Below are positions 1-38,937 of a DNA stretch of 38,937 nt, piece by piece. Position numbers and translations under genes: made by a program. The stretch comes from Bacteroidia bacterium (lineage in GTDB: Bacteria > Bacteroidota > Bacteroidia > SpSt-205): contig JANWXY010000034.1 of assembly GCA_025057135.1 (NCBI GenBank), positions 1 to 38,937 of the forward strand, read 5' to 3'. The stretch's first letter is position 1. Every line of letters starts with the position of its first letter. A model generated the notes under the pieces. The model was not told where the DNA came from. It did no database searches and was given only the letters and a program-made list of their open reading frames with translations.

Positions 1-54
1 TCGGCGCTGGCGCCCCCCCCTTAAAACCTACACATTCAACCCCCCAAATAACCT

Positions 55-3000
55 CTACGGCAACCAAACAAGCTTTTGCTGACGCAAAATATGTCCATTT
101 TCCCCCATCCAGCAGGCGATATACGTCCCAGCAGCCAAAGGAGGAGCGGAGGTCGCATACTCACCTGGGTCAAAGTGCCCTTGTATTTCCCATACCACCT
201 TCCCTTCCAGACTGAGAATGCGCAAAGCCTGAAAAGGCTGTGCAGAACTGAAATTCAGCGTAGCACTGACAGGTGAGGCTATCCAAAATCTGTTCTCCGG
301 CATCTCCATCTCATACTCCTCTCTGTAAGCAAGGGGAGGCGGAGCTCCAGCGGCATATCCTGAGAAGGAAGTGAAAGTACCTCTAATCCACTGCCCCGTA
401 GAACCGTAGTTCCCCACAGCCCGAACAGGACTAAGCTGATAGGTAGGGGAAGCCGCCGAGTACTCACTGGTTATTGTGCCCGCAGTTTTGACAACGTATG
501 GAGCGGTATTCCAGCTCATGCCTGTGGTAGTTTGATAGCCCCCGACTTCTGCATTCGTATAGTACAGCGTGATTGCATAAGAGGGCGTCCCTGCGGTCGT
601 CGGAGTAACAACAAACGTCTTATCAGTCACATACTGCGGAGCAGTATGCGAAGGACGAAGTGCCTGAGCATTAGTTCCTGTACGATCCACTTGGACCTGC
701 GTACAGCCATGATTGATGGTGCTGAGATTGACAAGGCACATCATAAGGTCGCCATCGGCGCTGCTGTAAGCATACAACGAGTCCCCAGGACCGAAATATA
801 CTGCCGTGGAGGCTGTGGAACTTTCAATATTTGGTGTCTTGCGGGCATACAGAACGATATTATCTATGGCAAGGGGGGGCTGAACGCCATTAGCATCATT
901 GTCGTTGTCCCAGCGCCACGCCAGCCAGAGATTAGACTGATTCCAAGTCGCACTGGGGAGTGGAACGACAATGCGTCTGACCGAGTTAGGGTAGCCGTAA
1001 AGGCTATAACTACGTGACATGCTCAGTAAGGCACAGGTATTAGCGCTCCATCCACAACCTATGACGGGTTGGAAGCCACTCGTTGAAGAAGTGGTAGAAT
1101 AGAACAGTCGCCCGAAATCTTGCAAGTTGGCGCTCCCATACTCACCTCCGACCATTACATCAAATGCAAGCACGAGGTTAGTCGCTCCGATAGTATTTAT
1201 TGCTGGGGAGACGGTGGCTGTTCTACTCGTAGAGTTTAGAGCATATTGATGGGGCGGCGGCGTGCCGCTTGTATTATTCGTAATATACATAGAAAAGCCA
1301 GAGCCCATCGCAGCGCCCGTTCCACGCACCCACTGGTTCGTGCCAGCCGTTACATTAACCGTAGTAAACCCCGTAGGCGTCGTCTCAAAATCCTGCTGAT
1401 ATAGAATCACCTCTGGTGGGAAAAAGTCATTGTCTTCTATCCACAGGCGGTGAATGCGCCGGTGAGCTACTACACTGGCTGGGCCACTAGTTACATTCAG
1501 TTGGAGCTCTATGTATCGCCATGGCTCAATCGCCTGGTCATCAAAAATGCGCACAACCGCATTTTGGGGCGAGGTAGCTCCTGCTGCAAAGCTGAGCGTC
1601 GGAGTGAGAATAGCAAAATCTACACCGTTGCGCGCAGTACTGGTAGAAGCTGCACTCACAGCTACTGTTACATTAGACGAAGGAGCAGCGGATATCTGCA
1701 CAGGAATCTGGACATCGCGATAGCGGCGACAATCTCCTGTCAACAAAGGCCAAGTAAGCTCTTCACGCACGACTTGACCTGTGTCTCGCCAAAAGACCAT
1801 CGGCTGATGCGTAATGCGTACATTGTCTATCCAGATGCAGTTTCCATATTGATTGATGGTAACGAAACGCAAGCGTATGCGCTGACCCACGTAAGTGCTT
1901 AGATTAATAGTACGCGCTTGCCATTCGCTCGCCGCAGATGGAATAAAGCGAGCCGTAGTATTAGTCCCAGTAGCCAAAGTAGCTCCTGCCTGCTGAAATA
2001 TCGGAGTGGCTGCCCATGTAGTACCACAGTTCGTGGCAACTTCCACTCTCAGTTCATCATTACTTGTATTGTTATATCGGCGATAAGCGACGTCAAAGCT
2101 CAGCTCTACCCCAGCTGGTGCGCTGGTCAGGTCTATAATCGGTGTATAAAGCTCATCACGGCGACCAGTCTGAGAGTACGCCCAGCAGTTTACATGCATA
2201 GCAATAGTACGCTGCCCATTACTACCTGTACAGTGAGCTGGACGCCATGTGTAACAGTCATTATTAGGGTCTATCACTCGCCACAGATGAGGGGGGATAG
2301 GCTGTCCTTCCCACCCGTGTTCAAAGGTTTCAAATAGCGGATAAAATCCATTATGAACCACTATCCGAGCACTGACGGTGTCTTCTGTACGATCTGGATC
2401 GCTGGTGAGATTAGAGCATGCTGTGAAAAGGTACTCTCCGGGAAGGGAAAAGTTTATGCCCGTCAAAGCAAATGTAGTCGTAGCTCCCCCTCCCAAAGTA
2501 CCTGTCCATGTTTGAGTTTGCCAAGGACCAGTATTCAGCCTATGAGCAACTGGAATGGTACTAAGAGAGTTTGTGCCGTTATTCCGAAGCGTAGCATTAA
2601 ACGCATATGTTCCCGGACAGATGTCCTGTGGAATGGAAAGGTCTATGAGAGCAGCATCAGTTGGAGATGGTGGCACGAGAGCGGGTGAAGTGATGAGGCT
2701 CCTTCGTCGCGGGCAATATTCTAAAACAACACGCATTCGCAGGACTTGATCCAAAGTGAAGATATTCATGCAACCATCATCAGAATACTCCATGTAGTTT
2801 TCTATCATACGAGGGACACCTGACACACATGAAGGAGGATTAGGAGAACATCCATAATGTGCATCAGCGCAATCAGGCGTATCGTCACAAAAATCATCTG
2901 GGGTGCAGTCCCCAGCGGTTGCGTTATCTCCCCACGTATGTCGCAAGCCCAGCCAGTGTCCAACCTCATGTGTAGCCGTACGCCCCATGTGATATGGTGA

Positions 3001-3729
3001 GTTCAGCCCTGTGGAGCCTTTGAGGGCAGACCCAAAAACTGTATACCGCATTACGACCCCATCAGTATTCGCAGTACCAGTACAAAGCCCCATGCCCATA
3101 TCCCCTGGCATCCCCAGCAAGCTAGACGCGTCGGGAAACTGCGCATAGCCTAATAGTCCCCCGGCTAAATCTGCCACCCATATATTTAGGTATTGATTAG
3201 GGTCCCACTGAGTGGCAGGTTTTATAGTTCCCTCCATGTAAGTTTTATTATAGGGAGGAGGAGCCCATCCATGGGTATTTCTATCCCAACGCACAATTCC
3301 GTTGGTGGGGTTTCCCATAGGGTCCCGTTTGGCTAAAACGAACTCTATCCGTGCATCAGCACCTCTGGGGTGATTATTCCAGCCTGGTGTGCCGCTCAGT
3401 CGGCGAAAGTCCTCGTTCAATACCTGAATCTGATGAAAAATATTCGCATCGGGAATATTCCTGCCCGTACCCACCGCCTCTCCATCGTGTATAACATGAA
3501 CTACCACAGGGATTTTATACACTCCGCCGATAGTTCGGGCCTGCGATAATAAGGCTTTTTTCTGGAGGACTTTTTCTTTTAGGATAGGCTCATAGTCATC
3601 TAAGCGTGGCCAATCAGGATGTAATGCCCTCAATAGGCTATCGGCTTGCATGGTACCACAACGCACCCAGTGTCCCCGCTGGGCATACAAGACAGCGAGT
3701 AGCGCGCCAAGAAAAGTATTTCTCCACAT
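55..3729 (-). CDS. Secreted M43-type zinc metalloprotease with T9SS C-terminal domain
   Basis: Predicted secreted protease of 1,224 residues. The start at 3729 is preferred over the upstream Met at 3753 because it begins a compact signal peptide (MWRNTFLGALLAVLYA, cut before Gln) and a promoter box lies just upstream. The zinc motif HEVGHWLGLRH (about residues 254-264) has the HExxHxxGxxH form of metzincins, and the Met-turn NYMEY (about 311-315) fits the pappalysin-like M43 family. After the catalytic domain come a CARDB-like Ig segment, a MAM/choice-of-anchor-like jelly roll, a Calx-beta-like stretch and a second jelly roll with the motif QPPLAIDNI. The last ~70 residues resemble a T9SS type A sorting domain, so the protein is probably exported by T9SS and anchored or released at the surface. 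The substrate is unknown. Its 5' end was copied in the neighbouring tandem duplication. Confidence 0.88.
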   Translation of the reverse strand: MWRNTFLGALLAVLYAQRGHWVRCGTMQADSLLRALHPDWPRLDDYEPILKEKVLQKKALLSQARTIGGVYKIPVVVHVIHDGEAVGTGRNIPDANIFHQIQVLNEDFRRLSGTPGWNNHPRGADARIEFVLAKRDPMGNPTNGIVRWDRNTHGWAPPPYNKTYMEGTIKPATQWDPNQYLNIWVADLAGGLLGYAQFPDASSLLGMPGDMGMGLCTGTANTDGVVMRYTVFGSALKGSTGLNSPYHMGRTATHEVGHWLGLRHTWGDNATAGDCTPDDFCDDTPDCADAHYGCSPNPPSCVSGVPRMIENYMEYSDDGCMNIFTLDQVLRMRVVLEYCPRRRSLITSPALVPPSPTDAALIDLSIPQDICPGTYAFNATLRNNGTNSLSTIPVAHRLNTGPWQTQTWTGTLGGGATTTFALTGINFSLPGEYLFTACSNLTSDPDRTEDTVSARIVVHNGFYPLFETFEHGWEGQPIPPHLWRVIDPNNDCYTWRPAHCTGSNGQRTIAMHVNCWAYSQTGRRDELYTPIIDLTSAPAGVELSFDVAYRRYNNTSNDELRVEVATNCGTTWAATPIFQQAGATLATGTNTTARFIPSAASEWQARTINLSTYVGQRIRLRFVTINQYGNCIWIDNVRITHQPMVFWRDTGQVVREELTWPLLTGDCRRYRDVQIPVQISAAPSSNVTVAVSAASTSTARNGVDFAILTPTLSFAAGATSPQNAVVRIFDDQAIEPWRYIELQLNVTSGPASVVAHRRIHRLWIEDNDFFPPEVILYQQDFETTPTGFTTVNVTAGTNQWVRGTGAAMGSGFSMYITNNTSGTPPPHQYALNSTSRTATVSPAINTIGATNLVLAFDVMVGGEYGSANLQDFGRLFYSTTSSTSGFQPVIGCGWSANTCALLSMSRSYSLYGYPNSVRRIVVPLPSATWNQSNLWLAWRWDNDNDANGVQPPLAIDNIVLYARKTPNIESSTASTAVYFGPGDSLYAYSSADGDLMMCLVNLSTINHGCTQVQVDRTGTNAQALRPSHTAPQYVTDKTFVVTPTTAGTPSYAITLYYTNAEVGGYQTTTGMSWNTAPYVVKTAGTITSEYSAASPTYQLSPVRAVGNYGSTGQWIRGTFTSFSGYAAGAPPPLAYREEYEMEMPENRFWIASPVSATLNFSSAQPFQALRILSLEGKVVWEIQGHFDPGEYATSAPPLAAGTYIACWMGENGHILRQQKLVWLP

Positions 3730-3736
3730 AACATGA

Positions 3737-3744
3737 CAAATATA
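3737..3744 (-). promoter_or_regulatory. -7 promoter box of the metalloprotease
   Basis: On the minus strand the sequence is TATATTTG, an exact match to the Bacteroidota -7 consensus TAnnTTTG. It ends 7 nt before the chosen ATG at 3729, so the leader would be very short or absent. I could not identify a convincing -33 element. An identical copy sits at 5252-5259 in the duplicated segment. Confidence 0.6.
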
Positions 3745-3763
3745 CAATAACATCTACGCATCG

Positions 3764-3771
3764 TACCTTAG
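3764..3771 (+). promoter_or_regulatory. Near-consensus -7 box of the first GT4 gene
   Basis: TACCTTAG differs from TAnnTTTG at one position and lies 8 nt before the ATG at 3780. The same box occurs at 5279-5286 before the second GT4 copy. It would drive the glycosyltransferase genes divergently from the protease promoter 20 nt away. The single mismatch makes this a tentative call. Confidence 0.35.
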
Positions 3772-3779
3772 CTCTGTCC

Positions 3780-4934
3780 ATGCCTCCAATCCGAGTACTT
3801 CATCTGGCTCGGGTCATCAATCGGTATGACTTTATTGACACAGTTGTAAGGCATCTACCCCGAGAAAAGTTTGTTATGGAGGTCGCCACTTTTGAGTTCC
3901 AATCAAATATTCAGCCCCCAAACTATGCACAAATCGGCATCTCACATCACGTCATACCGATATCTCACATCCGATCTTATCCTACCTATGTAAAGGCTGC
4001 ATTTAGCCTGGCTAAACTTCTAAGAGATAGAAAGATAGACATTCTGCACACACATCACTTCTGGGAAGGGATTGTAGGCGCCATCGCTAAAAAGATATAT
4101 CCAGGGGTCAAACTCATCATCCATCGCCATTATACCGAAGATATCACACGATTACGGGGTTGGAAAATGAAGCTGCTTCTGCAACTGGAACGATTTTCTT
4201 ACAGACAGGCAGACAGATTAGTAGTTCCCACACGAACCATTCATAACTTCATAAAGAGCCTACACCGAGGTCGCCTTCCAGAAATTGTTGAGATTCCGTA
4301 TGGATTTGATTTTGAGGCAGAAAAATATCAGCCTTTATCCCCTGAGGAACGCTCGGGTTTTCGGCATAGTTTTGGGATAAGCGAACATGCCTGCGTCATT
4401 ACCAATGTCGGCTCTCATCGGCTCCAGAAAGGGCAAATGGAACTCCTACAAGCCTTTACTCAGTTATCGGACGAAGTGCCCCAGGTGTATCTATGGTTGG
4501 TCGGTGATGGACCTGATAGTGCACGCCTGCGAGAAATGGCTGAGCCGCTGGGTGAGAAGGTACGCTTTTGGGGATGGCAGCGAAGCGATATGGTGCGTTT
4601 ACTCATGGGCGCCTCTGATATAATAGCTCATCCGAGCTACTCAGAAGCTTTTCCTCAAGTGATGGTAGAAGCCCTTGCTCTGGAACGCGCTTTGCTTATC
4701 ACTCAGGTCTCCGGCGCAATAGAAACTCTAAAACATGAGGAAACAGCCTGGCTCATACCTCCTATGAATGTAGAAGGCCTATACCGAGGACTGAAAATCC
4801 TCGTCAGTTCTGCTGAGCTCCGCAGGAAAATGGGCGAAGCGGGCCGCAAGCAAATCTTAGCACAGCTTTATTATCAGGTTATCAATACATACTATGAGAG
4901 CTTATACGCTAAGCTATGCTCCCCGTCAGCGTAA
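3780..4934 (+). CDS. Glycosyltransferase family 4 protein (copy A)
   Basis: A 384-residue GT4-type (GT-B fold) retaining glycosyltransferase, probably acting on a surface or secreted polysaccharide; donor and acceptor are not evident. The N-terminal acceptor half has HTHHFWEG (about 90-97) and IHRHYTED. The donor half has VGDGPD (about 241-246) and the E-x7-E signature with E289 and E297 in HPSYSEAF...VEA. No signal peptide or membrane segment is visible, so it is probably cytoplasmic or peripheral. It is roughly two-thirds identical by eye to the second copy at 5295. The first 17 codons and the last few codons are virtually identical between the copies. Its last codons overlap by 19 nt the start of a truncated GT2 gene, just as the second copy overlaps the intact GT2. 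Confidence 0.88.
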   Translation: MPPIRVLHLARVINRYDFIDTVVRHLPREKFVMEVATFEFQSNIQPPNYAQIGISHHVIPISHIRSYPTYVKAAFSLAKLLRDRKIDILHTHHFWEGIVGAIAKKIYPGVKLIIHRHYTEDITRLRGWKMKLLLQLERFSYRQADRLVVPTRTIHNFIKSLHRGRLPEIVEIPYGFDFEAEKYQPLSPEERSGFRHSFGISEHACVITNVGSHRLQKGQMELLQAFTQLSDEVPQVYLWLVGDGPDSARLREMAEPLGEKVRFWGWQRSDMVRLLMGASDIIAHPSYSEAFPQVMVEALALERALLITQVSGAIETLKHEETAWLIPPMNVEGLYRGLKILVSSAELRRKMGEAGRKQILAQLYYQVINTYYESLYAKLCSPSA

Positions 4935-5017
4935 TCATCCCAGCTAAAAATGAAGGCGACAACATCGTCGGGCTCATCCAGAGCTCGCAAGCCCAAACTA
5001 TGCCACTGTTTATATGA
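4916..5017 (+). pseudogene. Truncated 5' fragment of the GT2 gene
   Basis: Codons 1-23 are almost identical to the start of the intact GT2 gene at 6434 (one silent-looking difference), then similarity decays over about eight codons. The frame ends at TGA in 5015-5017, giving a 33-residue remnant without the donor-binding or catalytic parts. It marks the right end of duplication copy A. It is unlikely to encode a functional enzyme. Confidence 0.8.
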
Positions 5018-5244
5018 ACTATCACGGAAACATTATACACTCCGCCAATCATCCAGCCTAAGGTAATAAGGCTTTTTTTCGGAAAATTTTCTCTTTCAGG
5101 ATAAGCTGACAGTCATCTAAGCGTGACCAAACTTGGGATATAATGGCCTCAATAGGCTATCGGCTTGCATGGTCAACGCACCCAGTGCCCCTGCTGGGCA
5201 TACAAGACAGCGAGTAGCGCGCCAAGAAAAGTATTTCTCCACAT
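5006..5244 (-). pseudogene. 5' fragment of the metalloprotease gene
   Basis: This aligns with 3491-3729, the first ~80 codons of the intact protease. The promoter box (5252-5259), start codon (5244) and signal-peptide codons are preserved. A 4-nt deletion after codon 23 (compare 3654-3657) brings in TGA at 5173-5175, so only a 23-residue peptide can be made: signal sequence, AQQGHWVR and stop. The fragment ends at the duplication junction near 5006. It is a decayed by-product of the tandem duplication. Confidence 0.82.
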
Positions 5245-5251
5245 AACATGA

Positions 5252-5259
5252 CAAATATA
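5252..5259 (-). promoter_or_regulatory. Duplicated -7 box upstream of the protease fragment
   Basis: Minus-strand TATATTTG, identical in sequence and context to 3737-3744. It is probably still a working promoter, but it now reads only into the truncated protease fragment and onward, antisense, toward the end of the first GT4 gene. Confidence 0.45.
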
Positions 5260-5294
5260 CAATAATATCTACGCATCGTACCTTAGCTCTGTCC

Positions 5295-6452
5295 ATGCCT
5301 CCAATCCGAGTACTTCATCTGGCTCGGGTCATCAATCGGTATGACCCCATTGATACCGTTGTACGGTATCTACCCCGAGAGCATTTTTCCATAGAGGTAG
5401 CTACTTTTGAACCTAAATCCAATATCCAACCACCAGATTATGAACGAGCAGGCATCCCCCATCATGTGATACCCGTACCTTCTATACGCTCATACCCGGC
5501 TTATTTGAAAGCTGCCCTCAGATTAGCAAGGCTACTCAAAGATAGAAGTATTCACATTCTACACACGCACCACTATTGGGAAGGTCTCGTGGGTGCCCTC
5601 ATTAAACTACTCTATCCCTCAGTCAAACTGATTATTCATCGTCACTACGCTGAGGATATCATGATCCTCGGAGGATGGAAAGTTCGTATTCTCCTCACAC
5701 TTGAAGGTCTCTCGTACAAACAAGCAGATGCCATAATCGTATCTACCCCCAGCGTTCGCAATCTCGTGAGAAACTTACATAAAAAAATCCCTTCATCTAA
5801 ACTGTTGGATATTCCACTTGGATTTGATTTTGAGGCAGATAAGTATAGACCGTTGCCGCAGCACGAAAGGCTCGCCTTTCGTCAAGCTCAAAGAATAGAC
5901 GAAAATGCGTGCGTCATCACTAATGTAGGCTCTCATCGCATTCTGAAAGGCCAGATAGAACTTATTGAAGCCTTTACTCAGCTTGTAAAAGACGGGGTAA
6001 ATGCAGTGCTGTGGCTTGTAGGAGATGGACCAGATGGAGCATACCTTCGGAAAATAGCTAAGCCGCTCGGGGATAAGGTGTATTTCTGGGGCTGGCAATC
6101 CCCAGACATGGTACGGCTACTTATGGGAGCTTCCGATATTATAGCGCATCCGAGCTACTCCGAATCATTCTCCCAGGTGATGGTAGAAGCATTAGCCCTT
6201 GAGCGCGCTCTGGTTATCAGCCGGGTACCGGGACCTATAGAAACGATAACTCATGCCGAGACTGGATGGCTTATTCCCCCAAAAAATGTAGAGAAGTTAT
6301 ACGAAGCCTTGAAAATTCTCATCGCGAATCCACAACTCAGAGAAAGAATGGGTATTGCTGGACGGAAACATGTCTTGTCTAAACTGCATTATAAGCTTAT
6401 CAATCCCACATACATTGACTTATATACCAAGCTATGCTCCCCGTCAGCGTAA
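5295..6452 (+). CDS. Glycosyltransferase family 4 protein (copy B)
   Basis: A 385-residue GT4 glycosyltransferase, tandem paralogue of the gene at 3780. The same hallmarks are present: HTHHYWEG near residue 91, VGDGPD, and the E-x7-E pair at about E290 and E298 in HPSYSESF...VEA. One residue is inserted before the GFDFEA motif relative to copy A. The two proteins are alike throughout but differ most in the acceptor half (about residues 120-175), which could mean different acceptor specificity; that is inference. The gene keeps the near-consensus box TACCTTAG 8 nt upstream and overlaps the intact GT2 gene by 19 nt, so GT4, GT2 and Rpe probably form one transcript. Confidence 0.88.
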   Translation: MPPIRVLHLARVINRYDPIDTVVRYLPREHFSIEVATFEPKSNIQPPDYERAGIPHHVIPVPSIRSYPAYLKAALRLARLLKDRSIHILHTHHYWEGLVGALIKLLYPSVKLIIHRHYAEDIMILGGWKVRILLTLEGLSYKQADAIIVSTPSVRNLVRNLHKKIPSSKLLDIPLGFDFEADKYRPLPQHERLAFRQAQRIDENACVITNVGSHRILKGQIELIEAFTQLVKDGVNAVLWLVGDGPDGAYLRKIAKPLGDKVYFWGWQSPDMVRLLMGASDIIAHPSYSESFSQVMVEALALERALVISRVPGPIETITHAETGWLIPPKNVEKLYEALKILIANPQLRERMGIAGRKHVLSKLHYKLINPTYIDLYTKLCSPSA

Positions 6453-7462
6453 TCATCCCGGCTAAAAATGAAGGCGACAACATCGTCGGGCTCATCCAGA
6501 GCCTGAGAGCTCAAACTACCCCACCCGCGGAAATAATCGTCGTGGATGCCGGCTCCTCAGATCAGACTGCAGCGCTTGCCACTCAAGCAGGCGCAAGAGT
6601 CATTCAGGTGAATCAGGCTTACCCAGGTCAAGCTCGTAACGTAGGTATCACCTATGCTAAATCTGACATCATCGCCTTGTGGGATGCAAGCATGAAAGTA
6701 AAAGCTGATACTTTAGAGAAGCTCATTACGCCAATCCTGCAAAATGAAGCAGACCTCGTACAGGGGCATTTAGATATCCGTCCAGTCACCTTGCCGAGCG
6801 CTATTTATTTCCTCCTACTCCTCCCCCCGTATAATCACCGACTGCCCGATGGTAAGAAAATGTATGCTCCTCCCGTGGCTTGCACAGCCTTTCATCGCAA
6901 GCTCTGGAGAGCTGTTGGAGGCTTTCGTTCGTGGCGAGCTAGGGAAGATAGCGATTTCCGTAATCGGATTCAGGGGCTGAATCCCCGCATACATTATGCT
7001 CCCGAAGCAGTGAGTTTTTGGGAGCCTGCTGAAAGCTGGGCATCCCTTTTACGTAAGGTACGCCTCTATGGCAGACACAATATCCTATCCGGCGAACCGG
7101 CTCAATGGTACTCCGGACTCATAAGGGTTTACGGAAGCTATGCTGCAATAAGCGTCATCGCTGGCATGTTTGGAGGGGTAGCGCTGGGGTTGAGTACCTT
7201 CACTCTGGCCATTTTAGCTGGCGGATGGCTTCGCAGTCTGAGAAAAATAATCCAACACGGACCCTATTTCAAAGAGAAAGCCGCCCAAAATCCATACGCT
7301 CCCAAGATTATGTTCCTCACGACAGGCTTACTCGTTGCCACAGATATAGCCTCCTTCCTCGGAGCGGTAGACTGGCTACTTTTAGATAAACTGAGACTAA
7401 ACCCAGAGCTTTTTCCAGAACCGATTGTGCTCAGCGAGCTTTCGCCAACTTTGCGTCAGTGA
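6434..7462 (+). CDS. Glycosyltransferase family 2 membrane protein
   Basis: A 342-residue GT2 (GT-A fold) glycosyltransferase, likely inner-membrane and part of envelope glycan synthesis. The nucleotide-binding start VSVIIPAKNE (4-13) and VVDAGSSD (36-43) are clear. The usual DxD metal site appears as WDAS near 83-86, a departure from the common D-A-D form, and an acceptor-side RED occurs around residue 174. Two hydrophobic stretches follow the catalytic part (about 233-263 and 290-315) and probably anchor it to the membrane. The start overlaps the GT4 gene by 19 nt and the stop overlaps the rpe start as GTGA, so translation is probably coupled. Sugar and acceptor are unknown. Confidence 0.82.
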   Translation: MLPVSVIIPAKNEGDNIVGLIQSLRAQTTPPAEIIVVDAGSSDQTAALATQAGARVIQVNQAYPGQARNVGITYAKSDIIALWDASMKVKADTLEKLITPILQNEADLVQGHLDIRPVTLPSAIYFLLLLPPYNHRLPDGKKMYAPPVACTAFHRKLWRAVGGFRSWRAREDSDFRNRIQGLNPRIHYAPEAVSFWEPAESWASLLRKVRLYGRHNILSGEPAQWYSGLIRVYGSYAAISVIAGMFGGVALGLSTFTLAILAGGWLRSLRKIIQHGPYFKEKAAQNPYAPKIMFLTTGLLVATDIASFLGAVDWLLLDKLRLNPELFPEPIVLSELSPTLRQ

Positions 7463-8112
7463 AAGCTCCTCTGATAGCTCCCTCCTTACTATCCGCAGAC
7501 TTTGGACGACTTGCAGAAGAAATAAAGGACTTAGAGTTCATCGGCGCAGACTGGCTGCACTGCGATATCATGGATGGCATCTTCGTACCAAATATATCCT
7601 TTGGCCTACCCGTGTTGGAGGCGATTCGGCGATACACTAAGCTCCCACTGGATGTACACCTGATGATCCAGCGGCCAGAGGATTACATAGAGAGATTCGC
7701 ACAGGCGGGAGCAGACCTGCTGACTTTTCACTGGGAAGCCACCTTTCATCACGATAGGCTTATTCAGGAGATTCACCGTTTGGGCAAAAAAGCAGGCATC
7801 GCCATCAACCCCGCGACACCCGTAGAAGTGCTCATTGATATTTTACCAGAGGTAGACCTAGTCTGCGTAATGAGCGTGAATCCAGGCTTTGGCGGACAGC
7901 GATTTATTTCGTATGTAAAACAGAAAGTACAAAGGCTCTCCGACCTTAGATATAAGGTAGGCAGTCGTGCCCTCATAGAAGTAGATGGAGGCATCACCCC
8001 AGAAACTGCTGTTTTAGTTCCCCAAGCAGATGTGCTCGTAGCCGGACATAGCCTTATGCATGCTCAGGATAGAAAAGCCGTACTTCGTCAGCTCAAGCAA
8101 TCTCATCCTTAG
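7459..8112 (+). CDS. rpe: Ribulose-phosphate 3-epimerase
   Basis: A 217-residue cytoplasmic enzyme of the pentose phosphate pathway that interconverts ribulose 5-phosphate and xylulose 5-phosphate. Family signatures are all present: IAPSLLSADF (6-15), metal and catalytic residues H34, D36 and H67 (in HCDIMDG and DVHLM), MSVNPGFGGQ, and VDGGI near residue 175 with the second catalytic Asp. Length is normal for the family. The start is GTG at 7459, which overlaps the GT2 stop as GTGA. It ends tail to tail with bshA, 155 nt away. Its presence behind glycosyltransferases may simply reflect operon packing. Confidence 0.95.
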   Translation: MKAPLIAPSLLSADFGRLAEEIKDLEFIGADWLHCDIMDGIFVPNISFGLPVLEAIRRYTKLPLDVHLMIQRPEDYIERFAQAGADLLTFHWEATFHHDRLIQEIHRLGKKAGIAINPATPVEVLIDILPEVDLVCVMSVNPGFGGQRFISYVKQKVQRLSDLRYKVGSRALIEVDGGITPETAVLVPQADVLVAGHSLMHAQDRKAVLRQLKQSHP

Positions 8113-8267
8113 AGGAAATTTTATCACGACCTCTACGCAGAGAGAGCTTTTGGGAGGGGAATTTTCTTTCCGATTTTTAGCCAGCTGCTGCTCCGAACTT
8201 CTCAGTCAAACCAGCGACTCCTCTGTCAGCCCCCTCACCTCTTTCTCATGGGAGGACCTGTCTCATT

Positions 8268-9389
8268 CTACGTGGCAACCTTCAAATGACGCGCATACAA
8301 TCTTTCATACAGCGGTATGATCCGCTTAGCATCATATAAATGGGCAACCCTCAGTGCGCCCATCCTGTAAGCAGCCAGATTATTTACCACTCTAAGCACA
8401 GCTTCGCTGGCCGCAGTGAGATTATTAGGAGGATAAAGAGCGCCACTATCAGAAGAGATGATCTCAGGAAGTCCGCCTACCGAAGCCGCAACTACGGGTA
8501 CTCCGCTTGCCATGGCTTCTAAGGCGGCAAGCCCAAAGCTCTCATAAGCCGAAGTAAGAACAAAAACATCTCCAATAGCCAGAAGAGGAGCCACATCTTG
8601 AATACCCCCAACGAAATGTACATGTCGCCAGACTTGCAGTTCATGCGCCAAGTGCTCACACTGAGCGCGGTCAGGACCATCTCCTATCATCAAAAGGCGA
8701 ACCGCCAGCCCTTTTCTCAGAAGGCGGTCTAAAAGATATAAGATTTGGGTAGTTTGCTTGATGGGACGAAAATTAGAGGCATGGACTAAAAGGATTTCTT
8801 CGGGGGAGGCAAAAGCGGCTCTTAAGTTTGCCTCTCTTTTTTCAGGTGAAAAATAAGTCGTATCTACAAAGTTGGGGATAACTATCGGCGGCTCATCCAG
8901 ATAAAAGCGTTCCTGCGTCTCCTCAGCCAAGGCATAAGATACGGCTGTTACTTCGTTACTGCTCCGCAGAGCTAACCGCACGATGGGGTATAAATCAGGG
9001 TCCTGACTCACTAAGGTCGTATCGGTGCCGTGGAGTGTAGTTACCACGGCGATGGATTTATTCTGGTAGAGCAGGGTCTGACGAGCTAAATATGCACTCA
9101 CAGCATGGGGTATCGCATAATGCACGTGGATAATATCTATGCCCTCTTCGGCTACTCTAACCAGACGCCCCGCCAGCGCACTCTCGTAGGGACGATACCG
9201 AAATAAAGGATACTCTGGTGGAACCACCTGATGAAAGGTAAGATTCGGCAGGCATCCAGTGAGCCTAATAGGTGGGTCCGAAGCGACCAAATGCACAGTA
9301 TGCCCTCTACAAGCCAAATGGCGAGCCAGCTCCGTCGCCACGACCCCACTCCCCCCCATAGTGGGATAACATACAATCGCAATTCTCAC
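8268..9389 (-). CDS. bshA: N-acetyl-alpha-D-glucosaminyl L-malate synthase BshA
   Basis: A 373-residue GT4 enzyme that matches the first enzyme of bacillithiol synthesis, which joins GlcNAc from UDP-GlcNAc to L-malate. The N terminus RIAIVCYPTMGGSGVVATEL is the BshA-type start with its Gly-rich loop. HVHYAIPHA and the donor motif GDGPDR follow, then the E-x7-E pair in ESFGLAALE near residue 280. The start is GTG at 9389, 25 nt after the preceding gene's stop, so it is probably last in the DUF3467 operon. Bacillithiol enzymes are known from Bacteroidota as well as Firmicutes. A generic GT4 is the alternative, but the N-terminal match is specific. Confidence 0.82.
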   Translation of the reverse strand: MRIAIVCYPTMGGSGVVATELARHLACRGHTVHLVASDPPIRLTGCLPNLTFHQVVPPEYPLFRYRPYESALAGRLVRVAEEGIDIIHVHYAIPHAVSAYLARQTLLYQNKSIAVVTTLHGTDTTLVSQDPDLYPIVRLALRSSNEVTAVSYALAEETQERFYLDEPPIVIPNFVDTTYFSPEKREANLRAAFASPEEILLVHASNFRPIKQTTQILYLLDRLLRKGLAVRLLMIGDGPDRAQCEHLAHELQVWRHVHFVGGIQDVAPLLAIGDVFVLTSAYESFGLAALEAMASGVPVVAASVGGLPEIISSDSGALYPPNNLTAASEAVLRVVNNLAAYRMGALRVAHLYDAKRIIPLYERLYARHLKVAT

Positions 9390-9414
9390 ATCGCATCCAA
9401 CAAAATAACCCTTA

Positions 9415-9765
9415 TCAGAGGGTAACCGTGCCCGTATAATCTATCCCCTTGTAGGTAATCCGATATCGCAAAGTCCCCCGCACATGTTTAGCGCCGGGAA
9501 TGCGCCGCTCCCTTTTACCTTGCGGACTAGGCCATTGAAAAAAATACACCACGGAATCTTGCGCTCCCAGAAGGCGCAGTTCAACCATGCCATCAAAAGG
9601 AACTTCATACTTGACGAGGAGTCCATCCTCGCCATCTTTGACGATAGATTCTAATCGGAAAACATTAGGCTTCTTAAGAGGGGGCTGAGCCCCAGCTATA
9701 CCGCAGAAAAACAGTACACCCGCTATTTGAGCTTGGATAAAAGAAGGTAGTCGCAGTCCGTCCAT
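9415..9765 (-). CDS. Small secreted protein, function unknown
   Basis: A 116-residue protein with a signal peptide ending CGIAGA before QPP. The mature part is beta-rich by appearance, with a pattern reminiscent of T9SS-type or Ig-like small domains (VELRLLGAQDSVVYFF, then GTLRYRITYKG), but I do not recognise a family. The start at 9765 overlaps the previous gene by 43 nt; no better Met exists downstream within the signal sequence. It lies between another secreted protein and bshA. Confidence 0.65.
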   Translation of the reverse strand: MDGLRLPSFIQAQIAGVLFFCGIAGAQPPLKKPNVFRLESIVKDGEDGLLVKYEVPFDGMVELRLLGAQDSVVYFFQWPSPQGKRERRIPGAKHVRGTLRYRITYKGIDYTGTVTL

Positions 9766-10286
9766 ATTTCTGTTATCTTTTGGGCAATACGGTTCATCCG
9801 GTCTAAATACTGACGATAAGCAGCCAAAGTCTCCTTTACAGAAGGCGTAAGCTTGTGTACAACCTTTAGCTCACCGAAACGGGTATATACAGCCATAAGA
9901 GCATATTGATGCGGGAGCCATTCAAACTGCATGTCCTTCATGCGAGCAAGAACCGCCTCACTTCCAGAACGAATACGCCCCGTAATCACACGAAATGAAT
10001 CTACGTAGAATGGCAGGCGTTTCGGATAACGCGCTATCTCCATCATCTGATTCAGGGTATCACGCCAAACCCGAAGATACTTCTCTATGGAGTCCAGCTC
10101 AGGTGTATGATAAGTGATAAGCCTGATTATGGTTTGCTGATGAGTTTCAAAAGGAGTAATCGCACTGTCTATGGGTGGTAGGCTGTCTGGCGAAGGCTTC
10201 TTAGAGGGCTGAGCACTAAGGCTAAGCCAACCCAGGACCCCCCAAAGCCACAGGCGGCATCCAGTCATCCTGTACAGAAATTTCAC
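9723..10286 (-). CDS. Secreted alpha-helical protein, function unknown
   Basis: A protein of 187 residues (181 if it starts at the second Met, 10268) with a signal peptide ending WLSLSA before QPSKK, then a Ser/Pro-rich linker. The mature part is rich in charged helices (about 50-187) with regularly spaced Leu, Ile and Arg and may form a helical bundle or coiled coil in the periplasm. No family is recognised. The start overlaps the end of the DUF3467 gene (65 nt from 10286, 47 nt from 10268), which suggests coupled translation. Confidence 0.7.
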   Translation of the reverse strand: MKFLYRMTGCRLWLWGVLGWLSLSAQPSKKPSPDSLPPIDSAITPFETHQQTIIRLITYHTPELDSIEKYLRVWRDTLNQMMEIARYPKRLPFYVDSFRVITGRIRSGSEAVLARMKDMQFEWLPHQYALMAVYTRFGELKVVHKLTPSVKETLAAYRQYLDRMNRIAQKITEIWTDCDYLLLSKLK

Positions 10287-10536
10287 CGAAGCGGCTCTCG
10301 TATTTATTGAGATTGTCTTGCATAGCCATTAGGAGCTTCTTGTAATGATACGGTGAAAGTATCACCCGACTGCGTACCCGCGCCTTGGGAAGTCCAGGAA
10401 GCACCTGCAAAAAATCTATTACAAACTCACTCGGGGTATGGGAGATTATGGCTAAGTTTGAGTAAATGCCGCCAGAGACCTCGTCCGGAAGCTCTACATT
10501 CAGCACATTCTCTTCCTGCGGTTGGCCAGGATTCAT
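10222..10536 (-). CDS. DUF3467 domain protein
   Basis: A 104-residue cytoplasmic protein of the DUF3467 family, whose function is unknown. The core reads as in family members: ELPDEVSGGIYSNL, then SEFVIDFLQ, PKARVRSRVILSP and HYKKLLMAMQDNL, followed by a short variable tail. The frame is open much further upstream, but the start at 10536 is preferred because the homology begins there and a promoter box lies 4 nt before it. It heads the operon with two secreted proteins and bshA, and is divergent from the AsmA-like gene with only 19 nt between start codons. Confidence 0.87.
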   Translation of the reverse strand: MNPGQPQEENVLNVELPDEVSGGIYSNLAIISHTPSEFVIDFLQVLPGLPKARVRSRVILSPYHYKKLLMAMQDNLNKYESRFGEISVQDDWMPPVALGGPGLA

Positions 10537-10540
10537 GAAG

Positions 10541-10548
10541 CAAAGGTA
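10541..10548 (-). promoter_or_regulatory. -7 box of the DUF3467 operon, leaderless spacing
   Basis: Minus-strand TACCTTTG is an exact TAnnTTTG match and ends 4 nt before the ATG at 10536. In Bacteroidota this element is centred about 7 nt before the transcription start, so the mRNA should begin at or next to the start codon. The box lies in the 19-nt gap to the divergent AsmA-like gene. Confidence 0.68.
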
Positions 10549-10555
10549 ACGCTTT

Positions 10556-13420
10556 ATGACAAAGCTCCTGCCAATTTTCCCCTGGATAGAAACAGCCATA
10601 AGGTGGGGCGTAGAAATGCTTCTGAGCTTTCTGGTCGGGTCCCAGATAAGCATTGGACGCATAGAGCGGCTGTATATAGGCATAGATGGCAGCTGGAGCG
10701 TATCGCTCACGCAAGTTCGCATACAAGGCACGATACCAGGAGACACCTTCCCCATAGCTCGGCTAAATAAGGTTAGTCTGCATGGTAAAGGCAAGCAGAT
10801 TGATACGGTCGCTATCACGGGCGGTGAGGTGACCCTCATCCGCCTAAGTAAATCCAACAAGAATTTCCGCCTTTTCCCGAAAAGAAGTGAAGCGGGAGCA
10901 TCCCAGAACTTTGTCCTGAGGGCACAGTCTCTACACTTTCATCTATTCAACTTTCCGTCCAAAACTTTTCTCAATCTCGTGTTAGACAGCCTCTGCGGGC
11001 AAGTGCGCATAGATAGCCTCTCAGTTCAAATATCACACGGAAGTACCGGCCTTCATGCTAAGGAGATATGCATCCACGAGACAAAATGGGTTCCTTCCGC
11101 CCCATTGTCTCTGCACATAGAAGGTATTTATCACAAGCTTACAGACCTCTGGCAAAAGGCCAATCTACATCTCATAGCCGCCGAAGGGCAACTGAACTTT
11201 TCAGGGGATATTGAACGGTGGGAAATTCCTACAGGGCATATAGGCGGGTTTATTGATAGCTCTCTTATTCAGACGCTGTCTGGTACAGGTTCGGACTGGA
11301 TAGGCTCCAAAAATATCTATTTCTGCGGAGAAACGCGTCAGCTTCAGTACGAGCTGCGCCTCACGGGAGCGTGGCGCATGGGTCAATATGACGCTTGTAT
11401 TAGAGGGAAAAAAGACACTATCCACTATCTGGCCGCCGAACTCACAGCCTCTCCATGGAGCAGACTATATTTATGTGGCACACCAGACGGAATGTGCGTC
11501 AGCGGCGTGATCGCCTATCAGAAGCTTGTAGCCTCTATCAAGGGGAGCTTGGACATCATATCCCGCAGAGGTTCTCTGATTCTCAGCAGACCCGAGGGAG
11601 ACTTTGTACAAGCCACTGGTACGCTCTCAAACATAACCTTTACAGGGACCTTAGGGGACATTCCACTAAAAGGGCGATGGCAACCGAGCCATCCCCTTTA
11701 TATTCAAATAGACACAGCGGAGGTCGGCGCCATCCAGCGAGCATTAGCGCCCTATACACCACTTCTGCGGGGTGGTGGCTCCCTTCCTGTGGAAGCGCAT
11801 GCAAACTGTATTTTCTGGGCTGACTATGGGGCTCTACACCGTGTCCGCTTTTTGAGCCAAAATGGGAAAATCCTAATCTCAGGAACTGGACAAGTAAAAA
11901 AGCTGCCTGTGCAGCCTCAGGTAAGGATTAGTACAACAGCTGGTTTCAGCACGGGGGTAATCGTTTTAGACTCCCCCGAAGGTTATCTACATGCAGAGTG
12001 GCGAGGGGATACAGCCGAGATTTCTCTCACAGGGCGATGGGAGGAGGTAGTAGGAGAGATAAATGCCCAAGCTTTTCTTACAGAGAGGCGCGCTTATCTG
12101 CGAAATGCAGGGATAATTTTCCCGACAGGTGATCGGCTTTCCCTGGGCGGGAGTTTGACTATGGACAGTGCTGATGTGGTAGCAGAAGGCAGTGCCCCCC
12201 TCCCATGGCTACTGCGATACCTACCTATACATGGATTGGAACTGCACGAGGGTGTTATGAGTATCCACTTCTGCGCAAGCGGTGAATGGGATACGCTCCT
12301 GCAGTGGGCTAATCCATCCGAAGGTCATGTAGCGATAAAAGATGCCCGAGGGTTCTTTCCCACCGTTGGCCTACCACTTCACAACTTTTCAGCTGAACTG
12401 TCCTACTCTCCAAAAGCTACGGTTCTACACCGGCTTTCAACAGATATTGGTAGCCTGAGCTTGAGGGCTGACGGTCAGGTAGAAGGGGCTCTGAGCTACC
12501 TTTATACAGATTGGTATCGCCTAAAAGGAGAGCTACACATAGAAGCCGCACATTTAGTGCTTTCAGAGGTCTGGCGAAAAGTTGAGCAAAGGAGAGCCCA
12601 ATCTCGTTTTCGCTTTCCCTCTCAGCTCAATGCCCGAATAAGCCTTAGCGTGAAAGATGTAGATTTCCTTGGCATCAATATCCAGTCGGCTCATATTTCT
12701 GGCTCAATAGAGGAAACAGCGGCATTTGTGGATACGATGATGATTTTTTACAAGGGGGCTGAACTCACAGGCCGTGCCGCCTTAGATATGCAAGATAGTA
12801 GCTGCTACATGGTAGTAGGGCGGCTTTTTGTACAGAGGCTACCCGTAGATCAGTTTCTGCGAGATATGCGAGTTGAAAATATCCCGACCCTCCAAAGGCT
12901 GGGCATAAAGGGAATCTTCGCTGGGGACATGCAGGTCAGTCTCCGATTTACACCAGAAATCAGATGGCTTCATCAGAGTGGTCTATATGCTACGGGAAGC
13001 ATCTCTGCCGGTCGAATCAAAACCCCTCGCTTCATGCGCTGGTTGCGTCCGTATTATCTGAATGCCTACAAGGATAGCTTAGATTTTTTCGCACGAGTAT
13101 CTGATCTCTCGGTCAGTAATGGGTTTTTGCGCCTCCCCACAGCTTTATTGCTGAGCCGAGTCGCAGCTTTTGAGGTATCGGGATATCATCACTTTCCGAC
13201 GGACCGCTTCTTATACCGCATACAAGCTATGCGTGTGCGTCGTCGCGTCCAAAGACATCCTAACTTAGAGGCTCTGGCGGCGGCTTTTGAAGAGCTCATA
13301 GATCAAAGTATCGGTCTGATTTATGTGGAGAAGGAGGGAGATAAGGTTGTTTGGCGCTACCCGTGGCGGTATCTTTTGAAGAGGCTTGTAGCACTACCCA
13401 AACGCCCATCGCAAAAATAA
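10556..13420 (+). CDS. AsmA-like large envelope protein
   Basis: A 954-residue protein with the layout of the AsmA/TamB-like group, which are periplasm-spanning beta-rich bridges implicated in lipid or outer-membrane traffic. A short N-terminal hydrophobic stretch (about 14-28) could act as a membrane anchor. It is followed by long runs of alternating beta-strand patterns. An AsmA_2-like C-terminal region is suggested by repeated VEGALSYLYTDWYRLKGEL-type elements and a basic tail. The start at 10556 is forced by an in-frame TAA at 10547-10549. The operon is a single gene. The assignment rests on overall pattern and size, so the family is moderately sure and the cargo unknown. Confidence 0.75.
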   Translation: MTKLLPIFPWIETAIRWGVEMLLSFLVGSQISIGRIERLYIGIDGSWSVSLTQVRIQGTIPGDTFPIARLNKVSLHGKGKQIDTVAITGGEVTLIRLSKSNKNFRLFPKRSEAGASQNFVLRAQSLHFHLFNFPSKTFLNLVLDSLCGQVRIDSLSVQISHGSTGLHAKEICIHETKWVPSAPLSLHIEGIYHKLTDLWQKANLHLIAAEGQLNFSGDIERWEIPTGHIGGFIDSSLIQTLSGTGSDWIGSKNIYFCGETRQLQYELRLTGAWRMGQYDACIRGKKDTIHYLAAELTASPWSRLYLCGTPDGMCVSGVIAYQKLVASIKGSLDIISRRGSLILSRPEGDFVQATGTLSNITFTGTLGDIPLKGRWQPSHPLYIQIDTAEVGAIQRALAPYTPLLRGGGSLPVEAHANCIFWADYGALHRVRFLSQNGKILISGTGQVKKLPVQPQVRISTTAGFSTGVIVLDSPEGYLHAEWRGDTAEISLTGRWEEVVGEINAQAFLTERRAYLRNAGIIFPTGDRLSLGGSLTMDSADVVAEGSAPLPWLLRYLPIHGLELHEGVMSIHFCASGEWDTLLQWANPSEGHVAIKDARGFFPTVGLPLHNFSAELSYSPKATVLHRLSTDIGSLSLRADGQVEGALSYLYTDWYRLKGELHIEAAHLVLSEVWRKVEQRRAQSRFRFPSQLNARISLSVKDVDFLGINIQSAHISGSIEETAAFVDTMMIFYKGAELTGRAALDMQDSSCYMVVGRLFVQRLPVDQFLRDMRVENIPTLQRLGIKGIFAGDMQVSLRFTPEIRWLHQSGLYATGSISAGRIKTPRFMRWLRPYYLNAYKDSLDFFARVSDLSVSNGFLRLPTALLLSRVAAFEVSGYHHFPTDRFLYRIQAMRVRRRVQRHPNLEALAAAFEELIDQSIGLIYVEKEGDKVVWRYPWRYLLKRLVALPKRPSQK

Positions 13421-13468
13421 ACATAGAACGCCTCTCTTGCATCTTTCATGACCAAGCCTATACTAACC

Positions 13469-13488
13469 CTATGAGGCTAACCTCATAG
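13469..13488. repeat. Perfect inverted repeat between convergent genes
   Basis: CTATGAGG and CCTCATAG form a perfect 8-bp stem with a 4-nt CTAA loop. It sits in the 155-nt gap between the end of the AsmA-like gene and the end of the NVGIGT gene. There is no T-run directly after the stem on either strand, so it is not a classical intrinsic terminator. It may still shape the 3' ends of both transcripts. Confidence 0.5.
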
Positions 13489-13575
13489 ATAGCCCAACTA
13501 ACCAGAGGAAAACCTAAGTCAGCTCCTGAAGTATGCAGGGGCTTTATAGGGAGCCTCCAATGCCGTTTTTTTCCT

Positions 13576-14991
13576 TTACGGCGTCTGAATATAAGATGAC
13601 ACAGGGATGGCGAAAAGCTGATCTTCGTGCCAGTATCCCGTTCCAAAGTTACTTATATTGGATGGAGGGTTAGGTCCGTAGTGCTGCACTCTCGCGAGGA
13701 GATAGTATGTCTTATTCCCCGACGTGTTATTATGGATGGTTATTTGACCAGATACCAAACCATACTCAGACGGACCCGCAGCAAATCCACTTATAAGGGG
13801 AGAACCTATGACATCAGAAGAGCAATACGGATAAGTGCTGCAAGTGGTATTATCCCCCAGAGTAGTCCGAACCCATGTCACCATGTCATGATTCAGTGTA
13901 GGAGCTGACCTTATGATGAAAGTTCCATATACTACCCATGTACCCGGAGGGAGCGTAATATAGCTTCCCGTGTATTGCCATGTAGTCCCGACATTGATTG
14001 TATTTGTCCCACCAGGGAGCTTCCCTCTGACCATCGGAGCATGTGTGGGCGTAGAGAAACGATGCCACAGCGTACCTTGCCAGTAATAAAGTCCTGGCGT
14101 GACAGCAAATACTCCCGAGCCACTGGTGTTTGTATTATATACCACCATACCGTCTATCGGCCCCCCTATGAGCCCCCATGTAGCTCTATCTTGGAGAGCA
14201 ACCTGGGGGAAAAGAACTCCTTGTTGCCCGCCACCGTCTATATGTAACCTTGCGCCTAAATGGGGGTCTATGGTGCCGATACCGACATTTCCAAATGCGT
14301 CAATAACCATTCTCGTCTGAGGAGCGGCTCCACGGGTGCGCCTTCCAGCCGGATTAATATTTCCCCCGGGAGAGGTCAAAAAGGCCAATCCGCCAGCCCA
14401 TCCGCCGTCATCATCATTCAGATCAGCCACCCCAATCACCTGAGCTACACTCCAGTTATCACCACTAGCATTAGTAACCCGAAAGTCTATGAGTGAACCC
14501 ACCCATCCATTTAGACTTTTACTCGGAGAGTGGCGGCGAGTCAGAACAAGGTCTGCCTTCTCTGAGCCGTAGCTCAAAGCACCGGAAGAAGCATCAACCT
14601 GAGGATCCGTACTTCCAGTATTCACATCTATAACCCCCTCAGGTGCAGTTGTTCGTACGCCTACCAGAGGCGCAGTGGTAACTGTCAAAAGGTCAACTGC
14701 TGGCGTCCAGAGCCGAGCAGTATTATCTGGAGCATACCACACAAATCTATCTCCCGCAGCAGGAGTACTAGGCCAGGATGATAAGGTCCGTCTCACGAAA
14801 GAAAGCTCAGCAGAGCTGCCAGTGGCTACTATCCTGCCCTCTGCTTGCCCTATATCAAAAGGGCCCACAGTCAGAGTAGCATTTGAACCCGCTACGTGAA
14901 GACGAGTAGCAGGTGTAGCGGTACCGATACCTACATTCTGCGCATAGATGCCTAAAATGCAAGCCAAACCTATAAGCATGCGCGCCATCAT
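13576..14991 (-). CDS. NVGIGT-repeat secreted surface protein
   Basis: A 471-residue secreted protein with a signal peptide ending LGIYA before Gln. Two NVGIGT motifs (19-24 and 235-240), each followed by a P-x-x-RLHV/RLHI stretch, are typical of Bacteroidota surface proteins related to tail-fibre and chaperone-of-endosialidase-like domains. Between them is a beta-rich segment with DFRVTNASGDNW. Near residue 280 the familiar MVYNT...GLYYWQGTLW pattern appears. The C-terminal ~150 residues look like a separate jelly-roll domain (TWVVYGTFIIRSA). No T9SS sorting tail is evident. The role is unknown; adhesion or surface display is an inference. Confidence 0.8.
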   Translation of the reverse strand: MMARMLIGLACILGIYAQNVGIGTATPATRLHVAGSNATLTVGPFDIGQAEGRIVATGSSAELSFVRRTLSSWPSTPAAGDRFVWYAPDNTARLWTPAVDLLTVTTAPLVGVRTTAPEGVIDVNTGSTDPQVDASSGALSYGSEKADLVLTRRHSPSKSLNGWVGSLIDFRVTNASGDNWSVAQVIGVADLNDDDGGWAGGLAFLTSPGGNINPAGRRTRGAAPQTRMVIDAFGNVGIGTIDPHLGARLHIDGGGQQGVLFPQVALQDRATWGLIGGPIDGMVVYNTNTSGSGVFAVTPGLYYWQGTLWHRFSTPTHAPMVRGKLPGGTNTINVGTTWQYTGSYITLPPGTWVVYGTFIIRSAPTLNHDMVTWVRTTLGDNTTCSTYPYCSSDVIGSPLISGFAAGPSEYGLVSGQITIHNNTSGNKTYYLLARVQHYGPNPPSNISNFGTGYWHEDQLFAIPVSSYIQTP

Positions 14992-14995
14992 ACCA

Positions 14996-15003
14996 CAAAA
15001 TTA
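14996..15003 (-). promoter_or_regulatory. -7 box of the NVGIGT gene, leaderless spacing
   Basis: Minus-strand TAATTTTG matches TAnnTTTG exactly and ends 4 nt before the first ATG of an ATGATG pair at 14991. The spacing again predicts a leaderless message. It also supports transcription separate from the upstream AAA ATPase operon, whose last gene stops at 15147. Confidence 0.65.
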
Positions 15004-15146
15004 CAACCAATCAGAATATCAAAAATACCCAGTCAGCAGCCAAGAGTGCTGCGTAAAATGCCTATCACTTTATACCTGAGATAAGATGTACTCACGAAAG
15101 ATATTCCCGCACATGGAGCTTAGGAACCAACGGGTCGGTAAATCTA

Positions 15147-16835
15147 TCAGCTACCCCGCATATTCTCCCGCAGAGTGGATAACTGGGCAAAAACCTCCTC
15201 TCTCCGAAGATTCTGATACACAGGTGGCAGAAAGCTACGACGGGTACATTCTAAGACAGCTAAGTAAGTCATGTAAGCCACCTCCTCGGGATAGTTTGGT
15301 GGAAGGAAGTCAGAAAGGGCAGCCTCTACATCCGCCCATACAGGCGTAGAGCGACCATGCGTGAGGCATACAAAACGGGCTCGCGTAAGAATAGCTTCCC
15401 ATTCAGCCCCAGAAAAAGCAGGTATTTTCTCCCAAAACTCGTCCGAAGCAGGAAGTTCCAAAGCCGACAATCCTAACCTATGCGCTATATGGGTGACTAC
15501 CTCCCGTTTTTCCTGTGGTGTAGTTGGGGGGAAAAGCGGAATATGCTCCTCTGCCCGTCCCTGTCGCTTGATATCTACGGGGAGAAGGTCTGGACGAGCG
15601 GTCGCTAAAAACCACAGAATACGCCCCCGATGGCGTGGGTCACTCATGAAGTTAGCCAAGCGTCCAAAAACCCGAGCGCTAACCCCCCCGTCCCCTTCAC
15701 GCTCCCTTCCGCCTAACTGCGTGTCAGCCTCATCTATGAATACAGCGATAGGCGCCAGGGCTTCCAGAAGGGCGAGTAGTCGCTCTAAGTTAGCTTCTGT
15801 CTCTCCGACCCACTTAGAACGAAAATTCTTAAGCTGAACCATAGGCATCCCGAGCTCCCCTGCGAAGCAGCGTAGGAGAAAAGTTTTTCCAGTCCCCACA
15901 GGTCCCGTTATGAGGAAGCCCATAGGCACGACCTCGGTATGCCCTTCCTTCAGCGCCCGAACAAGGGCGCGCAGGTAAGCCTTGGCAGCATGATGCCCTG
16001 CCACCGCATCCAGGGTAAGGTCAGTACGCATAAACTCCAATAATCCTCCGGCCTGTGCCTCAACAAGCTGCTGCTTTCTCTGCATAAGCTGCCCCTCTGA
16101 CCAAGGAGCCGGACATTCAGCTATCTCGGCGAGCAGCTTCTCTATCTGAATAAGCGTAAGGCCCCCCGTAGCTAAGGTCAGGACATGAATAGAGACCCCG
16201 CCCGATTTTTCGGAGACTGACGGACGCACTTCTATCTGATGCCGGATAAAGGCATACCTCTCTTCCGCAGTAGGATAGGCAATCCGAATGCTGGAAAGAT
16301 GTGGATTAGCAATGAGCTTGGGATGAAGCTCGCTCAGACTTTCCGCTAATAGGATGATAGTAATATCCGATTGGATAAATAAAGGCGATTGAGCCCACTG
16401 GAGAAGGTAAAGCAGCGTAATACGCTCCTCAGCGGAAGCTGCATAGCTCCCCGTATTGGGAATGAGGATTTCGCCAAACTCTATGATAAATGCAATGCGG
16501 CGCCGTTCTTTGAGCCGCTGCTGAAAATACAAGTGGAGTAAAGGAAACAGCTCCGCAGGAGAGCGTGGCAGCCCACCTCGCTCACCAGAGAATGTCTGTA
16601 AATCCCTATGCGCTGCTTCATCTCGGGCAAATAGACCAGAAGCCCGATTGTAGAAAAAGACCAGCTCACGGCGACGAAAAAGAACCGAAGCGTAAAAATC
16701 CCGAGGCATGTAGGCTTTACCCTCGTACCAGATATAGTCATGAACATTTCCATGCAAGATAAAAAGGGCAGTACGCCCAGCATAATATTGCCGCGCAAGC
16801 TCCTCTACCCAGAGAGGCAAGATAGAACGGCTCAT
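15147..16835 (-). CDS. AAA+ ATPase with degenerate N-terminal AAA-like half
   Basis: A 562-residue cytoplasmic ATPase of the classic AAA group. The C-terminal domain has Walker A GPVGTGKT (311-318), a pore-loop-like FRSKWVGETE (338-347), Walker B AVFIDEAD (364-371) and a sensor-1 stretch WFLATARPDLLP. The N-terminal half carries FILHGNVHDYIW (25-36) and stretches resembling a Walker B (IAFIIEFGEIL, 114-124) and sensor 1 (DITIILLAES, 157-166), but no Walker A. It therefore looks like a dead AAA domain, as in some Ycf46-type proteins. The start overlaps the upstream asparaginase stop as TAATG. Substrate and partner are unknown; the operon links it to two secreted proteins. Confidence 0.85.
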   Translation of the reverse strand: MSRSILPLWVEELARQYYAGRTALFILHGNVHDYIWYEGKAYMPRDFYASVLFRRRELVFFYNRASGLFARDEAAHRDLQTFSGERGGLPRSPAELFPLLHLYFQQRLKERRRIAFIIEFGEILIPNTGSYAASAEERITLLYLLQWAQSPLFIQSDITIILLAESLSELHPKLIANPHLSSIRIAYPTAEERYAFIRHQIEVRPSVSEKSGGVSIHVLTLATGGLTLIQIEKLLAEIAECPAPWSEGQLMQRKQQLVEAQAGGLLEFMRTDLTLDAVAGHHAAKAYLRALVRALKEGHTEVVPMGFLITGPVGTGKTFLLRCFAGELGMPMVQLKNFRSKWVGETEANLERLLALLEALAPIAVFIDEADTQLGGREREGDGGVSARVFGRLANFMSDPRHRGRILWFLATARPDLLPVDIKRQGRAEEHIPLFPPTTPQEKREVVTHIAHRLGLSALELPASDEFWEKIPAFSGAEWEAILTRARFVCLTHGRSTPVWADVEAALSDFLPPNYPEEVAYMTYLAVLECTRRSFLPPVYQNLRREEVFAQLSTLRENMRGS

Positions 16836-17746
16836 TACTTGTAAATGCCGACCGTAAGCCGTCCAGCGCTATCCTTCCCCGCCCGGTACATGCCAGAGGT
16901 GTTGAAGTGGAAAAACACCTCCCCCTGAGGTGATACTGCTATCACTCCGCCTGTGCCACCGATACTCTCCAAGCGCTCCTTGAAGGCGCTCTGAATAGCC
17001 GCCGCCGGAGTCATCTTAGCATAGCGAATCCGCGCCGCTATATCATAGGTCAGCACACTACGGATAAAGTATTCCCCATATCCTGTGGCAGAAAGGGCAA
17101 TAACACCATTTTCTGCATAGGTACCTGCCCCGATAATCGGACTGTCTCCGACGCGACTAACTTTTTTCCCGGCGATGCCTCCCGTAGAGGTCGCAGCAGC
17201 GAGATTGCCATATTTGTCCAGAGCGACCGCTCCAACTGTGCCCTGGGTAACCACACCTGGTGAAATCGTAGGGACTTCATTCCGCAAAGGGGGAAGCGCC
17301 CATATCCGAGCCAAGCTATCCGCCCCCTCCCCTACAATAAATACATGGGAAGTTCGCTCCATCACTAGGCGGGCAAGGGTAATCGGATTACGCACACCTC
17401 GTACAGCTGCCACAGCCCCCGTTCGCCGCGTTTTGCCATCCATGATAGAAGCGTCCATTTCTATAAAACCGCGCTCGTTGAGATAGGAACCTATACCTGC
17501 ATCAAACCATCCCGCATCTTCCAGTCGCCGGACGGCGATTTCTACTACCTCCAAGGCTAAGCGCCCCTCGCTTAGAAGCCGATGGGCCTCTTCTACGACA
17601 TCTCGGAGGTAGGCTTCTATTTGCTTGGCTTTCTCGGAGGGCAAATTTTCAGGTGTCATATTACCAGCCCCTCCATGGATAGCCACGGCAATCGGTTGAG
17701 CCATCATGAGACCCAGAAGCAGGCAAAATCGCTTAGTGAAGGGCAT
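16835..17746 (-). CDS. Isoaspartyl peptidase / L-asparaginase (Ntn hydrolase), exported
   Basis: A 303-residue member of the plant-type asparaginase (T2) family, made as a precursor that cleaves itself before a catalytic threonine. VAIHGGAGN (21-29), DAGIGSYLN (82-90), the cleavage site TQGTVGAVALD with Thr170 as predicted nucleophile, and the TSTGG loop (186-190) are all intact. A signal peptide (LLLGLMMA, cut before Gln) indicates export to the periplasm, where it would remove isoaspartyl-dipeptides or asparagine. A later Met at 17707 would lose most of the signal. It overlaps the end of the upstream PQQ gene by 14 nt and the start of the AAA gene by 1 nt. Confidence 0.92.
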   Translation of the reverse strand: MPFTKRFCLLLGLMMAQPIAVAIHGGAGNMTPENLPSEKAKQIEAYLRDVVEEAHRLLSEGRLALEVVEIAVRRLEDAGWFDAGIGSYLNERGFIEMDASIMDGKTRRTGAVAAVRGVRNPITLARLVMERTSHVFIVGEGADSLARIWALPPLRNEVPTISPGVVTQGTVGAVALDKYGNLAAATSTGGIAGKKVSRVGDSPIIGAGTYAENGVIALSATGYGEYFIRSVLTYDIAARIRYAKMTPAAAIQSAFKERLESIGGTGGVIAVSPQGEVFFHFNTSGMYRAGKDSAGRLTVGIYK

Positions 17747-18839
17747 AGAGCGTACCTGCCGTGCTCAGCACATACACCGAACCATCTAAAATGTGGGCTG
17801 CTGCTTGCACCGGCGCATCCAGCTTGGTCTTCCAAGCGACTTTCCCTGTCGGTATCTCTATAGCGTAAAACTGACTATCCATTCCTCCGATATACAGAAA
17901 ACCTTCTGCCAGAGCTGGTGAAGCTTTGAAAGCGCTCTTGATGCGAAATGTCCATTTCTCCTGTCCAGTCTTGCTATCCAGCGCTGCTAAAAGTCCGGAC
18001 TCACTGGCTACGAAAACTACATCTATATCTTCCGACAGAGCAGGAGAGCCCGTAACCTTCCCCCCAGTATTGTATCGCCAGAGCTCTTTGCCAGTTTTAG
18101 CGTCTAAGGCATAAAGATTCCCATCGTCACTCCCAAAATACACAATACCCTCAGCAACCACTGGGGTGGTATTGACTTCGTTTTCTGTTTTGAACTGCCA
18201 TATGGGCTTTCCTTCCTTGAGAGAAAGGGCATATAAAGTGTAGTCATCAGAACCGATATAGACGATACCTTCTGCGATAGCGGCACCGGATTGCACTACA
18301 CGCCCTGTGGTATATTCCCAAAGTTTCTCGCCTGTATTTCTATTCAAAGCGTAGACATTATAGTCATGGCTTCCGAAGACGATGATGTCGCCCGTCGCAG
18401 AGGGAGGACTTTGTACGGAGGCGTTTGTCTGGAAGCGCCAAAGCTCCCTCTTGCTTTCATCCAGCGCATAAAAGTAGCCATCATCACTGCCGAAATACAC
18501 CTTACCTTCATAATAAGCTGCTGGACAGGCGGCAATATCCCCAGTGGTATATTTCCAGAAGACTTTTCCATCGCTAATGTTGATGGCATACATGTTTTTA
18601 TCCTTGCCACCGACATACACTCGGGTGCCAGCCGCTATCGGGGCTGCAGTTTCTGCGACTCCGCCTTGTATCTTTACTTGCCAGCGGATGCCGTTTAGCT
18701 TAGGGAGGGCTTTCGTACGGAAAGCTCCGGTCCGCCGAGCTATACTTCGGTAAAAGCGAATGTTGCGATTGAGCTCTTCCTTCGCCTGGGGGTCCGGTTG
18801 GGCCCACAGAAAAGCTATTAGGATAGCTGCGTAGCGCAT
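17733..18839 (-). CDS. PQQ-repeat beta-propeller protein (BamB-like)
   Basis: A 368-residue exported protein with a short signal peptide ending FLWA before Gln and no lipobox. Eight PQQ-like repeats of about 40 residues follow, with recurring GSDDGxLYALD and GKxLWxY elements, giving a predicted eight-bladed propeller that fills the protein. Unlike PQQ dehydrogenases there are no obvious cofactor-binding or catalytic domains, so a scaffold role such as BamB in outer-membrane assembly is possible; BamB itself is a lipoprotein, so the name is not applied. First gene of the operon with the isoaspartyl peptidase and the AAA ATPase, driven by a promoter box 4 nt before the ATG. Confidence 0.88.
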   Translation of the reverse strand: MRYAAILIAFLWAQPDPQAKEELNRNIRFYRSIARRTGAFRTKALPKLNGIRWQVKIQGGVAETAAPIAAGTRVYVGGKDKNMYAINISDGKVFWKYTTGDIAACPAAYYEGKVYFGSDDGYFYALDESKRELWRFQTNASVQSPPSATGDIIVFGSHDYNVYALNRNTGEKLWEYTTGRVVQSGAAIAEGIVYIGSDDYTLYALSLKEGKPIWQFKTENEVNTTPVVAEGIVYFGSDDGNLYALDAKTGKELWRYNTGGKVTGSPALSEDIDVVFVASESGLLAALDSKTGQEKWTFRIKSAFKASPALAEGFLYIGGMDSQFYAIEIPTGKVAWKTKLDAPVQAAAHILDGSVYVLSTAGTLYALH

Positions 18840-18843
18840 AGCG

Positions 18844-18851
18844 CAAAAATA
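18844..18851 (-). promoter_or_regulatory. -7 box of the PQQ/asparaginase/AAA operon, leaderless spacing
   Basis: Minus-strand TATTTTTG is an exact TAnnTTTG match and ends 4 nt before the ATG at 18839. It lies in the 50-nt gap downstream of pruA and predicts a message starting at the PQQ start codon. Confidence 0.67.
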
Positions 18852-18889
18852 CTACTAAGGGTATAGAAGGGCGACTCTCAGAAAATGCC

Positions 18890-20503
18890 TTATCCCATAA
18901 AAGGATAGCGATAATCCAGAGGAGGGAGAAAGTTTTCCTTGATAGCTCTGGGGGAAAGCCAACGGATGAGATTCCATGGGGAGCCTGCTTTATCATTTGT
19001 GCCCGAAGCTCGAGCACCGCCGAAAGGCTGCTGATTGACTACTGCACCTGTAGGTTTATCGTTTATGTAGATATTGCCGGCGCTATAGCGGAGGGCATCC
19101 AAGGCATAGCCAATCACTTGTCTATCCTGCGCCCAGATGGCGCCCGTGAGCCCATAAGGCGAGGTTTCATCCAACAGGCGTAAGCTCTCTTGCCATTCCT
19201 GGTCGGGATAAATATACACCGTCAGCACCGGGCCAAAAATCTCTTCCTCCATGAGCCGATGCTTAGGATTTTGAGTGAGAAACAGTGTAGGTTGAATGAA
19301 ATAGCCCTCAGAGTCATCATACTCTCCACCTTGCAAGAGAGTGAGGCTGGGATCGCTTTTACCGAGTTCTATGTAAGAGGCGATTTTATCAAAAGCCTTT
19401 TTGTCAATCACGGCTGTGATGAAGTTGGAAAAATCTTCGGGCGGTCCCATACGAAAGCTGCGCATCATTTCAGTCAAATGACCTAAAATTTCTTCTGCCC
19501 GAGAAGCAGGGAGATAAGCTCTGGAAGCTGCTGAACATTTCTGCCCCTGGTATTCGTAAGCACCGCGAGCCAGTGCTACCGCCACCGCTCGGCTATCAGC
19601 TGAGGCATGCACCCATACAAAATCTTTACCACCCGTCTCTGCAACGACTCTTGGATAGTTACGATACGCAGAAAGGCTTTCGCCGATGCGCCGCCATAGA
19701 TGATTGAGGGTTGCCGTAGACCCCGTAAAGTGAAGCCCAGCAAATGCAGGATGAGACAGAGCCACCTCCGATAGAGTGGGACCTGAAACTACAAGCATAT
19801 TTATTACCCCTTCGGGAAGTCCCGCCTCCAGCAGAATCTCCAAAATCACCCGAGCCGAATAAAGCTGAGATTCCGCTGGCTTCCATATAATCACATTTCC
19901 CAAGAGGGCGGGCGCCGTAGGCAGATTCCCTGCAATAGAAGCAAAATTGAAAGGGGTGATCGCCAAGACGAACCCCTCTAATGGACGATAATCCATGCGA
20001 TTCTTCGTGGCGGATGGGCTGTACGGCTGCCAACGCATGAGCCATTCTGCGTAATGCACATTGAAGCGCCAAAAGTCCGCCAGCTCTGCGATGATATCAA
20101 TCTCAGACTGGAAAACCGTTTTGGACTGCCCTATCATACAGGCAGCATTAGCACGAGCGCGGTGTTTTTGAGTGAGTAAGTCCGCTGCCTTGAGGAAAAT
20201 CTCTGCGCGCCGCTCAAAACTCCATCGGCTCCATTCCCGATGGGCTTTTAGCGCCGCATGAATAGCCCTTTGCACCGCCTCATGACCTACTCTATATGCT
20301 GTACCTAAAACATGAGCCCGCCGATGAGGGGCTGTCATAGGAAATGGCTCCCCCTCTAAGAATTCCCCTCCTACATAACTGCGCACCTCTACCAGACGAC
20401 TATATGCCTCCGCAAGGGCCGCTTCTAAACTCTGTCTCTCGGGTGAGCCTGGTGCATGGGATAAAACAGGCTCGTTAGCTGGCATGGGAAAGTTCCATTC
20501 CAC
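18890..20503 (-). CDS. pruA: L-glutamate gamma-semialdehyde dehydrogenase
   Basis: A 537-residue enzyme that oxidises glutamate gamma-semialdehyde (from proline or ornithine) to glutamate with NAD. It is the stand-alone form without a proline dehydrogenase domain. The ALDH core is complete: ITPFNFASIAGNLP (182-195), GSTAT (261-265), catalytic E289 in AETGGKDF, catalytic C323 in GQKCSAASRAY and the C-terminal PFGGARASGTNDK motif typical of this subfamily. The start is GTG at 20503, decided by a promoter box ending 4 nt before it and by the usual length of the family. A later Met at codon 7 is possible. The arginase upstream on the same strand yields ornithine, which can feed this step. Confidence 0.93.
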   Translation of the reverse strand: MEWNFPMPANEPVLSHAPGSPERQSLEAALAEAYSRLVEVRSYVGGEFLEGEPFPMTAPHRRAHVLGTAYRVGHEAVQRAIHAALKAHREWSRWSFERRAEIFLKAADLLTQKHRARANAACMIGQSKTVFQSEIDIIAELADFWRFNVHYAEWLMRWQPYSPSATKNRMDYRPLEGFVLAITPFNFASIAGNLPTAPALLGNVIIWKPAESQLYSARVILEILLEAGLPEGVINMLVVSGPTLSEVALSHPAFAGLHFTGSTATLNHLWRRIGESLSAYRNYPRVVAETGGKDFVWVHASADSRAVAVALARGAYEYQGQKCSAASRAYLPASRAEEILGHLTEMMRSFRMGPPEDFSNFITAVIDKKAFDKIASYIELGKSDPSLTLLQGGEYDDSEGYFIQPTLFLTQNPKHRLMEEEIFGPVLTVYIYPDQEWQESLRLLDETSPYGLTGAIWAQDRQVIGYALDALRYSAGNIYINDKPTGAVVNQQPFGGARASGTNDKAGSPWNLIRWLSPRAIKENFLPPLDYRYPFMG

Positions 20504-20507
20504 GCTA

Positions 20508-20515
20508 CAAAGGTA
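20508..20515 (-). promoter_or_regulatory. -7 box of pruA, leaderless GTG start
   Basis: Minus-strand TACCTTTG is an exact TAnnTTTG match and ends 4 nt before the GTG at 20503. A leaderless GTG start is unusual. The box lies in the 25-nt gap after queF, so pruA is probably transcribed separately. Confidence 0.66.
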
Positions 20516-20528
20516 CTCTGTAAAAACT

Positions 20529-20954
20529 TCAAGGTAGCAACCTTTGGGTCTCTAAGGGCAGAGCACTGATATCACCCCGAGCTAAATGAACCGTGGTCAA
20601 GATGCCCCCGCGGATATTGTAGCGTAGGGTTAGCCGCATATACCGAGGGGCTAAAACTGCCCATAAGTCTTCAAATATCAGGTCTGCCACAGGCTCTTGA
20701 AAAATCTCCTCGTTACGGTAGCTGAAAAGGTACATTTTGAAGGACTTGAGTTCTATACAGCGGTCAGAAGGTATGTACCACACATCCAGGGTACCAATAT
20801 CAGGAAGTCCAGTGCCAGGACATACTGCGCTAAACTCCTCTGTGTGCAGATGAATAAGCTGCGGCTGTTCTGTGACAAAGGAAAAAGTCTCTAAGATGCC
20901 GCGCCTTTCAGGCGAACGGACCTCTTCGCGCGTATCAGCGATGCGAATCGGCAT
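20529..20954 (-). CDS. queF: NADPH-dependent 7-cyano-7-deazaguanine reductase QueF
   Basis: A 141-residue unimodular QueF that reduces the nitrile of preQ0 to the aminomethyl of preQ1 in queuosine synthesis. The sequence shows the catalytic Cys45 in FSAVCPGTGLPD, the catalytic Asp52, and the QueF motif ELKSFK (68-73), followed by YLFSYRNEEIFQE with the substrate-binding glutamate. Length fits the short T-fold type. It follows rluB by 3 nt and is the last gene of the arginase-membrane protein-rluB-queF run. Both rluB and queF act on RNA or its precursors, which may explain the pairing. Confidence 0.96.
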   Translation of the reverse strand: MPIRIADTREEVRSPERRGILETFSFVTEQPQLIHLHTEEFSAVCPGTGLPDIGTLDVWYIPSDRCIELKSFKMYLFSYRNEEIFQEPVADLIFEDLWAVLAPRYMRLTLRYNIRGGILTTVHLARGDISALPLETQRLLP

Positions 20955-20957
20955 AGC

Positions 20958-21857
20958 TTATGACTGAGTACTGTTTTTCGGATTAGGAAGCATTTTCAAC
21001 CATCCAACCTCCTGAGGAGTAAGGTAACGCCACTGTCCACGTGGCACGCCTTTCCGATTAATAGGTCCAAATGCAATCCTATCCAAGGATTTCACCCTAT
21101 ATCCTAAATGCTCTAACATACGCCGCACGATGTGCTTGCGCCCTAAATGCACTGTGAGAAGTAGCGTGTATGGGTCCTCTAACTCGGCTGCATCAGCCTG
21201 AGCTACACCATCAGATAAGGGTATGCCCTCCAGTAGGCGACGAAGGATTTTTTCATTCATCGGCTTGACAGTAGTCACTCGGTATGTGCGTGGTACCTTA
21301 GTGCTTGGATGCAGGAGCTTCTGGGCGAGACTCCCATCATTCGTCAGCAGAAGGATACCTGTGGTATTTCTATCTAAACGTCCGATGGGATAAAGCCTCA
21401 CTGGCGGCGCCCCTTCTAAGAGGCTCATAACCGTTTGGCGTCCTTTTTCATCTCGGAGCGTGCATATGGTGTTCTTAGGCTTATTGAGCAAAATATAAAC
21501 AGGCTTCTCAGGGCGAATGACATTTCCCCGATAGGTAACAACATCTCTTTTCGTATCCACATAGAGCCATGGCTCTTTTACGACTTGCTGATTGACGGTC
21601 ACTTGACCATTTAGAATGATATTCACAGCCTTACGGCGAGAAGCCACACCTGCAAGCGCAAGAAAACGGACGAGGCGAACCTTCTCCGGGAGAGACTCCT
21701 GAGGAGAAGTGGGTTTGGGACGAGGGGAGATGGGTTGTTTAGCTGAGCTCTTTTGAGAAGGGACGCGCATATTTGATTGACGACGCGACTCCTGCGATTG
21801 GGCTGAAGAAGCCTTGCGAGAAATAGGGCTCCATTTTTTCTCGGACTTATCTTTCAT
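20958..21857 (-). CDS. rluB: 23S rRNA pseudouridine synthase, RluB/RsuA family
   Basis: A 299-residue pseudouridine synthase that modifies uridine in large rRNA; RluB of E. coli acts on 23S U2605. A basic Ser/Pro/Lys-rich tail of about 55 residues precedes an S4 RNA-binding domain (about 60-105, VRLVRFLALAGVASRRKA). The catalytic domain has the GRLDRNTTG motif with catalytic Asp162. The N-terminal low-complexity extension is common in Bacteroidota versions and may bind rRNA. An RsuA-like specificity for 16S cannot be ruled out. It sits 29 nt after the small membrane protein and 3 nt before queF. Confidence 0.92.
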   Translation of the reverse strand: MKDKSEKKWSPISRKASSAQSQESRRQSNMRVPSQKSSAKQPISPRPKPTSPQESLPEKVRLVRFLALAGVASRRKAVNIILNGQVTVNQQVVKEPWLYVDTKRDVVTYRGNVIRPEKPVYILLNKPKNTICTLRDEKGRQTVMSLLEGAPPVRLYPIGRLDRNTTGILLLTNDGSLAQKLLHPSTKVPRTYRVTTVKPMNEKILRRLLEGIPLSDGVAQADAAELEDPYTLLLTVHLGRKHIVRRMLEHLGYRVKSLDRIAFGPINRKGVPRGQWRYLTPQEVGWLKMLPNPKNSTQS

Positions 21858-21886
21858 GAGCGAAAAAGAAAGGTACGATTTTTCCG

Positions 21887-22426
21887 TCAGGGGAGATTTC
21901 GTCTCTCCCAGTGCCGAGCAGCGAAACCTACATTCAGGCCAAACTGAAAGATGGCGAAAGGAGCGAGTCTGAAGATTCTCGGCTCCAAAAGAAGGTGCGG
22001 CTCCACAATCCCTCCATATGCTTGACGAAAGATATGCTGGTATCCGAGGGTCAGCCCCGGCGCAAAAGCAAAAGAGGGCTTTTCACCTCTCAGCCCCCAT
22101 GCCTGTCCCGCGCCATGCAGGCCTACCCAGAATCCCTGGGGACTATAAGCCGGACGCCAAACATAATACCTCACCCCTATCCTTCCAATGCCTCCCCGGG
22201 TCGGTAGGCGCCGATAGTAGCTTCCACTTAGAATAAAAGTCAGTCCATCCCATCTATGCCGCTCTACGGAAGCAATAAAAGGAGGAGCCCAACGAAAAAG
22301 GCGATATTCCGCAGTCAAACGATACTCTCGCCACAGGAAACTCAGCGCATCGGCTTTCAGGACATACCGCGCTGGCAATTGCCCCCAAAGTAGGAGCAGT
22401 AGGGCTGTACTACTCCAAAGTGGCAC
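21887..22426 (-). CDS. Small outer-membrane beta-barrel-like protein
   Basis: A protein of about 179 residues, start chosen at GTG 22426 because the residues that follow (a Leu-rich stretch ending LLLLLWG before Gln) form a signal peptide. The frame is open to an ATG at 22477, but that start would lie well inside the arginase gene. The mature part has amphipathic strands with aromatic girdles (YRLTAEYRLFRW, ILSGSYYRRLP, GVRYYVWRPAY) and resembles the DUF3575-like small barrels of Bacteroidota. It overlaps the end of the arginase gene by 17 nt. Function is unknown; a structural or stress-related outer-membrane role is a guess. Confidence 0.65.
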   Translation of the reverse strand: MPLWSSTALLLLLWGQLPARYVLKADALSFLWREYRLTAEYRLFRWAPPFIASVERHRWDGLTFILSGSYYRRLPTRGGIGRIGVRYYVWRPAYSPQGFWVGLHGAGQAWGLRGEKPSFAFAPGLTLGYQHIFRQAYGGIVEPHLLLEPRIFRLAPFAIFQFGLNVGFAARHWERRNLP

Positions 22427-23348
22427 GGCCGTCTTCCAACTGTCCGTCAATAAAAGGGCGAATGCTTCCGTAGGCAAAAAGAGCCGTTTGATTTTCTCGG
22501 TCTAAAAGGGGATTGATTTCGGTGACTTCTAAAAAGCGGACTTTTTCTATGGCAAAAAGTTCATTTAGCAGATTGCGAACATGAGCTATGCTAAGCCCGC
22601 CGGGAGCTGTACTACCCGTCCCTCTCGCGAAACTGGGGTCCCAAACATCTACATCAAAGCTGACATATATAGCCTCTACCCTCTGCACAAGCATATGGAT
22701 AGCTTCCACAGCAGGGGTAATCCCCACCCTCACGACATCAGCAGCGGTGAAATGGGGCATATTTGCCCGAGTGATAATGTCCATCTCAGGAGGCTCATAG
22801 CTACGCAAACCGATAAATACTACGTCCTCAGCTGAAATGACGGGCTGTACGAGCGACTCCCACTCATTCCAAGTAAAAGCCGGTACGGGATGAAAACGCT
22901 CCGTGTTTAGCCCGGTCACCATCGCCAAGGGCATTCCATGAAGATTCCCAGAGGGTGAAGTGGCGGGATTGTGAAGGTCAGCATGAGCGTCTATCCATAC
23001 GACTCCTATGCGCCCTACTCGGCGATGTAGCTCAGGCAAAATACATCCCGCCCAGCTGTGATCACCAGTGAGGAAGAGAACTTTCTCTAACCCCGGGAGT
23101 GAGCGTATGGTTTCCCGTACCTGCCCAGCAAACTCCATCCATGCATCTAAGCGGCGCGCATACACATGACGCCCTGTCTCTATCCAAACAGGCTTTTTTT
23201 CCACAGGGGATAGGAGTACGTGGTCTGCTTCTATCCATGCTAAGTGCTTGTAGTACAGACCCAGTGCGTACCAACTCTGTATAGCAGAAGCTCCTCCAGG
23301 CTGTCCCGCGCCCCAATCACAAGCAATGCCAACTACCTGAAGGCTCAT
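22410..23348 (-). CDS. Arginase-family ureohydrolase, likely arginase
   Basis: A 312-residue manganese ureohydrolase; the closest fit is arginase (arginine to ornithine and urea), though agmatinase or formimidoylglutamase activity cannot be excluded. The metal ligands are in place: H97 (TGDHS), D120, H122 and D124 (WIDAHADLHNP), and D232 and D234 (SFDVDVWDP). SGNLHGMPLA and the late NPLLDRENQTA stretch fit arginase. It is divergent from arginine decarboxylase by 38 nt, so the two genes compete for arginine. No clear TAnnTTTG box was found before this ATG. Confidence 0.88.
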   Translation of the reverse strand: MSLQVVGIACDWGAGQPGGASAIQSWYALGLYYKHLAWIEADHVLLSPVEKKPVWIETGRHVYARRLDAWMEFAGQVRETIRSLPGLEKVLFLTGDHSWAGCILPELHRRVGRIGVVWIDAHADLHNPATSPSGNLHGMPLAMVTGLNTERFHPVPAFTWNEWESLVQPVISAEDVVFIGLRSYEPPEMDIITRANMPHFTAADVVRVGITPAVEAIHMLVQRVEAIYVSFDVDVWDPSFARGTGSTAPGGLSIAHVRNLLNELFAIEKVRFLEVTEINPLLDRENQTALFAYGSIRPFIDGQLEDGRATLE

Positions 23349-23374
23349 ACAGTACTCATTTTACATTTTCGTCT

Positions 23375-23382
23375 CATATTTG
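23375..23382 (+). promoter_or_regulatory. -7-like box of arginine decarboxylase, leaderless GTG start
   Basis: CATATTTG differs from TAnnTTTG at the first base only and ends 4 nt before the GTG start at 23387, the same spacing as in the other leaderless genes here. It lies in the 38-nt gap to the divergent arginase. Confidence 0.5.
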
Positions 23383-23386
23383 CGTC

Positions 23387-24775
23387 GTGCAAAGTTATGC
23401 CGAGTTTTTAGACCTGAGTGTTGATTTTCCGCAAGAGCCTTTCGAGGTCATAGATGATGAGTTGCACTTTCACGGCATCAACCTTATAGAACTGGTGGAA
23501 ACTTTTGGCACACCCCTTCGGCTCACTTATTTACCAATCATCGGGAAAAAGATTCAACAGGCTCGGCTCTATTTCCAAGAGGCTTTTCTAAAAAATGACT
23601 ATCATGGTCAGTATATCTACGCCTATTGTACCAAAAGCTCCCATTTCCGCCATATCCTGGAGGAGGTACTCAAGCATGGAGTCCAAATAGAAACTTCCTC
23701 CGCCTTTGACATGGAGATTATAGAGTCTTTGGAACGGCGAGGGCTAATATCTAAAAAAGAGACTATGATTATTAGCAATGGCTACAAAACCCCCGCTTAT
23801 GCCCAGCGAATCGTGGACCTTTTACATGACGGCTTCGAAAATCTGATACCCGTTTTAGACACGAAACGGGAGATAAACTTTTACATTAGTGAGTTAGATG
23901 TCCCTGCCAAACTGGGCATCCGGGTCTCCATAGAAGAGCGCCCAGACTTCCCCGTTTATACAAGTAGGCTTGGTATTCGTCCGGACGATGTGATAGACTT
24001 ATACTTAGAAAAAATCAAGCCTAATCCCAATCTCCAACTCGTCATGCTTCACTCCTTCATCAGCTCAGGGATACGAGACACGCCATACTACTGGAACGAG
24101 CTGGATAAAATGATAAACCTCTACTGCGAGCTCAAAAAAGAAGCACCTTCTCTGCGCTACTTCAATATTGGTGGGGGCATGCCCTTCAGAAGTTCGCTGG
24201 ATTTTGACTTTGACTATCCTTATGTAATAGGAGAAATTGTGCGACGACTTAAAGTGGCGTGTGCTCAACACGGCGTAGAGGAGCCCGATATCATCTCAGA
24301 GTTCGGAAGTTACACGGTCGCGGAGTCTGGTGCGGTTCTTTTCAAGGTGTTAGAGAGGAAGCGCCAAAATGACCGAGAAAGCTGGCTCATTTTAGATGGA
24401 AGCCTGATGACGATTTTACCAGACATTTGGGCTTTGAAGCAGCGATACATCATCCTTCCGCTCAATAACTGGAGCGCCGAGTACGAAAGAGTCATCTTAG
24501 GGGGGATTACATGCGATGAACTGGATTTTTACCACACTGATGCTCATACAAATGTGCTCTTTTTGCCTAAGACACGGAAGGAGATGTATATCGGCTTTTT
24601 CCACACAGGTGCATATCAAGAGGCCCTCAGCGGAGTAGGAGGAATTCACCACTGCTTGATACCTACGCCGCGACACATACTCATTCGGCGAGATAGGGAT
24701 GGGCAACCCCACTTTGAGGTTCTGTACGAGGAGCAAAACAGCAAGCAGGTTCTGAAAATTTTAGGCTACTCATGA
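23387..24775 (+). CDS. speA: Arginine decarboxylase (PLP-dependent, Bacteroidota type)
   Basis: A 462-residue fold-type III PLP enzyme that decarboxylates arginine to agmatine for polyamine synthesis. It is shorter than E. coli SpeA and matches the compact Bacteroidota form. The cofactor lysine is K83 in YAYCTKSSHF, and a Gly-rich phosphate-binding stretch NIGGGMPF and a late EFGSYTVAESG (active-site region) follow. The start is GTG at 23387, supported by the promoter box 4 nt upstream. It overlaps folD as ATGA, so the two are co-translated. A related diaminopimelate or carboxynorspermidine decarboxylase is less likely given the neighbouring arginase. Confidence 0.88.
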   Translation: MQSYAEFLDLSVDFPQEPFEVIDDELHFHGINLIELVETFGTPLRLTYLPIIGKKIQQARLYFQEAFLKNDYHGQYIYAYCTKSSHFRHILEEVLKHGVQIETSSAFDMEIIESLERRGLISKKETMIISNGYKTPAYAQRIVDLLHDGFENLIPVLDTKREINFYISELDVPAKLGIRVSIEERPDFPVYTSRLGIRPDDVIDLYLEKIKPNPNLQLVMLHSFISSGIRDTPYYWNELDKMINLYCELKKEAPSLRYFNIGGGMPFRSSLDFDFDYPYVIGEIVRRLKVACAQHGVEEPDIISEFGSYTVAESGAVLFKVLERKRQNDRESWLILDGSLMTILPDIWALKQRYIILPLNNWSAEYERVILGGITCDELDFYHTDAHTNVLFLPKTRKEMYIGFFHTGAYQEALSGVGGIHHCLIPTPRHILIRRDRDGQPHFEVLYEEQNSKQVLKILGYS

Positions 24776-25611
24776 GTCAAATCCTACGAGGCGCCCCAGT
24801 TGCGCAGAAAATCTTATCAGAAGTGACTGAATACGCCCGCCAGCACAAGCTCAGGCTGGACATTATACTCGTGGGGCATCATGAAGCGAGTCAGATATAC
24901 GTTTCTCATAAGCTCCGCCAAGCTGAAAAGGTAGGTATCAAAGCCGTCCTTCATCATTTGCCTGAAAGTACCACTACGCAGGAGCTTATTGGGCTTATCC
25001 ATCACTTGAATGAGACTCCGGAGGTAACTGGTATGATAGTCCAGCTACCGCTCCCCGCTCACCTTTCAGAGGAGAAGGTGCTTGATGCTATCGCTCCTCA
25101 TAAAGATGCAGACGCTTTGCACCCTGCCAATATAGGCTTGCTAGCCCAAGGGCGCGCAAAGTGGGCCCCTGCCACTCCGTGGGGAATTGTAGAAATGCTT
25201 TTGCATTATAACCTCCCTCCTGCCCGCAAGCATGTGGTTATCGTAGGGCGAGGACGACTCGTAGGTACGCCCTTAGCTCTCTTGCTTTCTCGTCCGATGG
25301 CTTACGGAAATGCGACAGTAACGCTCTGCCATACCTATACGGAAAACCTCTACTCATACACTCGCCAAGCAGATATCTTAGTAGTAGCGGTCGGACGACC
25401 ACACTGGTTTAGTGCAGAGGGCGTCAAAGCAGGGGCTGTAATTATAGATGTGGGCATTCATCGGGAGGGGGGACGGCTGATTGGAGACGTTCAGCCCGAA
25501 GCGCTTTCCTTAGCGAGTGCTTATACGCCTGTACCCGGAGGCGTCGGACCGCTGACAGTAGCCTGTCTTTTGGACAATCTTCGGCGCCTTCATCAGAACC
25601 TTAGCCAATAG
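24772..25611 (+). CDS. folD: Methylenetetrahydrofolate dehydrogenase / cyclohydrolase FolD
   Basis: A 279-residue bifunctional enzyme that oxidises 5,10-methylene-THF and hydrolyses the methenyl product to 10-formyl-THF. Tyr43 and catalytic Lys47 (QIYVSHKLR), the QLPLP stretch (91-95), the KDADALHP motif (111-118), the nucleotide-binding GRGRLVGTPLA (160-170) and the C-terminal PVPGGVGPLTVA are visible. The usual KDVDGF and CTP-x-G motifs are modified to KDADAL and ATPWG, changes that should be tolerated. It starts within the ATGA overlap of arginine decarboxylase and ends overlapping the tail of the convergent minus-strand gene by 19 nt. Confidence 0.95.
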   Translation: MSQILRGAPVAQKILSEVTEYARQHKLRLDIILVGHHEASQIYVSHKLRQAEKVGIKAVLHHLPESTTTQELIGLIHHLNETPEVTGMIVQLPLPAHLSEEKVLDAIAPHKDADALHPANIGLLAQGRAKWAPATPWGIVEMLLHYNLPPARKHVVIVGRGRLVGTPLALLLSRPMAYGNATVTLCHTYTENLYSYTRQADILVVAVGRPHWFSAEGVKAGAVIIDVGIHREGGRLIGDVQPEALSLASAYTPVPGGVGPLTVACLLDNLRRLHQNLSQ

Positions 25612-26684
25612 CGCCGTCTCGTAGTCCATACCACTATCCACTTACCGTCTCGGATGCGGGTCGTATCCCATACAAAGACATTTTCTACATCGCCATTTAC
25701 CCAGCCATCATATATGCGGAGCCTTTCTGCAAAATGCTCATCTAAAAGCCGTACCTTTAGGGGTTGAGACTGCGATACCCGCAGACGCAGATACCCGGGT
25801 TGAGCGGCCATTTGGAGAGGGGGACGCTCCCGATGACAGCTCACCTCAGTAATCGTAGAAATCACCCGCAATGAAGGAGGCTCTTCATACATCAAGCGAT
25901 ACTGATAACGATTGCCCTCCTGTACATTGAGATCATAGTACTCTACACGCTGCGGAGTTTTACTTGGTCTGGGGCAGGTGAAAGTTGCGATAGTTTGCCA
26001 CATCTTGCCATTCTCTGCACGCTGCAATGAATAGGTGCCTCGCCGCTCTCGCACCTCTATTTCCCATGAAAGATGGATAACGCCTTGTTCATAAGTAACC
26101 ACAAGTGTCATGAAGCGCAGCGGAGCATAAAGGCGTGCTTCTCTTTCCTCATCGGCGATGGTATAGCGCCAGCTATTACCAATGCGAACGACTCCGGTGA
26201 TAGGGTCAGGTTCCCAGGGCACGTATTCCCAGGCAGGAGCGGTTTCTGAGGGCAAATAAAACGGTATGCGACGCCCCTCTCGCGTGATATTTGTGCCGGA
26301 GTCGGGTAAGAAAAGCACCTGCGGTAGCGGTGATAAATAAATGCCCCGCCTCAAGCGTCCTTGTTCATCTATCAGCGCCACATAAGCGCCAGGTTGCGAC
26401 CGCTCCGGGAATCTAATCAAGAAGTCAGGATATCCATCCAGTTTGAACTCCCCTTTTGCTTTTGCAATACGAAAGCGCTGATGCGCACCTATGGTCAGTC
26501 CCGGCGGCAAACGCACCGAATAATCCCTCGTAACGAGAAGCCATTGCCCTATGGAAATAGGGCTATCCGAAGGGTTATAAAGGTCTATTTGATGAGTGGA
26601 GCTTTCTCTGTAAGAACCCGGAATGAATCTCACTATCTCAGGCACCTGAGCCCATACCAAAGCGAACAAAGTCAAGCCTTTCAC
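25593..26684 (-). CDS. Secreted lamin-tail-like / fibronectin-like protein
   Basis: A protein of 363 residues if it starts at GTG 26684, the preferred start because it overlaps the previous stop as GTGA and begins a signal peptide (LTLFALVWA before Gln). The N-terminal ~90 residues resemble a lamin-tail (LTD) Ig domain, with a hydrophobic pattern followed by QIDLYNPSDSPISIGQWLL. A middle fibronectin-like part has YSLQRAENGKMWQTIA, typical of Bacteroidota surface proteins. The last ~70 residues could be a short sorting or anchoring domain ending in RRRYWLRF. Function is unknown. It is translationally coupled to the cystathionine beta-synthase-like gene. Confidence 0.7.
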   Translation of the reverse strand: MKGLTLFALVWAQVPEIVRFIPGSYRESSTHQIDLYNPSDSPISIGQWLLVTRDYSVRLPPGLTIGAHQRFRIAKAKGEFKLDGYPDFLIRFPERSQPGAYVALIDEQGRLRRGIYLSPLPQVLFLPDSGTNITREGRRIPFYLPSETAPAWEYVPWEPDPITGVVRIGNSWRYTIADEEREARLYAPLRFMTLVVTYEQGVIHLSWEIEVRERRGTYSLQRAENGKMWQTIATFTCPRPSKTPQRVEYYDLNVQEGNRYQYRLMYEEPPSLRVISTITEVSCHRERPPLQMAAQPGYLRLRVSQSQPLKVRLLDEHFAERLRIYDGWVNGDVENVFVWDTTRIRDGKWIVVWTTRRRYWLRF

Positions 26685-28060
26685 ATTGTCGCTTCTACCA
26701 AAGCGTGAAGGATATCCGAACGAGTAATGATATCCCATCCTCCTTCTTCAAGCTGCACTAAGACAGCCGGCATCTCCCTGGTCATCATTTTAGACACTAT
26801 ATCCACAGGCGTGGAAGGAAGGACTATAACAGGTGGGTCCGCCATGTACCGCTGCACAGGCTGATCCCGAGAGAGTGGATCATCCATAAGCACTTCTATG
26901 AGACGGGACTCGGTCAGCATTCCATAAATCCGGTCACCGTCAATAATGGGTAGTTGTGAAATCTCATACCGCTGCATTAGTTCTACGGCTCGTCGCAGAG
27001 GGTCTGTGGGTGCGATTACGGCTAGGCCTGGAGTTTTACGAGTTTTGGATTGCAGGACGTCCCGCACCGTCAGCTCCGAAGTAGATTCCAAAAATCCTTG
27101 AGAACGCATCCATGCATCGTTGTAAATCTTATTGAGGTAGCGCGTGCCGTGGTCAGGCAAAAGGACAACCACGACATCTTTGGGCGAAAGCTCCTTTGCC
27201 ACCTGCAAAGCCCCCCAGACAGCTGAACCGCTGGACCACCCTACAAATAGACCTTCATAGCGAGCCAATTTTCGCGCCATGAGTGCGCCATTCCTGTCTG
27301 TGACTTTTATAATCTTATCAATCAACGAGAGATCTAAGTTGCCAGGCACGATATCCTCGCCGATGCCCTCCGTAAGGTAGGGGTAGATTTCTTTCGGGTC
27401 TATTTGACCGGTTTCATGAAGCTTTTGGAATAAGGAACCATAGGTATCTACTCCGATCACCTGAATAGCGGGATTGCGTTCCTTGAGGTACTGGGCGATA
27501 CCACAGATGGTACCGGTGGTACCCATGCCTGCGACGAAATGGGTTACTCGCCCTTCTGTCTGCTCCCATATCTCGGGCCCTGTGGTCTCATAATGTGCCT
27601 GACGATTATGGAGATTATCGTATTGATTAGGATAAAAAGCCCCGGGTATCTCCTGAGCGAGGCGCTTAGCCACACTATAATACGAACGTGGGTCCTCAGG
27701 CGGCACATTAGTTGGCGTTATTACAACTTCGGCGCCTAAGGCCCGCAGAGCGTCTATTTTCTCTTTTGATTGCTTGTCTGGCACGGTAAAAATGCACCGA
27801 TACCCTTTCACAGCAGCGACCAGGGCTAAACCCATGCCCGTATTTCCAGAGGTCGCCTCTACAATGGTCCCGCCCGGACGTAGAAGTCCCATTCGCTCCG
27901 CCTCCTCCACCATCTTCAAAGCTATCCGATCTTTGACGCTATGACCGGGATTGAAGTATTCAACTTTGGCGAGGACGGTCGGTGAGACAGTACGAGCCAC
28001 AGAGTTTAGTTGGACGAGCGGAGTACGACCTATCAGGTCCAATAGGCTTTTATGCCACAT
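26681..28060 (-). CDS. Cystathionine beta-synthase / cysteine synthase with CBS pair
   Basis: A 459-residue fold-type II PLP enzyme. The cofactor lysine is K43 (GHSVKDRIALK), SGNTG (71-75) holds the substrate and GMGTTGT (178-184) binds the phosphate. Two CBS domains follow at about 335-459 and probably regulate activity by a nucleotide or SAM. This architecture matches cystathionine beta-synthase (homocysteine + serine), but an OAS sulfhydrylase with CBS domains cannot be excluded. It is cytoplasmic. The start at 28060 lies 1 nt after the upstream lipoprotein stop (TGATATG); the longer open frame from 28105 lies inside that gene and is not used. Confidence 0.9.
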   Translation of the reverse strand: MWHKSLLDLIGRTPLVQLNSVARTVSPTVLAKVEYFNPGHSVKDRIALKMVEEAERMGLLRPGGTIVEATSGNTGMGLALVAAVKGYRCIFTVPDKQSKEKIDALRALGAEVVITPTNVPPEDPRSYYSVAKRLAQEIPGAFYPNQYDNLHNRQAHYETTGPEIWEQTEGRVTHFVAGMGTTGTICGIAQYLKERNPAIQVIGVDTYGSLFQKLHETGQIDPKEIYPYLTEGIGEDIVPGNLDLSLIDKIIKVTDRNGALMARKLARYEGLFVGWSSGSAVWGALQVAKELSPKDVVVVLLPDHGTRYLNKIYNDAWMRSQGFLESTSELTVRDVLQSKTRKTPGLAVIAPTDPLRRAVELMQRYEISQLPIIDGDRIYGMLTESRLIEVLMDDPLSRDQPVQRYMADPPVIVLPSTPVDIVSKMMTREMPAVLVQLEEGGWDIITRSDILHALVEATM

Positions 28061-28061
28061 A

Positions 28062-28838
28062 TCAGCGAGGACGAGAAGTACCAGTAGAAGTGCGAATGCC
28101 TCCACTGCCTGAGCCCACGCCCGGGGTGCTGGGACGAGGACCGGCCGGCACAGAAGATGATCTTATCCCAGATGAAGGAGCGGGACGACTACCCGAGGGA
28201 GATTGAGCAGAAGATGGAGCGGCTGAGCGGCGCGGCGGCGTAGAGGGGCTCATGGAACCTCCCCGAGGCGGTGTATAGGTAGTAGTAGCTCGGGGGGTCG
28301 TATAGGTGCGAGGGGCATAGTTTGTACGGCGAGGAGCAGGCGAGCTCCATCCGCGATCTCCCCACCATGCAGGTCCTGCATAGTAGCTCGGTCCCCAATA
28401 TCCTGCATAATACGACCAGCCCCACCCAGGGGTATAGTACCATCCCGGGGTAGCTGCCCACATTCCCCCCCATCCCCATGATGGTCCCCACCATGAGCTT
28501 CGCCAACCCCACCCCGGCGCACACCACGGATCAAACCACGGATCATACCACACTCCCGTTGAATAGCGGCGTATCCGTCGCGAGTAGGTATAGTCATCAT
28601 CTTCCCAATCTCTACGGCGGCTGCCAGAAGCATTCTCTTCATAGTTATCCGCCCGAGCGTCTATTTCCTTACCGTCGGCAGTATAACTTCCTGATTGAGC
28701 CTGCTGATTGAGCTTAGAACGCTCCTTTGCAGTGAGGTAAGTATCATTCCGGGAAGCAGTTACAGAACGGCCGCTTCCACAGCTCCATATAAAAAGGAGC
28801 AAAGCTGCTCCTACCCAAGGCAAAAGCTGCGTTTTCAT
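28062..28838 (-). CDS. Trp/Gly/Tyr-rich lipoprotein
   Basis: A 258-residue predicted lipoprotein. The start at 28838 is chosen because the signal peptide with lipobox IWSC (Cys near residue 20) begins there and a promoter box is 24 nt upstream; the frame is open further to 29009 but overlaps the divergent proS. The mature protein begins with a charged region, then a highly aromatic block (about 95-170) packed with Trp, Tyr, Gly and Pro, e.g. GWGWRSSWWGPSWGWGG, and ends with a Ser/Thr/Pro/Arg tail. No known domain is recognised. The composition suggests a disordered or surface-adhesive protein. Confidence 0.75.
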   Translation of the reverse strand: MKTQLLPWVGAALLLFIWSCGSGRSVTASRNDTYLTAKERSKLNQQAQSGSYTADGKEIDARADNYEENASGSRRRDWEDDDYTYSRRIRRYSTGVWYDPWFDPWCAPGWGWRSSWWGPSWGWGGMWAATPGWYYTPGWGWSYYAGYWGPSYYAGPAWWGDRGWSSPAPRRTNYAPRTYTTPRATTTYTPPRGGSMSPSTPPRRSAAPSSAQSPSGSRPAPSSGIRSSSVPAGPRPSTPGVGSGSGGIRTSTGTSRPR

Positions 28839-28846
28839 AGTCTTGG

Positions 28847-28854
28847 TACTTTTG
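28847..28854 (+). promoter_or_regulatory. -7 box of proS
   Basis: TACTTTTG matches TAnnTTTG exactly and ends 24 nt before the ATG at 28879. It lies 8 nt from the divergent lipoprotein box (28863-28870), so the two promoters share a very small region. Confidence 0.5.
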
Positions 28855-28862
28855 TCTACAAG

Positions 28863-28870
28863 CAAATATA
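28863..28870 (-). promoter_or_regulatory. -7 box of the lipoprotein gene
   Basis: Minus-strand TATATTTG is an exact TAnnTTTG match and ends 24 nt before the ATG at 28838, mirroring the proS arrangement. RNA polymerase bound at one promoter would cover the other. Confidence 0.55.
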
Positions 28871-28878
28871 CGAAAGTC

Positions 28879-30342
28879 ATGCCAATCCCGATGCAAACGG
28901 TCAGCGAATGGTACACCACTATCGTAGAACGCGCTGGATTAGCTGAGCACTCACCCGTAAGAGGATGTATGACCATCAAGCCGTACGGCTGGGCACTCTG
29001 GGAAAACATTCAACGGCCTTTAGACGAGGCTTTCAAAGCCACAGGTCATCAAAATGCCTATTTCCCGATATTCATTCCATTGAGTTTCCTCGCCCGAGAA
29101 GCGCAACATGTAGAGGGCTTCGCTCAGGAATGTGCCGTCGTCACCCACTATCGTATAAAAACCGACACGGCTACTCGCAGTGTCTCCCCTGACCCTGAGG
29201 CTTCCTTAGAAGAGCCCTTAGTAGTGCGCCCGACCTCGGAAACGATTATTTGGCACAGCTTCAAGGATTGGATTCATTCGTACCGCGACCTTCCTTTGCT
29301 TATCAATCAGTGGGCAAATGTTGTTCGTTGGGAAAAGCGCCCCCGACTTTTCCTGCGCACAGCCGAATTCCTCTGGCAGGAAGGACATACAGCACATGCC
29401 ACAGCCGAAGAAGCACTCCAGGAAGCTCGCATGATATTGGACCTTTATGCCAGTTTCGTACAGGAGTATTTAGCGATACCAGTCATAAAAGGTGTGAAAA
29501 CACCAAATGAACGCTTCGCTGGCGCCGTAGAAACTTTTACCATAGAAACGCTTCTGATAGATGGAAAAGCCTTACAAGCTGGCACCTCACATTTCTTGGG
29601 GCAAAACTTTGCCCGGGCTTTTGATGTGAAGTTTCTCAATGCGCAAAATGAGTTAGAGTACGTCTGGGCTACTTCTTGGGGCGTCTCTACCCGACTGATT
29701 GGAGCCGTGATTCTTTCTCATGGAGATGAAAAAGGGCTGATTTTACCTCCCAGAATCGCCCCGATTCAAGTCGTTGTCATACCCATTTGGCGAAAAGAAG
29801 AAGAACAAGCCGCAGTCACTCAGAAAGCCCGTGAAGTAACTGAACAGCTCAAAGCAAAGGGTATTCGAGTCAAGCTTGATGATGACCCCCAGCATCGTCC
29901 CGGTTGGAAGTTCAACGAGTGGGAACTGCGGGGCGTACCGCTTCGCTTTGCCGTCGGTCCGAGAGACTTAGAAGCGGGTACCGTAGAAGTAGCTTGGCGG
30001 CATTCAGCTCATAAAAGCACCTATCCCCAATCCGAAGCTATCGCTCGTATAGAGGAATGGCTAATGGATATTCAAAAAGGTCTATTTGATAGGGCAAAAG
30101 CGCGCATGGAGAGCCAAATCTATCGCACCGATAATTACACCGAGATGCGCGAAATTCTCGAGGAAAAAGGCGGCTTCATTTTCGCCCACTGGGACGGCAC
30201 CACCGAGACAGAGCTCGCTATCAAAGAAGAAACAGGAGCTACAATCCGTTGCATTCCCTTAGAAATGCCCTCCGAAGAAGGGCGCTGTATCTATACCGGG
30301 CGCCCCTCGTCGCAGCGCGTGCTTTTTGCCAAAGCCTACTGA
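28879..30342 (+). CDS. proS: Proline--tRNA ligase, archaeal/eukaryal type
   Basis: A 487-residue class II aminoacyl-tRNA synthetase. It is the type 3 form without the bacterial editing insertion and with a C-terminal zinc-like domain ending in a Tyr (AKAY). Motif 1 (GCMTIKPYGWALWE), the RPTSETIIWHSF stretch, motif 2 (RTAEFLWQEGHTAHAT) and the TSHFLGQNFARAFD region are intact. The start at 28879 gives the expected N-terminus (SEWYTTIVERAGLAEHSPVRG); an upstream non-ATG start at 28843 would overlap the promoter box. This type is found in several bacteria including Bacteroidota. It precedes the M23 peptidase by 68 nt. Confidence 0.95.
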   Translation: MPIPMQTVSEWYTTIVERAGLAEHSPVRGCMTIKPYGWALWENIQRPLDEAFKATGHQNAYFPIFIPLSFLAREAQHVEGFAQECAVVTHYRIKTDTATRSVSPDPEASLEEPLVVRPTSETIIWHSFKDWIHSYRDLPLLINQWANVVRWEKRPRLFLRTAEFLWQEGHTAHATAEEALQEARMILDLYASFVQEYLAIPVIKGVKTPNERFAGAVETFTIETLLIDGKALQAGTSHFLGQNFARAFDVKFLNAQNELEYVWATSWGVSTRLIGAVILSHGDEKGLILPPRIAPIQVVVIPIWRKEEEQAAVTQKAREVTEQLKAKGIRVKLDDDPQHRPGWKFNEWELRGVPLRFAVGPRDLEAGTVEVAWRHSAHKSTYPQSEAIARIEEWLMDIQKGLFDRAKARMESQIYRTDNYTEMREILEEKGGFIFAHWDGTTETELAIKEETGATIRCIPLEMPSEEGRCIYTGRPSSQRVLFAKAY

Positions 30343-30410
30343 GACTGACTCTACCCCCCTCTACAGTATGAGGAAAATGGCAACTCATCTCCATTAGCGC
30401 TCAAAGTAGC

Positions 30411-32198
30411 ATGAGCATTGTACTGCTACTTATCTGGTCTCAGTTTAGGTGGCCTATTCCTGGTCCGATTTCTATTACTGGAAGCTATGGAGAGATGCGC
30501 ACGCAGACGATTCACTTAGGGATTGACCTTGCCGTAGGCGAGAAAATCGGGGTCGTGCCAGTTTTAGCCGCAGGCGATGGATACGTCTCCAGAATCAGAG
30601 TAAGCCACACGGGCTTCGGCAAAGTCGTCTATATCCAACACCCTAATGGACTCTATACCGTCTATGGACATCTTTCGCATTTCGCCCCCCGAGGCGAGGC
30701 TATTATCCAAATCCTTCAACAGAGCCAAAGGCGCTTCGAAGTAGAAAAATATCTTACCCCAAATGAGTGGCGTGTGCGCGCTGGGGATACCATAGGATGG
30801 GCTGGAAATAGCGGCTACTCTTTTGGCCCTCATTTACACTTTGAGGTGCGTATGCCCACCCATCAGACACTGCCTCCATTGCGCTACCTGCCTCCGCTTA
30901 CTGATACCTTTCCACCTGTGTTTTTTCGCATAGGATTATGCCCACTTACACCCAGCTCTCATGTCAAAGGGAGGCATGAAAGATATTTTTTCCCTCTCCG
31001 CCTGCAAAGCTGTAAAAACGGTCTTCGTAAATATGCTACACCTGACACCATACCTATCTCTGGAACGGTCGGTTTTCTCTATACAGCTGCGGATCGCGCT
31101 GGTGGTGGAACATCCTGGTTAGGCCTGCGTAGGCTCCTTGTGCTTGACAATCAAGGGAAAAGTATCTATGCAGTACAGTGGGAAACCTTAGACTTTGATT
31201 GGAGACGGTTTCTGCGCTGGCATTTGGATTATGCCTACCAACAGGTGTATAAGATAGGGGTGGGGCGATTATATGAGCCTTCCGCAGCTCTCCCTTGGAG
31301 TCAAAACAAAGGCTATATCTCCCTCGCTCCTGGACAAATAGAAACATTTACAATCAAAGCCGAGGACTTCTCCGGCAACGCAGCAGAGATACAAGTCTGC
31401 CTTCAAGGCACAAGAGAATCCCCATTGAGCACATGGCAGCCCCTGGACCCTCGTAGTCTGTGGGGCATAGAGGAGGGCTTTCTGGTCGTAAGAAAAAAGT
31501 TTCTCACCTCTACTGGGGATACGGTATCTCCCGAAAAGCCGCTCTGGTTGGGGGGAAGCCGCCTGCCTGACTCCCTTATTCCCGAAAATGGAACAGCGTT
31601 GAAAACCTACCTCCGAGATCGCCTCCTTCCCGGGATGGATTATACCCTTGAAGTTGCTGAAAGATGTAGCCTACGGATCTTCAGAGAGACCCTACAAGAT
31701 ACGCTTTATTTACGCATACAACCTGTGAAATCCATCTTCGGCGAAGGATTTCTCATAGGAGACCCTTATGTGCCCCTGAGATTTCCGGCTGAAATAGCCT
31801 GGTCCCTACCTGATACCTGCCGTGTAGATAAAAGCTATCCTCTCTACCGACCGTGGTATGAAGAGGTATGGTCACCTGTGCGCGGCGCTGTACGCAATGG
31901 ACGGGTATGGCGAGTGCCTGTAAAAGCATGGGGAGCTTACGTAATCATGGAGGACCAAACTATACCCGAAATACGCCCGCTCAAATCAGCCGGACCATTT
32001 TATCTCGTGTCAATAGACGACCTCGGTAGCGGCGTCAATCCCTTCTCTTTGCGTGTCTATTCTGGAAAAAAGGAGATACTCCCAGAATACTATGAACCCC
32101 AGCGGCTGCTGTACCTTCCGCGTTCTGCGGGGCGTCAGTTCCGCATAGAAGTGTCAGACTATGTGGGTAATCGTGTAGTGAAAGACATAACATTTTAG
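30411..32198 (+). CDS. Secreted M23 (LytM-type) peptidase with Ig-like C-terminal domains
   Basis: A 595-residue exported protein. The signal sequence is short (LLLIWS before Gln) and the M23 domain follows at once, about residues 24-150, with the zinc residues H35 and D39 (HLGID), the GHLSH stretch near 86-90, and HLH at 141-143 (GPHLHFEVR). It should cleave peptide bonds in peptidoglycan or in extracellular protein. An insertion of about 35 residues sits between GHLSH and the GDTIGWAGNSG element. The remaining ~445 residues are beta-rich, with possible Ig-like folds, and probably place the enzyme in the wall. No T9SS tail is visible. Confidence 0.88.
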   Translation: MSIVLLLIWSQFRWPIPGPISITGSYGEMRTQTIHLGIDLAVGEKIGVVPVLAAGDGYVSRIRVSHTGFGKVVYIQHPNGLYTVYGHLSHFAPRGEAIIQILQQSQRRFEVEKYLTPNEWRVRAGDTIGWAGNSGYSFGPHLHFEVRMPTHQTLPPLRYLPPLTDTFPPVFFRIGLCPLTPSSHVKGRHERYFFPLRLQSCKNGLRKYATPDTIPISGTVGFLYTAADRAGGGTSWLGLRRLLVLDNQGKSIYAVQWETLDFDWRRFLRWHLDYAYQQVYKIGVGRLYEPSAALPWSQNKGYISLAPGQIETFTIKAEDFSGNAAEIQVCLQGTRESPLSTWQPLDPRSLWGIEEGFLVVRKKFLTSTGDTVSPEKPLWLGGSRLPDSLIPENGTALKTYLRDRLLPGMDYTLEVAERCSLRIFRETLQDTLYLRIQPVKSIFGEGFLIGDPYVPLRFPAEIAWSLPDTCRVDKSYPLYRPWYEEVWSPVRGAVRNGRVWRVPVKAWGAYVIMEDQTIPEIRPLKSAGPFYLVSIDDLGSGVNPFSLRVYSGKKEILPEYYEPQRLLYLPRSAGRQFRIEVSDYVGNRVVKDITF

Positions 32199-32448
32199 AG
32201 AAGAAATACGGAACTATGGCTGGCGTTTGAAGGGAGGCAGTACAACTACCCGGCGCGCATGCTTTGGAGTGAGCCGTCCTTTTCAAGTTAGCCTTGAACT
32301 CCGACCGCCAAGTTTTTTGAACGAGGGTTCCGAATAGCCTCTTCCCACTTGTGGAGACCATGAGAGTCTTGAGCTTTTTGGAGAATAAAAAAACCGACCT
32401 TACCTCTTATGAGGCAGGCCGGGCAAGGGAGACAAACTCAGAAAATGA
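32199..32448. other. Non-coding gap between convergent M23 and TPR genes
   Basis: I see no gene in these 250 nt. They contain a 6-bp hairpin (TTCAAG / CTTGAA at 32282-32298, loop 5 nt) and a strong minus-strand terminator at 32387-32422. The sequence does not fold into a recognisable tRNA, SRP or other known RNA by eye. Confidence 0.5.
32387..32422 (-). terminator. Intrinsic terminator of the TPR gene
   Basis: On the minus strand a GC-rich hairpin (CCGGCCTGCCTC, ATAA loop, then GAGGTAAGGTCGG with a small bulge) is followed directly by seven T residues. This is 27 nt after the TPR stop at 32449, a textbook Rho-independent terminator. Confidence 0.85.
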
Positions 32449-33753
32449 TTACCGAGCTGAAAGCTTATCCAGCTCTACTTTGGCAGCTATTTTGAACTGC
32501 TTGTAAGTTACTTTTCCGAGAGCATCTCGGGCTTTATCTACTTGACCAGCTTTACGAGCAGCCAATCCCATGAGGAAGTTAGCTTGGGAGAGCTTAGCTG
32601 CATCCGTTCCGAGGAGTGGTATAGTACGCTCCACGGTGGAGATAACTTCTCCATAGCGTCCGAGTAAGTAGAGCGCTTGAGCTTTTAGAAGGAGGGTTTC
32701 TATATTATTCGGATTTTTCTCTAATATGCGGTCAGCGGTGCTGATTGCGCCTTGGTAGTCGCCAGCGTTATATTGCAAGCGGATGGCTCGGGCGTAAAGG
32801 TTTGTACGCTTCTTCTCATCATTTTCATTAGCCGCAGCTTGAAGGAAACTCTGAGCAGCTTCGGCTGTGCGCCCTTTCCTCAGAAGAATGGCGCCTTGCA
32901 TTTGATAGACTTGATTTAGGCGATCCTTAGTTTTCGCAGCCTCATTCACGTATTCCATAGCTTCATCCAAGGCGCCCGTCTTGAAGTAGGCATAAGCAAT
33001 ACCCAAGCTATATGCAGCACCACTACGAGCCACAGCCGCTTTCAGACGCTTTCCATAAGGATGATTCTCTATTTGCTTAGCATATCTTTCATACTCGGCG
33101 GTATTGCCAGACTTGTAGTGAGCCAGAGCCAAGCCATAAGTATATTTTGCACTCTGAGCGATCGGCAAATCCCTGGTCTTGTCGTAGGCACGCTGGAAGG
33201 CCCCTATAGCTGCCTGGGGGTTATTTAGGGCTAGTTGAGTCTCGCCTTCAGCATATAAAATCCGAGGATCATCAGCCACCTGAGGCACTTGCGATTTCAA
33301 GGCTCCAATCTCTGACAGCGCCTCCTGCGACCGACCCTGGAGATTCATAAGACGGATGGCATTGAGCTTATAGGTCATCTTCTTATTTACGTCCTGCTCT
33401 TTCGCGTATGCTTGATTGAGTGCATCTATTGCTGCGGGATAGTTTTTAGCTCGGATATGTATCTGGGCTATTCGCGCATAAATAGGCGTAAGCCCCGGGT
33501 TGAGTTCCAGGGCTTTTTGATATGCCTGTATGGCTTCTTGGGGACGCTTTAGACTATTTAGAACTTCACCTTTACGGGCATGATAGATAGCCTTCGTTGG
33601 TTCTAGCCGTATAGCTTCTTCATACTTCTGGAGTGCCAAGTCGTATTGTTTATTTTTACGGTATTGCTCGCCTTCCTTGAAGGCGGCTTGACCGCTCTGC
33701 GCCAGAAGAGGCCACCAACAGCCCAGCAAAAAAGCTACTACGAAGTACTTCAT
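32449..33753 (-). CDS. Secreted TPR-repeat protein
   Basis: A 434-residue exported protein with a signal peptide ending WWPLLA before Gln. The mature part is built of TPR repeats of about 34 residues from about residue 20 to 430 (e.g. YDLALQKYEEAIRLEPTKA and PQEAIQAYQKALELNPGLT), with Ala/Gly/Pro patterns kept. TPR proteins of this type are peri- or outer-membrane scaffolds; a specific partner is not indicated. Its own promoter box lies 26 nt upstream, and a terminator follows, so it is likely monocistronic. Confidence 0.9.
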   Translation of the reverse strand: MKYFVVAFLLGCWWPLLAQSGQAAFKEGEQYRKNKQYDLALQKYEEAIRLEPTKAIYHARKGEVLNSLKRPQEAIQAYQKALELNPGLTPIYARIAQIHIRAKNYPAAIDALNQAYAKEQDVNKKMTYKLNAIRLMNLQGRSQEALSEIGALKSQVPQVADDPRILYAEGETQLALNNPQAAIGAFQRAYDKTRDLPIAQSAKYTYGLALAHYKSGNTAEYERYAKQIENHPYGKRLKAAVARSGAAYSLGIAYAYFKTGALDEAMEYVNEAAKTKDRLNQVYQMQGAILLRKGRTAEAAQSFLQAAANENDEKKRTNLYARAIRLQYNAGDYQGAISTADRILEKNPNNIETLLLKAQALYLLGRYGEVISTVERTIPLLGTDAAKLSQANFLMGLAARKAGQVDKARDALGKVTYKQFKIAAKVELDKLSAR

Positions 33754-33779
33754 ATCTCTTGATTAGTTTGAGTACAAGG

Positions 33780-33787
33780 CAAAGGTA
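33780..33787 (-). promoter_or_regulatory. -7 box of the TPR gene
   Basis: Minus-strand TACCTTTG is an exact TAnnTTTG match and ends 26 nt before the ATG at 33753. It lies just after the ftsE stop. The spacing would give an ordinary short leader, in contrast to the leaderless genes. Confidence 0.6.
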
Positions 33788-33795
33788 CGAAAAAT

Positions 33796-34476
33796 TTACG
33801 ACACCAGAGTAGCGATAGGTTGCAAGCTTCCATCTTTGCAAATATATGTAGAAGCCGGCATATCTTGAATATGCTTAGGATTATGTGTAGCCAAAATGAC
33901 GGCGGTACCCCATCTGGCGATTTGGTGAAAAAGGTTTAGTATTTGAGTTCCTACTTCCGGATCTAGATTACCCGTAGGTTCATCAGCGAGAATTAATATA
34001 GGAGAGCCTACGAGCGCTCGAGCGATACAAGTGCGTTGCTGCTCACCCCCGGAGAGCTCATGCGGATAAGCATCTTTGCGAGCTGAAAGTCCTACGCGCA
34101 AAAGGGTATCCATGACTTGCTCACGGATTCTCTTCTTATCACGCCAGCCTGTAACTTCCAAAGTCAAAGCCACATTTTGATAAACGGTACGATAAGGAAG
34201 CAGCTGAAAGTCCTGAAAAACAATCCCGAGTTTCCGACGGAGAAACGGTATCTCTGACTGAGACAAAGTATCCACGCGTGTCTCCCCTACCCATATTTCC
34301 CCTTGGACAGGACGGATGTCTGCATATATAGCCCGCAGTAGCGAAGTTTTTCCTGACCCCGTCCGTCCAGTGAGGTAGATAAAATCCCCTTTATTTAGGG
34401 ACAAGCTAACCCCCTTCAATATGAGACGGTCGCCATAAGCCAGAGATACATTTCGCATCAGGAGTACTGGACTCAT
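33796..34476 (-). CDS. ftsE: ABC transporter ATPase, FtsE-like
   Basis: A 226-residue ABC ATPase with the form of FtsE, the cell-division ABC protein that works with FtsX. Walker A GRTGSGKT (37-44), the Q-loop VFQDFQLLP (87-95), LSGGEQQR (141-148), Walker [13 protein letters not shown] (161-172) and the H-loop in ATHNP are all present. Start 34476 is taken from the ATGA overlap with the upstream 79-aa gene. No FtsX gene is adjacent, which is common for Bacteroidota; an equally small lipoprotein-export LolD-like ATPase is the alternative. Last gene of the ALDH operon. Confidence 0.8.
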
Positions 34477-34712
34477 GTCAGGCAAATCTCCCGCGTTTCT
34501 GGGTTCCACTCCACAGGACGAACTTCCCCGTAAGCCAGCTGAGGAAAAATAAGGGAAACTTTCTCTAAAAAGCCCTCGGGTAAAGCTGTACGCTTATCTA
34601 CACGATCAGGACGAACATAACAAACCAGTGAAAAGCGCTCATCCCGTATCTGGATATAATCTGGAATCTTAGCCACACCTTTGACTTTGAGGATGTAATA
34701 CCGCTTCTTCAT
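34473..34712 (-). CDS. Small conserved-looking protein between ALDH and ftsE
   Basis: A 79-residue protein with start at 34712, chosen because its ATG overlaps the ALDH stop as ATGA and its own stop overlaps the ftsE start in the same way. An ATG further up (34781) lies inside ALDH. It is basic at the start (MKKRYYILKVKG), has a beta-like core (IQIRDERFSLVCYVRPDR) and an acidic/aromatic end. I do not recognise the family. Tight coupling on both sides suggests it is real and functionally tied to its neighbours. Confidence 0.7.
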   Translation of the reverse strand: MKKRYYILKVKGVAKIPDYIQIRDERFSLVCYVRPDRVDKRTALPEGFLEKVSLIFPQLAYGEVRPVEWNPETREICLT

Positions 34713-36091
34713 CCTAAAAGCTTGCGGATGAGTGATATTTTTTTCCCGTAGGGGGGATACCGTAATGGTAGATCTATCCACGTAGGAGTCTTGACGACAG
34801 CGCGAGCATGAGAGAAAGTTTCAAAAGAATACCAGCCATGATATCGTCCAATGCCACTTTCTCGAACTCCCCCAAAAGGCAATCTTGATGAGCCAATATG
34901 CATAATCGTATCGTTTATACAAGCCCCGCCCGATTGAAGCTGGGTGAGGTAGAAGTCCTGCATAGATTTGGCGCTTGAAAAGACATACATCGCTAAGGGC
35001 GGAGAGGACCTGCGCACGAAAGAGACAGCCTCCTCAGGCCTACTGAACGGAATAATAGGTAGAATCGGACCAAATATCTCCTCCTCTAACAAACTACCCT
35101 GAGGTGAGAGAATGAGCGTGGGACTAATATAAAGCTTACTTGGGTCTGTATAACCGCCAAAGACTATCTCACCCTCTCCAAGCATCTTGACCAGTCTATC
35201 ATAGTGTCTCTGGTTGATAATCCGAGCATACTCTGCGGGAGGAGATTGGATATCTCCATAGAAAGTGAGCGTTTCCTTTTTGATTGCTTCTACGAGGGAG
35301 TCAAAGACACGCTCCTGAACAAGCACATAATCAGGTGCAATACAGGTTTGTCCGGCATTCAGCCACTTGCCCCAGGCGACACGCCGAGCGGTCACAGGTA
35401 TATCTGCGTCAGACTCTACAATGACAGGAGATTTTCCCCCTAACTCCAAGGTGTAAGGAATAAGCTTACGAGCAGCGGCTTCTGCGACGACCCGCCCGAT
35501 ACGAGTGCTGCCCGTGAAAAATATGTAATCCCAATCTAACTCTAATAAAGCCGCAGAAACATTAGCATCACCTTGGACGACCTGAACATACTCTGGTGGA
35601 AAGACCTCACGTACAATTGCTTCTATCACCTTAGCTGTGGCAGGGGCAAACTCCGAGGGCTTAAGCACTACGACATTTCCCGCAGCGATAGCCCCAGCCA
35701 GAGGTACCATCATTAGCTGAAAAGGATAGTTCCACGGACTGATTATCAAAACAACTCCGCGGGGTTCGTACCGTATATAGCTGCGTCCCGGCAGCTGGAC
35801 TATAGAGGGAAAGACGCTTTTAGGGCGAACCCACTTTCTTAGATGTCTGCGTAAGTACCGAATCTCGTCAAGGGTGAAGCCAATCTCCGAAGCATACCCT
35901 TCAAAGTCCGATTTGCCTAAGTCCGTATGCAGGGCTTCAAGTATCCGCTTCTCTGACCGCCGAATCGCCTCCTCCAATCTTTCTAAAAAGCGTAGGCGCA
36001 CCTTCACTTCCTTAGGAGGGCCTTCGTGAAAAAATGTCCGCAAGGGGGACAGGTCTATCACCACCTGAGTCTGTTCTGCACTTATAGGCAT
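34709..36091 (-). CDS. Aldehyde dehydrogenase (class 3-like)
   Basis: A 460-residue NAD(P)-dependent aldehyde dehydrogenase of the ALDH3-like group, which oxidises medium- to long-chain fatty or aromatic aldehydes. The ISPWNYPFQLMMVPL stretch (117-131), GSTRIG (194-199), catalytic E216 (TLELGGKSP) and nucleophile C250 (NAGQTCIAPDY) are intact, with the C-terminal PFGGVRESGIGRYHG motif. Length is normal for the group, and no membrane tail is evident. First gene of a translationally coupled run with the 79-aa protein and FtsE. A near-consensus box precedes it by 11 nt. Confidence 0.93.
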   Translation of the reverse strand: MPISAEQTQVVIDLSPLRTFFHEGPPKEVKVRLRFLERLEEAIRRSEKRILEALHTDLGKSDFEGYASEIGFTLDEIRYLRRHLRKWVRPKSVFPSIVQLPGRSYIRYEPRGVVLIISPWNYPFQLMMVPLAGAIAAGNVVVLKPSEFAPATAKVIEAIVREVFPPEYVQVVQGDANVSAALLELDWDYIFFTGSTRIGRVVAEAAARKLIPYTLELGGKSPVIVESDADIPVTARRVAWGKWLNAGQTCIAPDYVLVQERVFDSLVEAIKKETLTFYGDIQSPPAEYARIINQRHYDRLVKMLGEGEIVFGGYTDPSKLYISPTLILSPQGSLLEEEIFGPILPIIPFSRPEEAVSFVRRSSPPLAMYVFSSAKSMQDFYLTQLQSGGACINDTIMHIGSSRLPFGGVRESGIGRYHGWYSFETFSHARAVVKTPTWIDLPLRYPPYGKKISLIRKLLG

Positions 36092-36102
36092 ACGAATTAC
36101 AA

Positions 36103-36110
36103 CAAATATT
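36103..36110 (-). promoter_or_regulatory. Near-consensus -7 box of the ALDH operon
   Basis: Minus-strand AATATTTG differs from TAnnTTTG at the first base only. It ends 11 nt before the ATG at 36091, in the 50-nt gap after the CapA-like gene. Confidence 0.35.
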
Positions 36111-36141
36111 CCTGATTTGTCGGTATTTCAGAAACCCCACC

Positions 36142-37158
36142 TCACTGCGAAGAGGCAGGCACAAACTCCCCATCCTCTCGGATAGTAAGCCGCCCCCCTT
36201 GGAAATCCTCCTGAGTGAGTCGGCGAAGAAGCATCAAAGCCTCTTTTTTCTCGTCCGGTGTAGGAATACCCTGGAGGATGCGCATAGGGTGAAACTTGCC
36301 TCGGAGGAAGCGCCCTTCTTTATCTAAGCTTACTTCAAAAACCCCCGTCAGTCCATTCGGACCCTGAGTGCTAATCCCATTGACGACGATGAAATTCCCT
36401 AAGGAGTATAAAACAAGTCGCCCTTTGTATAACTCCATGCCGCGCATCACATGCGGACCGTGTCCCACCACGAGGTCTGCTCCAGCATCAATCACCGCCC
36501 GAGCGAATGCTCTTACATGCCCACGATTTTCTCCATAAAACATCTCCACATTATCAGGGGTATGAATCATATTTGAGCCCTCCGCGCCTCCATGGAATGA
36601 CACAATCACCACATCCGATTTTCGCGCCAAATCTTGCACAAGCGATACAGCCTGAGGGATATTCCCTACATGATAGGACCGTCCAGAAAACCCAAATGCA
36701 ATAAGACCCACCCGAAGCCCATTTATCTCTAATACTTTGCTTTCACGCTTACCCAAGGTCGTGATCCCCATGTTCTCTATGAGACGCTTCGTGGACTCAT
36801 AAGCGGCGACGCCGTAGTCTTCCGTATGATTATTATCCAGATGAGCTAAGTTGAAGCCAACTTCCTTGAGAAGGTCTGCATTCTGGACCGGCATACCGAA
36901 CTCAAAGCAGACCCCGCGCTGACGAGAAGCTTCGGAGCATTTGCAGGGCTTCTCTTTACCTGTGACAAAGTTTCCCTCCACATTCGTGAAGCGAATATCA
37001 CCGACACTGAGATAGGGGCGCAGCGCTAATACTCGCTGGCGCAGGTGCTCAGGTAGGACAAAAGTACCTATCATATTATCTCCTGAAAGCGTCAGGTGGA
37101 GGGCAGCTTCCTGCGCTAATAGCCAACCTCCGACCACCACTACCCACAGCTTATACAT
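36142..37158 (-). CDS. CapA-like metallophosphatase, exported
   Basis: A 338-residue exported protein of the PGA_cap / CapA metallophosphatase family, some of which take part in poly-gamma-glutamate capsule assembly. The metal-binding blocks are visible: LSGDNMIG near residue 28, NVEGN, NNHTEDYG, SFHGGAE and VGHGPHV(M)RG near 235-243, followed by LYSLGNFIV. A signal peptide ends GGWLLA before Gln. The start is 37158, not the upstream ATG at 37170, because the latter lies inside the promoter box. Poly-glutamate synthases are not nearby, so the substrate is open. Confidence 0.85.
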   Translation of the reverse strand: MYKLWVVVVGGWLLAQEAALHLTLSGDNMIGTFVLPEHLRQRVLALRPYLSVGDIRFTNVEGNFVTGKEKPCKCSEASRQRGVCFEFGMPVQNADLLKEVGFNLAHLDNNHTEDYGVAAYESTKRLIENMGITTLGKRESKVLEINGLRVGLIAFGFSGRSYHVGNIPQAVSLVQDLARKSDVVIVSFHGGAEGSNMIHTPDNVEMFYGENRGHVRAFARAVIDAGADLVVGHGPHVMRGMELYKGRLVLYSLGNFIVVNGISTQGPNGLTGVFEVSLDKEGRFLRGKFHPMRILQGIPTPDEKKEALMLLRRLTQEDFQGGRLTIREDGEFVPASSQ

Positions 37159-37163
37159 GTTCG

Positions 37164-37171
37164 CAAACATA
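37164..37171 (-). promoter_or_regulatory. -7 box of the CapA-like gene, leaderless spacing
   Basis: Minus-strand TATGTTTG is an exact TAnnTTTG match and ends 5 nt before the ATG at 37158. An upstream in-frame ATG falls inside the box, which argues for the downstream start. Confidence 0.63.
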
Positions 37172-37271
37172 GTACTCTTTCACGGCCGGGTAGCTCGCTA
37201 CATCCTTTCAACTAAGCCAAATGACGCTATGGTCAAAGACCATTTCGGCGGCGACATATCTGATTTTTACT

Positions 37272-37279
37272 TAACTTTG
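37272..37279 (+). promoter_or_regulatory. -7 box of the 37284 operon, leaderless spacing
   Basis: TAACTTTG is an exact TAnnTTTG match and ends 4 nt before the ATG at 37284. The 113-nt gap to the divergent CapA-like gene therefore contains one leaderless promoter at each end. Confidence 0.67.
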
Positions 37280-37283
37280 CAGG

Positions 37284-37640
37284 ATGCGCATTACAGTACG
37301 CCTTTTCTCAGGCTTGCTACTCGGCTGGGCACTGGCACAGAAATCCTCTCCTGTGCCAGCAGAAAAGTTAGTCCATTACGAAGCGGTCCTCCTCCTCCGA
37401 GATTACAAACCTGGTACAGACCCATCTCCTCACTGGGAACGCATTCAGAGGCTCATCCTATCTAAGGTCGGCTTTTATGATGCACAGCTGGTTGCTACAG
37501 AAGGGCAGCAGCTCAAGGTGCGCCTCAGCACAGACCCCGAGATGCCGCTCTCGGATATCTATGAAGTGCTGCGCGCTGCGGGTACAGAGACACGCAGCCT
37601 CTACCGCATAGAGTCGTCAAAAACCACTCAAACAAAGTAA
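37284..37640 (+). CDS. Small secreted protein, function unknown
   Basis: A 118-residue exported protein with a signal peptide ending GWALA before Gln. The mature ~95 residues have alternating strands and helices (YEAVLLLRDYK, then IQRLILSKVGFYDAQLV and LSDIYEVLRAAG) that recall a ferredoxin-like or heavy-metal-associated-type fold, but there is no CxxC. I do not recognise the family. Its stop is 3 nt before the next gene, so the two are probably one operon. Confidence 0.72.
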   Translation: MRITVRLFSGLLLGWALAQKSSPVPAEKLVHYEAVLLLRDYKPGTDPSPHWERIQRLILSKVGFYDAQLVATEGQQLKVRLSTDPEMPLSDIYEVLRAAGTETRSLYRIESSKTTQTK

Positions 37641-37643
37641 CTT

Positions 37644-38585
37644 ATGCGCACACTTTACATACTGGGCTTGCTTCTCTCGCTGGGCTGGGCACAGACCATC
37701 CTGGTAGATGGTACAAGTAATGCAGGATCGTTTGAGTCAGGCAACGCGTGTAATACAGGTACCTTCACCGCTGACGGCTGGACTATCGTCAACGGCACCC
37801 AAACCAATCGCTGGGCCGTCAATACTGGTGCCGGAGCCCATCATGGTAGTCGCGCTATTTACATTTCTACTTACAACTACACCTTCCCTGGCTGTGCCTA
37901 TAACATGCCACCTTCGCATCAGGATATAAACCTTCAGAGTGCGGGTTGTTGTGGAGGGGCTAACTTCTATGATAGTGGCGGCTCAGGAAGTAGTTATGGC
38001 AATAATGAGAATCGTACCATCACTTTCTATGCTCCGGCAGGTCAGCAAGTTTATGTAGTATTCACATCCTTCCACACCGAGGCAAACTATGATTACCTCT
38101 ACGCTTATGATGGACCTAATACTCTTTCACCGCTTATCGGCACTTATCATGGCACTACACTGCCTCCTACGATAAATAGCACGGGTAACTCGCTCACCTT
38201 TCGCTTTACTTCAGATGGCTTGATTACTTACTCAGGATGGAGTGCGATAGTATTCTGCGGTCCTCCTCCCACGGGCTGCATGGGCATACCACCCCACGAC
38301 TATAATACAGGAAGCTCATCGGTAGTGCACTTCTACCGTGATGTGACGCTGCCAGCGGGAGAGCCGTATATGACGATCTCGGCCTATGTGAAGGTGCAGG
38401 GGGAAGGCTGCTGCGACTATTTAGATATTTTCGTGGCCCCCACGAGTGTAACACCTATGGCGGGAACAGAAGTCGCTGCTACTCATCGGATAGGGCGTTA
38501 TAACATGGTAGGCTCAGGCTGGACTCAGATCAGTCGCACCTTCTGTGGCACACCTGGGCAGACCTATCGGGTGATTTTCTCCTGA
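37644..38585 (+). CDS. Surface protein with CUB-like domain, N-terminal part before an in-frame stop
   Basis: A 313-residue reading frame with a signal peptide ending SLGWA before Gln. It contains a CUB-like domain at about 75-205 (e.g. YDYLYAYDGPNTLSPLIGTYHG and SLTFRFTSDG), then a cysteine-bearing jelly-roll region. The frame ends at TGA (38583-38585), but the same frame continues open for 117 codons to the window end and carries recognisable homology. The stop is therefore probably a mutation, a sequencing error, or a site of readthrough. Homologues of this type are T9SS-exported adhesins or enzymes. The intact gene is longer than the window. Confidence 0.75.
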   Translation: MRTLYILGLLLSLGWAQTILVDGTSNAGSFESGNACNTGTFTADGWTIVNGTQTNRWAVNTGAGAHHGSRAIYISTYNYTFPGCAYNMPPSHQDINLQSAGCCGGANFYDSGGSGSSYGNNENRTITFYAPAGQQVYVVFTSFHTEANYDYLYAYDGPNTLSPLIGTYHGTTLPPTINSTGNSLTFRFTSDGLITYSGWSAIVFCGPPPTGCMGIPPHDYNTGSSSVVHFYRDVTLPAGEPYMTISAYVKVQGEGCCDYLDIFVAPTSVTPMAGTEVAATHRIGRYNMVGSGWTQISRTFCGTPGQTYRVIFS

Positions 38586-38937
38586 CGAAATGACGGCTCC
38601 TCGGGTACGCAGCCGCCAGCGGCGGTGGATAGGATTCATATCACGGCGAGCAGTACGCCGCCTCCTACCCCGTGGATAGTGAATGTGCCGGGCCTCCCCT
38701 ACACCCATGGTGCCGATAATACCTGCGGAAAGGGGAATAACCTCACCAGCTCTAATGTCTCTCCCACTTGCGGTAGTACCAATTACTATGGCGGCGAGGA
38801 TATGGTATGGGTCTTCACGCCTACCAGTAGCGGTCAAATTCTGATATCGCTTACTTCTTCTACCACATGGACAGGTTTGATGTTGTATCAAGGTGGAACT
38901 CTGGGCACTTGTGGAGGCCTTAGCGGGTCTACCTGCG
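38586..38937 (+). pseudogene. Downstream continuation of the surface protein, partial at the window end
   Basis: After the TGA the same frame reads RNDGSSGTQPPAAVDRI and on to the window edge without another stop (117 codons), with a second domain that resembles pre-peptidase C-terminal modules (GEDMVWVFTPTSSGQILIS). The motif before it, FS-stop-RNDG...QPPAAVDRI, matches the WRWDNDN...QPPLAIDNI stretch of the protease at the left edge, where the stop position is Trp. No start codon or promoter is visible here, so it is best read as the broken remainder of the gene at 37644. Confidence 0.72.

Follow-up and report, generated by a model that had tools for sequence, protein, structure and literature searches.

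The described systems closest to the locus considered here are (i) bacterial pseudogenes in which one nonsense mutation interrupts a surface-protein gene, (ii) the cargo proteins of the type IX secretion system of Bacteroidota, with their MAM-like, CUB and PPC-like domains, and (iii) the MAM domains, known from meprins, and the jelly rolls of CBM type. Like nonsense pseudogenes, the gene starting at position 37644 of the window, i.e., the whole stretch of 38,937 nucleotides that was analysed, exhibits one in-frame stop in an otherwise intact coding sequence with intact homologues, but it differs from them in being also cut by the end of its contig. As in type IX cargo, it encodes a signal peptide, a jelly roll and a CUB domain, and a sorting-type tail is present on the orthologue of genome G007 and 35 such tails are encoded in the window's own genome (G000); in the window copy, however, the C-terminal tail is not visible owing to the stop and the contig end. 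The likeness to MAM domains and CBM-type jelly rolls lies in Foldseek matches of the structure model of the window protein, from which the latter departs in that the similarity is weak over the whole length (TM about 0.2 by query) and in the CUB domain sitting in one of its loops. A literature search at the level of titles, directed at stops near contig ends or within type IX cargo genes, returned nothing on the present case. Surface genes that are broken or wrongly assembled are common, and the finding is as such ordinary in itself; the stop is considered here as probably a recent nonsense, i.e., loss-of-function, allele of a surface-protein gene.

The Open Frame Beyond the TGA

A preliminary description of this DNA, made from its letters and open reading frames, reported that the gene at 37644 stops at a TGA while its frame remains open and homologous further on. 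The stop indeed comes at codon 314, after 313 codons, and the same frame is open for another 117 codons, namely 38586-38936, which takes it to the window's final complete codon. The sequence quoted in that description, RNDGSSGTQPPAAVDRI, is found in frame downstream of the TGA, and the 117 residues are homologous to the orthologue of genome G006, with 80% identity over 116 residues (BLASTP 6e-71), so that the open frame after the TGA exceeds what would be expected by chance. Elsewhere, among the 32 main window genes, in-frame open runs of at least 117 codons after the stop occur twice, after 20958-21857 and after 37284-37640, and both are simply the next gene. The motif that had been offered for comparison, W-R-W-D-N-D-N-D-A-N-G-V-QPPLAIDNI, is carried as claimed by the protease at 55-3753. 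Throughout the 431 codons, the lesion amounts to one base only. The possibility that a separate gene begins downstream of the TGA was rejected, since the GTG at 38625 sits within the homologous frame; a scan for a consensus promoter of such a gene after the TGA found none.

The window is the whole of contig G000:C88, in a host genome of 2.08-Mb distributed over 94 contigs and 98.1% complete, and the contig ends 352 bases from the TGA. When the genome was searched at the DNA level with positions 38500-38937 for a continuation of the contig, only the window itself and one weak match (E 0.79) were returned. The 3' end of the gene was also sought on the G000 contigs starting or ending with a sorting tail (C5, C6, C15, and C52), where the repeats of the gene at 37644 were absent and no join was made.

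Architecture of the Surface Protein

The gene at 37644 would represent the 5' portion of a longer one, whose multi-domain product comprises a signal peptide, a jelly roll of MAM-like type into one loop of which a CUB domain is inserted, and PPC-like repeats (Table 1), and, by analogy with its relatives, the full gene would end in a type IX secretion C-terminal signal. The C-terminus of the G007 orthologue matches the type IX sorting domain at 26.7 bits, just below the cut-off of 27, the window gene itself being cut by the contig end. Together with the sorting-type tails of the host genome, 25 out of 35 of which score over the cut-off, this tail makes it probable that the intact gene specified a surface protein destined for secretion.

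Table 1. Features of the leader and surface-protein genes at the right end of the window.
Feature	Position	Strand	Evidence
Leader gene for a secreted-looking protein of 118 aa, immediately 5' of the surface gene	37284..37640	+	ORF; DNA identity to G003 and G009
5' part of surface-protein gene, 313 codons and stop	37644..38585	+	ORF; Pfam CUB 3.8e-13
MAM-like jelly roll, first half (residues 18-76)	37695..37871	+	Alignment to relatives; model strands
CUB-domain insert (residues 77-211)	37872..38276	+	Pfam CUB; alignment gap in relatives; GC3
MAM-like jelly roll, second half to stop (residues 212-313)	38277..38582	+	Alignment; model
Premature TGA (codon 314) within the strand predicted at 307-317	38583..38585	+	Trp/Tyr of relatives; model
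Remaining jelly roll including last strand (residues 326-336)	38586..38651	+	Alignment; model
First PPC-like (pre-peptidase C-terminal) repeat, cut by contig end	38664..38936	+	Sub-cutoff PPC match in the equivalent part of the orthologue from G007; 80% identity to G006

The CUB domain, which scores 50.2 bits against a Pfam cut-off of 21.4 and lies entirely upstream of the stop, is an insert unique to the window copy, as a gap faces it in all four relatives aligned across that point; its GC3 is 0.437 vs. 0.53-0.59 in the flanks. Tandem CUB arrays are present in G002:C25 and in others. No match to Pfam MAM was found for the gene at 37644, nor any NCBIfam match for the surface gene. In a structure model made of the read-through protein, the mean pLDDT is 62.5, with the CUB region and the repeats poorly modelled, but the jelly roll is well modelled (block pLDDT 73-91 for residues 21-80 and 74-95 for residues 221-340). 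Foldseek with this model retrieved the MAM structures of meprin alpha/beta and CBM22 structures, with E from 2e-5 to 1e-3. Since codon 314 lies inside one predicted strand and a further strand follows after the stop, the TGA is expected to break a domain rather than to fall between domains.

Codon 314 and Coding Constraint in Relatives

The position of codon 314, at which the preliminary description had supposed a lost tryptophan, is occupied by Trp in five of the six same-genus relatives examined, the sixth and divergent one (G004:C53) having Tyr. The carriers of Trp are the genes of G006, G010, and G007 together with two paralogues, in G006 and G010, and the domain runs without a stop in each of them; G006:C1:264480 and G011:C83, which also matched, were left out of this comparison. 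On a wider scale, the genome_contigs collection (84,980 species) was scanned and the best 80 of 262 relatives were kept, a set overlapping with the same-genus relatives, several of whose genes recur in it. Searching these best 80 of 262 loci with a profile gave 175 domain matches, none of which has an internal stop. After 34 matches had been dropped, those covering the codon and possessing the PP of the QPPAA motif were retained, i.e., 141 matches from 79 of the 80 loci, and TGG stands at the codon in 141/141. Homologues ending at the position of the TGA without the downstream domain, which had been named as a finding that would speak against a lost tryptophan, were absent among those examined. 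The window gene therefore has an in-frame stop where its homologues run on.

Coding constraint was compared either side of the TGA from pN and pS, by the Nei-Gojobori count, over residues 212-313 (before the stop) and 315-431 (after the stop); synonymous sites being near saturation, pS served only for its contrast with pN. Against G006, pN was 0.21 and pS 0.70 before the stop, and 0.15 and 0.63 after it; the corresponding values were 0.20 and 0.72, then 0.20 and 0.79, against G010, and 0.21 and 0.84, then 0.29 and 0.69, against G007. As such, no relaxation was observed after the stop, and constraint is about equally strong on both sides, which implies that the stop is either recent or not real. 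Relaxed constraint after the stop is expected only of an old pseudogene, and its absence is compatible with a young nonsense allele. Judging from these substitution patterns, the stretch past the TGA appears to have been under coding constraint until very recently.

An Apparently Variable Locus with Broken Relatives

The leader gene belongs to no Pfam or NCBIfam family. Over 37299-37715, which covers the leader and extends into the surface gene far enough to take in its signal-peptide DNA, the window shows 98.6% DNA identity to G003, and over 37299-37649 it shows 96.6% DNA identity to G009; as a background, one chromosomal gene of the window reaches 69% (G003) and 67% (G009) over the best-matching 0.4 kb. 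Identity to G003 falls into patches within the surface gene and, upstream of 37299-37715, the adjoining G003 sequence does not match the window. In G000, G002, G003, and G010 a contig end falls within the surface gene, and the G009 contig stops just short of it; the contigs of G006 and G007 extend across the whole gene. Taken together, these comparisons point to a surface-gene locus that is variable and recombining, and such a locus with contig breaks makes an assembly error at the TGA more likely.

The domain pair is present in a single copy in the genome, namely the gene at 37644, besides a relic on G000:C3. This relic, at L044:4447-4668, is short and corresponds to the N-terminal part of a surface protein belonging to this family. 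In the G006 orthologue (L036:3480-7745), the frame changes at a C8 tract, an opposite change follows about 0.7 kb on, and a long open frame comes next; this double frame change could reflect phase variation or decay. G006 is a single-contig assembly and, under its name KatS3mg025, may have been sequenced from PacBio HiFi data: the paper on the Katase hot spring (PMC9671151) describes HiFi sequencing, although the word KatS3mg does not occur in it. On G003:C124 (L039:6283-9013), a heavily frameshifted run of PPC-like repeats, distributed among all three frames and containing in-frame stops, is followed by a sorting-type tail, the N-terminal part being missing. Gene loss thus appears to recur in the family (G006, G003:C124, and G000:C3), and a real TGA becomes more likely on that account.

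Nature of the TGA

In the reading considered the most probable, a recent nonsense change in the sequenced population would have turned codon 314 into a stop. Translation would then halt in the middle of a beta strand, with the loss of the last strand of the jelly roll, of every repeat and of the sorting signal, and the truncated allele would most likely be non-functional. Among the three options left by the preliminary description, a real and recent nonsense mutation ranks first, an assembly or consensus error second, and readthrough a distant third.

That the TGA is an artefact, i.e., a wrong base or the base of a minority strain taken up close to where the contig breaks off within a variable gene shared across species, is unlikely, yet it is the alternative that weighs most against a nonsense allele. 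The lesion is a lone base with 352 bases of contig left beyond it, and contigs of several related genomes also end in this gene; an error of consensus or assembly fits these features well too. In addition, with 96.6-98.6% of the leader segment in common with other species, reads of several species could mix, and the lack of any further lesion, together with the unchanged constraint, also speaks for a miscalled base. Conversely, independent lesions affect genes of this family in the genus, including in the single-contig assembly of G006, and the rest of the 431 codons shows no sign of mis-calling.

If the stop is real, the 313-residue product could itself be a functional secreted protein, as the CUB domain, well over its Pfam cut-off, lies wholly before the stop. 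This is very improbable, given that the chain would break off within a strand and lack the last strand of the jelly roll, the repeats and the presumed sorting signal, and that none of the examined relatives ends at codon 314.

The remaining explanations depend on the reading of UGA, which is an ordinary stop in this genome; the preliminary description had reasoned in this direction from other genes ending in TGA, and 14 of the 32 window genes are so terminated. RF1 and RF2 are both encoded in the genome, and the RF2 gene is intact, with a Shine-Dalgarno-like AGGAGG and CTTTGAC, where the zero frame ends at a TGA and the +1 frame supplies the remainder of RF2; as in E. coli, this arrangement corresponds to the usual UGA frameshift site. 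By ARAGORN, 41/41 tRNA matches have ordinary anticodons, CCA being the only one for Trp, and no UGA-reading tRNA with a UCA anticodon is found among them in this 98.1% complete assembly. The search for tRNA-Sec gave 19 matches, none over the cut-off and all 19 at the places of ordinary tRNAs. A selenoprotein was accordingly rejected, with no tRNA-Sec above the cut-off and homologues exhibiting Trp (one Tyr) at the site, and so was a suppressor tRNA, as none of the 41 tRNA matches reads UGA.

Regulated or leaky readthrough of the UGA, giving some full-length protein, could be envisaged from the C that follows the stop, UGA-C being a leaky context in E. coli, and from the coding constraint persisting downstream. 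It is nonetheless even harder to credit than a functional truncation: no examined relative has UGA at the codon, which argues against a conserved readthrough site; the tRNA complement described above offers nothing that would decode it; no Rfam element was found within the window; and the recency of the stop alone accounts for the constraint. As for a general recoding of UGA to Trp, suggested by nothing more than the UGA occupying a Trp codon, it is practically discounted by the intact RF2 with its UGA frameshift site, by the missing UCA tRNA and by the 14 window genes ending in TGA. For an in-frame UGA that occupies a conserved Trp position of a fragmented genome, a check of RF2, of the tRNAs and of the read data should thus precede any proposal of recoding or readthrough.

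A Candidate Mosaic Cassette

Beyond the nonsense allele itself, the pairing of the leader with a mosaic surface gene is the more interesting part of the locus. As a speculative and rather doubtful scenario, the leader and the surface gene may form a cassette that species of this lineage swap with one another, homologous recombination taking place in the nearly identical DNA of the leader and signal peptide. The mosaic surface gene would then gain domains, such as the CUB insert, and be repeatedly switched off by stops or frameshifts, including the one at the C8 tract of G006, with populations keeping on and off alleles, of which the TGA would be one off allele. The near-identity of the leader across species, compared with a background of about 67-69% for one chromosomal gene, would make the exchange of surface proteins among these uncultured Bacteroidota testable. 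On the opposite strand, a protein of PGA_cap type (capsule synthesis), encoded at 36142-37170, adjoins the putative cassette.
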